Below are positions 1 through 64,000 of a stretch of DNA of 64,000 nucleotides, one piece after another (positions within the stretch are counted from its first letter, which is position 1; each line of letters begins with the position of its first letter). This DNA is from Burkholderiales bacterium (GTDB taxonomy: Bacteria; Pseudomonadota; Gammaproteobacteria; Burkholderiales; Burkholderiaceae_C): positions 186,001 through 250,000 of the forward strand of contig JAFKGD010000004.1 in the NCBI GenBank assembly GCA_017307855.1. Reading direction: 5' to 3'. The position numbers and the translations under genes are program-made. A model generated the notes under the pieces. The model saw only the letters and a program-made list of their open reading frames with translations. It did not search any database and was not told where the DNA came from.

Positions 1-635
1 GGGGTGATGGTGGGCAGGATGACCCGGGTGAACACCTGCAGGCGCGTGGCACCCAGCGAGGTAGCGGCTTCTTCCAGCTCTTTCTCGGTGTCTTCCAGCA
101 CGGGCTGCACCGTGCGCACCACGAACGGCAGGCCGATGAAGATCAGTGCGATCACCACGCCCGCGGGCGTGAAGGCCAGCTTGATGCCCATGGGCTCCAG
201 GTACTGGCCGATCCAGCCATTGCTGGCCAGCAGCGCGGTCAGCGAGATGCCGGCCACGGCGGTGGGCAGCGCGAAGGGCAGGTCCACCAGCGCGTCGACG
301 ATCTTCTTGCCTGGAAAGCTGTAGCGCACCAGCACCCAGGCGATCAGCAGGCCGAAGACGAGGTTGACCAGCGCCGCCAGCAGCGAGGCGCCGAAGGTGA
401 GGCGGTACGACGCCAGTACCCGCGGCGACGTGACGGCCACCCAGAACTGGTCCCAGGTGAGCGTGAAGGTCTTGAAGACCAGCGCCGACAGCGGGATCAG
501 CACGATCAGGCACAGGTAGAAGAGCATGTAGCCGAGCGTGAGGTTGAAGCCGGGCAGCACGCGCCGGGCCCCTCCACGACGGCGCGGCGCCGGGGCCAGA
601 GGGGCCGCAGGCGCCGCAGGATTCGCGGTGTTCAT
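1..635 (-). CDS. cysT: Sulfate/thiosulfate ABC transporter permease CysT (3' end missing)
   Basis: This is an inner-membrane permease of the sulfate/thiosulfate importer, reading leftwards and cut by the window edge; about 211 residues are visible. The N-terminal tail is rich in Pro, Ala and Arg, as in beta-proteobacterial CysT. Several hydrophobic segments follow, beginning LGYMLFYLCLIVLIPLSALV. Near the window edge lies the EAA loop that docks the ATPase CysA (EEAATSLGATRLQVF). The start is the ATG at 633-635. It lies just downstream of sbp on the same strand, so binding protein and permease form one operon, with a hairpin between them. cysW and cysA presumably lie beyond the edge. The family assignment is firm; distinguishing CysT from CysW rests on gene order and the N-terminus. 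Confidence 0.93.
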   Translation of the reverse strand, partial: MNTANPAAPAAPLAPAPRRRGGARRVLPGFNLTLGYMLFYLCLIVLIPLSALVFKTFTLTWDQFWVAVTSPRVLASYRLTFGASLLAALVNLVFGLLIAWVLVRYSFPGKKIVDALVDLPFALPTAVAGISLTALLASNGWIGQYLEPMGIKLAFTPAGVVIALIFIGLPFVVRTVQPVLEDTEKELEEAATSLGATRLQVFTRVILPTIT

Positions 636-662
636 TGGAATACGTTCGCCCGTGAGGACTGC

Positions 663-701
663 AAGGAAAAACGAGCGCCGCCGGGCGGCCGGGCGGCGCT
701 C
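663..701 (-). terminator. Hairpin with T-run between sbp and cysT
   Basis: A perfect 10-bp stem (673-682 with 692-701) has a 9-nt loop and, read on the minus strand, is followed by GTTTTTCC. It sits between the sbp stop and the cysT start. Such a partial terminator would make the binding protein more abundant than the permease, a common arrangement in ABC operons. The stem is seen directly; the attenuating role is inferred. Confidence 0.7.
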
Positions 702-707
702 ACTGGC

Positions 708-1703
708 TTACTTGACGGTGTAGAGCTTGTCGAACTGGCCGCCGTCGTTGAAGTGCACCTTCTGCGCTTCTGACAGCGAACCGAAGTACTTGGCCACGGT
801 GAACTGCTTGAGGGGCTTGAACTGGTTCGAGTACTTCTTCAGCACGGCCTCGTTGCGCGGCCGCAGCGCGTGCTTGGCGGCGATCTCCTGCGCTTCGGGG
901 GAGTAGAGCCAGTCGAGGTAAGCCTTGGCCAGATCGGCCGTGCCCTTCTTGGCGACGGTGCGTTCGACGACAGCCACCGGGTTCTCCGCCGTGACCGACA
1001 CCGACGGGTACACCGCATCGACCTTGCCGGCGCCGAATTCGCGGTCGACCGAGATCACTTCGGATTCGAACGTGATGAGCACGTCGCCGATGTTGCGCTG
1101 CAAGAAGATGCTGGTGGCGTCGCGGCCACCCTTGCCCAGCACGGGCACGTTCTTGAACAGCTTGCCCACGAACTCGGCGGCCTGCGCGTCGGTGCCGCCC
1201 TTCTCGCGCACATAGCCCCAGGCGGCCAGATAGGCGTAGCGGCCGTTGCCGCCCGTCTTGGGGTTGACCACCACGACCTTGACATCGGGGCGGATCAGGT
1301 CGTCCCAGTCCTTGATGTTCTTCGGGTTGCCGTTGCGCACCAGGAACAGCATGGTGGATGTGGTGGGCGAAGCGTCGTTGGGCAAGCGCTTGGCCCAGTC
1401 CTTGGCGACGATGTTGTTGTCGGCCAGGAACTGCACGTCGGTGGTGGTGTTGAACGTGACCACGTCGGCGTCCAGGCCGTCGTTCACCGCGCGCGCCTGG
1501 GCGCTCGAGCCGCCGTGCGCCTGATCCACCTTGATGTCCTTGCCGGTGGTCTTCTTGTAGTTGGCGATGAAGGCGGCGTTGTAGTCCTTGTAGAACTCGC
1601 GCGCCACGTCGTACGAGACGTTGAGCAGGGTCTGCGCCGAGGCGACGCTGCCGGCGGCGAGGACGACGCCCGCCAGGATCGTTTTGATGGTGAAGTTCTT
1701 CAT
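708..1703 (-). CDS. sbp: Periplasmic sulfate-binding protein Sbp
   Basis: This 331-residue periplasmic protein binds sulfate or thiosulfate for the CysTWA importer. A Sec signal peptide ends near residue 23 (VASAQ), followed by the family's opening LLNVSYDVAREFYKDYNAAF. Typical Sbp segments are visible, including the QAHGGSSAQARAV ligand loop and the LYSPEAQEIAAKHALRPRN stretch near the C-terminus. Length is normal. The next gene is cysT. A second Sbp lies at 38963-39979, and the two are clearly paralogous (shared LNVSYD and SHGGS/AHGGS segments). Sulfur-starvation control is likely, but I could not find a convincing site in the short upstream gap, so the promoter may lie further upstream. 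Confidence 0.95.
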   Translation of the reverse strand: MKNFTIKTILAGVVLAAGSVASAQTLLNVSYDVAREFYKDYNAAFIANYKKTTGKDIKVDQAHGGSSAQARAVNDGLDADVVTFNTTTDVQFLADNNIVAKDWAKRLPNDASPTTSTMLFLVRNGNPKNIKDWDDLIRPDVKVVVVNPKTGGNGRYAYLAAWGYVREKGGTDAQAAEFVGKLFKNVPVLGKGGRDATSIFLQRNIGDVLITFESEVISVDREFGAGKVDAVYPSVSVTAENPVAVVERTVAKKGTADLAKAYLDWLYSPEAQEIAAKHALRPRNEAVLKKYSNQFKPLKQFTVAKYFGSLSEAQKVHFNDGGQFDKLYTVK

Positions 1704-1743
1704 GCTCTTCTCTTCCTCAGTGGTGATGTGCCGAAAAAAGGGT

Positions 1744-2283
1744 TCAGGCCGCCAGGGCCGCGTCGCCAGTCAGCGATTGCAGCAGGGCGAGCCCCAGGGG
1801 CCACTCGCCATGGCCCGATTCGATGTTGATGTGTCCTGCGCCGTTGAGCCGCACGAACTCGCTGCCCCAGGCCCGCGCATAGGCGCCCGCCAGCCTCACG
1901 GGGCAATACGGATCGTTGCCGCTGGCCACGACCACGCTGCGGTACGGCAGGGGTGCAAATGGTACAGGCGCGAAGTCCGACAGCACGGCGCGGCGCTCCG
2001 GGTCGGCCGGCGCCACCAGCAGCGCGCCCTGCACCCGCGCCGCCGCCTCGGGGGGCAGGTGGGTGCTGGCGATGCAGCCGAGGCTGTGCGCGGCCAGCAC
2101 CACCGGCCCGTCGACGTCGTCGATCAGCCGGGCCAGCGCATCCACCCAGGCGGAGCGCGAAGGCGTGATCCAGTCGTCCTGCGCCACACGCCGCGCGCCC
2201 GCAATGCGCTCCGCCCACAGGCTCTGCCAGTGGCCGGGGCCGGAATCGCGCCAGCCGGGGACGATGACGACCGTGGGGGTCAT
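1744..2283 (-). CDS. RBBP9/YdeN-family alpha/beta hydrolase
   Basis: This 179-residue cytoplasmic serine hydrolase belongs to the small RBBP9/YdeN family, whose physiological substrates are mostly unknown. It opens with the family's VVIVPGWRDSGPGHWQ segment, which carries the oxyanion-hole region. The nucleophile elbow is AHSLGC (Ser near residue 67). The acid is probably the Asp of GNDPYCP and the base the His of GAGHINIESGHG. It starts only 4 bp after the peroxiredoxin stop, so the two are co-transcribed. This hints at a role alongside peroxide or thiol stress, but that is inference from position only. Confidence 0.88.
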   Translation of the reverse strand: MTPTVVIVPGWRDSGPGHWQSLWAERIAGARRVAQDDWITPSRSAWVDALARLIDDVDGPVVLAAHSLGCIASTHLPPEAAARVQGALLVAPADPERRAVLSDFAPVPFAPLPYRSVVVASGNDPYCPVRLAGAYARAWGSEFVRLNGAGHINIESGHGEWPLGLALLQSLTGDAALAA

Positions 2284-2287
2284 ACGT

Positions 2288-2929
2288 TCACTTGTTGGGC
2301 TGCGGCGTCACGCGCAGGTACGGGCGCACGGCCTTGTAGCCCTTGGGGAAGCGCTGGGCCAGTTCCACCGGATCCTGCAGGCTGGGCAGGATCACGACGT
2401 CGTCGCCGTCCTTCCAGTCGGCTGGCGTGGCGACCTTGTGGCTGTCAGTCAACTGCAGCGAATCGATCACGCGCAGCAGTTCGTCGAAGTTGCGGCCGGT
2501 GCTGGCGGGATAGGTGAGCGTCGCACGCACCGTTTTCTTCGGGTCGATGAAGAACACGCTGCGCACAGTGGCGGTGGTGGAAGCGTTGGGGTGGATCAGG
2601 TCGTACAGAGCCGACACCTTGCGGTCGGCATCGGCCAGGATCGGGAAATCGACCTTCGTCTTCTGCGTGTCGTTGATGTCGGCGATCCACTCGGTGTGCT
2701 TGGTGGCCGGATCGACGCTGATGGCGATCGGCTTGACGCCGCGCTTGGCGAATTCGCCCGACAGCGCCGCCGTGCGGCCCAGCTCGGTGGTGCACACGGG
2801 CGTGAAGTCGGCGGGGTGCGAGAACAGCACCACCCACGAATCGCCGGCCCAGGCGTGGAACGAGATCGGACCGATGGACGAATCCTGCTGGAAATCGGGG
2901 GCGGTGTCGCCGAGACGGAGGGTGGCCAT
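2288..2929 (-). CDS. 1-Cys peroxiredoxin (Prx6/AhpC-TSA family)
   Basis: This 213-residue peroxidase reduces hydroperoxides through a single catalytic cysteine. The peroxidatic Cys46 is in HPADFTPVCTTE, and the long C-terminal half with YPASTGRNFDELLRVIDSLQ is typical of Prx6-type 1-Cys enzymes. The frame is open further upstream, but the start was set at the ATG at 2927-2929 because family members begin MATLRLGDTAPDF there. It shares an operon with the hydrolase at 1744-2283. A 15-nt motif 57 bp upstream is nearly identical to one upstream of metQ at 33217-34011, suggesting sulfur-linked control. Peroxiredoxins of this type often sit in sulfonate/sulfur clusters. Confidence 0.92.
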   Translation of the reverse strand: MATLRLGDTAPDFQQDSSIGPISFHAWAGDSWVVLFSHPADFTPVCTTELGRTAALSGEFAKRGVKPIAISVDPATKHTEWIADINDTQKTKVDFPILADADRKVSALYDLIHPNASTTATVRSVFFIDPKKTVRATLTYPASTGRNFDELLRVIDSLQLTDSHKVATPADWKDGDDVVILPSLQDPVELAQRFPKGYKAVRPYLRVTPQPNK

Positions 2930-2985
2930 GGATCGCTTTCCGGAACTGATTGGAGGTCTGGATTCTGGAACGCACCCGCGCCGCG

Positions 2986-3000
2986 ACCAACGAATATGTT
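2986..3000 (-). promoter_or_regulatory. Candidate sulfur-responsive upstream motif of the peroxiredoxin operon
   Basis: On the minus strand this reads AACATATTCGTTGGT and lies 57 bp from the peroxiredoxin start. The copy at 34066-34080 (AACGTATTCGTTGGT) differs at one base and lies 55 bp from metQ. The shared sequence and spacing suggest a common activator site or promoter element. Which protein binds is not known; CysB or a CysB-like sulfur regulator is a guess. Confidence 0.4.
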
Positions 3001-3069
3001 CTTCTATGCATATATCTTTCGAAACGCATAACCAGAACATCTGAACGCCCCCCCGGCGTCAGGTCCGCC

Positions 3070-3981
3070 TCAAGCGACGAACGTCTCGCCCTTGAGGTGT
3101 TCGCCGAGGAAATCGAGGAAGCTGCGGATCGCCGGCACCAGCCCGCGCCGCGATGGGAAGACGGCATGCACCATCCCTTCCGGACTGCGCCAGTCGGGCA
3201 GCAGCGGCACCAGCAGCCCGGATTCCAGCGCCTCGCGGCACAGGTAGTCGGGCAGGACACCGGCCCCCGTGCCGGCAATCACCGCCGTCTGCACCGTGAG
3301 CAGGTCATCGGCCACCAGGCGTGGCCGATGAACGACCACCCGCTCGGCGCCGAACGCATCGATCAGGCGCCACGACGCCTGGCCGTCGTTCACCGACATG
3401 GCCACGGTATCCAGCCGCGACAGATCGTCCGGCGACGCGGGCGCGCCGCCCTGCCGGGCCAGCAGCGCCGGGCTCGCCACCAGTCGGGGGCACGAGCGCC
3501 CCAGCTGCTTGATCACGAGGCTGCCGCTGGATTCCAGGGTCGGCCGCACCCGCAGTGCCACATCGACCCCCTCTTCCACCAGGTCGATCACGCGGTTGGT
3601 CACCAGCATTTCCACCCGTACCTGCGGATACAGCGCCATGAAGCGGGCCACCAGCTCGCCCACGCCGGTCTGCGCCAGGGTGACCGGGCAGGCGATGCGG
3701 ATGGTGCCGCGCGGCGCCGTCTGCACCTGGGCTGCGGCCTGCTCGGCCGCCCGCGCCGCTTCGCGCATCACCAGGCAGTGGCGCAGGAACTGCTCGCCCA
3801 CCTCGGTCAGCGACAGCTTGCGCGTGGTTCGCTGCAACAGCCGCACGCCCAGGCGCTGCTCCAGCTCGGCCACGCGGCGCGACAGGCGTGATTTCGGAAT
3901 GCCCAAGGCCCGGCTGGCGGCAGCGAAACCGCCGCGCTCCACCACCTCGGTAAAGAACAGCATGTCGTTCAGATCCTGCAT
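3070..3981 (-). CDS. LysR-family transcriptional regulator (azoreductase-linked)
   Basis: This 303-residue LysR-type regulator has an N-terminal winged helix-turn-helix ([20 protein letters not shown], then [18 protein letters not shown]) and a C-terminal effector-binding domain. An upstream in-frame ATG would add six residues; the start used (ATG ending at 3981) matches the family's usual MxDLNDM opening. It is transcribed away from the FMN azoreductase at 4170, the classic arrangement for a LysR regulator controlling its neighbour and itself. It belongs to the PA2758/DsdC-like group common beside quinone or azo reductases, so a quinone or electrophile ligand is plausible but unproven. Confidence 0.9.
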
Positions 3982-4169
3982 CGTTAAGCCCCTCGTCACA
4001 ACACATTGACAGGTTGACTCGGCAAAAAAATCGCCGAAATGGCGCAGATTGTCCCATCAACAGAACGATCCATCGTGCGATCGGCGACTTATCGAAGCCC
4101 TCTCTCGGCGTCACCATCACTGCATCGCCGCAAAACAGGCGGCGCCTGACCCCCCAAGGAACCCACATC

Positions 4170-4784
4170 ATGAAACTGCTTCACGTCGACTCCAGCGTTC
4201 TCGCCGCCAATTCCGTCTCCCGTCAACTCACGGCCCGCATCGTGGCGCAGTGGCAAGCCACCCATCCCGGCACCACGGTCGAATACCTGGACCTGGGTGC
4301 CAATGCCCCGGCGCACTTCGGCCCCGAATCGCTGGGCTACCGCCTGGGCATCGATGCCTCTCAGCTGACCGAAGCTCAAAAGCGCGAGAACGCCGTGACC
4401 GATGCCTTCCTCACGCAGTTCCTCGCGGCCGACGTGATCGTGGTGGGTGCGCCGCTCTACAACTTCACCATCCCCAGCCAGCTCAAGGCCTGGATCGACC
4501 GTCTGGCCCAGGCCGGCCGTACCTTCAAGTACACCGAGACCGGCCCCGTGGGCCTGGCCGGCGGCAAGACGGTGATCGTGGCCTCGAGCCGCGGCGGCAT
4601 CTATTCCACCTCCGACGCCGGGCAGGCGGCCGAACACCAGGAGAGCTACCTCAAGGTGGTGTTCGGCTTCTTCGGCATCACCGACGTGCGCTTCGTGCGT
4701 GCCGAAGGCGTGGGTCTGGGCGAAGCCAGCAAGACCGCCGCGCTGGCGACGGCAGAGCAGCAGATCGTGGCCGAAGCTGCCTGA
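4170..4784 (+). CDS. azoR: FMN-dependent NADH:quinone/azo reductase AzoR
   Basis: This 204-residue flavodoxin-fold enzyme uses NADH and FMN to reduce azo dyes and, more probably in the cell, quinones to hydroquinones without semiquinone release. The FMN phosphate loop is the N-terminal [15 protein letters not shown]. The [19 protein letters not shown] segment is the hallmark of AzoR, and SSRGGIY follows the flavin. The open frame runs further upstream, but the ATG at 4170 gives the normal length and the family's MKLLHVDSS start. It is divergent from the LysR regulator at 3070-3981, which probably controls it. Confidence 0.93.
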
Positions 4785-4843
4785 TTCGGATGACGGCGCA
4801 GCACTGCGCCTCCGAGCCGTGCGCGCCAGACGGGATTCAGCAG

Positions 4844-4871
4844 AGTTGGCGGACATCAACGTCCGCCAACT
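4844..4871 (+). promoter_or_regulatory. Perfect 11-bp hairpin abutting the start codon at 4875
   Basis: Bases 4844-4854 pair perfectly with 4861-4871 across a 6-nt loop, and the ATG begins four bases later. There is no T-run on either side and no Shine-Dalgarno-like sequence between the stem and the ATG. It could be an azoR transcription end, a protein-binding site or a translational block on the next gene; the sequence alone does not decide. Confidence 0.5.
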
Positions 4872-4874
4872 GCC

Positions 4875-6080
4875 ATGACCAACGTCAACTCAGCACTTTC
4901 CGACTATCGCACCAGCTACGACCCCACCAGTGCGCCCGTCCCCGTCAACGCGAACGCCCGGCAGGAACCCCTGCACCCGGCCCTGAGCACCCCCTTCTGG
5001 GTCACACAGCTGAATTCGAAACGCGCGTATGAGCCCTTCGCGGCCAGCAGGGACCTTCAACACATCGAGGCAACTCTGCGCGACGCCCAAGCGCCATGGG
5101 CCCGGCTAAAAGCGCCCCGGATCGCAGCGGCCATGCTGAGCTACTGCCAACAAGCCGGAATGCCCCAGGAGCACGCGCATTACACACTGCAACGCTTCCT
5201 CGACCACGGTCTGCCCCGCCTGCAGACTATCAACGGAACAGGCGTTCTATCGCGTCTGGTGGAAGAGGCGCTGGATCAAACCAACTCGCGCTTTGGCACC
5301 GCATATCAACACACCCCGTTCGAACCGGCGGAGTCTTCCGAAATTACGCTGGGGCTGCTGGAAACCGCACTGATCCTGGCCCTGGCGGTATTCGCCGCAG
5401 TGCTTTCTCCGTTCGTGCAGTCGGCAATTTCACAGCTAATGCAGGCGGTGACTTCCTGGCGGATGCAGGCGGAAGAAGACCAAGCGATTCACCCGCAGTT
5501 CCAGAATGCGCCGTTGTATCCCAACAGGCTGCCCTATCTCGACCAGCGAAGTGCGGCGTCTGGCGGTCGCCGGCACTACAACACGCCGCTACGGAATCTG
5601 CCCGGAGTCCACGTGCTGACGTCGTCCGCGGGCAGGGACGTCCTGATTCCGGGCACGAAGTACATCTTTGCCGTACTGCCCAGCGGAGGAATTGCTATGG
5701 CGCCAGAACTCATCGCCACGGCAAACGGATACGGGCATCCGGAGATGGCAAGACACGGCAAGCTGGGCGCCGCCGGAGAATTCATGGTCGATGAGGACGG
5801 CACCATCACGCAAGGAGACAACGTGTCGGGGCACTACCTGACAGATCACCCCGCTCAGTCCTATCTGGATCCCGATGATTGCAACTTCAAACCGCCACGG
5901 CCCAACGATTCCTTGAAGGTGGCGGAAGAAGCGTTTGCCCGCCTGGGCGTCCCTTCACGGCCAGGAGCCTGGGCGCCAGGCACCAGCAGCACCGGCGCAC
6001 AGGTTGCCAAGGCGCTCTGCGAGGAGGAGCTTCAATTGCGCAAAGAAGCCGAAGAGGACAGGAGGGCCGGGCGTCCGTAG
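4875..6080 (+). CDS. Orphan protein with toxin-like C-terminal motif
   Basis: I do not recognise the 401-residue protein as a whole. Residues 155-188 form one long hydrophobic segment (LETALILALAVFAAVLSPFV). Residues about 252-325 carry the string GTKYIFAVLPSGGIAMAP, then GHPEMARHGKLGAAGEFMV, then DNVSGHYLTDH. This resembles a region I have seen in C-terminal parts of secreted or polymorphic toxins and effectors, where an 'aaGE...G...SGHY' pattern recurs. There is no signal peptide. Base composition is a little lower in GC than the neighbours. The gene stands alone between azoR and a convergent FMN reductase, and no immunity gene is evident. Effector status is an inference. Confidence 0.6.
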   Translation: MTNVNSALSDYRTSYDPTSAPVPVNANARQEPLHPALSTPFWVTQLNSKRAYEPFAASRDLQHIEATLRDAQAPWARLKAPRIAAAMLSYCQQAGMPQEHAHYTLQRFLDHGLPRLQTINGTGVLSRLVEEALDQTNSRFGTAYQHTPFEPAESSEITLGLLETALILALAVFAAVLSPFVQSAISQLMQAVTSWRMQAEEDQAIHPQFQNAPLYPNRLPYLDQRSAASGGRRHYNTPLRNLPGVHVLTSSAGRDVLIPGTKYIFAVLPSGGIAMAPELIATANGYGHPEMARHGKLGAAGEFMVDEDGTITQGDNVSGHYLTDHPAQSYLDPDDCNFKPPRPNDSLKVAEEAFARLGVPSRPGAWAPGTSSTGAQVAKALCEEELQLRKEAEEDRRAGRP

Positions 6081-6115
6081 CGCGACAAACGCCGCACGGC
6101 CGTCCGGCCCGCAGC

Positions 6116-6679
6116 TCAGCCGTTGTGCGTCTTCACCCAGGCCACGTACTTGTCGACCCAGGTCTGCAGGAACTTCTTCGTGTCCTCGGCGCCAATCTCG
6201 CCGTTGTCGCCGAACAGGCCTTCCTTGTTCTGGATGAACGCCTCGGGCTGGCCCAGCGTGGGCACATCCAGGTAGGCCAGGATGTTGCGCAGGTGTTGCT
6301 GCGCCAGCGACGTGCCGATGGCACCCACCGAGACGCCGATCACGCCCGCCGGCTTGCCGCCCCACACGCTCTGGCCATAGGGGCGCGAGGCGTGGTCGAT
6401 GGCGTTCTTGAGCACGCCGGGAATCGAGCGGTTGTACTCGGGCGTGACGAACAGCAGGCCCTGCGCGGCGGAGATCTCGGCCTTCAGGCGCTTGACGGAC
6501 TCGGCCGGCTTGCCGTCGTCGTCCTGGTTGTAGAGCGGCAGGTCGTCGATGCGCACATGCTCGAAGCTGAAGCCGGCCGGCGCCAGCTTGGCCAGCGCCA
6601 GCGCGAGCTTGCGGTTGAACGAATCCTTGCGGAGGCTGCCGACGATGACGGCGATGCGGGTCTGGGGAGATTGGCTCAT
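6116..6679 (-). CDS. NADPH-dependent FMN reductase (ChrR/YieF-like)
   Basis: This 187-residue flavodoxin-fold oxidoreductase belongs to the NADPH_dep_FMN_red family, whose characterised members reduce quinones and chromate. The FMN phosphate loop is IVGSLRKDSFNRKLA and the second flavin contact is the TPEYNRSIPGVLKNAIDH motif, both typical of ChrR/YieF. The frame is open upstream, but the ATG ending at 6679 places the fold's first strand correctly. It stands between the convergent orphan gene and a co-directional MarR gene. SsuE-type flavin reductases share the fold; no SsuD monooxygenase is nearby, so a quinone reductase role is favoured. Confidence 0.9.
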   Translation of the reverse strand: MSQSPQTRIAVIVGSLRKDSFNRKLALALAKLAPAGFSFEHVRIDDLPLYNQDDDGKPAESVKRLKAEISAAQGLLFVTPEYNRSIPGVLKNAIDHASRPYGQSVWGGKPAGVIGVSVGAIGTSLAQQHLRNILAYLDVPTLGQPEAFIQNKEGLFGDNGEIGAEDTKKFLQTWVDKYVAWVKTHNG

Positions 6680-6855
6680 GCGAAACACTCCTGTCCTGGT
6701 GTGTGTGAAAGCCCGAGGGGCCGAGCGCTGCCAGCCATTATGAAAGCGCACCGGGCGTCGTGCAGCCGTTGCATCAACCAGATACGGCGCGGCACGATCG
6801 GTAGCCTTTCGCTCTCGTCGCCGAGACGCGCTGGCAGCCCGTCAGTGGCCCGCCG

Positions 6856-7395
6856 TCAACGCGCGCCAGCGCGCTCCTGCAGTGCCGGGCCACCACCCCG
6901 GCGCCGGTTGGCCTTGGGCAGATCGGCATGCGTGAGCACCATCGCGTCGGCCCGCGCCTGCAGCGTGCCGAGCACCGCGTCGAGTTGCCGCAGTTCGGCC
7001 ACCGCCAGCGGGCCGAGCAGTTCCTGGTTGATCTCGCGCACCAGCGGAAAGAGCTCGTCGTGCAGCGCGTGCCCTTGCGGCGTGAGGACCACCACGGCCT
7101 GGCGGCGGTCGCCGGTGCCCTTGCTGCGCGCGACGAGTTTCTTGGCGACCAGCGAGGTGATCGCGCGCGAAGTGCGCGCCCGGTCCAGCTGGATGCGCTC
7201 GGCCAGGCGCGAGGGCTGCATCTCGCCATCCCGCGCCAGCATCACGATGAGGCGCCACTCGCGCCGCGTGATGCCGAAGCGCCCTTCGCACAGGCGGATC
7301 ACCGGCGCACTGGCCGCCGCCATCAACCGCGCGATGCGGTAGAGCAGCAGGTCGTCCAGCGCTTGCGGATGGCTCAGGCGGTCGGCTCGATCCAT
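6856..7395 (-). CDS. MarR-family transcriptional repressor
   Basis: This 179-residue dimeric winged-helix regulator shows the MarR wHTH core (ITRREWRLIVMLARDGEMQP, then LDRARTSRAITSLVAKKLV and GDRRQAVVVLTPQG with the wing). The start was set at the ATG ending at 7395 because this leaves the operator at 7422-7437 free in the intergenic region. The gene is divergent from a Bug binding protein and a sulfatase, which it probably represses together with itself. The ligand is likely an aromatic or a sulfate ester imported by that pair, by analogy with other MarR proteins. Confidence 0.9.
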   Translation of the reverse strand: MDRADRLSHPQALDDLLLYRIARLMAAASAPVIRLCEGRFGITRREWRLIVMLARDGEMQPSRLAERIQLDRARTSRAITSLVAKKLVARSKGTGDRRQAVVVLTPQGHALHDELFPLVREINQELLGPLAVAELRQLDAVLGTLQARADAMVLTHADLPKANRRRGGGPALQERAGAR

Positions 7396-7421
7396 GCTCG
7401 GGTTAGTACGGTGAATGATTG

Positions 7422-7437
7422 ATTTGATCAATCAAAT
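7422..7437. promoter_or_regulatory. Candidate MarR operator
   Basis: A perfect inverted repeat, ATTTGAT-CA-ATCAAAT, lies in the 137-bp gap between the divergent MarR gene (start at 7395) and the Bug gene (start at 7533). An AT-rich 7+2+7 dyad in GC-rich DNA at this place is what a MarR dimer usually binds. The dyad is observed; binding is inferred. Confidence 0.65.
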
Positions 7438-7532
7438 GGCGGGCGCCTAGAGTACCGCAACGTCCCCCGGGAAGGACGCCGCACAGGACAAGCCACGGGC
7501 CTGGCTCGACGCATGACACAAGGAGACTCACC

Positions 7533-8531
7533 ATGACCGCACTTCGTCCGGGGCAGCGCATGCTGCCCGCCGCCCTCGCCTTCACGCTGGCCTCGCTGCC
7601 CGCCTTCTCGCAGGCCCAGCAGGCGCAGCCCGCCACCTGGCCCGCCAAGCCGGTGAAGATCCTCGTGGGCTCGCCCCCCGGCGGGCCTTCGGACATCACG
7701 GCGCGCGTGTTCGGCGAAGCGCTGCAGCGGCGCACCAGCCAGCCCGCCGTGGTGGAAAACCGCCCCGGTGTAGGCAACAACCTGGCGGCCGGCGTGGCGG
7801 CCAAGGCCGAGCCCGATGGCTACACGCTGGTGCTCAGCCCCGACACGGTGGTCACCGTCAATCCGCTCATCTACAAGAACCAGAACTTCGATGCGCGCGA
7901 AGACCTGGTGTCCGCCACCATCCTCACGAGCTTCACGCAGATGCTGGTGTGCAACCCGGCCACCGGCGTGAAGACGGCCGCCGAGCTGGTTGCCAAGTCG
8001 AAGGCCACGCGCATCACCTACGGCTCGGGCGGCGCGGGCGTGCCCGGCCACCTGGCGGCCGAGATGTTCATCCAGACCTCGGGCGCGAAGATGGAACACG
8101 TGCCCTACCGCGGCCCCGCGCCGGCCACGCTGGCCGTGCTCTCGGGCGAGGTGAATTGCGGCTTCCTGGCCACGCCGACGGTCATGCAGCACGTGAAGGC
8201 CGGCAAGCTCACGGCGCTGGCCGTGTCGTCGGGCACGCCTTCGCCACTGGCGCCCGATGTGCCCACGCTGGCCCAGGCGCTGAATCAGCCCGGCCTGGAC
8301 GTGAGCTTCCGCCTCGTGCTGCAGACGGCCAAGGGCACGCCCCCCGCCGCCATCGCCGGCATCGAGCGCCTGGCCGCAGACATCATGAAAGACCCCGAGG
8401 TGCGCACCAAGCTCCAGGCCTCCGACCTGGTGGCGCTGGGCACGACACATACGCAGGCCACCCAGACCATGCAGGCCGAGATCGCGCGCTGGGAGCCCCT
8501 GGTGAAGAAACTGGATCTGAAAGCAGACTGA
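7533..8531 (+). CDS. Bug/TctC-family periplasmic binding protein (sulfatase-linked)
   Basis: This 332-residue Bug-type solute receptor binds small carboxylates or aromatic acids in the periplasm. A signal peptide ends after FSQAQ near residue 29. The family marks follow: WPAKPVKILVGSPPGG with the ligand-gripping glycine loop, AKAEPDGYTLVLSPDTV, and GAGVPGHLAAEMFIQTSG ahead of the HVPYRG motif. Only 6 bp separate it from the downstream sulfatase, so they are co-transcribed from the promoter next to the MarR operator. No TctA/TctB membrane genes are in the window. It may therefore use a distant transporter or act in sensing. Confidence 0.92.
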   Translation: MTALRPGQRMLPAALAFTLASLPAFSQAQQAQPATWPAKPVKILVGSPPGGPSDITARVFGEALQRRTSQPAVVENRPGVGNNLAAGVAAKAEPDGYTLVLSPDTVVTVNPLIYKNQNFDAREDLVSATILTSFTQMLVCNPATGVKTAAELVAKSKATRITYGSGGAGVPGHLAAEMFIQTSGAKMEHVPYRGPAPATLAVLSGEVNCGFLATPTVMQHVKAGKLTALAVSSGTPSPLAPDVPTLAQALNQPGLDVSFRLVLQTAKGTPPAAIAGIERLAADIMKDPEVRTKLQASDLVALGTTHTQATQTMQAEIARWEPLVKKLDLKAD

Positions 8532-8537
8532 GAGCGA

Positions 8538-9851
8538 ATGACGAAACCGAACATCATCTTCATCGTGGCCGACGACCTCGGCTTCGCCGACCTGGGCTGC
8601 TACGGCGGCCGGGTGCCGGTGTCGCCCGTGCTCGACACGCTGGCCGCGAACGGCATCCGCTTCACGCAGGGCTATGCCAATTCGCCGGTGTGCTCGCCCA
8701 CGCGCTTCGCGCTCATCACCGGCCGCTACCAGTACCGGCTGCGCGGCGCTGCCGAAGAGCCCATCAACAGCAAGAGCCGTGGCAGCACCACGCTGGGCCT
8801 GCCCACCGATCACCCCACCCTGCCCTCGCTGCTGCGCGCGCAGGGCTACCGCACGGCGCTGATCGGCAAGTGGCACCTGGGCTACCCGCCCGCCTTCGGG
8901 CCGCTGCGCTCGGGCTACGAGGAATTCTTCGGCCCGATGTCCGGCGGCGTGGACTACTTCACCCACTGCGCCTCCAGCGGCGACCACGACCTGTGGTTCG
9001 GCGAGGAAGAGAAGAAGGAAGAGGGCTACCTCACCGACCTGCTGTCCCGGCGCGCCGTGGACTACGTCGAGCGCATGGCCGACGGGGCGCGCAACGGCAC
9101 GCCGTTCTTCCTGAGCCTGCACTACACGGCACCGCACTGGCCCTGGGAAACGCGCGACGACGAAGCGTTGGCGCAGGAAGTGAAGAGCAACCTCTTCCAC
9201 CTGCACGGCGGCAACATCCACACCTACCGCCGCATGATCGAGCACATGGACGAAGGCATCGGCTGGCTGGTCGATGCGCTGCGTGCGCAGGGCCAGCTCG
9301 ACAACACGCTGATCGTCTTCACCAGCGACAACGGCGGCGAGCGCTTCTCCGACAACTGGCCGCTGGTGGGCGGCAAGATGGACCTCACCGAGGGCGGCAT
9401 CCGCGTGCCCTGGATCGCCCACTGGCCCGCGGCCATCGCGCCGGGCGGCCTGAGCGAACAGCACTGCATGACCATGGACTGGACGGCCACGATGATCGAG
9501 GCCGGCGGCGCCACGGCCGATCCGGCCTACGCGCTCGACGGCGTCTCGCTGATGCCCGTGCTGCGCGACGCCGGCCACCGTTTCGAGCGACCGCTGCACT
9601 GGCGTATGAACCACCGGGGCCAGCGCGCGCTGCGCGAAGGCGACTGGAAGTACCTGCGCGTGGACGGCAACGACTACCTGTTCAACCTGCCCGCCGACGA
9701 GCGCGAACGCGCCAACCTCGGCCGCCACGAGCCCGACCGCCTGGCCCGCATGCGCGACGCCTGGGAGGCCTGGAACGCGAGCATGCCGCCCATCCCGGAC
9801 GACGCGACGATCAGCCTGGGGTATTCGGCCAGGGACATGCCGCAGCGCTAG
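8538..9851 (+). CDS. Type I sulfatase (arylsulfatase family)
   Basis: This 437-residue hydrolase of sulfate esters opens with the metal-binding IIFIVADDLGFADLGCYG (Asp12 and Asp13 coordinate calcium). The activation signature is CSPTR with Cys52, the residue converted to formylglycine by a maturase. The second metal site is FTSDNGGERF. There is no signal peptide, so it is cytoplasmic, unlike many sulfatases; substrate would have to be imported, fitting the Bug gene just upstream. No formylglycine-generating enzyme is in the window. It ends 28 bp from a convergent enolase-superfamily gene. It probably frees sulfate and an organic alcohol from an imported ester. Confidence 0.93.
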   Translation: MTKPNIIFIVADDLGFADLGCYGGRVPVSPVLDTLAANGIRFTQGYANSPVCSPTRFALITGRYQYRLRGAAEEPINSKSRGSTTLGLPTDHPTLPSLLRAQGYRTALIGKWHLGYPPAFGPLRSGYEEFFGPMSGGVDYFTHCASSGDHDLWFGEEEKKEEGYLTDLLSRRAVDYVERMADGARNGTPFFLSLHYTAPHWPWETRDDEALAQEVKSNLFHLHGGNIHTYRRMIEHMDEGIGWLVDALRAQGQLDNTLIVFTSDNGGERFSDNWPLVGGKMDLTEGGIRVPWIAHWPAAIAPGGLSEQHCMTMDWTATMIEAGGATADPAYALDGVSLMPVLRDAGHRFERPLHWRMNHRGQRALREGDWKYLRVDGNDYLFNLPADERERANLGRHEPDRLARMRDAWEAWNASMPPIPDDATISLGYSARDMPQR

Positions 9852-9879
9852 AGCGCCGGACGCAGGGGCCGCCTCGCCC

Positions 9880-11007
9880 TCAGGCCGAGCTCACACGATC
9901 CACGACGTGGGCGTTCATGAACTCCTGGTCCAGCACGAAGCCCCAGCCCGGCGCCTCGCCGAGAACGTAGGCGCCTGAGTCGATGGTGCCCTTGTTGACC
10001 GCCATCCGGTGGAAGACCGGATCCCGGTCCGGATGGTGCGTCTCCAGGTACGTTCCGTTCTGCACGGCCGCCAGCAGGTGGGCGCCCAGCAACGGCTCGC
10101 CATGGTGTCCCATCTGCACGCCGAAGGCCGCCGCCATGTGGGCCACGCGCAGCCAGGCCGAGGGCCCGCCTCCCCAGCTGGCGTCCAGGTTGCAGATGTC
10201 GATGGCCGCATCGAGCATGAGATCGCGGCAGTCCTGCACGGTGATCTCGGACTGGCCCGCTGCGATCGGCACGCCGGTCTGGGCGCGCAGCAGCGCGAGG
10301 TCACGGCGATCGTCGTCCCAGTGGCAGGGCTCCTCCAGCCAGACCAGATCCAGATCGCGCACGCGCATGGCGAAGTCGTACGCGGTCCGCCGATCCCAGC
10401 CGCGATTGGCGTCGGCGAACAACAGGAAGCCATCTCCCCCGGCGCGGCGCGCGGCGCCGATGCGCTTGACGTCCTCGGCCAGCGGTGCGCCGCCCACTTT
10501 GAACTTGCATCCGGCCAGCCCGATGGCCACGTAGTCGTGCATCTCCTCGCCGTAACGCTGCGGCGCCCAGCCATCGTGATACTGGCCACCGATGGCGACG
10601 ATGGGCAGCGCCTTGCGCGCGCCGCCCCACATCTGGTAGAGCGGCAGCCCCGCGCGCTTGCCTGCGATGTCCCACAGCGCTGTGTCGATGCAGGCCACCG
10701 CGCGCACCGCGCTCCATTTGTCACGGCCGCCCCGGTGCGTGGCCGGCCACATCGCATGCCACTGCGCCTCGATCGCCACCGGGTCGCGCCTGAGCATGAG
10801 GGGAATGAGCTCGTCGCGCAGGATGCGCAGCATCGCGCTGTGCATGGCGGCGCTGCCTTCGCCGTTGATGGCCTCGCCAATCAGCCCTTCATCCGTGAAC
10901 ACGCGTGTCACGACGGCATTTTTCTCGGGCACGCTGTAGGAGCTGCCGCGAAAGTCCCGCGGCAGCGGCAGACGCACGTGGAAAGCTTCGATCCGGTCGA
11001 TCTTCAT
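9880..11007 (-). CDS. Mandelate racemase/muconate lactonizing enzyme family dehydratase
   Basis: This 375-residue enolase-superfamily enzyme abstracts the alpha-proton of a carboxylate. The KxK base motif is visible (GCKFKVGG). The three metal ligands are in FADANRGWDRR, WLEEPCHWDD and AAGQSEITVQ. The ASWGGG segment and MGHHGEP are consistent with the opposing His-Asp pair, as in MR-type racemases and sugar-acid dehydratases. The true start is the ATG at 11005-11007; the open frame continues further upstream into the next gene. It lies 11 bp after the Bug gene stop and is probably co-transcribed with it. The substrate is unknown; an aldonate or aromatic hydroxy acid is plausible. Confidence 0.92.
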   Translation of the reverse strand: MKIDRIEAFHVRLPLPRDFRGSSYSVPEKNAVVTRVFTDEGLIGEAINGEGSAAMHSAMLRILRDELIPLMLRRDPVAIEAQWHAMWPATHRGGRDKWSAVRAVACIDTALWDIAGKRAGLPLYQMWGGARKALPIVAIGGQYHDGWAPQRYGEEMHDYVAIGLAGCKFKVGGAPLAEDVKRIGAARRAGGDGFLLFADANRGWDRRTAYDFAMRVRDLDLVWLEEPCHWDDDRRDLALLRAQTGVPIAAGQSEITVQDCRDLMLDAAIDICNLDASWGGGPSAWLRVAHMAAAFGVQMGHHGEPLLGAHLLAAVQNGTYLETHHPDRDPVFHRMAVNKGTIDSGAYVLGEAPGWGFVLDQEFMNAHVVDRVSSA

Positions 11008-11018
11008 CGTGACACCGC

Positions 11019-12005
11019 TTATTGCCGCTCGATGCCCGCGCTCTCGACCAGCTCGGTGTATGCCTTGGCCTCGACCGGGATCATCTTCTCGATCTGCTCG
11101 CCGTCCAGCGCCTGGATGTCGCCGAACACGTTGCGCAGCCGCTCCTGGTTTTCCGGCGTGGCCATGACGCGCCGCACGGTGTCGCGCAGCTTCCTGAGGA
11201 TGGCCGGATCCATGCCGGCAGGCGCCAGCACGGCGATCCAGTTGACGAGCTCGACGCCCTGCACGCCCGCCTCCGCCGCGGTGGGCACCTGCGGCAGCTT
11301 GGCGTCGCGGCGCGCACGCATGATCGCCAGCGGACGGGCCTTGCCCGAGTCGATGTTGCGCAGCTGGTTCGTGAGCGAGTCGAACATCACCTGGATGTGG
11401 CCTGCGGCCAGATCGGTCGCCGCCGGCGCGCCGCCCTTGTAGGGCACGTGGACGAGCTTGGTGCCGGTCTTGGCCTGGAAGAGTTCTCCGGCGAAGTGCT
11501 GGACCGTGCCGGTGCCGGCGCTTCCGTAAGCCAGCTTGCCCGGGTTGGCCCGCGCATAGGCCACCAGCTCGGCCAGGTTGCGCGCCGGCACCGCGTCGTT
11601 GACGATGACCACCTGGCCCGGCGTGGCAATGCCCCAGACCGGCACCAGATCCTTCACGGGGTCGTAGGGCAGCTTCTTGTACATCGCCGCGGCGAAGGTG
11701 ATCGGCGAGGCGGTGCTGACCAGCAGGTTGTAGCCGTCCGGCGCCGACTTGGCCACGAACGAGGCCCCGATCGTGCCGCCAGCGCCCGACTTGCTTTCGA
11801 TGATCACGAACTTGCCCCACTCCTTCTCGAGCGACTGGGACACCAGCCGCCCCAGCGTCTCCACCGGCGAGCCGGGCGGGAACGGGTTGACGATGCGCAC
11901 CCCCTGTCGCGGGAAGTCCTTCGCATCTTCGGCGGCATGGCCCGGCAACGCCGCCGCGATCAGCAACGCGAGCGCCAAGCCGGCGTGGCGGGGTATGAAT
12001 CTCAT
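11019..12005 (-). CDS. Bug/TctC-family periplasmic binding protein (enolase-superfamily operon)
   Basis: This 328-residue Bug receptor has a signal peptide ending near LPGHAAED. Conserved blocks are VRIVNPFPPGSPVETLGRLV, AKSAPDGYNLLVSTAS and GTGTVQHFAGELFQ followed by HVPYKGG. The ATG ending at 12005 precedes the signal peptide directly; the frame is open further upstream but this is the natural start. It is the first gene of an operon with the MR/MLE enzyme and is divergent from the LysR gene at 12112. It presumably delivers the enzyme's carboxylate substrate, or a precursor of it. Confidence 0.92.
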   Translation of the reverse strand: MRFIPRHAGLALALLIAAALPGHAAEDAKDFPRQGVRIVNPFPPGSPVETLGRLVSQSLEKEWGKFVIIESKSGAGGTIGASFVAKSAPDGYNLLVSTASPITFAAAMYKKLPYDPVKDLVPVWGIATPGQVVIVNDAVPARNLAELVAYARANPGKLAYGSAGTGTVQHFAGELFQAKTGTKLVHVPYKGGAPAATDLAAGHIQVMFDSLTNQLRNIDSGKARPLAIMRARRDAKLPQVPTAAEAGVQGVELVNWIAVLAPAGMDPAILRKLRDTVRRVMATPENQERLRNVFGDIQALDGEQIEKMIPVEAKAYTELVESAGIERQ

Positions 12006-12091
12006 CTGTGTCTCCTTATGGCTCGTTCGGCCGAAGCGGCCAGTTTGCCCATGGAGAGCCAACTAGCAACGGGGTGACGGGCTATAAAATA

Positions 12092-12109
12092 AATAGCCAT
12101 CTGGCTATT
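12092..12109. promoter_or_regulatory. Candidate LysR binding dyad
   Basis: AATAGCC-ATCT-GGCTATT is a perfect 7+4+7 dyad two bases before the LysR ATG at 12112, in the gap shared with the divergent Bug operon. Binding here would cover the LysR ribosome-binding region and fits autorepression with activation of the divergent genes. Direct observation of the dyad; function inferred. Confidence 0.6.
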
Positions 12110-12111
12110 GG

Positions 12112-13020
12112 ATGACCATGCTCGACTTCTCGCTGCGCTCGCTCCAGGTGTTCCTCGTCGTGGTGGACGAAAGCAGCTTCTCGGGCGCAGCGGCCCAGCT
12201 GGACATTTCGCAGCCCTCCATCAGCGGGCACATCAGCAAACTGGAGGAACGCATCGGCGCCCCGCTGTTCCTGCGGTCCCGGGGGCGACGGGCAGCGCTC
12301 ACCGAGGCGGGCGAGCGTCTCGTCGAATACGCGCGCAAGCTGCTGGGCGAGGCCCAGACACTGGAGCAGCAGATGCGGGCCGCCGCCGGCCAGGAAGATC
12401 TGCGGTTGAGCGTGTCGTGCCAACGGCCCCTGATGCGCGCGCTCATGCCCTCGGTTTTCTCCAGCTTCGCGCTCGACCATCCGAGCTATCAGCTCACGCT
12501 GTCATCGGGCACGCTGGACGAGGTGATGGCCGAAGTGCGCACCGGCCGCGTCGATGTCGCCTGCTACCTCGGCTTCACCATCCCCAAAGGCTCACAGCAT
12601 CACGTGATCGGACAGGTTCCGTTTGCCCTGGCCGTGGCGCCGGACCACCCGCTGGCCAGGCTTCGCACCGTCACCGCGCAGGATCTGGAAGAACACAGCT
12701 TCCTGCGCGTCGCCCACCGCTCGGGCTTCTCGCGCGAGATGCGCCTGATGTTCGGCGCCGCCGGCATCGAGCGCATGCGGATCTCGGCCCGCGCCACCGA
12801 TGCCGGGGTGATGAAGGAACTGGCGATGGCCGGCCTGGGCGTCATGTGCGCGGTGCAGACCACGCTCGCCGCGGACTTCGCCAGTGGCGCCCTGAAGGAA
12901 ATCCGGCTCGCCGGCGCCCCGATGCGCATGCACGCGATCGCCACCCTGGCCGCCCGCTCGCTGCAGCGCAAGGCCGCGGCGGACATGCTCGAGCACATCA
13001 CTGAAAACTTTTCGCTTTGA
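12112..13020 (+). CDS. LysR-family transcriptional regulator (Bug/enolase operon)
   Basis: This 302-residue LysR regulator has its N-terminal wHTH in FLVVVDESSFSGAAAQLD and ISQPSISGHISKLEERIG, then an effector domain with VACYLGFTIPKG and AVAPDHPLARLR. A second in-frame ATG six bases on (MLDFSL) could be the true start, because the dyad at 12092-12109 nearly touches the first ATG. It is divergent from the Bug/MR-MLE operon that it most likely controls. The ligand would be the imported carboxylate. It ends 83 bp before the BrnT start. Confidence 0.9.
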   Translation: MTMLDFSLRSLQVFLVVVDESSFSGAAAQLDISQPSISGHISKLEERIGAPLFLRSRGRRAALTEAGERLVEYARKLLGEAQTLEQQMRAAAGQEDLRLSVSCQRPLMRALMPSVFSSFALDHPSYQLTLSSGTLDEVMAEVRTGRVDVACYLGFTIPKGSQHHVIGQVPFALAVAPDHPLARLRTVTAQDLEEHSFLRVAHRSGFSREMRLMFGAAGIERMRISARATDAGVMKELAMAGLGVMCAVQTTLAADFASGALKEIRLAGAPMRMHAIATLAARSLQRKAAADMLEHITENFSL

Positions 13021-13073
13021 AACGCCGGACTGTCTCGCCACCGTCTGCGGTTTCGCGACACGTCCATCTCCAG

Positions 13074-13096
13074 ACCTATAGGTTTATGTAGCTACA
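13074..13096. promoter_or_regulatory. Twin palindromes upstream of brnTA
   Basis: Two perfect 10-bp palindromes lie 3 bp apart just before the BrnT ATG at 13104: ACCTATAGGT (13074-13083) and TGTAGCTACA (13087-13096). BrnA antitoxins are ribbon-helix-helix proteins that autoregulate their operon by binding such paired sites. The palindromes are visible; occupancy by BrnA is inferred. Confidence 0.6.
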
Positions 13097-13103
13097 ATAA
13101 CCC

Positions 13104-13379
13104 ATGCGCATCACCTTCGACCCCACCAAGCGGGATCGCACCTTGCAAGAGCGTGGCCTGGATTTCGCCGATGCAGCGCGGGTCTTCGAGGGTGTGACGC
13201 TGGAAGCCGAAGACATGCGCGCCGACTATGGTGAAACCCGCATCGTCTGCTACGGCCTGCTCGCTGGCCGCATGGTGGTCGTCGGCTACACACCGCGTGG
13301 CGCGGATCGCCACGTATTCAGCATGAGGAAAGCCAATGACCGCGAAAAAGATCGCATCGGCCCGCACCTTGGGCTCTGA
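13104..13379 (+). CDS. brnT: BrnT-family ribonuclease toxin
   Basis: This 91-residue toxin belongs to the BrnT family, RelE-like ribonucleases that stop translation. It matches family length and order: FDPTKRDRTLQERGLDF near the N-terminus (the K-N/R-xxx-H-like helix), then ARVFEGVTLE, then the core strands RIVCYGLLAGRMVVVGYTPR and the C-terminal HVFSMRKANDREK, where the Arg/Lys-rich active-site segment lies. It overlaps the antitoxin gene by 44 bp, in the usual toxin-first order of brnTA. It acts in the cytoplasm and is neutralised by BrnA. Confidence 0.93.
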   Translation: MRITFDPTKRDRTLQERGLDFADAARVFEGVTLEAEDMRADYGETRIVCYGLLAGRMVVVGYTPRGADRHVFSMRKANDREKDRIGPHLGL

Positions 13380-13761
13380 TCTGAAGAAGGTGGATGCCCA
13401 CCGGATCGAGAAGCACGAATACGCCGAGCTGCCGGAGCTGACGGACGACATGCTGTCGCGTGCAACGATCAACAAAGGCGGGCGGCCGAAATCCGACGCC
13501 AGCAAGGTTCTTCTGTCGGTGCGCTACAGCCCCGAAGTCGTGGAGTACTTCCGCGGCACGGGCGCCGGCTGGCAAGCCCGCATGGATGGCGTGCTCAAGA
13601 AGCATGTGGCGCAGCATGCGAGGCACCTGGTCAAGGAGGATTCGCCAGCCTATGGAGCCGATGACGGCGTGGTACCCGCGAAGAACGCCGTCGAAGTGCG
13701 GCAGCGTGCAGCTTCCACACTCGCGCAGGGGCGTGTCGTGAAGAAGCGGACCCGCTCCTGA
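13336..13761 (+). CDS. brnA: BrnA-family antitoxin with long C-terminal tail
   Basis: This 141-residue BrnA-type antitoxin begins inside brnT. The ribbon-helix-helix DNA-binding and dimerising part is KVLLSVRYSPEVVEYFRG followed by GWQARMDGVLKKHV, as in BrnA. The N-terminal part (residues 1-50) should wrap the toxin. A tail of about 40 residues after the RHH domain is longer than I would expect, as typical BrnA proteins are nearer 100 residues. The tail is rich in Ala, Val and Arg. It probably autorepresses through the twin palindromes at 13074-13096. The pair is probably a chromosomal stabiliser or phage-defence module. Confidence 0.9.
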   Translation: MTAKKIASARTLGSDLKKVDAHRIEKHEYAELPELTDDMLSRATINKGGRPKSDASKVLLSVRYSPEVVEYFRGTGAGWQARMDGVLKKHVAQHARHLVKEDSPAYGADDGVVPAKNAVEVRQRAASTLAQGRVVKKRTRS

Positions 13762-13807
13762 TCCGCATCGATGACGCTGCGGGCCAGCGCCCGCCGTACG
13801 CTGAACG

Positions 13808-14755
13808 TCAGTCGCGCCGCTCGGTGCCCCGGCCCATACGCGCCGCCGCCAGCGCGGCCTGCAGTTCGGCGATCAACCGCTCCGCCACCAGCTTCACGAT
13901 CGGCCCGGGCGGCCGGGCCGCGTCCACGGCGACGCTGATGCCCTGGGGCTCGGCGCTCTTGTCGCGCACGGGCACGAAGACCAGGCGGCCGTCGGCCAGT
14001 TCGGGCGCCACGTCCAGCTCCGACGTGAACACCACGTGCTGACCACCCAGCGCCAGCTGCTTGACCAGTTGCAGGGAATTGGTTTCGACATAGGAGCGCG
14101 AGCCCTTGAACAGCGAGCTGTACTGCGCCTCCAGGAAACGCCGGATGGTGATCGCGCGGCTTTGCAGCGCCACGGGGTACGCGGTGGCTTCCTGGAAGCT
14201 CACCGTCTTCTTGCGGGCCAGCGGATGGCCGCGCGCCACCACGCAGCCCAGCGGCAGCTCGGCCTTCCATAGCACCAGCAGCTCGCGCCGGGGCGCCAGG
14301 TTGAAGATGGCGGCCAGATCGGCCCGGCCGGTGAGCAGCGCGGTTTCGGCGTCGTCGGGCGTGGCCAGTTCGATGGAAAGGCTGACCAGCGGATGCTGCT
14401 CGCCCAGCGCCGCCACCAGCGGCGGCAGCACGCTGGTGGCGTGGCTGTCCATGGCGGCCAGCGACACGTGGCCCTGCTGCACGCCCTGCAGGCGCTTGAG
14501 CTCGGCCACCACCTGCCGCTCGTCCTGGCGCCAGCGACGCACCAGCGTGATGATGGCGTCGCCCGAGGGCGTGAGGCGCATGCCGCGCGGCAGCCGCTCG
14601 AAGAGGGGCATGCCCAGCTCGTCTTCCAGTTGCAGGATCTGCCGGTTGATGGCCGATGCCGCCACGTGCAGTTCGCGCGCGGCCTTCTGGATCGAGCCCG
14701 AGCGGGCCACCTGATCGGCGTAGCGCAGCCCGGCATGGATGAGTGAGTGGCGCAT
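13808..14755 (-). CDS. LysR-family transcriptional regulator (uraD/Bug-linked)
   Basis: This 315-residue LysR regulator has the wHTH near the N-terminus (YADQVARSGSIQKAARELHV, then AASAINRQILQLEDELGMPL) and an effector domain with VSLAAMDSHATSVLPPLV. It lies divergent from uraD (start 14837) with an 81-bp shared gap, so uraD and the Bug gene behind it are its likely targets. That would make a ureide or purine-breakdown product the ligand, but this is inference from position. The ATG ending at 14755 fits the normal family N-terminus. It is convergent with brnA, with 46 bp between them. Confidence 0.9.
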   Translation of the reverse strand: MRHSLIHAGLRYADQVARSGSIQKAARELHVAASAINRQILQLEDELGMPLFERLPRGMRLTPSGDAIITLVRRWRQDERQVVAELKRLQGVQQGHVSLAAMDSHATSVLPPLVAALGEQHPLVSLSIELATPDDAETALLTGRADLAAIFNLAPRRELLVLWKAELPLGCVVARGHPLARKKTVSFQEATAYPVALQSRAITIRRFLEAQYSSLFKGSRSYVETNSLQLVKQLALGGQHVVFTSELDVAPELADGRLVFVPVRDKSAEPQGISVAVDAARPPGPIVKLVAERLIAELQAALAAARMGRGTERRD

Positions 14756-14836
14756 CGGTGCATTCTAATTTCTCGAATGCAACATTGCCAAAGCTGAGAT
14801 GGACGGCAATGGTGGCGCTGCCTACGATCCGTTTCC

Positions 14837-15397
14837 ATGACAGAGCGCATCAGCCTCCAGCACCTCAACAGTTGCCCGCCCGAAGCCTTCGGCACCGCAT
14901 TGGCCGACATCTGGGAACACGCCCCCTGGGTCGCCCGCAGCGTGGCGGGCCAGCGCCCCTTCGCCGACGCCGATGCGCTGCACCGCGCCATGGTGGCCGT
15001 GGTGGCCGCGCTGGGCGAAGACGAGCGCATTGCCTTCTACGGCGGCCACCCCGAACTGGCCGGCGACGACGCCCGCCGCGGCACCATGACGGCCGCCTCG
15101 GTGGATGAACAGGGCACGCTGGGCCTGGAGCGCATGGGCGCGCACGACGCCCGCCGCTGGGACGAACTCAACCGCGCCTACCGCGAACGCTTCGGCTTCC
15201 CCTTCATCCTCTGCATCCGCCGCCACACGCGCGAGTCGGCACTGCAGGCCTTCGAACAGCGCCTGCGCAACGACCGCGCCGCCGAGATGGCGAACGCGCT
15301 GGACGAGATCGCCGCCATCACGCGCCTGCGGCTCGACCGCCTGATCGCCGAGGCGCCGGCACCTTCCTTGCTCCCGTCGTCCTCAAATCTTTCCTGA
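14837..15397 (+). CDS. uraD: OHCU decarboxylase UraD (uric acid breakdown)
   Basis: This 186-residue enzyme decarboxylates 2-oxo-4-hydroxy-4-carboxy-5-ureidoimidazoline to S-allantoin, the last step from urate. The catalytic His and neighbours are in FYGGHPELAG near residue 71. The FPFILCIRRHTRESALQAFE segment with its basic substrate-binding residues is typical. Length is normal. Other urate genes (uricase, HIU hydrolase, allantoinase) are not in the window, so this is an isolated member. A Bug receptor follows 22 bp later, probably co-transcribed, suggesting import of a ureide or a related carboxylate. Confidence 0.92.
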   Translation: MTERISLQHLNSCPPEAFGTALADIWEHAPWVARSVAGQRPFADADALHRAMVAVVAALGEDERIAFYGGHPELAGDDARRGTMTAASVDEQGTLGLERMGAHDARRWDELNRAYRERFGFPFILCIRRHTRESALQAFEQRLRNDRAAEMANALDEIAAITRLRLDRLIAEAPAPSLLPSSSNLS

Positions 15398-15419
15398 ACC
15401 CCTCCCTGGAGTCGCCACC

Positions 15420-16397
15420 ATGAACACCCGTCGCCTTTCCGTCATCGCCTGCGCCCTGGGCCTGCTGGCCACCGCCCTGCCCGCCGTGGCGCAGGGCAGC
15501 TACCCCGACAAGCCGGTCAAAGTCATCGTGGCCCTGCCGGCCGGCGGCGGCGTGGACATGATCGCCCGCGTGGTCGGCCAGAAGCTGCAGGTGGCCACCG
15601 GCCAGCCGTTCCTGGTGGACAACCGCGCGGGCGCCTCGGGTCGCATCGGCCTGCCGGTGGTGGCCAAGTCGGCGCCCGACGGCTACACGCTGATGGCCTC
15701 GCCGGCCTCCTTCCTCACCACCAACAAGGCCATCTTCAAGGAGATGCCCTACGACCCGCAGGCCGACTTCATGCCCATCACCAAGCTGGCCAACCAGGCC
15801 ATGGTGCTGGTGGTGCGCGACAAGCAGAAGTTCGCCAACGCCGGCGCCGTGCTGGCCGCCGCCAAGGCCAGCCCCACCACGCTGACCTACGCCAGCTCGG
15901 GCGACGGCAGCCCGCAGCATCTGGCCGCGCTGATGTTCGAGACGCGCGCCCAGGTGCGCATGACGCACATCCCCTACAAGGGCGGCGCGCTGGCCATCAA
16001 CGACCTGCTGGGCGGCCAGGTGGATCTGCTCTTCGCCCCGCTGCCCGAGGCGCTGCCGCACATCAAATCCGGCAAGCTGGCCGCGCTGGCGCTGATGAGC
16101 GACAAGCGCTCGTCCCTCATCGCCGACGTGCCCACCATGCGCGAGGCCGGCATTCCCAACATGGTCATGCAGACCTGGATCGGCCTGCTGGCCCCGGCCA
16201 AGACGCCGCGCCCCATCATCGACCAGCTCAACCGCCAGGTGCACGCCATCCTGCAGAGCGAGGAAGTGAAGAGTCAGCTCCTGCAAGCCGGCATGGACGT
16301 GGCCCCCACCACGCCCGAGCAGTTCGCGCAGGTGATCGCCGAAGAAATCGCCCTGCACGCCGAGCTGGTCAAGGCCTCGGGCCTGGTGCCGCAGTAA
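15420..16397 (+). CDS. Bug/TctC-family periplasmic binding protein (uraD-linked)
   Basis: This 325-residue Bug receptor has a clear Sec signal peptide (ALGLLATALPAVAQG, cleavage near residue 25). Family blocks are YPDKPVKVIVALPAGGGVDM, AKSAPDGYTLMASPAS and SSGDGSPQHLAALMFE ahead of HIPYKGG. It sits 22 bp after uraD, so co-transcription is expected. The ligand could be a purine-degradation intermediate, but Bug proteins cannot be assigned ligands from sequence alone. It is convergent with the DM13 gene, with 12 bp between the stops. Confidence 0.92.
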   Translation: MNTRRLSVIACALGLLATALPAVAQGSYPDKPVKVIVALPAGGGVDMIARVVGQKLQVATGQPFLVDNRAGASGRIGLPVVAKSAPDGYTLMASPASFLTTNKAIFKEMPYDPQADFMPITKLANQAMVLVVRDKQKFANAGAVLAAAKASPTTLTYASSGDGSPQHLAALMFETRAQVRMTHIPYKGGALAINDLLGGQVDLLFAPLPEALPHIKSGKLAALALMSDKRSSLIADVPTMREAGIPNMVMQTWIGLLAPAKTPRPIIDQLNRQVHAILQSEEVKSQLLQAGMDVAPTTPEQFAQVIAEEIALHAELVKASGLVPQ

Positions 16398-16409
16398 GCG
16401 GCCCGGCGT

Positions 16410-16892
16410 TCAGCGGTAGCGCGCGGCGGTGATGAACTGCCCGAACGATTCGCACCACACGATGACGGCGCGGTACTGCGCCGGATCGACGCCCGCCGGC
16501 ACGGGCACGAGGAAGTTGCGGAACGTCTTCACGTCGCCCACCCGCGCCATTGCCGGCTTGAGCCGCAGGAAATCGGCCTCGGTCTCCACGAACTCGGGCG
16601 AGAGATAGAGCTTGTAGTCGGGCCCCGGCGCCAGCTCGCCCGACAGCGCGATGGACTGCGCCGACACCGTGACCGTGCCCTCGCCCCAGTGCAGCGCATC
16701 GCTGTCCTTCAGATCACGGCGGAAGGTGGCGCTGTAGGTGGCGCCGGACTGGACCCGGCGCACCTCGTCGGCGCTGGGCGCGGGCGGGGCCGTGAGGATG
16801 GGCAGCGCGTAGATGCCGAGCGCGAAGCCGGCCGCCACGGCGGCCAGATGCGTGAGCACCAGTAGCGCACGCTGCAGCCCGCGCCGCATCAC
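16410..16892 (-). CDS. DM13-domain membrane-anchored protein
   Basis: This 160-residue protein has one N-terminal hydrophobic anchor (LAAVAAGFALGIYALPIL, residues about 16-34) and a periplasmic DM13 domain. The domain shows its usual features: HWGEGTVTVSAQSIALSGE, then APGPDYKLYLSPEF and YRAVIVWCESFGQFITAARY with the invariant Cys near the end. DM13 domains are thought to carry a redox-active cysteine in electron transfer or hydroxylation. No partner redox gene is adjacent; the neighbour upstream is the autotransporter. The cellular role is unknown. Confidence 0.88.
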   Translation of the reverse strand: MMRRGLQRALLVLTHLAAVAAGFALGIYALPILTAPPAPSADEVRRVQSGATYSATFRRDLKDSDALHWGEGTVTVSAQSIALSGELAPGPDYKLYLSPEFVETEADFLRLKPAMARVGDVKTFRNFLVPVPAGVDPAQYRAVIVWCESFGQFITAARYR

Positions 16893-17025
16893 CGCCGGGC
16901 CCCTGACGTGGGGCGAGAGTCATCAAGGTGCATGCCGTCTCCGATGCCCGCTGCGGGCCGAAGCGCGCATCCTACCTTTGCGCTGCGCCCAGCGGCACCG
17001 ATGTCCGCCCCGCGCGCGCGTCGGC

Positions 17026-19194
17026 TCAGAAGTCCACGCGCCAGTTCACCGCCAGCCACGCATTGGTGCTGCCGGATTGCGTGGTGGCGTTGCCCATCAC
17101 CGACAGCACCGAGCCGCCGATCTGCGTGGCCAGCCCCACACCGGCGCGCAGCCAGTTCTGCCGGTAGGCCGCGCCGCCCAGGTCGAACGCATACAGGCCG
17201 ATGGCCTGGCCGGTGACGCTGGCGCTTTTCTTCTCGAAGCGGTGCACGCCTTCAAGCGTGCCGATCAGGCGCACGGTGGGCGACACGGGGTACGCGGCGT
17301 CGAAGCCGTAGCGCAGCTCGGTGGACTTGTCGCACAGCTTGTTGAACGCGGCCGGAAAGCCGCCGCCGGCCTCGCTGTACGCATCGAGGCAGCCGCGCGA
17401 GTACGCCAGCTCGCCATAGGGCGAGACGTGCTGCACCAGGTTGTCCCACTGCAGGCGGCCGCGGATACCGTAGCCGTCGGTGTCGGCCTGGCCCTGCGAC
17501 GAATCCACCACGCCGCCGTTGAGGTAGTTGCGGCGCATGCGCGCATCGCCCCACGTGGCGGCTGCCGTCACCGCCGCCCAGATGCCTTGCTGCTCGGTGC
17601 CGCCCACGCGCGACAGCGCTTCGAGCTTGACGTAGGTGGACGACAGATCGGCCCGGCCGCCCAGCGGCAGATCCTGATCGAGCCGGGTCGCGCCCAGCAC
17701 GGCATTCACCTGCACGTTGCCGAAATTCCGGCCCACGCCCACCTCGCCCAGGCGCGCGCGGCCATCGTCCCCGCGCACGTCGGTGCGGCCCACGTCGCCG
17801 CCAGCCCAGAACACCGAGCGGCCGGGCGCCGTGCGCCGATCCAGCGGCCGGCTGCCCGCGCCGTTGAGCAGCAGGTTCATGCTGCCCAGCGACGCCACGT
17901 TGGCCGCGCCGGCCGAGGCGAGCGTGGCGTTGAACTGGTCGACCACGATCAGGCCGACGCCGCCGCCGCCGTTGTTGCCGCCGTTGTTGCCACCGTTGTT
18001 GCCTCCATTATTCCCGCCGTTGTTCCCGCCGTTGTTGCCACCGCTGTTGTCGGCCGCCAGGCAGTTGTTCGGCCCCGTGCCCTGCCCGCGCGCGATGAAG
18101 AGGGAGCTGGGCGGCGCGCCCACCAGCCCGTGCACCATGCGCGTTTCGCCCACCACCACGCTGCCATCGCAATTGGCGGCGCGCGCGAGATACGTGGAAT
18201 CGGCAGCGATCACCGCGCCGCTGTCGCGCAGCCAGTCTTCCACCGTCTTCATGCCGCCGGCTTCCGTCCAGCGGAAGGCGCGGTAGGGGTCGTTCACGCC
18301 CGGCCCCGTCGAGCCATTGCCCACGATCACCTGCCCGTTGCCCGACACGCCGTAGGCCGCCGACGAGCCGTACGGGTCGGAGCCCATGTAGCCCAGCCCC
18401 GACACCACGCCATCCACCCAGCGCACCGCGTTGATGCCCGACATGCCCACGATCACGTTGCCGTCATCGGAAATGTCACGCGCCCAAGACGAAGAGTTGG
18501 GCTGCAGCAGCGGCAGATCGATCGTGCCCTCGCCCTCCTTCCAGCGGATGGCGCGGATGCCCGAATTGATGCGCGTGCCCGCCACCACCGTGCCGTCGTA
18601 GTTGACCGCCATCTCGTGCGATCCCGTGAAATTGCCCGGCAACGCCTGCATGCCCACGCCCTGCTTCCAGCGGAACGGCGCATTGCCGCCGCTGATGCCC
18701 ACCACCACGCTGCCGTCGCCCGAGATGCCCTTGCCCAGCGAATTGGTGCCCGCCACCAGCGCACCCAGGTCCTCCAGGCCGCCCGCCGCGCTCCAGCGGT
18801 AGGCGCGGCTGCTCGCCGCGCTGCCGCCCTGCCCGAACAGATCGGCCGACGCCGTGCCGACGATGTAGTTGCCGCTGTTGGAAACACCCGTGGCCGTGAA
18901 CTGGCTGAACTGCCCCGGCGTCACCAAAGTGGTCAGGCCACCGGCCTGCGTCCAGCGGAAGCCCCGGCCCAGGTTCGACTCCGGGCTCTGCGATGGCCCC
19001 ATCGTGCCGACGATCACCGAGCCATCGGCCGAAATGCCCGTGGCCATCAGGCTCTGCGTATCGGTGGGCGACACCTCCTGCAGCTCCGCCGCCGCCAGCC
19101 AGGCCGGCGCCAACCCCGCGCCACCGCACACCAGCAGCGTGGCCGCCCGAAGGCGGGTCGTCTTCATGAACGTCTTCGTCGTCGTCTTGCGCAT
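17026..19194 (-). CDS. HAF-repeat autotransporter-type surface protein
   Basis: This 722-residue protein has a signal peptide (to about residue 37, AWLAAAEL) and an N-terminal passenger of HAF repeats (repeated GISADGSVIVGT and FRWTQAGG-like units, residues about 50-390). Then comes a spacer of repeated Asn-Asn-Gly-Gly units (residues about 382-412), and a C-terminal region ending NWRVDF. That ending is typical of an outer-membrane autotransporter beta-barrel (terminal aromatic, alternating strands such as VKLEALSRVGG). HAF repeats probably form a beta-propeller exposed outside the cell. A second in-frame ATG at codon 10 is an alternative start. It is apparently monocistronic. The role, perhaps adhesion, is not known. 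Confidence 0.85.
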   Translation of the reverse strand: MRKTTTKTFMKTTRLRAATLLVCGGAGLAPAWLAAAELQEVSPTDTQSLMATGISADGSVIVGTMGPSQSPESNLGRGFRWTQAGGLTTLVTPGQFSQFTATGVSNSGNYIVGTASADLFGQGGSAASSRAYRWSAAGGLEDLGALVAGTNSLGKGISGDGSVVVGISGGNAPFRWKQGVGMQALPGNFTGSHEMAVNYDGTVVAGTRINSGIRAIRWKEGEGTIDLPLLQPNSSSWARDISDDGNVIVGMSGINAVRWVDGVVSGLGYMGSDPYGSSAAYGVSGNGQVIVGNGSTGPGVNDPYRAFRWTEAGGMKTVEDWLRDSGAVIAADSTYLARAANCDGSVVVGETRMVHGLVGAPPSSLFIARGQGTGPNNCLAADNSGGNNGGNNGGNNGGNNGGNNGGNNGGGGVGLIVVDQFNATLASAGAANVASLGSMNLLLNGAGSRPLDRRTAPGRSVFWAGGDVGRTDVRGDDGRARLGEVGVGRNFGNVQVNAVLGATRLDQDLPLGGRADLSSTYVKLEALSRVGGTEQQGIWAAVTAAATWGDARMRRNYLNGGVVDSSQGQADTDGYGIRGRLQWDNLVQHVSPYGELAYSRGCLDAYSEAGGGFPAAFNKLCDKSTELRYGFDAAYPVSPTVRLIGTLEGVHRFEKKSASVTGQAIGLYAFDLGGAAYRQNWLRAGVGLATQIGGSVLSVMGNATTQSGSTNAWLAVNWRVDF
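17961..18050 (-). repeat. 12-bp tandem repeat encoding Asn-Asn-Gly-Gly spacer
   Basis: About seven copies of a 12-bp unit (on the plus strand CCGTTGTTGCCG with third-base variants) encode the spacer between passenger and barrel of the autotransporter. Because the unit is a multiple of three, slippage would change spacer length without a frameshift. Third-position variation suggests that the array is not very recent. Confidence 0.85.
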
Positions 19195-19321
19195 CGCAGT
19201 TGCCCTGTCTGATGTGTTGTGGTCGAGGCCGTGCCCGCCTCGGCCACCGAGACAGGTCGGCGGCGATGATGCGCAAGACGGGGGTGTTACACCACCCCGC
19301 GTTCAGGGGGAGATGAAGCCG

Positions 19322-19657
19322 TCAGCAGGCGATAGCGTGCGATGGGTCACGCGCATCCCGCAAACGCGGGATACGCAATTCGTCCACCACCGCATCGAGC
19401 ACGGCGGCATCGGGCGTGAGCAGCGCGAGGGCGTCGATCAGGTCGGGCCAGAAGAGGGATGGACCGTCCGCCTGTTCGTGATCGGCCTCGGCCGCGAGCT
19501 TCATCGCCGTGATGGTGCCGTGAAGACGGAAGACGGCGGATTGGAAGTTGCGGGTGATGGTGAGCGCGGCCTCGGGGTCGATGGCTGCGAGGTGCGAGGG
19601 GGACAGTGGCTCGGGACTTGCGCCATGTGGCGCCGACTTAGCGAAGGTGTCAGTCAT
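19322..19657 (-). CDS. Leader-associated small protein, copy 1
   Basis: I do not recognise this 111-residue soluble protein. The start is the ATG at 19655-19657, directly after the structured leader. It is a clear paralogue of the protein at 61493-61771. Shared pieces are ALTITRNFQSAVFRLHGTI against ALAITRTFQSAVLRLRGTI, SLFWPDLIDALALLTPDA against PLFWPDLMDALTILTPDA, and VLDAVVDELR against VLDVVADELR. The core is probably all-alpha. Copy 1 has an extra 25 residues at the N-terminus and a short C-terminal tail. It is transcribed away from the defence island. A small regulator or a partner of the leader RNA are possibilities, none supported directly. Confidence 0.75.
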   Translation of the reverse strand: MTDTFAKSAPHGASPEPLSPSHLAAIDPEAALTITRNFQSAVFRLHGTITAMKLAAEADHEQADGPSLFWPDLIDALALLTPDAAVLDAVVDELRIPRLRDARDPSHAIAC

Positions 19658-19880
19658 GTATGACTCTCGTATGACAGGTATCTGAACCCGCCACTCACCC
19701 GACCAAGAGAGGGTGGCGGACCATGCAGGTTGGTCGACCGGATACGAGTCCGGCACCCCCTCGCGGGAGTCCCGCATGGCCCGCCAAAAACAGGCAATGC
19801 TGCGCAGCAACGAAAAAGCCGCGACTCCCTGAGGGATGGCGCGGCTCGCTGCGCCTCGTATACCGGGCGACCAAGCCCGA
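19658..19880 (-). ncRNA. Structured leader RNA with pseudoknot, copy 1
   Basis: This leader of about 220 nt upstream of the small protein is homologous to 61275-61492. Predicted helices on the minus strand: a GGGC/GCCC hairpin near 19880; P2 pairing 19848-19854 with 19802-19808 and enclosing an inner GCCGCG/CGCGGC stem; a 12-bp P3 pairing 19774-19785 with 19715-19726, enclosing a GCGGG/CCCGC hairpin and a CCGG stem-loop; and a closing hairpin. A pseudoknot pairs 19730-19735 (GACCAA in the RNA) with 19701-19706 (TTGGTC). The other copy keeps these pairs with different bases. I do not know a named family; cis control of the small protein is inferred. Confidence 0.8.
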
Positions 19881-20397
19881 GCTCTTTTCAGAACGACGTG
19901 AGTTTAACCAGAGCAGCGTGGATGGCAATGCGTGCTCTTTCAGAACTGCTTGCCACCATGACGACTGACCATGTGTGAGCAGGCCTAGTAGGATGTCTGG
20001 TATCGGCCAAAAGCTGACTGTTGGTCTTGGCGACTGACCACATCCTTGATATCAGTGAGCGGTCATCGCGCGGCCGTCTGAGACGCCTTGCCTTAGGACG
20101 CCGGCCGTATGCCGCAGTCCATGCGCAGATCAGTCCACCTACGCAGGCAGCCGAAGCCTTGAAGTTGGGCGCGCAGATTATTGCTACCTTAAAGCAACAG
20201 CCGGGGGCGGCTGACGAAATGGCAGCCCTTGAATGAGCGAACTCAACGACTGTTAGTGGCTCCGGCTGAGTCTTCGTACAGGCGACGGCTGACTCTTCAA
20301 GCACGGCCGGAGACCGAGTTCTGGTTGCACTTGGCGCGGCCTCGTGACGCTGCAGCGCACCGAGGGCAAAATGGCTCGAGTTTAATGAGGAGTAATG
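19881..20397. other. Junction without a supported gene
   Basis: The region runs from the outer end of leader copy 1 to the SEFIR gene. I see no gene I would defend; short open frames exist on both strands but lack recognisable sequence or ribosome sites. GC content falls across it towards the island, so it probably contains the insertion boundary and the promoter of the SEFIR gene. The purine-rich TGAGGAG at 20386-20392 is that gene's ribosome-binding site. Confidence 0.5.
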
Positions 20398-21843
20398 GTG
20401 GACGCAGCAATTTCAGTCAAGTCTGAGGACTTGCGCATCAAGGTCTTCCTTTCGTACTCATGGACGGACTACGACCATGAACAGCGGGTGCTTGGGATTG
20501 CCAAGGACCTGATGGCACACGGAGTTCACCCCATCATCGACAAGTGGGACCTCCGGACGGGAGACGACGCCATCAGGTTCATGGAGCGGATGGTGAACGA
20601 TAGGTCGGTCACGAAGGTGCTCATCCTCGCGGATAGGAAGTACGCCGCGCGCGCCAACGGTCGGGAAGGCGGCGTCGGGACCGAGACGCAAATCATCTCG
20701 CCTGAACTTTACGACCAAGCTGAGTCGCGCAAGTTTGCGCTGGCCGTTTGCGAGCGCGATGACAAGGGCACGCCGTACCTGCCAACGTATTACAAGGGCC
20801 GCATTTACGTAGACTTCAGTGACGCGAACAAATACGTTGAGGAATTCGAGAAACTGCTGCGCTGGATTCACGACAAGCACGCCGAAGAGCGTCCGACAGT
20901 TTATGGGCCGAGCCCGAGTTTTTTGCAGGACAGGCCCGGCCTTGACCTTGGCACTGGCATGTATGCGCGCCGAGCCATAGATGCATTTCGGACTGGCAAG
21001 GCGCAGGCTCTAGGCTCGCTGTCCGAGTACTTGGGCACGCTCGCTGCGCACCTTGACCGACTCAAAATTGCGCGCGAGCAGGGCAAAGAGTTTGACGAGC
21101 AGGTAGTCGAGTCCTTCGCGGTTTTTAAGCCATTCCGTGACGAGTTTGTGGAGGTGCTTGGCGTTGCGATGCGTCACTTCAAGGAGCCCGCCATCGGTGA
21201 GACATTGCACAGCTTCTTCGAGCAGATTTACGTGCACAACGAGAGGCCGCAGAACTTCTTCGGCTCTTACCAGACGACTGACTTTGACAACTTCCGCCTC
21301 GTCTGCCGAGAACTATTCCTTCTAGCCAACGCGCTTGCGCTAAAGCTGCAACGGTTCGACCTCGCACATGCTCTATTAGACCGCGAGTACTACTTGCCAG
21401 TCATTTCTGGTGGGACCACGATGTATCCGTTCGGCGTGATGGCTCGAGAGGTCGAGTCCATGGACTTCCGGCGCCGACGCATAAACTCGCGACGTGCCAA
21501 CCTAATTGCGGACCTCCTGCTGGAGCGAACAGAGGGAACTTCACTTACCCGCGAAGACCTTATGCAGGCAGACTTCTTCATGCACTTGAAGGCGCACCTC
21601 AAGGATGAGCATCGTTGGCACCCTGCAACTCACGTTTTCGCAGGCGGAATGCACCGGCCGTTCGAACTCTTCGCCAGGGCCAGTTCTAAGAGCTATTGGG
21701 ATGACCTTGCACGACTGCTTGCCGTCGAGGACCTCGAGAAGTTCAAGGCGCAGATGGTAGCGATGCGGGAGTATGGCGACGGCATGAACTCCTGCAGCGT
21801 TGCTCTGCTGACGAACGTAGATCAGCTCGCCTCTCGTCTATAG
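20395..21843 (+). CDS. SEFIR-domain protein (TIR-like), candidate defence component
   Basis: This 482-residue protein begins with a SEFIR domain, the bacterial relative of TIR: residues 15-20 VFLSYS, then VHPIIDKWDLRTGDD and FMERMVNDRSVTKVLIL, then GGVGTETQIISPELY, to about residue 165. The remaining 310 residues are helical and unrecognised. TIR-type domains act as NAD-degrading or signalling effectors in anti-phage systems; SEFIR domains occur in similar contexts, but their chemistry is less certain. The ATG at 20395 is two bases from AGGAG; the in-frame GTG at 20398 has better spacing and may be the true start. It heads an island with a giant nuclease-like gene downstream. Confidence 0.82.
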   Translation: MVDAAISVKSEDLRIKVFLSYSWTDYDHEQRVLGIAKDLMAHGVHPIIDKWDLRTGDDAIRFMERMVNDRSVTKVLILADRKYAARANGREGGVGTETQIISPELYDQAESRKFALAVCERDDKGTPYLPTYYKGRIYVDFSDANKYVEEFEKLLRWIHDKHAEERPTVYGPSPSFLQDRPGLDLGTGMYARRAIDAFRTGKAQALGSLSEYLGTLAAHLDRLKIAREQGKEFDEQVVESFAVFKPFRDEFVEVLGVAMRHFKEPAIGETLHSFFEQIYVHNERPQNFFGSYQTTDFDNFRLVCRELFLLANALALKLQRFDLAHALLDREYYLPVISGGTTMYPFGVMAREVESMDFRRRRINSRRANLIADLLLERTEGTSLTREDLMQADFFMHLKAHLKDEHRWHPATHVFAGGMHRPFELFARASSKSYWDDLARLLAVEDLEKFKAQMVAMREYGDGMNSCSVALLTNVDQLASRL

Positions 21844-22525
21844 CCAAGAGTTACATGCTTCTCGTCTATGCGCCGCAAACGCTCGCCTGCCTAGACGCTA
21901 TCGCGCAGCGTCATGCGTCTCTTCAACGGACCTATTGTTGATCTTCATCCGAAGTGGCTCTGCAAGCCCCGCAGGGCGGTGTGCACATGAACTAGCCAAT
22001 TCCCCCTTTGAGCGTCTGCTGCTGTGCGGAGCTGTCATTGCTTCGCCGATGGACGGCAGTCTGGAGTAGTCGCCCATCGGCCTGCGCTTGAGTTGCGCTC
22101 CTGGCCGATAGGCGACATGGTAGCGACGTCCGTTTCGGGCCCACTCCCGACATCCGAAGTCGGACGAACCGGACGCTGAATACCTAGCTCGTTCCAACCG
22201 TGCGCAGCGGCGTCATGTGCGCAAAGGCAAAAGATCTAGTCGCGCTGCACGGCGAGTCCCGATGACAAATCGCTGTCGGTAAGTTCCGAAGAGCGCTATT
22301 GCAGGAAGTCGCCCGGGTCATTCTCGATCTTCAGCCTTGCCGACATAATCTCGCCCAAGTGGTTGATCTGGGCGACTTCGGCCTCAAACATGTCATTGCC
22401 CGCTTCGGCCGCGTTTACCAGCGCCAGACGGTCACTCGGCTCGCATCGACACGATGGCGGATGTCGACGCGCGGCTTGAAACGTTAAGATTGCATGAGCG
22501 CGTCGTCAAGCTGCGCAGGCGACCA
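21844..22525. other. Gap between the two island genes, no supported gene
   Basis: These 680 bp separate the SEFIR and TPR-PIN genes. I see no intact gene. On the minus strand, ending near 22299, a frame reads NDMFEAEVAQINHLGEIMSA and looks like the C-terminus of an unknown protein, but no plausible beginning is present, so it may be a remnant. The stretch 21900-22200 resembles degenerate intergenic debris common near mobile DNA in this group. The large gap argues against tight co-transcription of its two neighbours. Confidence 0.4.
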
Positions 22526-25500
22526 ATGCAAGAAAAGTCGGAGAAAACAGCCAAATCAGTGGCGGGAGGCAGAGGCCAAAAGCGATTGGCCAGCCCGACT
22601 TCGACCGGAGGGGCAGGAGTCACCTACGAAGTCCGGGTCCAGGCCTCGTACCTCCTTGCAATGTTTGCGGGGTCACCCACCGCAGTCCTGCCAGATGCCA
22701 CGGTGGTCGAGCTTCGCTTCCAAGGCAGGGTACACGGGTATCACACCGACGACCTAATTTGCACGCTTCGCCTCGATGACGGCAGTACGTTGAAGGCGCT
22801 CCTGCAGGTGAAGCTCACGCTGAAAGCCATATCGTCAGATGGCCCGTTCAGCGATTCCCTCATCGCGGCTTGGTATGACTATCAAGACGTCTCGCTATTT
22901 CATCGCGGAAGCGACCGGCTTGTGGTCGTCTACGCCCGCGACGCTGATGGATCCAGAATCTACGTCGCCAGTCAACTGACTCAGTTCGCACGTACGTCGC
23001 TCACTGGCGCCGAGTTCGTTCGCAAGGCTACAGCCGAGGGGTTCAGTTCGAAGCAGCAACGCGGAGTCTTCGAGACTATCAGAGCGATCCTCACAAAGGA
23101 GCTCGGAGCGGAGCCCAACAGCGACGAGCTACATGACTTCCTACGGCATGTCTGGTTCGTGCCTCACGCACTGGCAACTGACGAGACGCCTGAAGTAGCG
23201 AGCATCTTCGACCGCATCAAGCTCATCCTGGGCGCAGAGCTCGGCGGTAGCCCTCGCAACATTTGGGCGCTTCTAACCACGGCGTGTCAGGGCCTCAACA
23301 AGGACGCCGCATCACTGTCCCTTGCCAACATCGACACCCAGCTCTCTCCCAAACTGGCAGCCGCCTTTGCAGCACACCGAGGCAGCCCGGTTGCACGCCT
23401 GCCTATTGCGAACCTGCGTGCTGACCCAACCGCGGGAGTGGCCGCAGAGCGAACGTTCGTCCCCGGCGCGCGCGACAACGTACGGATGCTCTCGGTAGCG
23501 TCCGTACGTCGGTCTGGCGGGCCCGTGGAGGAGATTGGCCTGAGCGCCGGTCGGTTTGACTCGGCCAATCGGGTCATCACAGGCCAACTCGACGCTATTA
23601 ACGAGAAACTGAAGCAGTTCCGGTATCAGGATGCCCGGGGCGACGTTTCCGCCCTCGGTAAGGATTTAGGCCCGTTCGACGCGCACCAGAAGGCGCGCTG
23701 GCACTTGCAGCGCGGGGTATGCACCTGGCACTTGGGTGACGCGAAGTCATCTGCAGCCGATTTCCTCCACGCTGCAGAGCTGTTCCCAGATGATGAGCGC
23801 ATGATGGCCGCCGGAATTCGCGGAAAGCTGCTAAGCGATGACCTCCCCGCTGCGCTGGCCAGTGGCAAGGAGGCCATAGAGCGCTTTCCTGAGTCCATCT
23901 ACGTGTGGACGGTATACGCAAACGCACGGATTCTCGCCGGGCAGAAACTGTCGCTTAGCGACATTCCCGCTGCTCACAGAGCTGCGGCGGATGCACTCCA
24001 GTTAGTCGCTGCGAGCCTGAACCAAGCTGGCGACGAGAATGGCGCCATCGAGGTGTCACTGCAGTCACTGAACTGCGCCGACGCCGGCTTCTACACACGG
24101 CAAGCGGCTCTCTCCACTGTGCTTGAGGCTGCAACTGCAAACAAGGTCTTCTCAACTTTCCGCCTTGCGGATGAACGGATGAAGACAGCTCTACGCGAGG
24201 TAACAACGGCTTTTGACCCTCGTACAGCAAGACTTTGGAACGTTCAAGCTCCTGGCGCCGTCTCCGGCGCCGCGGCAAACCTTGGAATTGCTTTGCTGCT
24301 CCAAGGTGACCGTGAAGCGGCGTTGGCTTTCGTTCAAGAGGCTCGCGCACACGGCGTGGAGCCGCCAGAGCTGTTGCGTGTGGAGCTCGAGGCACTGCAG
24401 CAGATGGCCAACGTGCCAGAGATGCTGGCCCGTGGCCGCGCACTCCTTCCGCGCCTGCGCGAGGATGCGATTGTCGGGCTGGCCCAAGCGGCCGCCAATG
24501 TGGGTGATGTGTCATTGGCCAACGAAGCGTTGACGGTTGCAGAGCGCATTGCAACGGCGGATGCAGACGTTCTTGAAACGCTGCGTGCAATTCGCTGGAT
24601 TGCAATGTGGAACGCCAAGGACCGCGAGGCCGTTCAGGTAGAAGCGCGGCTCGCAGACTTCGCCTCCACGCCTAGCCTGCCGGTTGCTGTGTCGGGATAC
24701 CGAGTGCTACAGCGCTCTGACCCTGAGCTTGCGGCCGTGGCACTTGCGAGAGCCGAGCAGCTTGTCGCCGCGGACCCGGCCCCCGAGAACACGCTGCTTC
24801 TTGCCGACCTCCTCTTCGACGCCAAAGAGTATGTGAAGGCTTCGCAGCTATATGAAAAGGTTGTGCCCCCCGGTCAGCTCAGTGAACTTCACGCTCGACT
24901 GCTCCACGCGTACATCCGGACTGGTAATCGCCGCAAGGCAAAGAAGCTCATCGAAGGCTTCCCTGACGGTTGGGTGCGTGATGACAACGCACGCGCGCTG
25001 GCAATCGAACTCGCCCAAGACGTCGGAGACTGGCCGCTGCTCAAGGTTCTCGCAGGCGCCCAATTTGCGCGGGAGCCGAATCAGGTCAGCAGTTGGCTCT
25101 TCAAGTTCATGGTCGCGGCACGGGAACTGCCGATTGCCGAGCTTCAGCAGCTATTGGCTGAAGCCCCGTTGGCGCTGGAAGGAAGCATCCAGCAGACCAC
25201 GCAGCTCGCCGCGCAGGAACTGCGATATGGGCTGCAGCCCAAGGGAATGCAGCGCATGTACCGCTTGCGTCGGCGCAAGGCAGCTGATGTCGAGTCGGCC
25301 TCCGCACTGCTCCTAGCATTCGTTTCCATTCCTGAGCTGCTGCCCAACATGGAGGAGTCGCTGCCCGCCATTGCTGCGGGAACGCACTTCGTGCTGGCCG
25401 ATGGATCTGATCGGATTCATGTGACTCTAGACCCGGCCGAGGTCGGCGAACTGCCGACGGATGAGGAGTACCACAGTGCTCAAGCCGCTTCTGTCGCTCA

Positions 25501-27016
25501 GCTCATCGGGAAGAAGGTCGGCGAGGAGGTGGTCGTCGAGGGTTCGTTCCGGATGCGACGGGTCCTGCGCGTCGAAGGCATCAGCTCTGCGTATCGCAGG
25601 CTTCTCGATCAAGCGCGCGTTCAGATGGACCGCTCACTTGAGCCGGTGCCGAACGCCACCTCAATACCGATCGGCACTTCGGCAGACGGAGAGCCAGACT
25701 TTAGCGAGCTCCACGAGCAGCTGAAGAAGCAAAGCGCTCATATCAAGAAGGCGTTCCAAAGCTACAGCACCGCCCCAATAACGCTTGGTGGCTTTGGCCG
25801 GCTGATTGGCAAGGGGCCGGTTGACGTCGTGTGCGGCTGGCCGACGAGCCAGGAAACGCCAGCGATGTTTGTGACAGCAGGCACGTTAGAAGAGCGGCAG
25901 GGCGCACTTGCACTACTGGGCGATTCGACCGCCATCTATGTCGTGGACGCTGCGACGATGGCGGAGCTGACAGCGCTGGGTTCAACTGAAGCACTAAGAG
26001 CGCTGCCAAAGGTCTATGCCACGAGCGAAACGCGGGACATCCTGCGGCGTCGGCTGGAAGAAACCAAGCTGGGGCGAGCGAGTGGAACGCTCCTCGACGA
26101 CGACGGTCGCATGCGCCTTGTCGAATACACAGACCGTGACCGGGAACGCGCGCGCTTGGCCGCGCAGGCGATGGTCGACGCGCTTGAGTCGATATGTGAG
26201 GTGGTCCCTGCATATGGCCCGGAATCGGGCATGGAGCTATTGACACAGCTCGAAAAGGCCATTTCGGATGAGGAGCACGCAGTGCTCCGGCTCGCCGTGG
26301 AGCGCAACCTATGCCTCGTCACTGTCGATGGCCGTCTGCGCAATGTGGCGAGACACGTCAACGTTCGCGGCGTATGGCCCCAAGCCTTGTTGATGCACGC
26401 CACTGCCGTCGGAAAGCTAACGCAACGGGCCTACTCGCACAACACGGTCCAGATGTTCCTGGAAAACCGTTCGTTCGTCTCGCTGGGCCCGCAGGACCTC
26501 TTGCTGATGTGCCATCAGGGCACTCACTGGGCTCGTCACGGCATTGCGCGCTACAAGCGATACCTCGCAGACCCCAGCACAGAGTTCGAGAGCGCGTTCC
26601 GCACGACACTGGATTTCGTGCAGGCGGCTGCGTTCTCATGCACGTACATGGGTGCATTGGCCGAACTGCTGCGTCACCTCCTCGAAGGTCTCACGCGGCA
26701 CAAGGACTGTCCTGAGAAAATTCTGGACGATGTCGAAGAGTTTGTTAGTGTCTTGCTCGGAGAGGGCTCGCCGTACCCTTATCAAACACTGAAGGAGATG
26801 GAGCAAGCGGATAAACAGGCGCGGCTCAAGTATCTGGTCGGTGCAATGATGGAAGGGCACGCGTGGGCACTGAGTCCTGCGCAGGACAGACCTGTCCGCA
26901 TCAAGGTCCTCGCAGTGGGCCGAACTCCTTGGATGGTGTCGAGCAGCGCAGACGAAGATCTGGGCGCACCGCTGCCAGAAACGACGAGCGACACAACTGC
27001 ATCCATCCAGCGTTGA
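22526..27016 (+). CDS. Giant nuclease-like/TPR/GreA-like/PIN protein, candidate defence effector
   Basis: This protein has 1,496 residues from the ATG at 22526; an in-frame ATG at 22454 would add 24, but has no ribosome site. Residues about 25-190 look like a PD-(D/E)xK nuclease fold: GYHTDDLICTL supplies the acid, LLQVKLT the Q-x-K. Residues about 350-930 are helical repeats of TPR type (HLQRGVCTWHLGDAKSSAAD). Residues about 950-1040 resemble the GreA/GreB C-terminal domain (QLIGKKVGEEVVVEG). Residues about 1130-1290 are a PIN ribonuclease domain (IYVVDAATMAEL, then SDEEHAVLRLAVERNLCL and VTVDGRLRNVA with its acidic residues). I recall that this PIN-TPR-GreABC order is named in domain databases; unverified here. 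A sensor with two nuclease ends suits an abortive defence protein. Confidence 0.8.
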   Translation: MQEKSEKTAKSVAGGRGQKRLASPTSTGGAGVTYEVRVQASYLLAMFAGSPTAVLPDATVVELRFQGRVHGYHTDDLICTLRLDDGSTLKALLQVKLTLKAISSDGPFSDSLIAAWYDYQDVSLFHRGSDRLVVVYARDADGSRIYVASQLTQFARTSLTGAEFVRKATAEGFSSKQQRGVFETIRAILTKELGAEPNSDELHDFLRHVWFVPHALATDETPEVASIFDRIKLILGAELGGSPRNIWALLTTACQGLNKDAASLSLANIDTQLSPKLAAAFAAHRGSPVARLPIANLRADPTAGVAAERTFVPGARDNVRMLSVASVRRSGGPVEEIGLSAGRFDSANRVITGQLDAINEKLKQFRYQDARGDVSALGKDLGPFDAHQKARWHLQRGVCTWHLGDAKSSAADFLHAAELFPDDERMMAAGIRGKLLSDDLPAALASGKEAIERFPESIYVWTVYANARILAGQKLSLSDIPAAHRAAADALQLVAASLNQAGDENGAIEVSLQSLNCADAGFYTRQAALSTVLEAATANKVFSTFRLADERMKTALREVTTAFDPRTARLWNVQAPGAVSGAAANLGIALLLQGDREAALAFVQEARAHGVEPPELLRVELEALQQMANVPEMLARGRALLPRLREDAIVGLAQAAANVGDVSLANEALTVAERIATADADVLETLRAIRWIAMWNAKDREAVQVEARLADFASTPSLPVAVSGYRVLQRSDPELAAVALARAEQLVAADPAPENTLLLADLLFDAKEYVKASQLYEKVVPPGQLSELHARLLHAYIRTGNRRKAKKLIEGFPDGWVRDDNARALAIELAQDVGDWPLLKVLAGAQFAREPNQVSSWLFKFMVAARELPIAELQQLLAEAPLALEGSIQQTTQLAAQELRYGLQPKGMQRMYRLRRRKAADVESASALLLAFVSIPELLPNMEESLPAIAAGTHFVLADGSDRIHVTLDPAEVGELPTDEEYHSAQAASVAQLIGKKVGEEVVVEGSFRMRRVLRVEGISSAYRRLLDQARVQMDRSLEPVPNATSIPIGTSADGEPDFSELHEQLKKQSAHIKKAFQSYSTAPITLGGFGRLIGKGPVDVVCGWPTSQETPAMFVTAGTLEERQGALALLGDSTAIYVVDAATMAELTALGSTEALRALPKVYATSETRDILRRRLEETKLGRASGTLLDDDGRMRLVEYTDRDRERARLAAQAMVDALESICEVVPAYGPESGMELLTQLEKAISDEEHAVLRLAVERNLCLVTVDGRLRNVARHVNVRGVWPQALLMHATAVGKLTQRAYSHNTVQMFLENRSFVSLGPQDLLLMCHQGTHWARHGIARYKRYLADPSTEFESAFRTTLDFVQAAAFSCTYMGALAELLRHLLEGLTRHKDCPEKILDDVEEFVSVLLGEGSPYPYQTLKEMEQADKQARLKYLVGAMMEGHAWALSPAQDRPVRIKVLAVGRTPWMVSSSADEDLGAPLPETTSDTTASIQR

Positions 27017-27097
27017 GCTGAAGGTAGGTTCTGTTCGAACTTACGACGGACTGCTCAGGGGCGAAGGCCTGAACGCCTCTCTATGGCCAGTAGCTGA

Positions 27098-27328
27098 CTA
27101 TTCAAACAGGAGTTGAGCGTCGACCTCTCCAGCTTTTGCAGCGCTAACTGAGTCCTCCCAGTCTTCCCAAAGTGCGGCATCTACGGGAGTACCACCTAGC
27201 ACGATGGACATACCGCCAAGTATTGCACCCAACTCCTTGCAGCCCGGATCGTACTTTCGCTGTAGGAAGTGAAACATTACCAAATAGGCTTCTCGCTCTG
27301 ACATTCCGACGATCATTTCCTTGGCCAT
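27098..27328 (-). CDS. Small acidic protein, possibly immunity-like
   Basis: This 76-residue protein reads GMSEREAYLVMFHFLQRKY, then a Gly-rich turn, then TPVDAALWEDWEDSVSAAK. The pattern 'EREAYxxMxxFL...LGxxL...DPAxWEDW' is one I have seen in small hypothetical proteins, some next to toxins, so an immunity or antitoxin role is conceivable. An internal ATG at codon 9 is an alternative start. It is convergent with the giant TPR-PIN gene and closes the low-GC island. Confidence is moderate because it is short and no partner is identified. Confidence 0.55.
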   Translation of the reverse strand: MAKEMIVGMSEREAYLVMFHFLQRKYDPGCKELGAILGGMSIVLGGTPVDAALWEDWEDSVSAAKAGEVDAQLLFE

Positions 27329-27446
27329 CCCGATGTCCGCTTCTCGCCGATCGCGGGGACATCATATTCGTTGGTCGACTGGCGCTTGAGGAGTCGCAGA
27401 GCTGCAGGATTCACGGTCGGGCGGCGCAGTGGTGACCTACCCCCGA

Positions 27447-29114
27447 CTACTGGATCCTCCCCACCGCCCGCTCCGCCACCATGATCGTCGGCAAATTAGT
27501 ATTCGCACTCGGTATCACCGGCATCACCGACGCATCCGCCACATACAGCCCGCCGATGCCATGCACGCCAAAGTCCTCCCCCACCACCGCCATCGGATCG
27601 TCGGCGCGCCCCATGGCGCAGGTGCCGACGGGATGACCCATGGGGCTGATGGACGACAGCAGTTGCGCGTCGGTGATCGGGCGGCCGCCGTGGCGGTGGG
27701 CCACGGGCGCACCGCTCTTGAACGCGCGGCCAAAGATCTGGCGGCGAACGATTTGCGGCGAGTTGGCGGCGGCGCGCGCGGCCAGGGCCAGCGCCTGGCC
27801 CGCCAGGCCGGGGCGGTTGAACTGCTTCATGGCCAGCGCGCCGGGCAGCAGGAAGGCTTCGTTGTATTCGGCGGCCACGGCGGGGTCGCGCAGCAGTTGC
27901 TCGGCCAGGCGCGCGGCCTGCAGCATGCGCGGCGGGTCTGCGGGGTCTGACAGGAAGCGGAAGGCGATGTCGGGGCCCTGCGCCGGGTCTGCGCTGCGCA
28001 GGCGCACGGCGCCGCGAGACTGCGGCGCGTAGAGCGCGCTGCCCACCAGTGCGAAGTGGGGGCCGAAGGCCTGGCCGCTCACGCGGCCGATGATGAAATT
28101 GAACAGGTCGCTGGGCGGGCAGCCCCGCCGGTGCGACGACGAGCGGATGCCGGCCAGCGCGAAGCGGCGCAGCGTATCTGCGCCGCGCTTGCCGCGCGGC
28201 AGCGTGAGCGCGAAGAACAAGTAGGGATGGTTCTGCAGGTTGCGGCCCACGCCCGCTCGGTCCAGCACGGGTTGCACGCCCACGGCGCGCAGTTCGTCGG
28301 CCGGGCCGATGCCCGAGCGCAGCAGCAGTGTGGGCGAATGGATGCCCCCGGCTGCGACAACGACGCGCCCGGCCGGCATGAACACGGGTTCGCCGCGCTG
28401 CATGGCCTCCACGCCGCGCACCGCCCCACCCTGCACGCGCAGCCGCGTGACGAAGGTGTTGGGCACGATCCGCAGGTTGCCGCGCGCGCGCACTTGCGCC
28501 GTCAGGTAGCAGCCCGCCGTGGTCACGCGCGCGTCGTCGTCGCCGATGGCATTGGGCATGGCGAAGAAGCCGTCGCCGGGCTGTTCGTTGATGTCGGGCA
28601 CCCAGGGTAGCCCGGCGCGTTGCGCGGCCTGCGCCATGGCGCGCGCGAAGGCGGGCCACTGCGCCTGCGGCGTGCGGGCGATGGCGTGTGGGCCAGGTGC
28701 GCCTGCCTTGCCGGTGGGATGGTCCAGGTCGTTCTCGATCTGGCGGAAGCGCGGCAGCACGGCGTCCCACGACCAGTGGCTGCCCGCACCGGCCTGGGCC
28801 CAGCGGTCGTAGTCCGACGGCACGCCGCGCAGCGCGAACAGGCCGTTGATGCTCGATCCACCGCCCATCACGCGGGCCTGCGGGTACGGCGCGGGCACGC
28901 TGGCGTCGGTGGCGCGCGCGGTGAGGCCGTCCCAGAAGTAGCGCGCGTTCAGCGTGGCGGCGGGGAAGGCGTCGCGGATGTCGGCCGGCTCGGCGCCGGG
29001 CGCATGGTCGTCTCCGGCTTCCACGAGGACGACGCGGCGCTGCGGGTCTTGCGACAAACGCGCCGCCAGCACGGCGCCGGCCGTGCCGCCGCCCACGATG
29101 AGGATGTCGGTCAC
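27447..29114 (-). CDS. GMC-family FAD-dependent alcohol dehydrogenase/oxidase
   Basis: This 555-residue flavoprotein belongs to the glucose-methanol-choline family and oxidises an alcohol or choline-like substrate to the aldehyde. The FAD Rossmann loop is ILIVGGGTAGAVLAARL, followed by the GMC signature 1 region VMGGGSSINGLFALRG and signature 2 AAGGIHSPTLLLRSGIGP. The C-terminal catalytic His is in SPMGHPVGTCAMG, and the asparagine partner lies in SANTNLPTIMVAERAV. It overlaps the NTF2-like gene by the 4-bp ATGA, so the two are translationally coupled. It is the last gene of the operon 31101 to 27447. Confidence 0.93.
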   Translation of the reverse strand: MTDILIVGGGTAGAVLAARLSQDPQRRVVLVEAGDDHAPGAEPADIRDAFPAATLNARYFWDGLTARATDASVPAPYPQARVMGGGSSINGLFALRGVPSDYDRWAQAGAGSHWSWDAVLPRFRQIENDLDHPTGKAGAPGPHAIARTPQAQWPAFARAMAQAAQRAGLPWVPDINEQPGDGFFAMPNAIGDDDARVTTAGCYLTAQVRARGNLRIVPNTFVTRLRVQGGAVRGVEAMQRGEPVFMPAGRVVVAAGGIHSPTLLLRSGIGPADELRAVGVQPVLDRAGVGRNLQNHPYLFFALTLPRGKRGADTLRRFALAGIRSSSHRRGCPPSDLFNFIIGRVSGQAFGPHFALVGSALYAPQSRGAVRLRSADPAQGPDIAFRFLSDPADPPRMLQAARLAEQLLRDPAVAAEYNEAFLLPGALAMKQFNRPGLAGQALALAARAAANSPQIVRRQIFGRAFKSGAPVAHRHGGRPITDAQLLSSISPMGHPVGTCAMGRADDPMAVVGEDFGVHGIGGLYVADASVMPVIPSANTNLPTIMVAERAVGRIQ

Positions 29115-29620
29115 GCGGGCGCGGCGGCGGGCGCGGTCACCAGGCCGGTGGCGGGGCGCGAGCGGCCGGGCCAGTCGTCTTCGATGAAGGTCACGCGCAG
29201 CTGGATGCGCCAGCGGCCGTCGGCGCCGCGGCGCATGGTGTCGAAGTAGCGGCCCATGCCCCAGACGTGCGACTTGTCGCCCTCGCCTGCGTCGAAGCGG
29301 AACATGTAGCTCACCACGTCGGCGGTGTCGCCCTTCACCTGCACGGTGCTGTTGAGCACCAGGTGCTTGTGGATTTTCTCGGGCGCGTGGGTGTGGGTGG
29401 TGGCGAATTCGCGCGTGCCTTCCAGGCCGGCCCAGCGGTTGACCGTGCCGTCGGGCCGTCGCGTCTCGCGCACGGCGTCGTCGGTGAAGCAGTCCATCAG
29501 CAGTTCGACGTCGCCGTAGTCGAGCGCGTGGCCGTACTGCATCAGCGTGGTGAGGATCGCGTCGCGGTCCTCCAGGGCTTGCACGCGCGCTTTCAGCGCG
29601 GCGACTTCATCGAGAGACAT
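29111..29620 (-). CDS. SnoaL/NTF2-like protein
   Basis: This 169-residue protein has the NTF2-like cone fold used by small dehydratases, isomerases and ring-hydroxylase beta subunits. It shows LMQYGHALDYGDVELLMDCF with the usual Tyr/Asp pair, FTDDAVRETRRPDG, and GRWRIQLRVTFIEDDWPG near the end. Helix 1 begins with a coiled LKARVQALEDRDAI stretch. The start at 29618-29620 gives the natural length. It overlaps the GMC gene by 4 bp and follows FucU, so it probably handles an intermediate of the same pathway. The reaction is not determined. Confidence 0.85.
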   Translation of the reverse strand: MSLDEVAALKARVQALEDRDAILTTLMQYGHALDYGDVELLMDCFTDDAVRETRRPDGTVNRWAGLEGTREFATTHTHAPEKIHKHLVLNSTVQVKGDTADVVSYMFRFDAGEGDKSHVWGMGRYFDTMRRGADGRWRIQLRVTFIEDDWPGRSRPATGLVTAPAAAPA

Positions 29621-29646
29621 CGTCTGTTCACTCCGTAGACAGGATT

Positions 29647-30081
29647 TCAGAAGGCCCGCACCACGCCCTTGGTGAGCACGAAGCAGCCAAAGGGGCGGTT
29701 GTCGGTGGTGGCCACAACCACGAAAGCGCTGGCGGCCAGATCGAAGAAGGCCGCGCGCTCCAGCGGCTGCAGAGGCACGGGGCGGCCTTCGGCGGCGTCC
29801 AGCTCCTGCTGCACGTCGCGGTGCACGTCCATCACGTCGTCGGGCCGCCCGTCGGGCACCATGCGGTGGGCGGCCGGGCCGCCCAGGTCGTCGATGGGCA
29901 TCAGTTGCACGATGGACCGCGCGGCCGCCAGTAGCGAGACGCCGGCCAGCGTCACCACCCGCTCGTGCCGCGAATGCGCCGGGTAGTTGGCGTTGGCCAG
30001 CACCAGCCGGTCGCCATGGCCCATCGCCGCCAGGCACCAGAGCAGATCGGGCGTGAGCACCGGCGGGATGGTCTTGAGCAT
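29647..30081 (-). CDS. FucU/RbsD-family mutarotase
   Basis: This 144-residue protein belongs to the RbsD/FucU family, which interconverts sugar anomers such as alpha- and beta-fucose. The catalytic His22 is in AAMGHGDRLVLANANYPA, as in the family. Later landmarks are MDVHRDVQ and VVATTDNRPFGCFVLTKGVV. Length is normal. It is encoded between a Bug receptor and an NTF2-like protein with a GMC oxidoreductase further on. A sugar or cyclic polyol is thus a reasonable substrate class for this operon. FucU rather than RbsD is favoured by the C-terminal pattern. Confidence 0.9.
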   Translation of the reverse strand: MLKTIPPVLTPDLLWCLAAMGHGDRLVLANANYPAHSRHERVVTLAGVSLLAAARSIVQLMPIDDLGGPAAHRMVPDGRPDDVMDVHRDVQQELDAAEGRPVPLQPLERAAFFDLAASAFVVVATTDNRPFGCFVLTKGVVRAF

Positions 30082-30105
30082 GCGTGCGGCCTGCCGGGCG
30101 GATGG

Positions 30106-31101
30106 CTACCTGGCGGCGGCGCGCAGGTTGCCCTTTTGCACCACGTCTTTCCACTTCGCCATGTCCTTGGTGACCATGGCGCCCAGCGCGGCCGGCGTGC
30201 CGCCCACGGCCACGAAGCCGTTGGCCTTGAGCACGGCAACGAACTCGGGCGCGGCCAATGACTTGTTGATGGCCGCGTTCAGCGTGGCGATGGCATCGGC
30301 TGGCGTGCCGGTGGGCGCGAAGATGGCGAACCAGCTGTTGCCCTCCAGATTGTTGAGGCCCTGCGAGGCGAAGGTGGCCGCGTCCGGCACGAACGACCAG
30401 CGCTCGTTGCCCGTGACGGCGATGGGCCGCAGCCGCCCCGAATCGATGAACGGCTTGAGGCCGGCCGCGTCGAACGTCATGTCCACCTGCCCCGCAGCGA
30501 CGGCCGTGGCCGCCGGCGGCGTGCCCTGGAAAGGCACGTGCAGCAGATCCAGCTTGGCCTGCAGCTTGAAGAGCTCGGCCATCAGGTGATAGCCGCTGCC
30601 CTCGCCCGCGCTGGCGTACGACATCTGCCGGCCGCTCTTCTGGGCGTACTCGCGCAGGTCCTTGAGGTTGTGGATGGGCAAAGCGCTGTTCACCGCCAGC
30701 ATGGCCGGCGAATCGGCCACGTAGGCGACGGGGGCGAAGTCCTTCGCGGGGTCGTACTGCAGCGAAGGCTCCCACGCGGCGGCCACGCTGAAGTTGGCGA
30801 TGGTGCCCAGGTAGATGGTGTAGCCGTCGGCCGGCGACTTGGCCGCGATGGCCGTGCCGATCTTGCCGGCCGCGCCGGCACGGTTGTCGATGAGCACGGG
30901 CTGGCCCAGCTGCTTGCCCAGTTCCACGCCCAGCGCGCGGCCCAGCACGTCGGTGCTGCCGCCGGCGGGCCACGGCACGATGAGCCTCACGGGCTTGTTG
31001 GGGTAGGCCTGCGCCAGCGCGCTGCCGGCGGTGGATGCGGCCACGGCCAGCACGGCGGCGGCGATGACAGAAGTGACTTGACGTCGGTTGGCTTGTCTCA
31101 T
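30106..31101 (-). CDS. Bug/TctC-family periplasmic binding protein (GMC operon)
   Basis: This 331-residue Bug receptor leads the operon Bug-FucU-NTF2-GMC. The signal peptide runs to about residue 31 (STAGSALAQA). Family blocks are YPNKPVRLIVPWPAGGSTDV, AKSPADGYTIYLGTIAN and SAGEGSGYHLMAELFK followed by HVPFQG. The ATG ending at 31101 directly precedes the signal; the frame is open further upstream. It is divergent from the LysR gene at 31194 with a 92-bp gap, the likely control region. It presumably binds the compound metabolised by the operon, perhaps a sugar-derived acid. Confidence 0.92.
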   Translation of the reverse strand: MRQANRRQVTSVIAAAVLAVAASTAGSALAQAYPNKPVRLIVPWPAGGSTDVLGRALGVELGKQLGQPVLIDNRAGAAGKIGTAIAAKSPADGYTIYLGTIANFSVAAAWEPSLQYDPAKDFAPVAYVADSPAMLAVNSALPIHNLKDLREYAQKSGRQMSYASAGEGSGYHLMAELFKLQAKLDLLHVPFQGTPPAATAVAAGQVDMTFDAAGLKPFIDSGRLRPIAVTGNERWSFVPDAATFASQGLNNLEGNSWFAIFAPTGTPADAIATLNAAINKSLAAPEFVAVLKANGFVAVGGTPAALGAMVTKDMAKWKDVVQKGNLRAAAR

Positions 31102-31193
31102 GTTTTCGGCTCCTTGCCGTTGTTGTGGGCCGAATCGTAGGCAGCCTGCTTGCGCCCGTAAAATTAATTCTTTGCGGCCTGTGATTAGCAAAC

Positions 31194-32105
31194 ATGATCA
31201 ATGTGTCGACCCGTGTGCTGCGCGCGCTGATCGCGCTCGACGAGCTGCGCCACTTCTCCCTGGCGGCCGAGCGCTGCAACGTCACGCAGTCGGCGTTCAG
31301 CCAGATGATCGCCAAGCTCGAATCCGACGTCGGCCTGCGCCTGGTCGATCGCGACCGGCGCCGCGTGAGCCTCACGCGCGACGGCGAGCGGCTGGTCGCC
31401 TCGGCCCGCCGCATGATCGCGGAGCTCGACGAGATCGGTGCCGACCTGCGCGACCACGCCAGCATGGGCAAGGGCCGCGTGGCTGTCGCCACTTCACCCC
31501 CCTTCGCGGCGCACTGGCTGCCGCCGCTCATCGCGCAGTTCCGCACCCGGCATCCGGGCGTGCGCTTCGAGCTCTTCGACCACCTGCCGCCACGCTGCCT
31601 GGAGCTGGTGCGGGAGCGCCAGGCCGACTTCGCCATCGTCAGCGCACCCGGGCCGCTGGCGGGGTTGCAGTACCGCGTGCTGTTCCAGGAATCGTTCGTG
31701 CTCGCCTGCCCGAAAGGCCACCGGCTGGCCACGCGCAAGCGCGTCGACCTGGGCGATCTGGAAGGCGTGCACCTGGTGCGCTACGCGCGGGCCGGCAGCT
31801 TCGGCCAGCATCTGGCGTATCACATGCGCGGCATCGCTGTCGACGACGCCATGGAGGTCGAACACCTGCCTACGGTGGCCGGCCTGGTGGCCGCGGGCCT
31901 GGGCGTGAGCGTGGTGCCCAGCATCGCGGTGCCGTTCTTCGACCGGGACAAGGTCGCGCTGGTGCCCCTGGCCTCTCCCGATCTGGAGCGCCCCATCCAT
32001 CTCGTCTGGCAGACCTCGCGCCTGCTGGGCACGGCCCCGCAGGCGTTCGTCGATCTGCTGGAGAAGTCGTTGCCGCGTAGGCGAAAGACAGCAACAGCGA
32101 CCTGA
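31194..32105 (+). CDS. LysR-family transcriptional regulator (GMC operon)
   Basis: This 303-residue LysR regulator has its wHTH at the N-terminus (IALDELRHFSLAAERCNVTQ, then SAFSQMIAKLESDVGLRLVD) and an effector domain (PPFAAHWLPPLIAQFRTRHP, and later LVAAGLGVSVVPSIAVPFFD). It is divergent from the Bug-FucU-NTF2-GMC operon and is its probable activator. The gap contains AT-rich sequence near 31160-31175 (AAAATTAATT) against GC-rich surroundings, where a promoter or LysR site could lie; I cannot define it better. Glutaminase follows 55 bp later on the same strand but is probably unrelated. Confidence 0.9.
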   Translation: MINVSTRVLRALIALDELRHFSLAAERCNVTQSAFSQMIAKLESDVGLRLVDRDRRRVSLTRDGERLVASARRMIAELDEIGADLRDHASMGKGRVAVATSPPFAAHWLPPLIAQFRTRHPGVRFELFDHLPPRCLELVRERQADFAIVSAPGPLAGLQYRVLFQESFVLACPKGHRLATRKRVDLGDLEGVHLVRYARAGSFGQHLAYHMRGIAVDDAMEVEHLPTVAGLVAAGLGVSVVPSIAVPFFDRDKVALVPLASPDLERPIHLVWQTSRLLGTAPQAFVDLLEKSLPRRRKTATAT

Positions 32106-32160
32106 GACGACCGCCCGTGCCGACCCCTGCAGACCGCTCCCCACCCCCGACAATCCCCTC

Positions 32161-33081
32161 ATGACCGCACGCGACTTCCAACCCATCCTCACCGACATCG
32201 TCCACACCCTCACCCCCGATCTCGGCAAAGAAGGCCAGGTCGCGCAGTACATCCCCGCCCTCGCCCGCGTGCCGGCCGCGCAGTTCGGCATGGCCCTGCG
32301 CACCTGCGATGGGCACGAAGCGGCGGCCGGCGCGGCCGATACGGCGTTTTCCATCCAGAGCATTTCCAAGGTGTTCGCGCTGACGCTGGGCATGCGCGAG
32401 ATGGGCGAATACCTGTGGGACCGCATCGGCCGCGAGCCTTCGGGCACGGCGTTCAATTCGCTGGTGCAGCTGGAATTCGAGCAGGGCACGCCGCGCAATC
32501 CGTTCATCAATGCGGGCGCCATCGCGGTCACCGACCGGTTGCTGAACAGTTGCGACCCCAAGGCCGCGATGCTGGATCTGCTGTCGGGGCTGGCGGGCGA
32601 GCCGGTGCATTTCGACGAAGAGGTGGCGGCATCCGAGGCGGCCACCGGCTACCGCAACATCGCGCTGGCCAATTTCATGAAGAGCTTCGGCAAGCTCGAT
32701 CACGACGTGGCCACGGTGCTGGATGCGTACTTCCATCACTGCGCGGTGTCGATGACGTGCCGCCAGCTCGCGCGCGCCACGGGCTACCTGTGCCGCGACG
32801 GGCTGCACCCGTTCACCGGCCAGCCGCTGCTCACCGACAAGCAGACGCGTCGCATCAATGCGCTGATGCTCACCTGCGGCACCTACGACGCGGCGGGCGA
32901 GTTCGCGTTCTCCATCGGCCTGCCGTGCAAGAGCGGCGTGGGCGGCGGCATCGTGGCCGTGGTGCCCGACACCCTGAGCCTGTGCGTGTGGTCGCCCGCG
33001 CTGGATGCGACAGGCAATTCGTTGCTGGGCCGGCGCGCGCTGGAGCTGTTCGCGCAGAAGACGGGTTTGTCGGTGTTCTGA
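32161..33081 (+). CDS. glsA: Glutaminase
   Basis: This 306-residue cytoplasmic beta-lactamase-fold enzyme hydrolyses L-glutamine to glutamate and ammonia. The catalytic Ser-x-x-Lys is in FSIQSISKVFALTLG (Ser-Ile-Ser-Lys), with the conserved Tyr and Asn in the NPFINAGAIAVTDRL segment, and SGVGGGIVAVVP near the C-terminus lining the active site. Length is that of bacterial GlsA/YbgG enzymes. It stands alone between a LysR gene and the convergent metQ. The ATG at 32161 lacks an obvious Shine-Dalgarno sequence. Confidence 0.95.
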   Translation: MTARDFQPILTDIVHTLTPDLGKEGQVAQYIPALARVPAAQFGMALRTCDGHEAAAGAADTAFSIQSISKVFALTLGMREMGEYLWDRIGREPSGTAFNSLVQLEFEQGTPRNPFINAGAIAVTDRLLNSCDPKAAMLDLLSGLAGEPVHFDEEVAASEAATGYRNIALANFMKSFGKLDHDVATVLDAYFHHCAVSMTCRQLARATGYLCRDGLHPFTGQPLLTDKQTRRINALMLTCGTYDAAGEFAFSIGLPCKSGVGGGIVAVVPDTLSLCVWSPALDATGNSLLGRRALELFAQKTGLSVF

Positions 33082-33216
33082 TCGGCCGACGCCGCAGCGC
33101 CCGGCGTGATTTCATGAAAGGTGCAGGCCGGGGCGGGCAAGGCGCCCCTCAGGAGACGATGCAACCCCATCGCCCTGTCTGCCCCGGCCCGCGAACCGGC
33201 TGCGGAAGCTCGGCGA

Positions 33217-34011
33217 TCAGAAGCCGGCGAGCACCGAACCCTTGAACTCGGTCTGGATGAAGCTCTTCACCTCGGCCGACTGGTAGGCCTTGACCAGCTT
33301 GGCCACCCAGGGCTTGTCCTTGTCCTGGTCACGCACGGCGATCAGGTTGACGTAGGGGCTCTTGGCGTTTTCCTGCGCGATGGCATCCTTACCGGGGTTG
33401 AGGCCGGCCGACAGCGCGAAGTTGGTGTTGATCGCGGCGGCGTCCAGGTCGTCGAGCGTGCGCGGCAGCTGGGCGGCATCCACTTCCACGAAGCGGATCT
33501 TCTTGGGGTTGTCGATCACGTCGAGCGGCGTGGCCTTCAGGCCGGCTTCGGGCTTGAGCTTGATGAGGCCCTTGTCCTGGAACACCAGCAGCACGCGGCC
33601 GCCGTTGGTGGGGTCGTTGGGGATGCCGACGCGCGCGCCTTCCTTCAGATCCTTCAGGTCCTTGACCTTCTTCGAGTAGATGCCGATGGGGAAGTTGACG
33701 GTGTAGCCCACCGCGCTGATCTTGTAGCCGCGGTCCTTCACCTGCGCGTCGAGGTAGGGCTTGTGCTGGTAGCTGTTGGCGTCCAGGTCGCCGGCGGCGA
33801 GCGCGGCGTTGGGCTGCACGTAGTCGGAGAACTCGACGATCTGGATCTTCAGGCCGTCCTTCTCGGCGACCTTCTTCACCTGCTCGAAGATCTGCGCGTG
33901 CGGGCCGGCGGTCACACCGATCTTGAGCGGCTTGTCCTGCGCGAGCAGCGGTCCGATGGCTAATGCAGCGGCCACGGCGATGGCGGTATGCAGCAGGGCA
34001 CGTTTGTTCAC
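33217..34011 (-). CDS. metQ: MetQ-family methionine-binding protein, stand-alone copy
   Basis: This 264-residue periplasmic receptor of the MetNIQ D/L-methionine importer is of NlpA type. The signal peptide ends near residue 25 (LAIGPLLAQD) and has no lipobox cysteine, so it is probably soluble. Family blocks are IGVTAGPHAQIFEQV, VEFSDYVQPNAALAAGDLDA and GARVGIPNDPTNGGRVLLV. A second MetQ with its MetNI partners lies at 36022-38650; this copy has no transporter genes of its own and may share them with a different ligand preference. A motif 55 bp upstream is shared with the peroxiredoxin operon. Confidence 0.93.
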   Translation of the reverse strand: MNKRALLHTAIAVAAALAIGPLLAQDKPLKIGVTAGPHAQIFEQVKKVAEKDGLKIQIVEFSDYVQPNAALAAGDLDANSYQHKPYLDAQVKDRGYKISAVGYTVNFPIGIYSKKVKDLKDLKEGARVGIPNDPTNGGRVLLVFQDKGLIKLKPEAGLKATPLDVIDNPKKIRFVEVDAAQLPRTLDDLDAAAINTNFALSAGLNPGKDAIAQENAKSPYVNLIAVRDQDKDKPWVAKLVKAYQSAEVKSFIQTEFKGSVLAGF

Positions 34012-34065
34012 GGAAATACCTTTCGATGGATAAGTGCCGTGATGCTAGAAGGAGCGCCTCATTTC

Positions 34066-34080
34066 ACCAACGAATACGTT
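34066..34080 (-). promoter_or_regulatory. Candidate sulfur-responsive upstream motif of metQ
   Basis: On the minus strand it reads AACGTATTCGTTGGT, 55 bp from the metQ start at 34011. It matches 14 of 15 bases of the motif at 2986-3000 at nearly the same spacing. Weaker similar strings (TTATTGGTT, TTATTGTTT) occur upstream of sbp2 and metN. The binding protein is not known. Confidence 0.4.
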
Positions 34081-34141
34081 TTCATTTCCTCGGAACTTTT
34101 GCCTATAAGGCAGGCAGCGGCTTGAACGCTGCGCATCCAAC

Positions 34142-34780
34142 TCACTGCCGCCAGCCCGGCAGCGTGAAGCCCAGCCACAGCGATCCCATTCGCAACGCAG
34201 ACGTCACCACGGCCGCCAGCAGCAGCACCGTGAGTTCGGCCGCACCTGCCGCGTGCGCGCCCACCGCCACCCAGCCGCCGATGAACGCGCACACCGCATA
34301 GGGCCGGCGGTCGCGGAAGAGGCTGGGAATTTCGTTGCAGACGATGTCGCGCAACACGCCGCCGAAGGTGGCGGTGACCACGCCCAGCAGCACGGCCACC
34401 AGCAGCGGCATGTCCTGCGCCAGCGCCAGTTGCGTGCCGGTGGCGGTGAACAGGCCCAGGCCCAGTGCGTCGGGCCATTGCATGGCGCGTTCGGTGGGCT
34501 CGATGTGGCGGCTGCTCATGAACAGCATCGCTGCGCTGCACAGCGCGAGCAGAACCCACAGCCACGCGTGGTGCTCCACCCAGAAGAATGGCCGGCGATC
34601 CAGCAGGATGTCGCGCAGCGTGCCGCCGCCGAAGGCGGTGAGGCCGGCGACCACGAAGGCGCCGACCACGTCGAGCTGCTTGCGCGCGGCGGCCATCAGC
34701 CCCGACATGGCGAAGGCGATCACGGCAGCGGCTTCGACGCCGGTCTGCACGATCTCGATGACGTGGGAGGACGAGAGCAT
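34142..34780 (-). CDS. TRIC-type cation channel/UPF0126 membrane protein
   Basis: This 212-residue inner-membrane protein has about seven hydrophobic segments built from two repeated modules. Each module carries the family's glycine-rich signature: LTAFGGGTLRDILLDRRPFF and ATFGGVLRDIVCNEIPSLF. Bacterial members are homotrimeric cation channels related to animal TRIC channels (YadS/YicG family). The start was taken at the ATG ending at 34780, which leaves the first membrane segment intact. It is followed by metQ and preceded by the HD-like/TPR gene on the same strand; functional links are not evident. Confidence 0.92.
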   Translation of the reverse strand: MLSSSHVIEIVQTGVEAAAVIAFAMSGLMAAARKQLDVVGAFVVAGLTAFGGGTLRDILLDRRPFFWVEHHAWLWVLLALCSAAMLFMSSRHIEPTERAMQWPDALGLGLFTATGTQLALAQDMPLLVAVLLGVVTATFGGVLRDIVCNEIPSLFRDRRPYAVCAFIGGWVAVGAHAAGAAELTVLLLAAVVTSALRMGSLWLGFTLPGWRQ

Positions 34781-34805
34781 GGCGGTGTGCGGTGGCCCCG
34801 GCCCG

Positions 34806-35906
34806 TCAGCCGCGCAACGCGAGGTTGTTGAGCTTGTCCAGCCGCTCGGGCCAGCTGTCCTGCGTGGCCGATTGCAGCAGGATGCGCGTCCAGGCCACCC
34901 ACGCGTCCCACTGCACGCGCTTGTCCCAGGCGTTGCCCCACTGGCTGAAGAGCTGCAGCGCGCTTTCGGCGGCGATGCGCGCGTCGCCCAAGCGGCCGGC
35001 CGAGAGATACAGCTGGGCCAGCACCATCTGCGGCTCGCCCACCCACGGGTTGTGGCGCACGGCCTGCTCCAGCACGGCAATGGCGGCATCGGTCTGCACC
35101 AGCGGCTGGTCCTGCTGGATGACGGACCAGTAGAGCGACGTGGCCGCCGCTTCGTCGGCTTCGGCCAGTACCTGCGTGCAAGCCGCGAACACGGGCGGCA
35201 GCGGCAGCACGGCGCGCAGTGCGGGGTGCTGCAGCGCCCGGCCCATGGCCGAGATCTGGGCCACCATGCGGCTGCTGGGCCGCATGGGGCCGGGCCAGAG
35301 CGAGGCCATCCAGTGCACCGTCTGCCTGCGCTGCTCCACGTTCGGGAAGCCCGCGAAGATGTCTTCCTGCCAGCTGAACCACTGCTCGATGGTGTCGGCC
35401 ATGCTCACCACGATGAAGGCCGCCACCTCGTACGCGCCCAGGTGCACGGTGCCCTGCCCCTGGCCGATGCGGTCGATGGTCATGCCGCCGTCGGTGTCGA
35501 TCTGCCCGGCCAGCACGCGCTGGGTGAACTGCACGCGGCTGGCGGTGCAGAAGGTGTAGACCAGTTGCTCGGCACCCTCGCCCACCAGCTCGCGCAGCCG
35601 GCCGCGCTCGCTGCCGGCGTCGAACTTCACCAGATCGACGAAGGCGTTGCCGTAGACGCTGTGCAGCAGACCCAGCAGGCGCACGTCGCGCGGCTGGCCC
35701 CATTGCGCCAGCGAGCGTGCCACGCCCACCAGGTGGTGGCGGAAGGTGCCGGCCTTGTGCCAGTCCTGCCCCACGCCGCGTGCCAGCACCACGGGCAGCA
35801 CGGGCGCCAGGTCGGCATCGCCCTTGAGCCAGTCTTCGTTGAGCAGCGTCTGGGCGCGCTGGAACAGCGCCGCGTCGAAGGCGTGGAACGGCAGGGGTGA
35901 GGTCAT
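34806..35906 (-). CDS. HD-like (DUF6817-type) and TPR protein
   Basis: This 366-residue soluble protein has two parts. Residues about 40-180 resemble an HD-type or DUF6817 domain: FRHHLVGVARSLAQWGQPRD, then LLGLLHSVYGNAFVD with the His-rich pattern, then AYEVAAFIVVSMADTIEQW. Residues about 270-360 are TPR-like (AIAVLEQAVRHNPWVGEPQM, then LAQLYLSAGRLGDARIAAES). HD-like domains often bind metal and hydrolyse phosphoesters, but catalytic function is not assured here. The start is the ATG ending at 35906; an ATG eight codons upstream is possible. It is probably co-transcribed with the channel gene. Confidence 0.72.
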   Translation of the reverse strand: MTSPLPFHAFDAALFQRAQTLLNEDWLKGDADLAPVLPVVLARGVGQDWHKAGTFRHHLVGVARSLAQWGQPRDVRLLGLLHSVYGNAFVDLVKFDAGSERGRLRELVGEGAEQLVYTFCTASRVQFTQRVLAGQIDTDGGMTIDRIGQGQGTVHLGAYEVAAFIVVSMADTIEQWFSWQEDIFAGFPNVEQRRQTVHWMASLWPGPMRPSSRMVAQISAMGRALQHPALRAVLPLPPVFAACTQVLAEADEAAATSLYWSVIQQDQPLVQTDAAIAVLEQAVRHNPWVGEPQMVLAQLYLSAGRLGDARIAAESALQLFSQWGNAWDKRVQWDAWVAWTRILLQSATQDSWPERLDKLNNLALRG

Positions 35907-36021
35907 GGCGGTATCCGTCGGTTCTGGCATGGGATGGCAGCCCGCGAGTATCGCCCGGCGCGCCCGCGGGGCGGCTCCGGGTCTGCCCGGCCGCGCGCGG
36001 GCGGCCCGGGCGGCGCCTGGC

Positions 36022-36834
36022 TTACCAGGCGACTGTGTAAGCGCCCTTGAAGGTGGTGTCGACGAACTGCTTCACCTCGGGCGACTGGTAGGCCTTCACG
36101 AAGGCCAGCAGGTCGGCGTCTTTTTCGTGGCCGGCGCGCGTGGCGATCACCACGGTCACGTAGGGCGTGTTGGGGTTCTCGAGCGCCAGCGAGTCGCCGG
36201 TGGGCGAAAGGCCGGCGGCCACGGCATAGCTGCTGTTGACGGCGGCGGCGTCCAGGTCGCCCAGGGCGCGCGGCAGTTGCGCGGCTTCGAGCTCGATGAA
36301 GCGCAGCTTCTTCGGGTTGGCCGTGATGTCGAGCACCGAGGCGCGCGTGCCCGCCCCGCCCTTGAGCTGGATCAGGCCCTGCTCGGCCAGCACCAGCAAC
36401 GCGCGCGAACCGTTGGTCGGGTCGTTGGGGATGCCCACGCGTGCACCGTCGGCCAGGTCGGCGAGCTTCTTCACCTTCTTCGAGTACACGCCCATCTGCT
36501 GGCGCACGGCGGGTGCCACGGGCACGAGCTTGTAGCCACGGTCCTTGTTCTGCGCTTCGAGGAAGGGCACGTGCTGGTAGATGTTGGCGTCGAGCTGGCT
36601 GGAGGCCAGCGCGGCATTGGGCTGGATGAAGTCGCTGAACTCGACCAGCTTGACCTTCAGGCCGTTCTTCTCGGCCACGCGCTTGGCCACTTCGGCGATC
36701 TGCGCGTGCGGGCCGGCGGTCACGCCGATGGTGACTTCCTTGTCGGCGGCGATGGCCGTGAGCGGGAAGGCCGCGGCCAGTGCGGCGGCCACGGTGGCCT
36801 GCAGCAGCAGGCGGCGGGGAATGGCGATGGTCAT
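36022..36834 (-). CDS. metQ: MetQ methionine-binding protein of the metNIQ operon
   Basis: This 270-residue periplasmic methionine receptor is the third gene of metN-metI-metQ. The signal peptide ends near AAFPLTAIAAD and carries paired arginines (PRRLLLQA). There is no lipobox cysteine. Family blocks are IGVTAGPHAQIAEVAKRV, VEFSDFIQPNAALASSQLDA and GARVGIPNDPTNGSRALLV. It is highly similar in plan to the copy at 33217-34011, with identical IGVTAGPHAQI and GARVGIPNDPTNG segments. It starts 40 bp after metI ends. Confidence 0.94.
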   Translation of the reverse strand: MTIAIPRRLLLQATVAAALAAAFPLTAIAADKEVTIGVTAGPHAQIAEVAKRVAEKNGLKVKLVEFSDFIQPNAALASSQLDANIYQHVPFLEAQNKDRGYKLVPVAPAVRQQMGVYSKKVKKLADLADGARVGIPNDPTNGSRALLVLAEQGLIQLKGGAGTRASVLDITANPKKLRFIELEAAQLPRALGDLDAAAVNSSYAVAAGLSPTGDSLALENPNTPYVTVVIATRAGHEKDADLLAFVKAYQSPEVKQFVDTTFKGAYTVAW

Positions 36835-36874
36835 GGGTGAGTCCTCCAGGGGAATGGAAAAAAACGGAATCGGG

Positions 36875-37540
36875 TCAGCGGTGCGACAGGCGGCGCACCG
36901 CCCAGTCGCCCAGGCTCTGCACGGCCTGCACGAAGAAGATCAGCACCACCACCACGGCCAGCATCACGTCCGGCAGGAAGCGTTGATAGCCGTAGCGGAT
37001 GCCCAGGTCGCCCAGGCCGCCGCCGCCGATGGCGCCGGCCATGGCCGAGTAGCCGGTCAGGCTGACGAAGGTGATGGTCAGGCCCGCGACGATGCCGGGC
37101 AGCGCCTCGGGCAGCAGCACCTTCCAGACGATCTGGCCGGTGGTCGCGCCCATGGCCTGGGCGGCTTCGACGAGGCCGCTGTCCACCTCGCGCAGCGAGG
37201 CTTCGACCAGGCGCGCCACGAAGGGCGCGGCCGCGATGGTCAGCGGCACGATGGCCGCTGCCGTACCGATGGACGAGCCCGCCAGCAACCGCGTGAACGG
37301 GATGATGGCCACCAGCAGGATGATGAAAGGCGTGGAGCGCACGGCGTTGACGATCCAGCCGACGATGCGGTTGGCCGCCGCGTTCTGCAGCACGCCGCCG
37401 TGGTCGGTGAGGCGCAGGAACACGCCCAGCGGAATGCCCAGCAGCGCACCCAGCACGCCCGACACGCCCACCATCACCAGCGTTTCCCACAGCGAGAGGG
37501 CGAACAGCTCCAGCAGGGCCTGCGAAAAATTCTCGAACAT
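36875..37540 (-). CDS. metI: MetI methionine ABC transporter permease
   Basis: This 221-residue permease of the D/L-methionine importer has five predicted membrane segments, starting LLELFALSLWETLVMVGVSG. The coupling-helix EAA motif is SGLVEAAQAMGATTGQIVWK, which contacts MetN. The IGGGGLGDLGIRYGYQRF segment near the end is a MetI hallmark. It begins 3 bp after the metN stop, so the genes are tightly coupled. Length matches the family. It works as a homodimer with two MetN subunits. Confidence 0.96.
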   Translation of the reverse strand: MFENFSQALLELFALSLWETLVMVGVSGVLGALLGIPLGVFLRLTDHGGVLQNAAANRIVGWIVNAVRSTPFIILLVAIIPFTRLLAGSSIGTAAAIVPLTIAAAPFVARLVEASLREVDSGLVEAAQAMGATTGQIVWKVLLPEALPGIVAGLTITFVSLTGYSAMAGAIGGGGLGDLGIRYGYQRFLPDVMLAVVVVLIFFVQAVQSLGDWAVRRLSHR

Positions 37541-37543
37541 GGC

Positions 37544-38650
37544 TCAGGCCTCCACGGGGGTGTTGTCGGTGCCAGCCGCGGCGAACGCACGTTGGGCGGT
37601 GGTTTGCGGCGCGATCTCGGTCACGGCCACGCCGCGTGCGCGCAGCGCGGCCACTGCGTCGTCCACCTGCGCATCGCTGCCCGTGGCCAGCACGGCCAGC
37701 GAGCCGAAGGCCTGGCCCTGGATCTCGTCGATCTGCCCGTGCAGGATGGACAGCTGCACGCCGTGGTCGGACACCAGGCGCGACAGGATGGGCTGGTAGG
37801 CGCTCTCGCCCGCGTACGACAGGCGCAGCAGCCGGCCCGCCGGCAGCCCGCCGGTGGAGGCGGCGCCCTGCAGCGCCTGCACGTGCGCGAGCACGCTGGC
37901 CGGCAGTTCCTGCGGCACGATCTCGTCGATCAGGCTGCGCGTGATGGCCTCACGCGGACGCGTGAACACGTCCACCACGGCGCCCTCTTCCACGATGCGG
38001 CCGGCGTCGATCACGGCCACGCGATCGGCCACCTGCTTGATCACCTGCATCTGGTGCGTGATCAGCACGATGGTCAGGCCCAGCTCGCGGTTGATCTGGC
38101 GCAGCAGCGCGAGGATCGAGCGCGTCGTCTCGGGGTCGAGCGCCGAGGTGGCCTCGTCCGACAGCAGCACGCGCGGCCGGTTGGCCAGCGCGCGTGCGAT
38201 GCCCACGCGCTGCTTCTGGCCACCGCTGATCTGCGCCGGGTAGCGGTCGGCCAGCGCGCCCAGGCCCACCAGGTCGAGCAGCGGCGTCACGCGCGCGCGG
38301 ATCTCCGCTTCGGGCAGGCCCGCCAGCTCCAGCGGCAGCGCCACGTTGCCGTACACGGTGCGCGACGACAGCAGGTTGAAGTGCTGGAAGATCATGCCGA
38401 TGCCCTGACGCGCGGTGCGCAGGTCGGCATCGGAGAGCGCGGTGAGCTCGCGCCCGTCCACGTGCACGCTGCCCGCGGTGGGGCGGTTCAGCAGGTTGAT
38501 GACCCGCACCAGCGAACTCTTGCCCGCGCCGCTCTTGCCGATGATGCCGAACACCTCACCCGGCGCGATGCGCAGGTCGATGCCCTTGAGCGCTTCCACC
38601 GGGCCGCGCTGGCCCCGGTAGGTGAGCGCGATGCCCTTGAGTTCGATCAT
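37544..38650 (-). CDS. metN: MetN methionine ABC transporter ATPase
   Basis: This 368-residue ATPase of the methionine importer has Walker [21 protein letters not shown]-loop MIFQHFN, signature [19 protein letters not shown] and Walker [12 protein letters not shown]. The C-terminal 100 residues form the NIL/ACT domain that senses intracellular methionine and shuts transport ([20 protein letters not shown]). The start was set at the ATG ending at 38650 ([13 protein letters not shown]); the frame is open further upstream. It is first in metNIQ, with a 312-bp upstream gap holding its promoter. Confidence 0.95.
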
Positions 38651-38962
38651 GAAAACAGGGCCCGGCCGTGTGAGCCGGGCTTCCGAAACGAAAGCCCGCG
38701 ATGCTACGGCCAAATCGTTAGATGCTTAAACAATAAGAAATTCTGAGGAAAGCACGAGCCGGAATAAACGCAGGCATCGCGCGCGGGCGCTCAGACGCGA
38801 AGGCAACCGCCAGCGGCGGTAACTGCGGCACGCCCAGGCAGGGTCTTGCGACGAGTCCCCATGCGCGCGCCGTGGCCGCGATCACGATCCGGGCCCGCGA
38901 CGACAACCTGGGACCTTCAGGCGAGGGCGAAGAGAGGGCAGGCGCAGTCATGGGGCCAGCCT
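38651..38962. other. Upstream region of metNIQ, no gene
   Basis: This gap between the metN start and the sbp2 stop contains no gene I would support. It should hold the metNIQ promoter. On the minus strand TTTCTTATTGTTTAAGC at 38724-38740, about 80 bp from metN, is AT-rich in GC-rich DNA and resembles TTATTGGTT upstream of sbp2, so it may belong to a sulfur-control element. I see no SAM or methionine riboswitch here. Confidence 0.45.
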
Positions 38963-39979
38963 TCACTTGCGCGTGTAGATCTGATCGAAGCTGCCGCCGT
39001 CGGCGAAGTGCTCCTTGTCGGCCTTGGCCCAGCCGCCGAACGCCTGGTCGATGGTGAACAGGTTCACCTTGGCGAACTGCCTGGCGTACTTGTCGATGGC
39101 TTTCTTGGACACGGCCGGGCGGTAGAAATTCTTGCCCGCGATGTCCTGGCCTTCTTCGGAGTACAGGTATTCGAGGTACGCCGTGGCGACGGCACGCGTG
39201 CCCTTCCTGTCGACCACCTTGTCGACCACGGCCACGGCGGGCTCGGCCAGGATGGAGAGCGAGGGCGCGACGATGTCGAACTTGGCGCCGAATTCCTTTT
39301 CCAGCAGGAAGGCTTCGTTCTCCCAGGCCAGCAGCACGTCGCCCTGCGCGCGCTGCGCGAAGGTGATGGTGGAGCCGCGCGCGCCGGTGTCCAGGATGGG
39401 CACGTTGCCGTAGAGCTTGGCGACGAATTCCTTGGCCTTGGCATCGCTGCCGTACTTGCGCTTGGCGAATTCCCAGGCGGCCAGGTAGTTCCAGCGGGCG
39501 CCGCCCGACGTCTTGGGGTTGGGCGTGATGACGGAGACGCCGGGCTTGATCAGGTCGTCCCAGTCCTTGATGCCCTTGGGGTTGCCCTGGCGCACTGCGA
39601 ACACGATGGTCGAGGTGTAGGGCGACGCGTTGTGCGGCAGCTTCTTCTGCCAGTCGGCGGACAGCAGGTTGCCGTTTTTGACCAGCGCGTCGGTGTCGCC
39701 GGCCAGGGCCAGCGTGGCCACGTCGGCTTCCAGGCCATCGATGATGGAGCGGGCCTGCTTGCCCGAGCCGCCATGCGATTGCTTGATCGTCACGTCCACA
39801 CCCGTCTTCGCCTTATAGGCCTTGATGAAGGCCTGGTTGAACTCGACGTAGAGCTCGCGCGTCGGGTCGTACGACACGTTGAGCAGCTCGACCTTCTGCT
39901 GCGCGAAAGCAGGGAACGCCAGAGCCCCCAGCAGGGCGGCGGCCACGGGAATCTTGATAAAGTCGCGACGAACAGTCAT
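38963..39979 (-). CDS. sbp: Second periplasmic sulfate-binding protein Sbp
   Basis: This 338-residue sulfate/thiosulfate receptor is paralogous to the one at 708-1703. The signal has a twin-arginine-like start (TVRRDFIK) and a hydrophobic stretch ending LAFPAFAQQ. Family blocks are [40 protein letters not shown] and [20 protein letters not shown]. No permease genes are adjacent, so it presumably feeds the CysTWA complex or favours another oxyanion. Upstream at 40038-40060 is a GGAAC/GTTCC dyad and the string TTATTGGTT, candidates for a sulfur regulator. It is divergent from yggX. Confidence 0.94.
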
Positions 39980-40118
39980 TTGAGAATCTCTCGGGTTGAG
40001 TGGATGGGAAGGATTCTGCGAACCGCCCCACCAAACTGGAACCAATAAGATTTCAGTTCCATATATCCAAAACATCTCAGCCCTGATTCACCACCCCCGC
40101 ACACAAGAGGCACACCCC

Positions 40119-40403
40119 ATGGCGCGCACCATCCAATGCATCAAGCTCGGCAAGGAAGCCGAAGGACTCGACTTCCCCCCCTACCCCGGCGAGCTGGGCA
40201 AGCGCCTGTACGACAGTGTGAGCAAGGAAGCCTGGGCCGCCTGGATGAAGCAGCAGACCATGCTGGTCAACGAGAACCGCCTCAACCTGGCCGATCAACG
40301 CGCCCGTGAGTACCTGCGCCGCCAGATGGAAAAGCACTTCTTCGAAGGCGGCGCAGACCAGGCCGCCGGCTTCGTGCCGCCCACGCCCGGCACGGCCGGC
40401 TGA
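40119..40403 (+). CDS. yggX: Fe(II)-trafficking/oxidative damage protection protein YggX
   Basis: This 94-residue protein is of the YggX family, implicated in keeping Fe(II) available for Fe-S cluster repair and resisting superoxide. It begins [20 protein letters not shown] with the conserved Cys7, then [20 protein letters not shown] and [20 protein letters not shown]. Length is typical. The frame is open upstream, but the ATG at 40119 is the family start. It is divergent from sbp2 and followed 57 bp later by mnmC. Position among sulfur-reduction genes rich in Fe-S proteins is suggestive only. Confidence 0.95.
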
Positions 40404-40460
40404 ACGCGCGGGCCGGGCTCATTTGCCCGGCGCTTCCACCGTCCTCTCCCTTCGCCCCCC

Positions 40461-42407
40461 ATGAGCACGCGCGATCCCACCGGCCCGGCGGGACCGGTGC
40501 ACTGGTCCGCCGACGGACGCGCCTCGTCGCCGCGCTATGGCGACTTCTATACCTCCGAAGCCGGCGCCCTGGCGCAGGCGCGCCATGTCTTCCTGCACGG
40601 CAACGGCCTGCCCGGCCGCTGGCAGGCACGCGCGCGCTTCACCGTGCTGGAAACCGGCTTCGGCCTGGGCCTGAACTTCCTGGCCACGTGGCAGGCCTGG
40701 CACGACGACCCGGCGCGCTGCACGCGGCTGGACTACGTGGCCATCGAGGCGCATCCCGTATCGGCGGACGACATCGCCCGGGCCGTGGCCGCATCGCCCG
40801 AGCAGGCGCCCCTCGCGCCGCTGGCGCGGCAACTGATCGCGCGCCATCCGCTCCCCCTGCCCGGCCTGCACCGCATCGAATTCGTGCATGCCGACGGTCC
40901 GCAGGCCGGCGTGCTGGCGCTGACCCTGGCCATCGGCGACGCGCCCGCGCTGCTGCGCGAATTGCACCTGTCGGCGGATGCCGTGTACCTCGACGGCTTC
41001 TCGCCCGCGCGCAACCCCGACATGTGGTCGCCCGCGCTGCTCAAGAGCGTGGCGCGGCTGATGCGCGAGGGCGGCACCGCGGCCACCTGGACGATCGCGG
41101 CCGCCGTGCGGCATGGCCTGGCGCAGGCCGGCTTCGTGGTCGAACGCGCGCCCGGCCTGCCGCCCAAGCGCGACGCGTTGCGCGCACGCTATGCGCCGGC
41201 CTGGGCGCGACCTGCCAGCTGGCCCGTTCATGAGGCGCGCTCCGATGCGCCCGGCGAGCGCCACGCCCTGGTGATCGGCGCCGGGCTGGCCGGCGCGGCC
41301 ACCGCGCGCGCTCTGCGGGCACGGGGGTGGCACGTCACCGTCGTCGATGCCACGGGCCCGGCGGCCGGCGCGTCAGGCCTGCCGGCCGGACTCATGGTGC
41401 CGCACGTGTCGCCCGACGATGCGCCGATGTCCCGCCTCACACGCGCCGGTGCCGCGCTGCTGCGCGACTGGATCGGGCAGGACAGCCTGCCCGCGCGCCA
41501 CTGGCGCGAGGCCGGCGTGCTGCAGCAGGTGGACGACGCCCACCGGGCGCGCGCGCCCGCCGCCTGGGATGAACTGGATCTGCCGACGCGCCTGTTCGAA
41601 CTGCGCGAGGCGCGGCCCGGCCAGCCGGCGCGCTACTTCCCCGGCGGCGTCGCCATCGAAGGCGGCGCGCTGGTGCGCCACTGGCTGGCGGCCGAGGGCG
41701 TCACACCGTGCTGGGGCCGCGCGGTGGCGTCGCTCACGCGCCGGGAAGACGGCTGGGCCGCGCTCGACCCGCACGCGGTGGTGATCGCGCAGGCGCCCGT
41801 GGCCATCGTCGCCACCGCGCTCGCGAGCCTGCCACTCGCCACGCCGGGCGATCCGTCCACCTCCGGCGTGCTGCGCGCGGTGCGCGGCCAGATCACGCTG
41901 GGCCGCACGCCGCTGCCGCCGGCCGACGCACCGCCCCACGCGCTCAGCGGCCACGGCCACTTCATCGCGGCGCTGAACGAGGACGCCGGATGGCCCTGGC
42001 TGGTGGGCGCGAGCTTCGAGCGAGGCGAGGCCACGCCCGAGGCCAGCGCCGCCGCGCATGCGGGCAACCTCGACAAGTTCCGGCAGCTGGCGCCGGCGCT
42101 CGCGCGTCAGGTGGAAGGCGACTTCGATCCCGCCGTGGCGCGCGCCTGGGTGCAGGTGCGCTGCGCCTCGCCCGACCGGCTGCCGCTGGTGGGGCCGGTG
42201 CCGGGTCGCCCGGGCCTGCACATGCTGGCCGCGCTGGGCTCGCGGGGGCTCAGCCTGGCGGCGGTCTGCGCGGAACTGCTGGCCAGCCAGATCGACGGCG
42301 ATCCGTGGCCGGTGGAAGAACGGCTGGCGCGGGCGCTGGCGCCCGCACGCTTCATTGCGGATCCGGCGGCGGCAAGGCCTGGCGCCGAGACTTCGGCACG
42401 CGCGTGA
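40461..42407 (+). CDS. mnmC: MnmC bifunctional tRNA mnm5s2U34 enzyme
   Basis: This 648-residue bifunctional enzyme completes the mnm5s2U modification at tRNA position 34. The N-terminal methyltransferase MnmC2 (residues 1-240) has the SAM loop FTVLETGFGLGLNFLATWQA and the catalytic VYLDGFSPARNPDMWSP. The C-terminal FAD oxidase MnmC1 (from about 265) has the Rossmann loop LVIGAGLAGAATARALRARG and the terminal GLHMLAALGSRGLSLA. Length is normal. Its last 56 bp overlap the convergent response-regulator-like gene. Signal and context fit a housekeeping gene. Confidence 0.95.
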   Translation: MSTRDPTGPAGPVHWSADGRASSPRYGDFYTSEAGALAQARHVFLHGNGLPGRWQARARFTVLETGFGLGLNFLATWQAWHDDPARCTRLDYVAIEAHPVSADDIARAVAASPEQAPLAPLARQLIARHPLPLPGLHRIEFVHADGPQAGVLALTLAIGDAPALLRELHLSADAVYLDGFSPARNPDMWSPALLKSVARLMREGGTAATWTIAAAVRHGLAQAGFVVERAPGLPPKRDALRARYAPAWARPASWPVHEARSDAPGERHALVIGAGLAGAATARALRARGWHVTVVDATGPAAGASGLPAGLMVPHVSPDDAPMSRLTRAGAALLRDWIGQDSLPARHWREAGVLQQVDDAHRARAPAAWDELDLPTRLFELREARPGQPARYFPGGVAIEGGALVRHWLAAEGVTPCWGRAVASLTRREDGWAALDPHAVVIAQAPVAIVATALASLPLATPGDPSTSGVLRAVRGQITLGRTPLPPADAPPHALSGHGHFIAALNEDAGWPWLVGASFERGEATPEASAAAHAGNLDKFRQLAPALARQVEGDFDPAVARAWVQVRCASPDRLPLVGPVPGRPGLHMLAALGSRGLSLAAVCAELLASQIDGDPWPVEERLARALAPARFIADPAAARPGAETSARA

Positions 42408-43155
42408 TCGCCTCCTGCAGTGCCGTGGGCGACAGCGGCTTGCGCAGGCAGGCCGTGGCGCCCAGCCACCACGCTTTCAGCCGCGTGCCCAGCCCGCGCT
42501 GGCGCGTGAGCAGCACCATGGACGCCTCGGGCTGCAGCAGGCGCACGCCCCGGTAGAGCTGCCAGTCGTCTGCGCCCGTGAGGTCCAGGTCCAGCAGGAT
42601 GAGGTCGAACTTCTCCGTCTGGCCGAATTCCATCGCGTCGCTGGCGCTGGTGGCTTCCTGCAGCCGCGTCAAGCCCACGGCGGCCAGCTTGGCACGCAGG
42701 TACAGGCGCAGTTCCATGTCCACGGCGATGACCAGCGCACGGCGCGCATCGCCTGCGGGCTTGGCCACATCGAACACCGAGAGGTCGAGATCGAGTTCGG
42801 GCGGCGCGTCCAGGTCGAGGTCGAGCGGCGGCGGCGGCATGAAAGCCTCGTCCATGGCGCGCACCACGTCGGACCAGCGCATGGGCCGCTCGAACGTGAG
42901 CCACGCATGCGCGGGCGCGATGGCTCCCACCCAGATCAGGCGCGGGCCGGCAGCGGCGCCCGTCGCGGTGAGCTCCACGCCGGCCTCGTAGCTCTGGCCG
43001 TCGACCAGCGCCACGCGCGGTTCGTCGGGAGCGCCGGGCGTCCACAGGGCGTAGACGACTTCGCGCCCCTCGGACAGGCGGAACACGGTGTTGAGCGCGT
43101 GCCGCTCCACATCGCTGAATCCGGTGACCTTGACGAATATGCGCTGCTGGCTCAT
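42352..43155 (-). CDS. Response-regulator-like protein with receiver domain
   Basis: This 267-residue cytoplasmic protein ends in a receiver domain: ALVIAVDMELRLYLRAKLAA, then phospho-acceptor strand KFDLILLDLDLTGADDWQLY, then ASMVLLTRQ and the Lys of ACLRKPLSP. The N-terminal 120 residues are a separate unrecognised domain (KVTGFSDVERHALNTVFRLS, GPRLIWVGAIAPAHAWLTF). A linker of repeated Asp-Leu follows (LDLDLDAPPELDLDLSVF). No DNA-binding output domain or kinase gene is adjacent. The start is the ATG ending at 43155. Its 3' end overlaps mnmC. It is divergent from the cys operon and its role is unknown. Confidence 0.78.
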   Translation of the reverse strand: MSQQRIFVKVTGFSDVERHALNTVFRLSEGREVVYALWTPGAPDEPRVALVDGQSYEAGVELTATGAAAGPRLIWVGAIAPAHAWLTFERPMRWSDVVRAMDEAFMPPPPLDLDLDAPPELDLDLSVFDVAKPAGDARRALVIAVDMELRLYLRAKLAAVGLTRLQEATSASDAMEFGQTEKFDLILLDLDLTGADDWQLYRGVRLLQPEASMVLLTRQRGLGTRLKAWWLGATACLRKPLSPTALQEAITRVPKSRRQALPPPDPQ

Positions 43156-43312
43156 GCGTTCGAATACAACTGGAACCCCCAAATCAGCAGCCGCATTGCA
43201 CGGCCGCGCTGTCAGCAAATGTTATCAGCCTCCTGCCGCGCGGGACCCGATGCCGCCCTGGCGGCGGGGTTGGCACTACACTTCAAAACCCCGCGAGGCC
43301 GCGCCAGCATTG

Positions 43313-43336
43313 GCTTATGGGGTTTCGAGCATAAGC
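43313..43336. promoter_or_regulatory. Candidate CysB-type dyad upstream of cysI
   Basis: GCTTAT (43313-43318) and ATAAGC (43331-43336) form an inverted repeat with a 12-bp spacer, just upstream of the predicted -35 at 43354. A related CTTAT/ATAAG dyad precedes cysH at 45782-45795. CysB sites often contain such TTAT/ATAA halves. The repeat is observed; assignment to CysB is inference. Confidence 0.45.
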
Positions 43337-43353
43337 GGCAAAAAATAAAATAG

Positions 43354-43382
43354 TTGGTTTCGGGGCCGGGGCTGCCTACAGT
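43354..43382 (+). promoter_or_regulatory. Predicted cysI promoter
   Basis: TTGGTT (43354-43359) and TACAGT (43377-43382) are separated by 17 bp. The -10 context CCTACAGTGCG closely parallels CCTAAAGTACG at the cysH promoter (45837-45842), also with a 17-bp spacer. The match to consensus is moderate, as expected for an activator-dependent promoter. Confidence 0.45.
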
Positions 43383-43448
43383 GCGCCCTATCCTGCGCGC
43401 CCGCGCACGCCCCGACGCCTGCCTGCCGCGTCCCAGACGCGACCCACG

Positions 43449-45227
43449 ATGTACCAATACACCGAATTCGACCGACAGTTCGTCCGCGCCCGTGCGGACC
43501 AGTACCGCGACCAGCTCGAGCGCTGGACCGACGGCCGCCTCTCCGAAGACGAGTTCCGTCCGTTGCGCCTGCAGAACGGCTGGTACGTGCAGCGCTACGC
43601 CCCCATGCTGCGCGTGGCCGTGCCCTACGGCGAGATCGCCAGCCGCCAGATCCGCATGCTGGCCAGGATCGCGCGCGAGTACGACCAGCCCGAGGCCGAT
43701 ATCTACCAGCAGGCGCTGGCCACCCAGGGCGCCATGGGCACCACCTACCTGCCCACGCACTACGCGCACTTCACCACGCGCACCAACGTGCAGTTCAACT
43801 GGATCCCGCTGTCGAAAAGCGCCGATGTGATGGACCTGCTGGCCAGCGTGGACATGCACGGCATCCAGACCAGCGGCAACTGCATCCGCAACACCACCAC
43901 CGACGAACGCGCCGGCGTGGCCGTGGACGAGATCGCCGACCCGCGCCCCTATGCCGAAATCATGCGGCAGTGGACCACGCTGCACCCCGAGTTCGCCTTC
44001 CTGCCGCGCAAGTTCAAGATCGCCGTCTCGGCATCGAAGGAAGACCGCGCCGCCACCAGCTGGCACGACGTGGGCCTGTACCTGGTGAAGAACGAGGCCG
44101 GCGAAATCGGCTTCAAGGTGCAGGTGGGCGGCGGCATGGGCCGCACGCCCGTGATCGGCACCGTCATCCGCGAGTTCCTGCCCTGGCAGCAGCTCATGAA
44201 CTACCTGGAAGCCGTGGTACGCGTCTACAACCGCTACGGCCGCCGCGACAACAAATACAAGGCCCGCATCAAGATCCTGGTGAAGGCCGAGGGCCAGAAG
44301 TACATCGACGACGTGGAAGAAGAGTTCCGCCAGATCGTCGAAGTGGATGGCGGCCCGCACTTCATCACGCAGGCCGAGTTCGACCGGGTGGCCGCGTCGT
44401 TCGTGCCGCCCGCGCTGGCCCGGCGCCAGCCGGCCGACCTGGCCGCCGTGGAGGCAACGCTGCGCCGCGAGGCCGCCGCCAGCGCCCCCTTCGCGCGCTG
44501 GCTCTCGCGCAACGTGGCCCCGCACAAGCAGCCGCACCTGCGCATCGTCACGCTGTCGTTCAAGCGCGTGGGCCAGGCGCCCGGCGATGCCTCGGCCGAC
44601 CAGCTCGACGCGCTGGCCGACCTGGTGGACCGCTTCTCGGCCGGCGAGGCCCGCGTCACGCACGACCAGAACGTCGTACTGCCCTGGGTGCATGCCGAAG
44701 ACCTGCCCGCGCTGTGGAACGCCGCGCGCGAGCTGGGCCTGGCCAGCACCAACGTGCACCTGCTCACCGACATGATCGCCTGCCCCGGTGGCGACCTGTG
44801 TGCGCTGGCCAACGCCCGCTCGCTGCCCATTGCCGCCGCCATCACCGAGCGCTACCAGGATCTGGACGAGCTCGACGACATCGGCGAGATCGACCTGCAC
44901 ATCAGCGGCTGCATCAACTCGTGCGGCCACCACCACAGCGGCCACATCGGCATCCTGGGCGTGGATAAGGACGGCAAGGAGTGGTACCAGGTCACCCTGG
45001 GCGGCTCGGACGGCAGCGTGCCCAGCGGCCCGGCCGTGGCCGGCAAGGTGATCGGCCCGTCGTTCTCGGCGGCCGAAGTGCCCGACGTGATCGAGGCCGT
45101 GCTCACCACCTACCGCGACCAGCGCGAAGCCGGCGAGACGTTCCAGAACGCCGTGCGCCGCCTGGGGCTCGACCCGTTCAAGGCCGCGGCCAACGCGGCG
45201 CGCATCAAGGTGGAGGAAGTGGCATGA
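43449..45227 (+). CDS. cysI: Assimilatory sulfite (nitrite/sulfite) reductase hemoprotein CysI
   Basis: This 592-residue enzyme carries siroheme and a 4Fe-4S cluster and reduces sulfite to sulfide. Two ferredoxin-like half domains are present; the cluster/siroheme cysteines are in IACPGGDLCALAN (Cys-x5-Cys) and GCINSCGHHHSGHIG (Cys-x3-Cys). The NTTTDERAGV region and RTNVQFNWIPL bind the substrate side. Ferredoxin is the likely donor, since fdxA and a ferredoxin reductase lie further along and no CysJ flavoprotein is present. Its last 4 bp overlap the DUF934 gene. Nitrite reductases share the family; the sulfur context decides. Confidence 0.93.
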   Translation: MYQYTEFDRQFVRARADQYRDQLERWTDGRLSEDEFRPLRLQNGWYVQRYAPMLRVAVPYGEIASRQIRMLARIAREYDQPEADIYQQALATQGAMGTTYLPTHYAHFTTRTNVQFNWIPLSKSADVMDLLASVDMHGIQTSGNCIRNTTTDERAGVAVDEIADPRPYAEIMRQWTTLHPEFAFLPRKFKIAVSASKEDRAATSWHDVGLYLVKNEAGEIGFKVQVGGGMGRTPVIGTVIREFLPWQQLMNYLEAVVRVYNRYGRRDNKYKARIKILVKAEGQKYIDDVEEEFRQIVEVDGGPHFITQAEFDRVAASFVPPALARRQPADLAAVEATLRREAAASAPFARWLSRNVAPHKQPHLRIVTLSFKRVGQAPGDASADQLDALADLVDRFSAGEARVTHDQNVVLPWVHAEDLPALWNAARELGLASTNVHLLTDMIACPGGDLCALANARSLPIAAAITERYQDLDELDDIGEIDLHISGCINSCGHHHSGHIGILGVDKDGKEWYQVTLGGSDGSVPSGPAVAGKVIGPSFSAAEVPDVIEAVLTTYRDQREAGETFQNAVRRLGLDPFKAAANAARIKVEEVA

Positions 45228-45625
45228 GCACCGCCCCCAAGCTCCGCCTGCTGGCCTTCGCCGACCACGCCGCGCCGGCCGAGGGCGACGCCCACGTGGT
45301 GGCCCTGCCCAACGATGCCGATCCGCTGGCCCTTCCGCTCGACGGCGTCACCCGCATCGACCTGCACTTCCCGCAGTTCACCGATGGCCGCGCCTTCAGC
45401 CAGGCCTTCCTGCTGCGCCGCCGCCGTGGCTTCACGGGCGAGATCCGCGCCACCGGCGACGTGCTGATCGACCAGCTGGTGCAGATGGAGCGCACGGGCT
45501 TCAGCAGCGCCGTGCTCAAGGAAGGCCTGGGCACCGCCGACGCGCAGCGCCAGTTCGATCGCTTCGCCGGCTTCTACCAGGGCGATGCGGTCGAGGTGAA
45601 GCCGCATTTCGCGCAGACGGCCTGA
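45224..45625 (+). CDS. DUF934 protein of the cys cluster
   Basis: This 133-residue DUF934 protein is regularly encoded between cysI and cysH in proteobacteria and is often called an oxidoreductase on that basis only. The family core is RIDLHFPQFTDGRAFSQAFL and YRRRGFTGEIRATGD-like sequence (here RRRRGFTGEIRATGDVLID), then MERTGFSSAVLKEG and FDRFAGFYQGD. It overlaps cysI by ATGA, so translation is coupled. It probably helps assemble or supply electrons to sulfite reduction, but no mechanism is established. Confidence 0.9.
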   Translation: MSTAPKLRLLAFADHAAPAEGDAHVVALPNDADPLALPLDGVTRIDLHFPQFTDGRAFSQAFLLRRRRGFTGEIRATGDVLIDQLVQMERTGFSSAVLKEGLGTADAQRQFDRFAGFYQGDAVEVKPHFAQTA

Positions 45626-45651
45626 CGCGCTTTTCGCGCCCGCCCGCATCG

Positions 45652-45680
45652 ACGACGCCTTCGGGCGTCGTTGTCGTTTC
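45652..45680 (+). terminator. Rho-independent terminator after cysI-DUF934
   Basis: ACGACGCC (45652-45659), a TTCG tetraloop and GGCGTCGT (45664-45671) form a perfect 8-bp stem followed by a T-rich tail TGTCGTTTC. It lies 27 bp after the DUF934 stop and separates that transcript from cysH, which has its own predicted promoter at 45814-45842. Confidence 0.7.
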
Positions 45681-45781
45681 TGGCGGCGCCATGCATCCAT
45701 GCATCGCGCCGCGTGCAGGCCGGCCTTATCCAGACTTGCACCCGGATCGCCCTGCAACCCGCATGAACACTGGCGCATTTG

Positions 45782-45795
45782 CTTATCCGCATAAG
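45782..45795. promoter_or_regulatory. Candidate CysB-type dyad upstream of cysH
   Basis: CTTAT-CCGC-ATAAG is a perfect 5+4+5 dyad 19 bp upstream of the predicted -35 box of cysH. A further CATAAGG copy lies at 45822-45828. The same half-sites with wider spacing occur upstream of cysI. CysB control is inferred. Confidence 0.45.
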
Positions 45796-45813
45796 GCGCG
45801 AATTAATTAATCG

Positions 45814-45842
45814 TTTGTTTTCATAAGGGGCGTTCCTAAAGT
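45814..45842 (+). promoter_or_regulatory. Predicted cysH promoter
   Basis: TTTGTT (45814-45819) and TAAAGT (45837-45842) lie 17 bp apart, 27 bp before the cysH ATG. The extended -10 sequence resembles that of cysI. It should drive cysH-cysD-cysN. Confidence 0.45.
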
Positions 45843-45868
45843 ACGGGCTTCATCGATTCCGCCGCCCC

Positions 45869-46489
45869 ATGAGCCTCGATCTCGCACGCATCAACGCCGA
45901 CCTCGGCCGCAACGCCCCCGCCCTGGTGGAATGGGCGCTGGGCCTGGGCCAGCGCGCCATCGTCACCACCAACTTCCGCCCGTTCGAGGCCGTGATCCTG
46001 CATCTGGTCACGCGCGTGCAGCCCGACGTGCCCGTGGTGTGGATGGACAACGGCTACAACACCGAAGCCACCTACCGCTTCGCCGACGAGGTGACGAAGC
46101 AGCTGGGCCTGAACCTGCGCATCTACCTGCCGCTGCGCTCGCGCGCGCACCGCGAAGCCGTCGACGGCCCGACACCCGCGCTGGACGATCCGCGCCACGC
46201 CGCCTTCACCGAAGAGGTGAAGCTCGAACCCTTCGCGCGCGCCCTGCGCGAGACGGCGCCCCGCGTGTGGTTCACCGCGCTGCGCGCCACCGACACGGCC
46301 GTGCGCGCGCAGATGGAGCCGGTGAGCATCAACCCCGACGGGCTCGTCAAGGTCGCCCCGTTGCTGCACTGGTCGTCCAAAGACCTGCACGAGTACTGCC
46401 AGCAGCACGGCCTGCCCAACAACTTCGATTACGTGGACCCGACCAAGGGCGAGGACAACCGCGAATGCGGCCTCCACCTGTCGCACTGA
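45869..46489 (+). CDS. cysH: Phosphosulfate reductase CysH (no iron-sulfur cysteines)
   Basis: This 206-residue thioredoxin-dependent reductase converts activated sulfate to sulfite. The PP-loop fold is visible (RAIVTTNFRPFEAVILHLV, VVWMDNGYNTEATYRFADEV) and the catalytic cysteine is in the terminal RECGLHLSH. Only two cysteines occur in all, EYCQQ and RECGL, so the CC...CxxC set that ligates a 4Fe-4S cluster in APS reductases is absent. By the usual rule this predicts PAPS as substrate, yet no APS kinase (cysC) is in the window and CysN lacks a kinase domain. It is short for the family. It starts the cysH-cysD-cysN transcript. Confidence 0.9.
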   Translation: MSLDLARINADLGRNAPALVEWALGLGQRAIVTTNFRPFEAVILHLVTRVQPDVPVVWMDNGYNTEATYRFADEVTKQLGLNLRIYLPLRSRAHREAVDGPTPALDDPRHAAFTEEVKLEPFARALRETAPRVWFTALRATDTAVRAQMEPVSINPDGLVKVAPLLHWSSKDLHEYCQQHGLPNNFDYVDPTKGEDNRECGLHLSH

Positions 46490-46519
46490 ATACGACCCCA
46501 TCCCGCAAGAGAGCCCGCG

Positions 46520-47464
46520 ATGAACGCCCGCACCGAACCCGAACTGCTCGACACCGCCGCAGCCCCTCTCTCCGACGCGCATCTCGACGCGCTGGAGGAA
46601 GAAACCATCTTCATCCTGCGCGAGGTGGCCGCCGCGTTCGAACGCCCGGCGCTGCTGTTCTCGGGCGGCAAGGATTCGCTGGTGCTGCTCAAGTGCGCAG
46701 AGAAAGCGTTTGGCGTGGGCCGGATTCCCTACCCGCTTTTGATGATCGACACCGGGCACAACTTCCACGAAGTGACCGACTTCCGCGACCAGCGCGCGAA
46801 GGAACTGGGCGCCGAGCTGATCGTGCGCAGCGTGGAAGACAGCATGAAGCGCGGCACGGTGCGGCTGGCGCGGCCGGACGAATCGCGCAACGTGCACCAG
46901 TCGGTCACGCTGCTGGAGGCCATCGACGAATTCCGCTTCGACGCGCTGATCGGCGGCGCGCGCCGCGACGAGGAAAAGGCCCGCGCCAAGGAGCGCATCT
47001 TCTCCCACCGCGACAGCTTCGGCCAGTGGCAGCCCAAGGCGCAGCGCCCCGAGCTGTGGACTTTGTTCAACACGCGCCTGGCCCCGGGCGAGCACTTCCG
47101 CGTGTTCCCCATCAGCAACTGGACCGAGCTCGACGTGTGGCAGTACATCGCGCGCGAGAACGTGGCCCTGCCCTCGCTGTACTACACGCACAAGCGCGAC
47201 GTGGTCGAGCGACGCGGCCTGCTGGTGCCCGTGACGCCGCTCACGCCCGCACGCGAGGGCGAAGTGGTCGAAAGCCGCGACGTGCGCTTCCGCACCGTAG
47301 GCGACATCACCTGCACCTGCCCCGTGCCCAGCCTGGCCGCGGGTGCGCTGGACGTGGTGGCCGAAACCCTGTCCGCCGACGTGAGCGAGCGCGGTGCCAC
47401 GCGCATGGACGACAAGACGTCCGACGCTTCCATGGAGAAGCGCAAGAAAGACGGCTATTTTTAG
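46520..47464 (+). CDS. cysD: ATP sulfurylase small subunit CysD
   Basis: This 314-residue catalytic subunit of ATP sulfurylase makes adenosine 5'-phosphosulfate from ATP and sulfate. The PP-loop is LLFSGGKDSLVLLKCAEKAF; the following MIDTGHNFHEVTDFRDQRAK, GGARRDEEKARAKERIFSHR and FRVFPISNWTELDVWQYI segments are diagnostic. The C-terminal KTSDASMEKRKKDGYF is the standard ending. It begins 30 bp after cysH and is followed after 120 bp by cysN. It requires CysN GTP hydrolysis. Confidence 0.96.
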   Translation: MNARTEPELLDTAAAPLSDAHLDALEEETIFILREVAAAFERPALLFSGGKDSLVLLKCAEKAFGVGRIPYPLLMIDTGHNFHEVTDFRDQRAKELGAELIVRSVEDSMKRGTVRLARPDESRNVHQSVTLLEAIDEFRFDALIGGARRDEEKARAKERIFSHRDSFGQWQPKAQRPELWTLFNTRLAPGEHFRVFPISNWTELDVWQYIARENVALPSLYYTHKRDVVERRGLLVPVTPLTPAREGEVVESRDVRFRTVGDITCTCPVPSLAAGALDVVAETLSADVSERGATRMDDKTSDASMEKRKKDGYF

Positions 47465-47584
47465 ACCATCCCAGGCTTCTCACTGCGTGATCCGCCTCCC
47501 CCTTCGAGGGGCGCAGCCAGCGGCCCGGCGAAGCCGGTTCCGCGGCTACCGCGCCTCGGTGGTGCCTCATCAAGAATTGCTGCC

Positions 47585-48862
47585 ATGACACAGACATCCT
47601 CCAACGACACCTCCACCGCGCTGCGCTTCATCACCTGCGGCAGCGTGGACGACGGCAAGAGCACGCTGATCGGCCGCCTGCTGGTGGACAGCCGCGCCGT
47701 GCTGCAGGACCAGCTGGCCAGTGTCTCGAAAAGCGGCGCGGCCGACCTGGCGCTGCTGACCGACGGCCTGTCGGCCGAGCGCGAGCAGGGCATCACCATC
47801 GACGTGGCCTACCGCTACTTCTCCACGCCCACGCGCAAGTTCATCATCGGCGACGCGCCGGGCCACGAGCAGTACACGCGCAACATGGTCACGGCCGCCT
47901 CCAGCGCCGACGCGGCCGTGGTGCTGGTCGATGCCACCAAGCTCGCGTGGAACGACCCCGCGCTCGAACTGCTGGTGCAGACCCGCCGCCACACGCTGCT
48001 GGCCCATCTGCTGCGCGTGCCGTCCATCGTGTTCGCCATCAACAAGCTCGACGCGGTGGAGCAGCCCGACGTGGCCTTCGCCCACATCCGCGATGCGCTG
48101 GCGCGCTTCACCGCCGCGGCCGGCGTGGCCGTGCGGGCCGTCGTGCCGGTTTCGGCGCTGGAAGGCTGGAACGTGGTGGAGCCGCGCGCCGGCTGGTGTG
48201 GCTACGAGGGCCCCGGCCTGCTGCAACTCCTGGAAACGCTGCCGGTCACGCCGGCCGATACGGCCGAGCCGTTTGCTTTCCCCGTGCAGTGGGTCGAAAA
48301 GTTTTCCTCTTCATCCGACACGTCCGAAGGTCGCCGCGTGTTCTGGGGCCGTGTGGCCGCAGGCAGCGTGGCGCCCGGCCAGCAGGTGACGGTGCTGCCC
48401 GGCGGACAGACGGCCACCGTGGCCCGCGTGCTCGACCACGTGCGGCGCGAGGGCGACGTGGCGGCCGGCCACAGCGCCGGCATCGTGCTCGACCGCGAAG
48501 TGGACGTGTCGCGCGGCGACTGGCTGCTGGCGCCCGGCGCCTACGATCCCGCGCAGACGCTGCAGGCCACCGTGGCCTGGCTCGACGACGAGCCGCTGGT
48601 GCCCGGCCGCGCCTACTGGGCGCTGCACGGCCACCGCTGGGTCAAGGCCAAGGTGCGCCGCATCGTGCACCGGCTCGACGTGAACACCCTGGCCGAGGAC
48701 GAGGCCACCGAGCTGCCGGCCAACGCCATCGGCCACGTGGAGCTGACGCTGCAGGAACCGCTGGCCGCGCGCCCGTTCGCGCAGTCGCGCGCGCTGGGCA
48801 GCCTGGTGCTGGTGGATACCGCCAGCCACAAGACCGCTGGCGCGGTGCTGGTTCGCGGCTGA
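47585..48862 (+). CDS. cysN: ATP sulfurylase GTPase subunit CysN
   Basis: This 425-residue EF-Tu-like GTPase drives sulfate activation by CysD. G1 is GSVDDGKSTLIGRLL, G3 is DAPGHEQYTRNM and G4 is INKLD. Switch I holds the EREQGITIDVAYRYF sequence of translational GTPases. Beta-barrel domains follow (RVFWGRVAAGSVAPGQQVTV). The protein ends after the third domain with no C-terminal APS kinase, unlike NodQ/CysNC fusions. The 120-bp gap from cysD contains no gene. Length is normal for a stand-alone CysN. Confidence 0.95.
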   Translation: MTQTSSNDTSTALRFITCGSVDDGKSTLIGRLLVDSRAVLQDQLASVSKSGAADLALLTDGLSAEREQGITIDVAYRYFSTPTRKFIIGDAPGHEQYTRNMVTAASSADAAVVLVDATKLAWNDPALELLVQTRRHTLLAHLLRVPSIVFAINKLDAVEQPDVAFAHIRDALARFTAAAGVAVRAVVPVSALEGWNVVEPRAGWCGYEGPGLLQLLETLPVTPADTAEPFAFPVQWVEKFSSSSDTSEGRRVFWGRVAAGSVAPGQQVTVLPGGQTATVARVLDHVRREGDVAAGHSAGIVLDREVDVSRGDWLLAPGAYDPAQTLQATVAWLDDEPLVPGRAYWALHGHRWVKAKVRRIVHRLDVNTLAEDEATELPANAIGHVELTLQEPLAARPFAQSRALGSLVLVDTASHKTAGAVLVRG

Positions 48863-48936
48863 TCGCTGGCCTGCCGAACCGAAACAACTAAAATCGACCG
48901 TTTGCCGTCGTACCCGTCCCCGATCCGAATTCCAAC

Positions 48937-49266
48937 ATGACCCACGTCGTCTCCGAAAACTGTATCCGCTGCAAATACACCGACTGCGTCGACGTCTGCC
49001 CCGTGGACTGCTTCCGCGAAGGCCCGAACATGCTGGTGATCGATCCGGACGAATGCATCGACTGCGCGGTGTGCATCCCCGAATGCCCGGCCAACGCGAT
49101 CTTCGCCGAGGAAGACCTGCCGGCCGACCAGCTCGCCTTCATCAAGCTCAACGCAGAACTCGCGCTGGCCGACGGCTGGAAGAGCATCACCAAGCGCAAG
49201 CCCGCGCTGCCCGACGCCGACGAGTGGAAGGACAAGCCGGGCAAGATCGCCGAGCTGATCCGCTGA
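48937..49266 (+). CDS. fdxA: 7Fe ferredoxin FdxA
   Basis: This 109-residue soluble ferredoxin carries a 3Fe-4S and a 4Fe-4S cluster. The N-terminal [18 protein letters not shown] has the modified first-cluster spacing, and [17 protein letters not shown] is the second cluster motif. The C-terminal extension ([20 protein letters not shown]) is typical of FdxA. An AT-rich TAAAAT at 48889-48894 may be its -10 box. It is followed 19 bp later by a ferredoxin reductase, so the two probably form an electron chain, plausibly to sulfite reductase just upstream. Confidence 0.95.
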
Positions 49267-49285
49267 GCCGGGGCACCCCCGCACC

Positions 49286-50401
49286 GTGCCCGACCTGCAC
49301 CCTGCCCCGGCCGAGCTGCCCGTGGAGGCCGACGCGGTCATCATCGGCGCGGGCCCGGTCGGGCTGTTCCAGGCCTTCCAGCTCGGGCTGCACGGCATCC
49401 ACAGCCACATCGTCGACGCGCTGCCCCACTCCGGCGGCCAGCCCGTCGAGCTCTATCCCGACAAGCCCATCTACGACATCCCCGGCACGCGCGTGTGCAC
49501 GGGGCGCGAGCTCGCGCAGTCGCTGCTGGAGCAGGTGGCGCCCTTCCAGCCCACGATGCACCTGGGCCAGGAAGTCACCCAACTCGAAACCCAGCCCGAC
49601 GGCCGATTCCTGCTGGCCACGTCCGCCGGCACCCGCCTGCTGGCGCGCACCGTCTTCATCGCGGCGGGTGTGGGCGCCTTCCAGCCACGCGCGCTGAAGG
49701 CGCCCGGAGCCGACCGGCTCGAAGGCGGCCCGCTGCGCTACCGCCTGGGCGACCCCGCGCAATACGCCGGCCGCCGCGTGGTGATCAACGGCGGCGAAGA
49801 CGCCGCGCTCGATGCCGCGCTGGCGCTTGCCGCGCTGCCGCCGCCGCAGCGCCCTGCGCAGATCACGCTGCTGCACCGGCGCGACGTGTTCCAGGCCGAG
49901 GCCGCCCGGGTCGATGCGATGCGCGCCGCCGTGGCGCAGGGCGCGATCTCGCTGCGCATCGGCCAGGTGGCCGGCTTCGACACGGCCCCGCCGGAACATC
50001 ACGAAGCCGCCGACGGCGACGCCAGCCCGCTCATGACCGCCGTGCGCGTGCTGGACGCCGATGGCCAAGAGCGTGCCATGCCGGCCGACCAGTTGCTCGC
50101 CTTCCTCGGCGTGTCGCCGCGCCTGGGCCCGGTCACGCAATGGGGCCTGGACATCGAGCGCAAGCAGCTCAGGGTGGACACCGAATCGTTCAGCACCAGC
50201 GTGCGCGGCATCTACGCCGTGGGCGACGTCAACACCTACCCGGGCAAGCGCAAGCTCATCCTCTCGGGCTTCCACGAATGCACGCTGGCGGCCTTCGCCG
50301 CCGCCGAACTGATCAGCGGCCAGCCCGTGCACCTGCAATACACCACCACCAGTCCGCGCCTGCACGCGCTGCTGGGCGTGGCGACGCCGCAGCGCGACTG
50401 A
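49286..50401 (+). CDS. Thioredoxin-reductase-like ferredoxin-NADP+ reductase
   Basis: This 371-residue flavoprotein of the type-2 ferredoxin/flavodoxin-NADP+ reductase family lacks the redox CxxC of thioredoxin reductase. The FAD loop is AVIIGAGPVGLFQAFQLG and the second Rossmann motif is RRVVINGGEDAALDAALAL. The C-terminal GIYAVGDVNTYPGKRKLI is the FAD ribityl-binding motif, and FHECTLAAFAAAELI follows. The start is a GTG at 49286 with no clear Shine-Dalgarno. It sits directly behind fdxA, its likely partner. Members from other bacteria reduce ferredoxin with NADPH. Confidence 0.88.
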   Translation: MPDLHPAPAELPVEADAVIIGAGPVGLFQAFQLGLHGIHSHIVDALPHSGGQPVELYPDKPIYDIPGTRVCTGRELAQSLLEQVAPFQPTMHLGQEVTQLETQPDGRFLLATSAGTRLLARTVFIAAGVGAFQPRALKAPGADRLEGGPLRYRLGDPAQYAGRRVVINGGEDAALDAALALAALPPPQRPAQITLLHRRDVFQAEAARVDAMRAAVAQGAISLRIGQVAGFDTAPPEHHEAADGDASPLMTAVRVLDADGQERAMPADQLLAFLGVSPRLGPVTQWGLDIERKQLRVDTESFSTSVRGIYAVGDVNTYPGKRKLILSGFHECTLAAFAAAELISGQPVHLQYTTTSPRLHALLGVATPQRD

Positions 50402-50421
50402 CAGCCCCGACTGCAATGTGC

Positions 50422-50443
50422 GGCTAAACTGTACAAATTAGCC
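50422..50443. promoter_or_regulatory. Operator-like dyad upstream of phd-ccdB
   Basis: GGCTAA (50422-50427) and TTAGCC (50438-50443) flank a central TGTACA palindrome, so 20 of 22 positions are symmetric. It lies 20 bp before the antitoxin ATG at 50464. Phd-type antitoxins bind such palindromes to repress their own operon; the dyad is seen, binding inferred. Confidence 0.6.
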
Positions 50444-50463
50444 AGTTCACTGAGGTAGCCACC

Positions 50464-50733
50464 ATGCAGACATTGAGTTCCGTGGAAGCGCAGAACCGCT
50501 TCGGCCAACTGCTCGATGCCGCGCAGCGGCAGCCCGTCGGCATCACGCGGCGCGGACGGCCCGTGGCCTTCATCGTCTCTGCACAAGAGATGGAGGAGTT
50601 GCTGGAGGCCCGCCGCCAGCGCAATGCGGCGGGGCATTCCGCGCATCGCGAGTGGGCCGCCGCCTGTGCCGACGGATGGAACAGGGTCGAGGAGAAGTTC
50701 GGTTCCTTCGCAGACGAGCATTCCACGCTCTGA
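50464..50733 (+). CDS. Phd/YefM-family antitoxin
   Basis: This 89-residue antitoxin has the Phd/YefM DNA-binding N-terminus (SSVEAQNRFGQLLDAAQRQP, then VGITRRGRPVAFIVSAQEME). The C-terminal part (residues 50-89), presumably unstructured until toxin binds, is EWAAACADGWNRVEEKFGSF. The usual partners of Phd are Doc, RelE or similar toxins, but the next gene, 9 bp away, encodes a CcdB-like protein. The dyad at 50422-50443 is its likely operator. It is a non-standard antitoxin-toxin pairing. Confidence 0.88.
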   Translation: MQTLSSVEAQNRFGQLLDAAQRQPVGITRRGRPVAFIVSAQEMEELLEARRQRNAAGHSAHREWAAACADGWNRVEEKFGSFADEHSTL

Positions 50734-50742
50734 CCCACCCGC

Positions 50743-51072
50743 ATGCCGCAGTTCGACGTTCATCGGAACAAGGGCCAGCAGAAGCAGGCCATTCCGTTCG
50801 TGGTCGTTGTGCAGTCCGCGCAATTTGACCGCTACCGCCGCCGCGTCGTGGTGCCGCTGATGCGTCGCAGCGTTTTGCCTACTCGCTCACCCCTTGCGGG
50901 GACGCGCATGAACCCGGTGTTCGAGGTGGATGGCATCGACGTGGTGCTGCATCCGCTGGACACCGTTTCTGTCGCACTCGACCAGTTGGGCGAATGCATC
51001 GGCAGCCTGGCTGCACAGGGCCAGCAGATTGCCGATGCGATGGACGAGCTGCTCACCCGCTCGTGGGGTTGA
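50743..51072 (+). CDS. ccdB: CcdB-family gyrase toxin
   Basis: This 109-residue toxin of the CcdB/MazF fold begins MPQFDVHRNKGQQKQAIPFV as CcdB does, then LMRRSVLPTRSPLAGTRMNP and VFEVDGIDVVLHPLDTVSVA, then ELGECIGSLAAQGQQIADAM. Classical CcdB traps DNA gyrase through its three C-terminal residues Trp-Gly-Ile. This protein ends Arg-Ser-Trp-Gly, keeping the Trp-Gly but lacking the final Ile. The partner is a Phd-type, not CcdA-type, antitoxin. It ends 64 bp before a TPP riboswitch. Confidence 0.9.
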   Translation: MPQFDVHRNKGQQKQAIPFVVVVQSAQFDRYRRRVVVPLMRRSVLPTRSPLAGTRMNPVFEVDGIDVVLHPLDTVSVALDQLGECIGSLAAQGQQIADAMDELLTRSWG

Positions 51073-51135
51073 GCCAGGCGGCCCGCCCACCCCACTCGCA
51101 TACAATCCGCGCCGGCGTCCGCATTGCGGGCGCCA

Positions 51136-51236
51136 CTCGCTAGGGGTGTCCGGCCCCGTCGTCCGAACAGACGATGGTGCCGGGCTGAGAGAGTCCCTTT
51201 GAACCTGATTGAGGTAATCCTCGCGCAGGGAAGCCA
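51136..51236 (+). promoter_or_regulatory. TPP riboswitch (THI element) upstream of cytX
   Basis: All conserved THI-box blocks are present: CTAGGGGTGTCC at the start, GGGCTGAGAGAGTCCC with the CUGAGA core, then CCTTTGAACCTGATTGAGGT and TCGCGCAGGGAAGC. The structure binds thiamine pyrophosphate. It lies about 120 bp before cytX, so regulation is probably by start-site masking or termination when TPP is abundant. No clear terminator stem was identified. Confidence 0.93.
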
Positions 51237-51355
51237 GGCCCGACATCCGGGGCGCCGCGTGCCACTTCTCGCACGCGCATCCATCGCCGCAGCACGCGGC
51301 GTGGCGCACCGGGCGGCCAAGCCCACCTGCCTCACGATTTGCACGGAGCAAACTG

Positions 51356-52645
51356 ATGGCAACCGTCTCGTCTTCTTCCTCTTCCGCCGCGGGCGGCAAC
51401 GACGCGCTCACGCCCATCGCGGCCGACCAGCGCGCCTTCGGCACGCGCGATCACGCATCGCTGTGGTTCAGCCTGGGCGTGGGCCTGCTGGTGATGCAGG
51501 TGGGCGCCTACCTGATGCCGGCCCTGGGCACGAAAGAGGCGCTGCTGGCCATCGTGGCCGGCTCGCTGCTGGGCGCGGGCTTGTTGGGCTGGGTGGCCAA
51601 ACTGGGCGCCGACAGCGGCCTGGCCAGCGCCGGGCTGATGCACGCGGTGTACGGCAGCGCCTTCGCGCGCCTGCCGGTGCTGCTCAACATCGTGCAGCTG
51701 ATCGGCTGGGGCGCGTTCGAGATCGTGGTGATGCGCGATTCCACACTGGCCATCGCGCGCCAGTCGGGCGCCGAGGTGGCCTCGCCCGCATGGACGGCCC
51801 TCGCCACGCTGCTGTGGGGCGCGGTGGTGATGCTGCTCATCAGCGGATCGATGGTGCGCGTGGTGCGAAAGCTGATCGCGCGCGTGGCGCTGCCGCTGGT
51901 GGTGCTGTCGCTGCTGTGGCTGACGTGGCAGTTCCTGGGCATGGCGCAGGCGCAAGGGCTGTCGGCGCTGTGGAACCGCCAGGGCGCCGGCGGCATGGGC
52001 GTGCTGCCCGCGCTGGATCTGGTGATCGCCATGCCGATCTCGTGGCTGCCGCTGGTGGCCGACTACGCGCGCCATGGCCGCTCGGGCAAGTCGGCGCTGG
52101 CCGGCACCTGGCTGGGCTATGCCATCGCCAACATGTGGTGCTACTCGCTGGGCGTGCTGGTGGCGCTGACGCTGCCCAGCGAAAACCTCGTCGCCGCGCT
52201 GCTGCTGGCGCAGGGCGGGCTGATCGCGCTGTCGCTGATCCTCATCGACGAGGTGGACAACGCCTACGGCGACACCTACTCGGGCTCGGTCTCGGCACAC
52301 AGCCTGCTGCCGCGCTGGAGCATCCGCCAGTGGGGCTTCGTGATGGCCGCCGTGTGCACGGGCGTGGCCATGGTCCTGCCCATGCACAGCCTGGAGCCGT
52401 TCCTGCTGATGCTGTCGTCGGTGTTCGTGCCGCTGTTCGGCACCATCCTGGGCCGGCTGGCCTTCGGTGTGGATGCTGCCGCCCTGCTGGCGCGCGCGCC
52501 CCGTGCCAATGCCGTGCCCATCGCCATCTGGCTGGGTGGCATCGCTGTCTATCACGCGGCGGGACAGCTGATTCCGCAGGCGGGCTCGGCGCTGCCGGCG
52601 CTGGCCGTCACCTTCGCGCTGGCGTACTTCACGCGCGGGCGCTGA
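51356..52645 (+). CDS. cytX: HMP/purine-cytosine permease family transporter CytX
   Basis: This 429-residue inner-membrane transporter of the NCS1 family has about twelve hydrophobic segments. Because it follows a TPP riboswitch it is the putative hydroxymethylpyrimidine importer CytX. Landmarks are WFSLGVGLLVMQVGAYLMP, LVIAMPISWLPLVADYARHG (the NCS1 substrate-site helix), and IDEVDNAYGDTYSGSVSA. It salvages the pyrimidine half of thiamine, which ThiD then phosphorylates. Its stop is 9 bp before the AlkB-like gene's GTG. Confidence 0.9.
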   Translation: MATVSSSSSSAAGGNDALTPIAADQRAFGTRDHASLWFSLGVGLLVMQVGAYLMPALGTKEALLAIVAGSLLGAGLLGWVAKLGADSGLASAGLMHAVYGSAFARLPVLLNIVQLIGWGAFEIVVMRDSTLAIARQSGAEVASPAWTALATLLWGAVVMLLISGSMVRVVRKLIARVALPLVVLSLLWLTWQFLGMAQAQGLSALWNRQGAGGMGVLPALDLVIAMPISWLPLVADYARHGRSGKSALAGTWLGYAIANMWCYSLGVLVALTLPSENLVAALLLAQGGLIALSLILIDEVDNAYGDTYSGSVSAHSLLPRWSIRQWGFVMAAVCTGVAMVLPMHSLEPFLLMLSSVFVPLFGTILGRLAFGVDAAALLARAPRANAVPIAIWLGGIAVYHAAGQLIPQAGSALPALAVTFALAYFTRGR

Positions 52646-52656
52646 ATCGGGGCGAC

Positions 52657-53310
52657 GTGACCGCAGACCTGTTTGCCGAGGACCCCGGCGCTGCCCGCCA
52701 GCCGCTGGGCCGGCACGCCTGCCTGCTGCGCGGCTTCGCGCTGGGCGCGGTCGATGAGTTGCTCACCGCGCTGGCAACGGTGCAGCAGGCATCGCCGCTG
52801 CGGCACATGGTGACGCCGGGCGGCTTCACCATGTCGGTGGCGACGACCAATTGCGGGCCGCTGGGCTGGATCAGCGACCGGCGCGGCTACCGCTACACCG
52901 CCATCGACCCGGCCCACGGACGCGCCTGGCCCGCCATGCCCGAATCGTTCATGACTTTGGCGCGCGAGGCGGCGGCTGCAGCGGGCTTCGACGGGTTCGA
53001 ACCCGATGCCTGCCTGATCAACCAGTACGTACCCGGTGCCCGCCTGTCACTGCACCAGGATCGCGACGAAGCCGACTTCGGCGCACCGATCGTTTCCGTT
53101 TCGTTGGGCATGAGCGCCACCTTCCAGTTCGGCGGACTGGCGCGCACCGATCCGGTGACCAAGGTGTCCCTGCATCATGGCGACGCGGTGGTCTGGGGCG
53201 GCGAGGATCGCCTGCGCTTCCACGGCGTGATGCCGCTCAGAGGCGCGCCGCATCCGCATCCCCAGCTGGCGGATCGGCGCATCAACCTCACGTTCCGCAA
53301 GGCCGGTTGA
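52657..53310 (+). CDS. alkB: AlkB-type 2-oxoglutarate/Fe(II) DNA repair dioxygenase
   Basis: This 217-residue enzyme reverses alkylation damage in DNA or RNA (1-methyladenine, 3-methylcytosine) using Fe(II), oxygen and 2-oxoglutarate. The iron triad is visible: NQYVPGARLSLHQDRDE supplies His-x-Asp and RLRFHGVMP the distal His. The 2-oxoglutarate arginine lies in DRRINLTFRKA. The nucleotide lid contains NCGPLGWISDRRGYRY. The start is a GTG at 52657 with GGGGCG just before; no ATG gives a full N-terminus. It is probably co-transcribed with cytX, with no functional link known. Confidence 0.92.
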   Translation: MTADLFAEDPGAARQPLGRHACLLRGFALGAVDELLTALATVQQASPLRHMVTPGGFTMSVATTNCGPLGWISDRRGYRYTAIDPAHGRAWPAMPESFMTLAREAAAAAGFDGFEPDACLINQYVPGARLSLHQDRDEADFGAPIVSVSLGMSATFQFGGLARTDPVTKVSLHHGDAVVWGGEDRLRFHGVMPLRGAPHPHPQLADRRINLTFRKAG

Positions 53311-53380
53311 GCGTCGAGGCGCGCTCGCCCCGGCCCGGGCCCGCCTCGCTTCGCTGCGCTGCGCGGGACGCCGGCTGACG

Positions 53381-54235
53381 TCAGAGCGGCAGCAGCCGCG
53401 CGGCCACCGGCGCGTGGCCGTGGTTGAGCGGGCCATGGCCGCGACCCGTGCGCACTGAGGCCCCTGCAGCAATCGCTTTCAGCACATAGGCGCGAGCGCC
53501 CTCCACCGCTTCGGTGAGCGGCAGGCCGATTGCCAGATGCGCGGCAATGCCCGACGACAGCGTGCAGCCGGTGCCGTGCACGTTGTGGCTGTCGATGCGG
53601 TTGGCGGCCAGGCGCAACAGGGGCTGGCCCGGGCGGGCGAGCAGGTCGACGACTTCCGGGCCGGGCAGATGTCCACCCTTGAGCAAGGCCGCCGGCGCGC
53701 CCAGCGCCAGCAGGTCGGCGGCGGCGGCGTCCAGCGCATCGATGCCGTCGATGGGCCGGCCCAGCAGCAGCGCGGCTTCGTCCAGATTGGGCGTGACCAC
53801 GGTGGCGCGCGGAAACAGCTCGTGCACCAGCACGCTCACGGTTTCCTCGGCAATGAGGCGGTCGCCGCTGGTGGCCACCATCACGGGGTCGAGCACCACG
53901 CGCTCGATGCGGTAGGTGTCGATGGCCCAGGCCACCACGCGCACGATCTCGGGGGCGTGCAGCATGCCGATCTTCACGGCGTCCACGCCGATGTCTTCGA
54001 TGACGGCCGACAGCTGCGCCTTGAGGAACTCGGGCGGCACGCCATGGATGCCGGTTACCCCCATCGTGTTCTGCGCGGTGAGCGCGGTGATGGCCGTCAT
54101 GCCGTAGCAGCCCAGCGCCGCGAAGGTCTTCAGATCGGCCTGGATGCCGGCGCCGCCACCCGAATCGGACCCGGCGATGGACAGCACGCGGGCATAGCGG
54201 TGGGAAGCGGGAGCAGCAGCGGCAACGGACGTCAT
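53381..54235 (-). CDS. thiD: HMP/HMP-phosphate kinase ThiD
   Basis: This 284-residue ribokinase-fold enzyme phosphorylates hydroxymethylpyrimidine twice to HMP-PP for thiamine synthesis. It starts ARVLSIAGSDSGGGAGIQAD, the canonical ThiD opening; other blocks are YGMTAITALTAQNTMGVTGI, VLDPVMVATSGDRLIAEE and the anion-hole/catalytic GTGCTLSSGIAAHLA. The start was set at the ATG ending at 54235. It is on the opposite strand to the other thiamine genes and shows no riboswitch of its own in the 90 bp before the one at 54325. Confidence 0.95.
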   Translation of the reverse strand: MTSVAAAAPASHRYARVLSIAGSDSGGGAGIQADLKTFAALGCYGMTAITALTAQNTMGVTGIHGVPPEFLKAQLSAVIEDIGVDAVKIGMLHAPEIVRVVAWAIDTYRIERVVLDPVMVATSGDRLIAEETVSVLVHELFPRATVVTPNLDEAALLLGRPIDGIDALDAAAADLLALGAPAALLKGGHLPGPEVVDLLARPGQPLLRLAANRIDSHNVHGTGCTLSSGIAAHLAIGLPLTEAVEGARAYVLKAIAAGASVRTGRGHGPLNHGHAPVAARLLPL

Positions 54236-54324
54236 CGGCCAATTATCGCGGCGGCGGCAGGGTTCCTTGCGCCCGCGCAGGGGCGGCGGCGATCGTTCGG
54301 GGATAATCGGCGGCTCAGGATGAA

Positions 54325-54412
54325 ACAGGGGTGCCGTGCCCATCAGGGCCTGGCTGAGAAACACCCTTCCTACCCGATCCAGGTCATGCTGGCGTGGGGA
54401 GTTTCCCGTCAA
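54325..54412 (+). promoter_or_regulatory. TPP riboswitch (THI element) upstream of thiO
   Basis: The element reads ACAGGGGTGCCGTGCC, then GGCTGAGAAACACCC with the CUGAGA core, then CCGATCCAGGTCATGCTGGC and GTGGGGAG. These are the conserved helices P2-P5 of a THI box. It ends about 50 bp before the thiO ATG, so it likely controls thiO-thiS-thiG-thiE. It is the second TPP switch within 3.2 kb. Confidence 0.92.
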
Positions 54413-54458
54413 CGACGCGCCTCGTTTTCGTCCGTCCCTTCTGGCAACACACGACGAA

Positions 54459-55589
54459 ATGACGGCAGCAACCCCACGCGACACCTCCGCAGCCATCCTC
54501 GGCGCCGGCCTCATGGGCCGCCTGATGGCGCTGGCGCTGGCGCGCGCGGGCTGGCGCTGCGAGCTGTACGACGCCGCCGGCCCCGATGCCGACGGAGCGG
54601 CCGCTCGCGTGGCCGCCGCCATGCTGGCGCCGCTGGCCGAATCGGCCATCACCGAGCCCGTGGTCGTGCGCATGGGCCAGCACGCGCTGGGCCGCTGGCC
54701 CCAGTTGCTGGCCGGGCTGTCGCAACCTGTGTTCTTCCAGCAGGAAGGCACGCTGATCGTGTGGCACCGGCAGGACGCGCCCGAAGCCGCTCGCTTTCGC
54801 CGGCAGGTGGAGACCACCACGCGCGGCATCGAGGGCCTGCCCGCCATCGAAGCCGTGGACGCGCAGGCACTGGCCGCGCTGGAGCCCGCGCTGGCCCATC
54901 GTTTCGCTCAGGGCCTGTACCTGCCCGGCGAGGGCCAGCTGGACAACCGCCAACTGCTGGCCGCGCTGCTGCACGAGCTGCAGGCGATCGGCGTGCCGCT
55001 GCACTGGCACGCGCCGCGCACACCGGCCGACTTCCGCCCCGGCCAGGCGGGCCAGCCCGGCTGGGTGATCGACTGCCGGGGGCTGGGTGCGCGCGATGCG
55101 TTCGTCAACGGCACGCCCCTGCGTGGCGTGCGTGGCGAAGTCATCCGCCTGCACGCCCCCGAGGTATCGCTGTCGCGCCCCACGCGGCTCATGCATCCGC
55201 GCTATCCGATCTACATCGCGCCCAAGCAAGACCACGTGTTCGTCATCGGCGCCACCGAGATCGAATCCGACGACCTCTCGCCCGCCAGCGTGCGGTCCAC
55301 GCTGGAACTGCTGAGCGCCGCCTACACCGTGCACAGCGGCTTCGCCGAAGCACGCATCCTGGAAATCGCCACGCAGTGCCGCCCCGCCCTGCCCGACAAC
55401 CTGCCCGCCATCCGCAGCAGCGCGCCCGGCGTGCTGCACATCAACGGCCTGTACCGCCACGGCTTCATGATTTCGCCCGCCGTGCTGGACGCCGCGCTGC
55501 AACTGCTCACCACCGGCGAGCGCACCCTGGCCGACCGCTTCGCGCTGCTGCCCGCCGACGCACCCGCGCACGACGCGCTGGCCGCCTGA
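54459..55589 (+). CDS. thiO: Glycine oxidase-type FAD enzyme ThiO
   Basis: This 376-residue flavoenzyme of the D-amino acid oxidase family oxidises glycine to dehydroglycine (iminoglycine), the substrate of thiazole synthase. The FAD loop is AILGAGLMGRLMALALARAG. Landmarks include AAMLAPLAES, GQLDNRQLLAALL, and YIAPKQDHVFVIGATEIESD near the active site; the C-terminal HINGLYRHGFMISPAVLD closes the FAD site. It is the first gene of the riboswitch-controlled operon and lies 25 bp before thiS. The start ATG at 54459 gives the normal length. Confidence 0.93.
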   Translation: MTAATPRDTSAAILGAGLMGRLMALALARAGWRCELYDAAGPDADGAAARVAAAMLAPLAESAITEPVVVRMGQHALGRWPQLLAGLSQPVFFQQEGTLIVWHRQDAPEAARFRRQVETTTRGIEGLPAIEAVDAQALAALEPALAHRFAQGLYLPGEGQLDNRQLLAALLHELQAIGVPLHWHAPRTPADFRPGQAGQPGWVIDCRGLGARDAFVNGTPLRGVRGEVIRLHAPEVSLSRPTRLMHPRYPIYIAPKQDHVFVIGATEIESDDLSPASVRSTLELLSAAYTVHSGFAEARILEIATQCRPALPDNLPAIRSSAPGVLHINGLYRHGFMISPAVLDAALQLLTTGERTLADRFALLPADAPAHDALAA

Positions 55590-55614
55590 TCCACACGCGA
55601 CACAGCGACACCCC

Positions 55615-55812
55615 ATGCAAGTCTTCATCAACCAGGCCCCGCACGATCTGCCCGATGGCGCCACCCTGGCCGACGCCGTGGCCCGCCTCGCACCGCGCCC
55701 GCCGTTTGCCGCCGCCGTCAACCTGCAGTTCGTGCCCAACACGCAATACGCCGCGCGCGCGCTGGCCGACGGCGACCGCATCGAGATCATCGCCCCCGTG
55801 ACCGGAGGTTGA
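55615..55812 (+). CDS. thiS: Sulfur carrier ThiS
   Basis: This 65-residue ubiquitin-like sulfur carrier ends in the required Gly-Gly (IIAPVTGG), which is adenylated and thiocarboxylated to supply sulfur for the thiazole ring. The body [20 protein letters not shown] and [17 protein letters not shown] matches the beta-grasp fold. It overlaps no gene but lies 7 bp before thiG, its partner. ThiF is not present in the window. Confidence 0.95.
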
Positions 55813-55819
55813 ACCCACC

Positions 55820-56635
55820 ATGGAACCGATCACCCGCATGCCCACCCCCGACGCGCTCGTGCTCTACGGCGAAACCTTCGCCAGCCGCCTGCTGCTGGGC
55901 ACCTCGCGCTACCCCTCGCCCGCCGTGCTCGAAGCCGCCGTGAAAACGGCCCGGCCCGCGATGGTGACCGCATCGCTGCGCCGCCAGGGTGCCAACGACA
56001 ACGAGGCCGGCGGCAGCTTCTGGCAACTGCTCAGGGGCCTGGGCGTGCCCGTGCTGCCCAACACCGCCGGCTGCCACAGCGTGCAGGAAGCCGTGACCAC
56101 CGCGCAGATGGCGCGCGAAGTCTTCGGCACCGACTGGATCAAGCTGGAGCTGATCGGCGACGACTACACGCTGCAGCCCGACACGCTCAACCTGCCCGAA
56201 GCCGCCAGCATCCTCATCAAGGACGGCTTCAAGGTGCTGCCCTACTGCACCGAAGACCTCGTGCTGTGCCAGCGCCTGGTCGACGTGGGCTGCCAGGCCG
56301 TCATGCCCTGGGCCGCGCCCATCGGCACCGGCAAGGGCCCCGTCAACCCGTGGGCCATGCGCAGCCTGCGCGAACGCCTGCCCGGCGTGCCGCTGATTGT
56401 GGACGCCGGCCTGGGCCTGCCATCGCACGCCTGCACCGTCATGGAATGGGGCTACGACGCCGTGCTGCTCAACACCGCCGTCGCCCTGTCGCAAGACCCC
56501 GTGGCCATGGCCGGCGCCTTCGCATCCGCCACGCAGGCCGGCCGCGACGCGTGGCGCGCCGGCGCCATGGCCGAACAGCAGGCCGCCCAGCCCAGCACCC
56601 CCGTGCTGGGCACGCCCTTCTGGCATCAGGCCTGA
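55820..56635 (+). CDS. thiG: Thiazole synthase ThiG
   Basis: This 271-residue TIM-barrel enzyme forms the thiazole phosphate from deoxyxylulose phosphate, dehydroglycine and ThiS thiocarboxylate. It begins [20 protein letters not shown], then [20 protein letters not shown] carries the Schiff-base lysine, followed by [20 protein letters not shown] and [20 protein letters not shown]. The C-terminal phosphate site is [17 protein letters not shown]. Length is typical. It sits in thiO-thiS-thiG-thiE. Confidence 0.96.
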
Positions 56636-56694
56636 TCAGCCCCATCGCCACCGCGCGCGCCCCCGCACAAGAAATACCGGAGACACCCGCCGCC

Positions 56695-57675
56695 ATGAGC
56701 CCCACCCCCGCCACCGCCCTGCCCCCGGACGCCACCGACGCGCAAGTGCAGGCCGCCGCGCAAGCCATCGTGGCCGCGCACCGCGACACCTTTGCCAGCG
56801 CCATCGACGACACCCGCGTGGCCGCCTACACGCGCAACGAACCCGCCTACCGCGCCGCCCGCCGCGCCACAGCCGAGCTGGGCTTCATCGCGCAAGACGC
56901 CGAATGCCTGGCCCAGGCCTGGCAACGCCAGACCGAACGCACCGGCCAATTCGACGCCACCGCCTGGCCCGACGATCCGGCCGATTTCGGCCTGGCCCCG
57001 TGGCCGCGCAAGAACGCCTTCGCCCCCTGCCCCGGCGCGCTCGGCCTCTACGCCGTGCTGCCCGACGCCGAATGGGTGGGCCGCATGGCCCGCGCCGGCG
57101 TGCCCACCGTGCAACTGCGCTTCAAAAGCGACGACGCGCAAGCCATCGCGCGCGAAGTGCGGACTGCCGTCGAAGCCGTACGCGGCACGTTGTCCCTGCT
57201 CTTCATCAACGACCACTGGCGCGAAGCCATCGCCGCCGGCGCCTACGGCGTGCACCTGGGCCAGGAAGACCTGGACACCCTGAGCGCCGACGATCTGGCC
57301 GCCATCCGCAACGCCGACCTGCGCCTGGGCCTCAGCACCCACGGCTACGCCGAGATGTGCCGCGTGGACGCCGTCAGCCCCAGCTACATCGCCATGGGCG
57401 CCGTCTTCCCCACCACGCTCAAGGCCATGCCCACCGCGCCGCAAGGCACGGGCCGCCTCAATGCGTATGCGCGCCTCATGCGCCAGCACTCATTGGTCGC
57501 CATCGGCGGCATCGATGCCGAACGCATGCCGCAGGTGCTGCGGGACAGCGGCGTGGGCAGCGTGGCGGTGGTGCGCGCGATCACCGGCGCGAGCGATCCG
57601 GAGCAGGCCGCGAAGGGCCTGATGCAGCTGGTTCAGGAAAACATTTCGGGGGTCTTCTCAGACCCCGAAAAATGA
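56695..57675 (+). CDS. thiE: Thiamine-phosphate synthase ThiE with N-terminal extension
   Basis: This 326-residue enzyme joins HMP-PP and thiazole phosphate to thiamine phosphate. The catalytic TIM barrel occupies residues about 118-326: GVPTVQLRFKS, LFINDHWREAIAAGAYGVHL with GQEDL, LGLSTHGYAE, SPSYIAMGAVFPTTLKAMPT and VAIGGIDAERMP. The first 117 residues are extra compared with ordinary ThiE of about 210. They are helical (AYTRNEPAYRAARRATAELG) and unrecognised, though the frame and codon use look genuinely coding. It is the last gene of the riboswitch operon. Its stop overlaps the promoter region of tRNA-Asn. Confidence 0.92.
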   Translation: MSPTPATALPPDATDAQVQAAAQAIVAAHRDTFASAIDDTRVAAYTRNEPAYRAARRATAELGFIAQDAECLAQAWQRQTERTGQFDATAWPDDPADFGLAPWPRKNAFAPCPGALGLYAVLPDAEWVGRMARAGVPTVQLRFKSDDAQAIAREVRTAVEAVRGTLSLLFINDHWREAIAAGAYGVHLGQEDLDTLSADDLAAIRNADLRLGLSTHGYAEMCRVDAVSPSYIAMGAVFPTTLKAMPTAPQGTGRLNAYARLMRQHSLVAIGGIDAERMPQVLRDSGVGSVAVVRAITGASDPEQAAKGLMQLVQENISGVFSDPEK

Positions 57676-57678
57676 CGC

Positions 57679-57684
57679 TATAAT
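57679..57684 (+). promoter_or_regulatory. -10 box of tRNA-Asn
   Basis: A perfect TATAAT lies 11 bp before the tRNA, immediately after the thiE stop. No good -35 match is visible at the expected position inside the end of thiE. Confidence 0.6.
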
Positions 57685-57695
57685 CTGAGGCTTGT

Positions 57696-57771
57696 TCCTC
57701 GATAGCTCAGTCGGTAGAGCGCCGGACTGTTAATCCGTAGGTCCCTGGTTCGAGCCCAGGTCGAGGAGCCA
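57696..57771 (+). tRNA. tRNA-Asn (GTT)
   Basis: The cloverleaf is complete. The acceptor stem TCCTCGA pairs with TCGAGGA, the D-arm is TAGCTCAGTCGGTAGAGC, the anticodon arm CGGACTGTTAATCCG shows anticodon GTT, and the T-loop is GGTTCGAGCCC with encoded CCA at the end. A terminator follows at 57790. The low-GC defence genes begin after it, so it may have served as an integration site, but I found no duplicated tRNA 3' end further right in the window. Confidence 0.97.
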
Positions 57772-57789
57772 AAAATACGGAAATGAATC

Positions 57790-57823
57790 AAGCCTCCAGG
57801 TCGAAAGACTTGGGGGCTTTTTT
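57790..57823 (+). terminator. Terminator of tRNA-Asn
   Basis: AAGCCTCCAGGTC and GACTTGGGGGCTT pair (two G-T wobbles) around a GAAA tetraloop and run into a T-rich tail. It lies 18 bp after the tRNA. Confidence 0.9.
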
Positions 57824-58235
57824 CTTTGCTCCTGAAAAGCAACTGGCATACCAAGATGAGTTCTCGCACACCGCCAACCGCAGAGCTCGCTGCCCCACCG
57901 TACTGAGGCAGCATTCCAGACACCTCAAATTCGAGTCATTGGCGATTCAACGCTGATGCCCAAGAAGAGATCCAACCAGCCACCAAACACAGACCCTATG
58001 TCATTCTTGATTCACTGAATCTATGTTTACGAGTGTTGTTCAGATCCGAGCTGCGTAGTCTGCTTCGACGTCAAACAGTGGAGCCCCTAGAGTCATCTAC
58101 ACGGCGCAAAGCTACATTTAGGCATCAAGACTTTGCTCTCAGCGCTCCAGACCGTCGCAGCAGCAGACGGCGCAAGAGCACTGGACACATAGCTCTTGAA
58201 AAAGCACAGCTCAACTTGAAAGTGGAGGTGATGGC
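57824..58235. other. Island entry region, no supported gene
   Basis: The stretch between the tRNA terminator and the next gene shows a sharp drop in GC content and holds no gene I would defend. A 6+1+6 dyad, GATTCA-C-TGAATC (58009-58021), could be an operator. The ribosome-binding GGAGG at 58224-58228 belongs to the gene starting at 58236. No integrase or direct repeat is visible. Confidence 0.45.
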
Positions 58236-59579
58236 GTGGCTTACGAGACAGACGAGAGGCTGAAAGGATATCTAGATACAAACCAGATGCATCGTGAGCA
58301 GCTCTGCCTAGCTGTGCTCGCACTTGACAAGCGCTTTGCCGACGTCAGGCCTCGCCACCCAAGAGGCGGCCCCGATGGAGGACGCGATCTCGAGGCTCAG
58401 TTTCACGGCAAAGAGTTGGCCTTTGGTGCTGTTGGCTTCGTCAACCAAGCCGCCGACATCGAAGAAAAGAAAAAAGCGATCTACACCAAGTTCAGCGACG
58501 ATTTGCACAGTGCTGACGCAGCTAATCCGAAGCCATCCGCCTTCATATTCTTCACCAACGTGAACTTCACCGTTGGGGAAAAGGCCAACCTCGTGGCTCA
58601 GGCGAAGTTGAAGGGGTTCTCTTTTTGCGAAATTTTTGATCGCGAGCGTCTGAGGATTGCTCTTGATAGCCCAGATGGATTTGCCGCGCGATTTCAATAC
58701 TTGAACATCGCCATGTCGGATGCTGAGCAAGCCAGCTTTTTTGCAAAATGGGGCGATGAAATTCAATCAGTCATCACGACCGGATTCCAAGAGTTGCACT
58801 GGTCACTGTCCCAACTTCTCTTTCTGCAAGAGGCGGCACGCCCCCTGCTAAACTTCCAAGTTCAATTCAAGCTTGACAGAGAGTACGAAGCTTCTGAGAT
58901 CAGCCACTTCCGAGCCTTCTGCTCGATCTATTTACGCGAGCCCAAGCTTGGAACTCTGGCACTGCTGATTGGGAAAACAGACAGATCCGAAAGGTTCCGT
59001 ACTGACATCGAAGTTAAACGTAGTGAGCCCCCTGGAATTGCAGCAGGAGTGGCATCGGGTCAATGGACGGTGCCATGGAATCCCCCTACGCTGCAAGCCG
59101 AGGCGTTGCCGCCGACTGAGAGATTCGAGAACAGCACCTATGCTGACGACGACGAGGAAACATGGAACTACATACAAACAGGGTGCGGTTCCGCTATCGG
59201 CATGGCCAAAGTTAGATACCTTGGCGTTTCCTACTCATCGTCCAGTTTCATCCGCTTCGAACCAGTGTTGTCACTAATCGACTTTGACGACTGCATGATC
59301 ATGCCAATTCTCAATCAGTCACTGGCAGAGAAAGTTGAAGGAATTCGCATCTACGCAAATGGCTACATGCTGCTTGACCTAGCTCGGAATGACTTTAAGG
59401 TCGATCACTCAAGATTCGATCTTGAGCTGGATAAAAAATTCTCAGAGACGGAGCTGGCTGACCCTTGGGTCCGTTTACGCCCTGCCGATTTTTCATCAAC
59501 GTTCCGTCTCTCCTTCGCCGATAGCGTCCCGGTGAGAATGTTCAAGTCAAAAAGAGCTACGCTCGATTCTCCCAAGTAG
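58236..59579 (+). CDS. Restriction-nuclease-like protein of defence island 2
   Basis: This 447-residue protein is clearly lower in GC than the chromosome around it. The start is a GTG at 58236, 7 nt after GGAGG. Residues about 15-165 look like a PD-(D/E)xK-type domain: RHPRGGPDGGRDLEAQFHGK has the acidic strand, but the strand where Q-x-K or E-x-K should follow reads FGAVGFVNQ, so catalysis may be lost. Further conserved-looking segments are SAFIFFTNVNFTVGEKANLV and FCEIFDRERLRIALDSPDGF. A hydrophobic helix follows (ITTGFQELHWSLSQLLFLQE), and the C-terminal 230 residues are unrecognised. I recall similar hypothetical proteins in defence regions. It is convergent with the SIR2 gene. Confidence 0.65.
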   Translation: MAYETDERLKGYLDTNQMHREQLCLAVLALDKRFADVRPRHPRGGPDGGRDLEAQFHGKELAFGAVGFVNQAADIEEKKKAIYTKFSDDLHSADAANPKPSAFIFFTNVNFTVGEKANLVAQAKLKGFSFCEIFDRERLRIALDSPDGFAARFQYLNIAMSDAEQASFFAKWGDEIQSVITTGFQELHWSLSQLLFLQEAARPLLNFQVQFKLDREYEASEISHFRAFCSIYLREPKLGTLALLIGKTDRSERFRTDIEVKRSEPPGIAAGVASGQWTVPWNPPTLQAEALPPTERFENSTYADDDEETWNYIQTGCGSAIGMAKVRYLGVSYSSSSFIRFEPVLSLIDFDDCMIMPILNQSLAEKVEGIRIYANGYMLLDLARNDFKVDHSRFDLELDKKFSETELADPWVRLRPADFSSTFRLSFADSVPVRMFKSKRATLDSPK

Positions 59580-59745
59580 GCTTGGGTTACCCGACGAAGA
59601 CTTTTCAGGAGCACCCAGCCCGAGCGATGCGAACCGCCTATTGATGCGGACCCAATGCTTTCAGGATCCCGTGCTGGTCATTAGCCCAAGAAGCGCCAAT
59701 AGACAGAGCTTGAAAGTCTCACAGCCTTCTTCTAGAACGCTGGCA

Positions 59746-60588
59746 CTAGATCAATGCGTCTGCTCTTGCACGAAGATCCTTCAAGAACTTTGCCAGTGAC
59801 GCCGCTTGGTCGACTCCGTCCGCGATTATCGGCTCGAGACCTCGGGCGCGAAGGACTTCAGTCAGTACCGTATTGGGTCGACTCATGAATACATAAGACT
59901 TTGGTCGAAATCGCGGTCGTGGGCCGGCCTCCCAAAGCTTCTGCAAACGAAACAACAGAAGACGGACATTGATATCCGTTAGGCTATAGCCTAAGAAGAG
60001 AAGGGATTTACCAAGTATGTCAGCGCGAAGCTTGATATCCAGCGGCGATTCGAATGCCAATCGTTCAAAGTAGCTCGACTCAGTAAAGACCATCGTCTGC
60101 GGACTACGCAGATCCCCGTGAAGCTTGACGATGTGCACCTTATCGTCAGTCAGATTAACGAAGTCATTGACGCTTCGAAGTCCTCGGTATGAGCGTTTAA
60201 GACCCTTATGAGCCTTCTCCAGGAAGTCATCGAAATTCGTCGTATAGATGAGCTTGCAGCCGAGTTCAACGATGGCTCTATGAACGGGCGATGCCACAAC
60301 TTCCTTTTCAGTCTTTCTCCACTTTTCTCTAAGATGATTCTGTAGATCCTTAAGGCCGCTCTTTCTCAGATGGTAGAACTCTGCAAGAGTAAGGTAGTCA
60401 CCCAGCTGCTCAAAGATTAAGCCATCAAATCCTAAATCGTTGCCCAACTCCTGAATTAGCGATGCGTACGACGGCAGTCCCAGTGACATAGAAACACCAG
60501 CGCCAACAAACGGAACGATTTGACCTCGCGCCAACTGAGCGGCCAGTTCGTCTTCAATCGTCGTCACGTGCATCCCTCCAAATAGCAC
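59746..60588 (-). CDS. SIR2-family protein (KomC-like), candidate NADase effector
   Basis: This 280-residue SIR2-domain protein has the Rossmann/NAD motifs IVPFVGAGVSMSLGLPS (residues 24-40), LIYTTNFDDFL (Asn118 and Asp120) and HIVKLHGDLRS (His157), then LLFLGYSLTDINVRLLLFRL. Defence-type SIR2 proteins hydrolyse NAD to stop growth of infected cells. The chosen start is a GTG at 60588 with AAGGA six bases upstream; a later ATG at 60573 touches its own GGAGGG and is less likely. It overlaps the upstream HAM1-like gene by 25 bp, so the two are translationally coupled and probably form a complex. That pairing matches KomC with KomB of the Kongming system, as I recall it. Confidence 0.85.
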   Translation of the reverse strand: MLFGGMHVTTIEDELAAQLARGQIVPFVGAGVSMSLGLPSYASLIQELGNDLGFDGLIFEQLGDYLTLAEFYHLRKSGLKDLQNHLREKWRKTEKEVVASPVHRAIVELGCKLIYTTNFDDFLEKAHKGLKRSYRGLRSVNDFVNLTDDKVHIVKLHGDLRSPQTMVFTESSYFERLAFESPLDIKLRADILGKSLLFLGYSLTDINVRLLLFRLQKLWEAGPRPRFRPKSYVFMSRPNTVLTEVLRARGLEPIIADGVDQAASLAKFLKDLRARADALI

Positions 60589-61121
60589 CTTAGTCCTTCT
60601 AGCGCACGGCGGCGCATCGATATCTCGTTCTTAGCATCTCCCATCTCACTGAACGCTTTCTCACCCCCCTCAGGTACGAATACGCAGTCCCACTGGAATC
60701 CGTGATCGACTCTCGGCGGGCTGACGATACGACCAGCAATTTCTCCTTGAAACACGTGAACCCGTTGCCCATCCACATATCCAATAGTGGTCTTTGCTGT
60801 GGCGACGTAAGTGTCATGCGCAAACAGTTCAGAGAAGCGATTCTTCTCTAGACTGTCCCAGAAGATTTGAGTGAGACCTCCAGGGAATCCATTCAACAGA
60901 TCAAGGTACAAGCCCGTGTGCTCAACAAACAATGGTCTACCTATTTTTTTGAAGGCGCGGGCAGCCTTGTCTCTGATTAAGAGATCAGTATTTATTGTTT
61001 GAAGCTCTTCGATTTCGGTGTAGTTCGCCTCAACGCTAATACCCAGCGGCTCCAGAATTTGGCAGGCTTCCGCCTGCTTGAATCTGTTCTTAGATACGAA
61101 GTAGATTTTCTTCCTGCTCAC
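60564..61121 (-). CDS. HAM1-like nucleotide protein with altered active site (KomB-like)
   Basis: This 185-residue protein has the HAM1/RdgB (dITP/XTP pyrophosphatase) fold. SKNRFKQAE holds the Asn-x-x-Lys triphosphate loop (Asn12, Lys15) and GFQWDCVFVPEGGEKAFSEM the base pocket. Two catalytic positions differ from RdgB as I remember it: the acidic pair of the DDSGL motif is Glu67-His68 (VEHTGLYLDLLNGFPGG), so the general-base Asp is His, and the Ser-His-Arg motif is Ser-Met-Arg (168-170). It may therefore bind modified purine nucleotides without efficient hydrolysis, i.e. act as a sensor. The start is GTG at 61121. It is the first gene of the operon with the SIR2 protein. Confidence 0.85.
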   Translation of the reverse strand: MSRKKIYFVSKNRFKQAEACQILEPLGISVEANYTEIEELQTINTDLLIRDKAARAFKKIGRPLFVEHTGLYLDLLNGFPGGLTQIFWDSLEKNRFSELFAHDTYVATAKTTIGYVDGQRVHVFQGEIAGRIVSPPRVDHGFQWDCVFVPEGGEKAFSEMGDAKNEISMRRRALEGLRCYLEGCT

Positions 61122-61274
61122 ACTCGTCTTCCCTCTCAGACGCTCACATCTCTTGCTCTGTTTGATTCTATGACTCGCTGGTCAAACGCACTGTCATTCC
61201 CACTCATACGACGAGATCGGGATAGATCGCCGGATACGGTGTGCCGAGTACACTAATGACGCCCGAGAAGGGCA
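61122..61274. other. Gap between HAM1-like gene and leader copy 2
   Basis: No gene is evident. It should contain the promoter of the HAM1-SIR2 operon (minus strand) and of the leader RNA (plus strand). GC content rises again towards 61260, marking the right edge of the island. Confidence 0.4.
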
Positions 61275-61492
61275 CGGGCTTGGCAGCCCGGTACGTGGGC
61301 GCAGCAGGCCGCGCAACTTCCCAGGAGGTCGCGGCCTTTGCATTGCTGCGCAGCATGGTCTGTTTCGGCGGGCCGTGCGGGACTCCCGCGAGGGGGTGCC
61401 GGTCCTACGTCCGGTCTGCCAACCTGCACGGCTCGCCACCTCTCTTGGCAGGGTGGTGGCGGGATTCGAGTTCTGTCACGTAGGAGCCATCC
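61275..61492 (+). ncRNA. Structured leader RNA with pseudoknot, copy 2
   Basis: This is homologous to the leader at 19658-19880. Helices: CGGGCT/AGCCCG hairpin (61275-61290); P2 pairing 61299-61305 with 61345-61351, enclosing GGCCGCG/CGCGGCC (61307-61313 with 61330-61336); a 12-bp P3 pairing 61367-61378 with 61426-61437 around a GCGGG/CCCGC hairpin and a CCGG stem; P4 pairing CCACC at 61436-61440 with GGTGG downstream. The pseudoknot pairs TGCCAA (61417-61422) with TTGGCA (61445-61450); copy 1 has GACCAA with TTGGTC there, a two-pair compensatory change. AGGAG at 61482-61486 is the ribosome site of the next gene. Confidence 0.8.
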
Positions 61493-61771
61493 ATGGCAAC
61501 CACCAACACGCCCTTTGAAGCGAAGGGCGATGACGCCCTCGCCATCACCCGCACCTTCCAGTCCGCCGTGCTCCGCCTTCGCGGCACGATCCTGGCCTTC
61601 AAGTTCGCCGCCGATGGCGAGCATGAAAACAGCGGCGCAGAGCCGCTCTTCTGGCCCGACCTGATGGATGCGCTGACCATCCTCACGCCCGATGCGGATG
61701 TGCTCGATGTGGTGGCAGATGAGCTGCGGCGCTTGCAGCAGGCGGCTGCGGAGGCGGCAGCGGTGGCCTGA
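61493..61771 (+). CDS. Leader-associated small protein, copy 2
   Basis: This 92-residue protein is a paralogue of the one at 19322-19657 and equally unrecognised. The core ALAITRTFQSAVLRLRGTIL, FKFAADGEHEN, PLFWPDLMDALTILTPDADV and LDVVADELRRLQQAAAE is probably helical. The ATG at 61493 follows AGGAG at a good distance, immediately after the structured leader. It is transcribed away from the HAM1-SIR2 operon, the same head-to-head geometry as copy 1 has to the SEFIR gene. Function is unknown. Confidence 0.78.
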   Translation: MATTNTPFEAKGDDALAITRTFQSAVLRLRGTILAFKFAADGEHENSGAEPLFWPDLMDALTILTPDADVLDVVADELRRLQQAAAEAAAVA

Positions 61772-61875
61772 GGCTGCCCCGCATGCGCCGGCCGATCGCT
61801 GGCCACGGCGCGCGGGCGATGCAGGGGGCGGGAAGAGTTCGCGCTGCTCGTCCCTGCCCGGCCCTTCTTTTCTCT

Positions 61876-62859
61876 TTATTCCGCCGTGATCTTCTTGTCG
61901 GCCGCCAGCTTCGACCAGCGCGCGATCTCGGACTTGAGATAAGCGCTGGCCTGCGCGGGCGTGCCGCCGGAGATCTCGGTGCCCAGGCCCACGAGCTTGC
62001 TGCGCACGTCAGGCGTCTGCAGCGCCGCATTGGTGGCGGCGGCGAGCTTGTCGACGATGGGTTTGGGCAGGTCGCGCGGGCCCATAAGCATGTACCAGGC
62101 GCCGATCTCGTAGCCGGCGATGCCGGATTCGATGAGCGTGGGCGTGTCGGGCAGGCTGGCGATGCGCTCGCGCGTGGTCACGGCCAGGGCGCGCAGCTTG
62201 CCGGCGCGCACCTGTTGCAGCACGGTGGGCACGGTGTCGAAGTTCACGTCCACCTGGCCGGCCATCAGGTCGGTCAGCGCGGCGCCGCTGCCCTTGTAGG
62301 GCACGTGGACCATGTTGGCTCCGGTGGCCTGCTGGAACAGCTCGGCCGCAAAGTGCTGCTGCGTGCCCGTGCCCGACGACGCGTAGTTGAGCGACTTGCT
62401 GCGCGCGAGCTGGATGAACTCGGGCATCGTCTTGGCGGGCGATGTGGGGGGCACCACCACCACCTGGGGCACGCTGCCGATGAGGGTGATGGCGGTGAAG
62501 TCGGTGTCGGCGGCGTAGGCCAGCTTGTTGTTGATGGCGGGCAACATGGCGTTGGAGCTGACGTGGCCCAGGATGAGCGTGTAGCCGTCGGGCCGAGCCT
62601 TGGCCGCCGCGGCCGTGGCGATGGCACCGCTGGCGCCGGCGCGGTTCTCCACGATCACGGACTGCTTGAGCAGTTCCGACAGGCGCGGCGCGATGTGGCG
62701 CGCGATCAGGTCGGTGCCGCCGCCGGGCGCAAAGCCCACCAGCAGGGTGATGGGTTTGCTGGGCCAGTCTTCCTGGGCGGCCACGTAGCCGGGGGCCGCC
62801 AGCAGGGCCGATGCCATGGCGGCCATGGCGGCGCGGACCACTTGTCTTTTCGTGTTCAT
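61876..62859 (-). CDS. Bug/TctC-family periplasmic binding protein (isomerase-linked)
   Basis: This 327-residue Bug receptor has a signal peptide ending near AAPGYVAAQE. Family blocks are WPSKPITLLVGFAPGGGTDL, AKARPDGYTLILGHVSSNAM and SSGTGTQQHFAAELFQ with HVPYKGSG. The ATG ending at 62859 directly precedes the signal; the frame is open further upstream. It lies 29 bp after the maleate-isomerase-like gene and is probably co-transcribed. Its ligand is therefore likely a dicarboxylate or aromatic breakdown product. Confidence 0.92.
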   Translation of the reverse strand: MNTKRQVVRAAMAAMASALLAAPGYVAAQEDWPSKPITLLVGFAPGGGTDLIARHIAPRLSELLKQSVIVENRAGASGAIATAAAAKARPDGYTLILGHVSSNAMLPAINNKLAYAADTDFTAITLIGSVPQVVVVPPTSPAKTMPEFIQLARSKSLNYASSGTGTQQHFAAELFQQATGANMVHVPYKGSGAALTDLMAGQVDVNFDTVPTVLQQVRAGKLRALAVTTRERIASLPDTPTLIESGIAGYEIGAWYMLMGPRDLPKPIVDKLAAATNAALQTPDVRSKLVGLGTEISGGTPAQASAYLKSEIARWSKLAADKKITAE

Positions 62860-62888
62860 GCTTGTCTCCTTTTTTCTGTGCCGGGGGC

Positions 62889-63692
62889 TCAGTGGAATTC
62901 GCAGAGGCTGCCGAAACCCGGGAACTGGTCCTTGATGCCCATCTTGCGCAGGGCCGACCAGTAGATGACGGGGCCCGATGCGAAGACCGGCATCTTGAGC
63001 CACTTCTCGGCGTCGTTGGCCACGCGCGCATAGGCCAGGTTGGTGCCCAGCTGCAGGATGGCGTCGGGCTTGGCGGCGTGGCAGCGCATCGTGGCTTCGG
63101 CCAGTTGTTCATAGGTCTGCGATGCGACGTGGATGATGCTCTTGCACTTGAGCCCTTCCACGTGCACCACTTCGAAGCCGCGCGCGCTGAAGTAGTCGAT
63201 GGCGTTCTGCTCGATCACCGGGTAGTAGGGCGTGAGCAGCGCGATCTTCTTCGCGCCGCAGAGCTTGAAGGCCTGCTCGGCCGACTGCGCGCCCATGGTC
63301 ACTTCCATGCCCGAGAGTTTTTCCAGATGCTCCTGCAGCGCGAAGCTGCCCTTCTCGCCGCCCATGTAGCTCTGCGACGACATGCCCAGCACGAGGTGGT
63401 CGATGAGCGCTTCTTTCAGGCGGCGCACCGAGTCGTCCAGGTTGGCCGTGACGTTGCGCATGATGACCGACCAGTCTTCGTTCTGGGCGATCTTCTGGTT
63501 GGGCACGTAGTAGCGGTCGACGGCGTTGATCACGCCCCGGGGGCGCATGTCCATCATTTCGTTCTCGACGTTGACGTTGGGGCCGGGCGTCATCACGCCG
63601 ATGACACCGCGCGGGCCGAGCGCATTCACGTAGCGCTGCGTGTCGTGGGTGGAGCCGGCGATCTCTTCGATGCCCTTCTGGAATGCATTCAT
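62889..63692 (-). CDS. Maleate isomerase/arylmalonate decarboxylase family protein
   Basis: This 267-residue protein of the Asp/Glu racemase superfamily is nearest in pattern to maleate cis-trans isomerases and arylmalonate decarboxylases. It shows LGPRGVIGVMTPGPNVNVEN at the N-terminus, GMSSQSYMGGEKGSFALQEH in the middle (where one catalytic Cys usually lies, here replaced by Ser-Ser), and ILQLGTNLAYARVAN and FASGPVIYWSALRKMG toward the end. The typical active-site cysteine pair is not evident, so isomerase chemistry is doubtful. The start is the ATG ending at 63692. It is first in an operon with the Bug gene and is divergent from a GntR regulator. Confidence 0.78.
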   Translation of the reverse strand: MNAFQKGIEEIAGSTHDTQRYVNALGPRGVIGVMTPGPNVNVENEMMDMRPRGVINAVDRYYVPNQKIAQNEDWSVIMRNVTANLDDSVRRLKEALIDHLVLGMSSQSYMGGEKGSFALQEHLEKLSGMEVTMGAQSAEQAFKLCGAKKIALLTPYYPVIEQNAIDYFSARGFEVVHVEGLKCKSIIHVASQTYEQLAEATMRCHAAKPDAILQLGTNLAYARVANDAEKWLKMPVFASGPVIYWSALRKMGIKDQFPGFGSLCEFH

Positions 63693-63792
63693 TTTTGGTC
63701 CTTCAATGCGGAAATTCAGACAGTTCGGGTACTCATCCTGGTCGAATGAATGCACGGAATGTAGAAAAACCGGCGTGGGCCGTCAACCGTCA

Positions 63793-63863
63793 TGAATTCA
63801 AAACAGGGTTTCCACCGAGAAATAGCAGGCCATTCGGCCGTTTTATGCAGAAAATGAATTCAT
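63793..63863. promoter_or_regulatory. Two TGAATTCA palindromes, candidate GntR operators
   Basis: TGAATTCA (63793-63800) and ATGAATTCAT (63854-63863) lie in the gap between the divergent isomerase and GntR genes. The second is 9 bp before the GntR ATG. Repeated short palindromes at such a place suggest binding by the GntR protein; not proven. Confidence 0.45.
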
Positions 63864-63872
63864 AATCGCGCC

Positions 63873-64000
63873 ATGACCAAGACTTTCGTCCATGCCACGC
63901 TGCTCGATGAGCTGCGCGAGGTGTTCGTGCAAGGAGAAATCGCGCCCGGCAGCAAGGTGCCCGAAGCCATGCTCTGCGAGCGCTTCGCGGTGTCGCGCAC
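63873..64000 (+). CDS. GntR-family transcriptional regulator (N-terminus only)
   Basis: The first 42 residues are present before the window ends. They include the GntR wHTH start ATLLDELREVFVQGEIAPGS and KVPEAMLCERFAVSRT, typical of the FadR/FCD group. It is divergent from the isomerase-Bug operon, which it probably regulates. The ligand-binding domain is outside the window. Confidence 0.88.
   Translation, partial: MTKTFVHATLLDELREVFVQGEIAPGSKVPEAMLCERFAVSR

Follow-up and report, generated by a model that had tools for sequence, protein, structure and literature searches.

Two leaders of about 220 nt, similar in helix plan and different in sequence, each stand in front of a member of the same small-protein family in a stretch of 64,000 nt from a Burkholderiales bacterium (contig JAFKGD010000004.1, positions 186,001 to 250,000; this whole stretch is called the window). 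The question raised by the locus is what kind of RNA these leaders make and what it does to the protein behind it. Leader copy 1 lies at 61275-61492 on the plus strand and leader copy 2 at 19658-19880 on the minus strand, as located by a first-pass annotation which described them as a new, pseudoknotted structure that might respond to a ligand, a protein or a phage. The P3 helix quoted there (CCGTGC/GCACGG in one copy and CCATGC/GCATGG in the other) and the pairs TGCCAA/TTGGCA and GACCAA/TTGGTC are present in the DNA, and each leader ends directly at the ATG of a homologous small ORF, of 92 and 111 aa, respectively.

Our answer is that the leaders are very probably C4 antisense cassettes of the P1 immI type and form a C4 antisense circuit. 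The RNA part of this reading is firm; the repression and the function of the protein are what we infer.

The leaders belong to the C4 RNA family

A comparison with Rfam gave C4 antisense RNA (RF01695, gathering cut-off 45 bits) at 61361-61443 (+) with 48.9 bits in copy 1 and at 19709-19791 (-) with 49.3 bits in copy 2. The source genome contains three C4 elements, each above the cut-off, the third one (55.8 bits) being located outside the window. In the naming used for C4 RNAs, a' pairs upstream of the ribosome site and b' pairs over it (PMC5320573). Here the two arms have a complementary target that covers the ribosome site of the gene which follows, and a second target set, a1/b1, lies upstream of C4. 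The structure of the leader is real, and its RNA class is one already described. The first-pass annotation had let novelty depend on there being no match to a described Rfam family; the match to RF01695 exists, and the claim of a new RNA falls. The annotation rightly saw no metabolite riboswitch, and its suggestion of a phage-responsive leader holds as far as the phage link goes, C4 being a phage-type RNA family; the effector is probably the RNA itself, in place of the ligand it had considered. The annotation had seen neither the third copy nor the partner sites (a1, b1, b2), and the assignment to an Rfam family is likewise added here.

The cassettes have the order -10-like box, a1b1, terminator-like hairpin, C4, a2, b2 and ATG. 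The features of copy 1 are:

61249..61254, plus strand: -10-like hexamer TACACT, a possible promoter, judged from sequence and position; no clear -35 by eye
61279..61299, plus strand: a1/b1 boxes, CTTGGCAG and GTACGTGGG, the upstream C4 target, paired with a'/b' in the cis fold
61306..61341, plus strand: isrK-like terminator hairpin with a short T-rich tail; arms located, isrK match at 61261-61341 (18.8 bits, sub-threshold)
61361..61443, plus strand: C4 antisense RNA, RF01695, 48.9 bits
61403..61410, plus strand: loop b', TCCTACGT, with complements in b1 and in the Shine-Dalgarno region
61415..61423, plus strand: arm a', TCTGCCAAC, complementary to a1 and a2
61444..61451, plus strand: a2 box, CTTGGCAG, the 3' side of the pseudoknot proposed in the first-pass annotation
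61477..61486, plus strand: b2 box, CACGTAGGAG, which holds the Shine-Dalgarno sequence
61493..61771, plus strand: orphan protein P0001, 92 aa, the ORF directly after the leader

Those of copy 2 are:

19901..19906, minus strand: -10-like hexamer TAAACT, judged from position only and outside the TAYANT pattern
19854..19875, minus strand: a1/b1 boxes, CTTGGTCG and GTATACGAGG, from complementarity to the C4 arms and the cis fold
19812..19846, minus strand: isrK-like terminator hairpin with a T run; isrK match at 19812-19897 (28.9 bits, E 0.00043)
19709..19791, minus strand: C4 antisense RNA, RF01695, 49.3 bits
19742-19749, minus strand: loop b', ACTCGTAT, from complementarity
19729-19737, minus strand: arm a', from complementarity
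19700..19707, minus strand: a2 box, CTTGGTCG, complementary to a'
19664..19673, minus strand: b2 box, CATACGAGAG, at the ribosome site
19322..19657, minus strand: orphan protein P0002, 111 aa, a paralog of P0001, the ORF directly after the leader

Two further Rfam families match upstream of C4 and stay below their cut-offs: isrK (RF01394, cut-off 50) scores 18.8 bits in copy 1 and 28.9 bits in copy 2, and c4-a1b1 (RF03163, cut-off 46.7) scores 16.5 and 14.7 bits, respectively. The complementarity of c4-a1b1 is present in the window copies despite the sub-threshold RF03163 scores. Among C4 loci, a TAYANT hexamer at -55 to -15 before a1 occurs in 18/58, compared to a mean of 2.6 and a maximum of 8 for shuffled sequences.

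Near copy 1 there is a tRNA-Asn at 57696, a 447-aa ORF (58236-59579) without a match in Pfam, PADLOC or PHROG and, divergent to the cassette at 59746-61121 (-), a SIR2-like gene (ThsA-like in PADLOC) which overlaps a Ham1p-like gene. Divergent to copy 2, at 20395-27016 (+), a bSEFIR defence-type gene is followed by a gene whose 1520-aa product has a PIN-TPR-GreABC domain. Rfam also scores two TPP riboswitches over its cut-off, at 51132-51248 and 54317-54417 (+), about 3 kb apart.

Pairing between the C4 arms and their targets

The pairs TGCCAA/TTGGCA in copy 1 and GACCAA/TTGGTC in copy 2 are arm a' against box a2. The pairing segments that the first-pass annotation called a pseudoknot do exist, and they are best read as an antisense arm and its target, which could pair in cis as long as the transcript is unprocessed and in trans once it has been processed. 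Box a1, about 130 nt upstream, is a second partner for a', and loop b' (which is TCCTGTGG in copy 3) fits both b1 and the Shine-Dalgarno region b2 in copies 1, 2 and 3.

The complementarity is far beyond what chance would give. In the 28/31 C4 loci that could be parsed (3 were lost) the complementarity of a loop to its own target exceeds that to swapped partners in all four relations, with mean scores of 18.0 v 13.6, 18.0 v 12.4, 18.1 v 13.0 and 18.3 v 11.3, and 0/20000 permutations reached the cognate value in each. The variable triplet of a', of which there are 14 types among the parsed C4 elements, is matched in 58/58 a1 boxes and 51/51 a2 boxes found, against means of 7.3 (a1) and 6.2 (a2) and maxima of 18 and 15 in 5000 shuffles, under a rule that picks the best-matching anchor within 22 nt for a2 and within about 110 nt for a1 and thereby favours matches, and with C4 copies of one genome not being independent. 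This test used 61 of 71 elements, 10 being lost in parsing; among the 61 an anchored a1 box is absent in 3 and an anchored a2 box in 10. The preference for cognate partners bears out the main claim of the earlier annotation, that of a covarying RNA structure ahead of a small-protein family.

The minimum-energy fold of the whole leader, computed by a method in which pseudoknots cannot be represented, pairs a1 with a' and b1 with b' in both window copies; a' is not paired with a2, and b2 is left mostly unpaired. This fold joins a1b1 to the C4 arms as would be expected if the leader acted in cis only, the a'/a2 and a1b1/C4 helices being alternative folds of the mRNA which switch translation without a processed antisense RNA. 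The spacing of 20 nt between a' and a2 makes a cis pseudoknot feasible, and the computed pairing of a1b1 with a'/b' is reminiscent of the IsrK-orf45 mRNA, for which two alternative folds are described (PMC4825925). However, the Rfam C4 match has a closed fold of its own, the C4 RNA of P1 is processed by RNase P and acts on the target mRNA, and the Acinetobacter C4 RNAs are described with a read coverage that is higher from the GGW site onward and with processed-looking ends (PMC5320573). A leader working in cis only is unlikely in our judgement, and we prefer a C4 RNA that is released and acts as an antisense RNA.

By rough duplex energies, the C4 RNAs of copies 1 and 3 each do best on their own Shine-Dalgarno site, but that of copy 2 does not: it gives -12.3 on the site of copy 1, -14.4 on that of copy 3 and -10.2 on its own. 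Since the C4 of copy 2 scores better on both other Shine-Dalgarno sites, cross-talk between the copies is possible. On a1b1 the C4 of copy 3 gives -42.5 with the boxes of copy 1 and -40.1 with its own. A pattern search for extra C4 target sites in the source genome found 14 matches against 15 in a backward control, and no trans target stands out; among the 14 are the sites targeted in copies 1 and 3, together with a match upstream in copy 2.

The small proteins behind C4

The P0001 family has three members in the source genome, and every C4 copy is followed by one of them. P0001 and P0002 are 60% identical over 80 aa. The family has a variable N-terminal part and a common core, ITRxxQSAVxRL...LFWPDLxDALxLLTPDAxVLD, and the pairwise dN/dS among the three copies is 0.26-0.52 (81-97 codons, at high dS and without a significance test). 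P0001 and P0002 have no match in Pfam or PHROG; at the place where P1 immI has its antirepressor gene there is a protein with no homology to antirepressors detectable in these two collections. P0001 gives only weak matches, far below the cut-offs, in NCBIfam. Its AlphaFold model, made from a three-sequence alignment, is helical and poor (pLDDT 65). A PDB search gave a single chance-level match (E 0.71). Relatives of P0001 were not found in 149 other genomes of the taxonomic family or in 398 other genomes of the order, i.e. its own genome stands alone among 150 and 399 in samples that overlap. None was confirmed in genome contigs (31 pattern stretches) or viral contigs (38), none was found in the plasmids or phages searched, and the leader DNA (261 bases) has no blastn match in phages or plasmids. 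Between the copies, DNA homology begins at about -90 to -110 relative to the C4 start and reaches close to the ORF end, with a few short unrelated matches beyond. Because the homology stops near the cassette limits, the three cassettes are taken as dispersed copies with different flanks.

The lack of a homologue in the other genomes, phages and plasmids searched, the occurrence of C4 in phages and an integrase-like ORF beside copy 3 would all fit a remnant of prophage immunity, in which the protein has no function and the copies are relics. This is at variance with the loops, which match their targets in all three copies despite differing sequences, and with the dN/dS values given above; we regard a relic as very unlikely. 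Another explanation starts from the genes next to the cassettes: 3/3 cassettes of the source genome adjoin a PADLOC match (SIR2/ThsA-like, bSEFIR and PDC-S05), and the cassettes could belong to defence islands, with the small protein controlling or inhibiting the adjoining defence gene. In a control, PADLOC-matching neighbours numbered about 3/79 at 40 C4 loci and about 3/78 at random loci, i.e. no enrichment, these counts being rough and estimated among the matches listed (25 of 37 and 25 of 48 families). The 40 loci came from five multi-copy genomes and one further genome and the 39 random loci from those five; random locus L203, which overlapped a C4 locus, was left out. We consider a role in a defence island quite improbable. 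Given this rough control, the circuit proposed below does not build on such a link.

C4 was found in 21/150 genomes of the taxonomic family and in 55/399 genomes of the order (53 over the cut-off), the source genome being counted in both. Nine longer ORFs behind C4 were chosen by eye as likely antirepressors; Pfam places seven of them above its cut-off as AntA, Bro-N or Rha proteins and gives a weak Bro-N for an eighth, while the ninth matches nothing in Pfam and only weakly an anti-repressor PHROG. A protein of 55-180 aa follows 45/71 C4 elements, and these proteins fall into 22 groups at a blastp E of 1e-3. In Burkholderiales genomes, an RNA known from the control of phage antirepressors thus precedes many small orphan proteins that have no relation to one another. 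The C4-linked proteins of G000, G246, G399 and G456 are largely paralog sets of their own genome, the G246 set including one protein from G353; those of G426 and G507 have no own-genome set and are alike across both genomes. G246 carries ten dispersed C4 cassettes (L089-L098). In several pairs of these the homology spans about -140 to +670 relative to the C4 start and ends there, and the first small ORF has another one behind it.

In the G456 set one member clearly matches the Pfam family DUF1484 (7.2e-35), another is just below the cut-off and a third is negative. DUF1484 was found in 24/61 genomes of the family of G264 (92 matches), in 18/40 genomes of the genus of G456 (32 matches) and in 2/200 genomes across the order. 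The Rfam scan covered 60 of these 124 matches, and 41/60 loci have an above-cut-off C4 on the strand of the gene and 58-455 nt upstream of it, in a non-random sample since both starting genomes were chosen as C4 carriers and many loci are from related species. The remaining loci are L115, with C4 downstream only, and 18 without C4 above the cut-off, including L131 with a weak C4 (37.2 bits) and four with a weak isrK only. L111, outside the 60, also has C4 upstream. In L045 (G264; 1501-2150) a leader ORF of 57 aa comes after C4, with its stop codon overlapping the DUF1484 start codon (ATGA), a layout that was read by eye as icd/ant-like translational coupling. P0001 itself has no Pfam match to DUF1484 (PF07363) and an hhalign probability of 0.1 against a Chromobacterium alignment, and PF07363 has 0 matches in the source genome. 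When an HMM of the P0001 family was run on the DUF1484 set and on 45 small proteins that follow C4, nothing but the family's own three copies passed the inclusion threshold (the next match had E 0.025).

VioS, a quorum-sensing inhibitor of Chromobacterium, belongs to DUF1484. In C. subtsugae (the former C. violaceum ATCC 31532) it has 138 aa, represses violacein and shows DUF1484 at 32-138 as a weak match of 8.35e-03 (PMC5339254). In C. violaceum VioS binds the LuxR-type CviR in a yeast two-hybrid assay, and vioS is divergent to the XRE-family gene vitR (PMC11019928). Locus L112, with a 138-aa ORF matching DUF1484 from residue 33 and a divergent 87-aa gene with an HTH_3 domain, fits a vioS-type locus by its features rather than by comparison with the published sequence. 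Its DUF1484 score of 182.6 bits is very strong, unlike the weak VioS match of 2017, which an older profile could explain. The Rfam scan found no C4 in L112. L113, L114, L116 and L117 do carry C4, and their DNA is 89-90% identical to L112 from -108/-111 (ribosome site, ATG) downstream. The sequence directly upstream is unrelated; a block farther up (about 270-280 nt, 86-92%) is common to them, as one would see if the leader had been exchanged within a single locus, or if the block is a repeat. It follows from this comparison that nearly the same protein stands behind a C4 leader and behind an XRE-adjacent leader. Across L112-L121, vioS-type loci and C4-bearing relatives have the same coding region from the ribosome site on and unrelated leaders, a pattern which looks like leader exchange.

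A proposed circuit and its relation to known systems

The match to the RNA family, the covarying boxes, the linkage to the ORF in 3/3 copies and a dN/dS below 1 are the observations on which the proposed circuit is built. The putative promoter would give a transcript that either ends at the isrK-like hairpin, as a short a1b1 RNA, or continues through C4 and the ORF. The C4 RNA would be excised as in P1, probably by RNase P as in its relatives. Its a'/b' arms would pair with a2/b2 over the ribosome site of the downstream ORF and keep it silent, by analogy with the relatives also in trans. The a1b1 RNA may compete for the C4 arms and could in this way relieve repression, as relatives suggest. 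The differing a'/b' sequences would give each cassette its own specificity, at least partly. The guarded protein might be a small antirepressor or anti-activator which binds a regulator of the host or a prophage and is released once C4 falls.

The antagonist role of P0001, taken alone, is put forward tentatively, on the ground that antirepressors and the DUF1484/VioS family stand behind C4 elsewhere. With similar reserve we suggest a more general scheme for beta-proteobacteria, in which C4 would serve, beyond its part in phage immunity, as a plug-in lock on the chromosome; several lineages would have multiplied C4-locked copies of a small helical protein of their own, and these proteins would antagonise host transcription regulators; VioS would have lost C4 and gained control by VitR, and P0001 would be of the same kind. 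Together with the C4-DUF1484 link, the different leaders seen at the vioS-type locus and its relatives point to a route by which a phage-type silencer-antagonist module may enter the quorum-sensing control of the host. The RNA class is not new; what is new here is that the target family is private, that the small-protein targets are so varied and that C4 is linked to DUF1484/VioS. In the open-access texts searched, we found neither the C4-DUF1484 link nor the leader difference at the vioS-type locus. A leader that was unknown becomes a testable antisense circuit with base-pair predictions.

The immI operon of P1 and P7 has the order c4-icd-ant, with one target set upstream and another at the ribosome site of the ORF that follows, and processed P1 C4 is a free RNA of about 77 nt which represses in trans. 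The cassettes resemble it in the C4 fold above the cut-off, the a'/b' arms and the two target sets. They differ in having a private small protein without an antirepressor match, a place on a bacterial chromosome and three copies with different loops; immI has icd, whereas the window cassettes have no icd-like ORF between. IsrK-orf45-anrP of Salmonella Gifsy-1 (RF01394) is similar with its short RNA, complementary downstream segment and ORF, and alternative cis folds. IsrK activates orf45-anrP translation in trans (PMC4825925), and in Burkholderia cenocepacia isrK and C4 form one transcriptional unit according to dRNA-seq (PMC4603805). The difference is that isrK in the window scores below the cut-off and that the downstream protein is another one.

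The DUF1484/VioS proteins are small and of similar size to P0001, many of their loci have C4 upstream, and the models of both are helical and of low confidence (pLDDT about 65 each); no sequence homology to P0001 was detected, however, and the vioS-type locus has no C4 match. The C4-like sRNA group of Acinetobacter baumannii, whose region upstream of C4 is described as having very limited similarity to P1/P7, shares with our genome the presence of several C4 copies with variable arms in one genome (PMC5320573). The targets proposed for that group are phage or bacterial mRNAs (PMC5320573), whereas the elements of the window have their own target boxes next to them.
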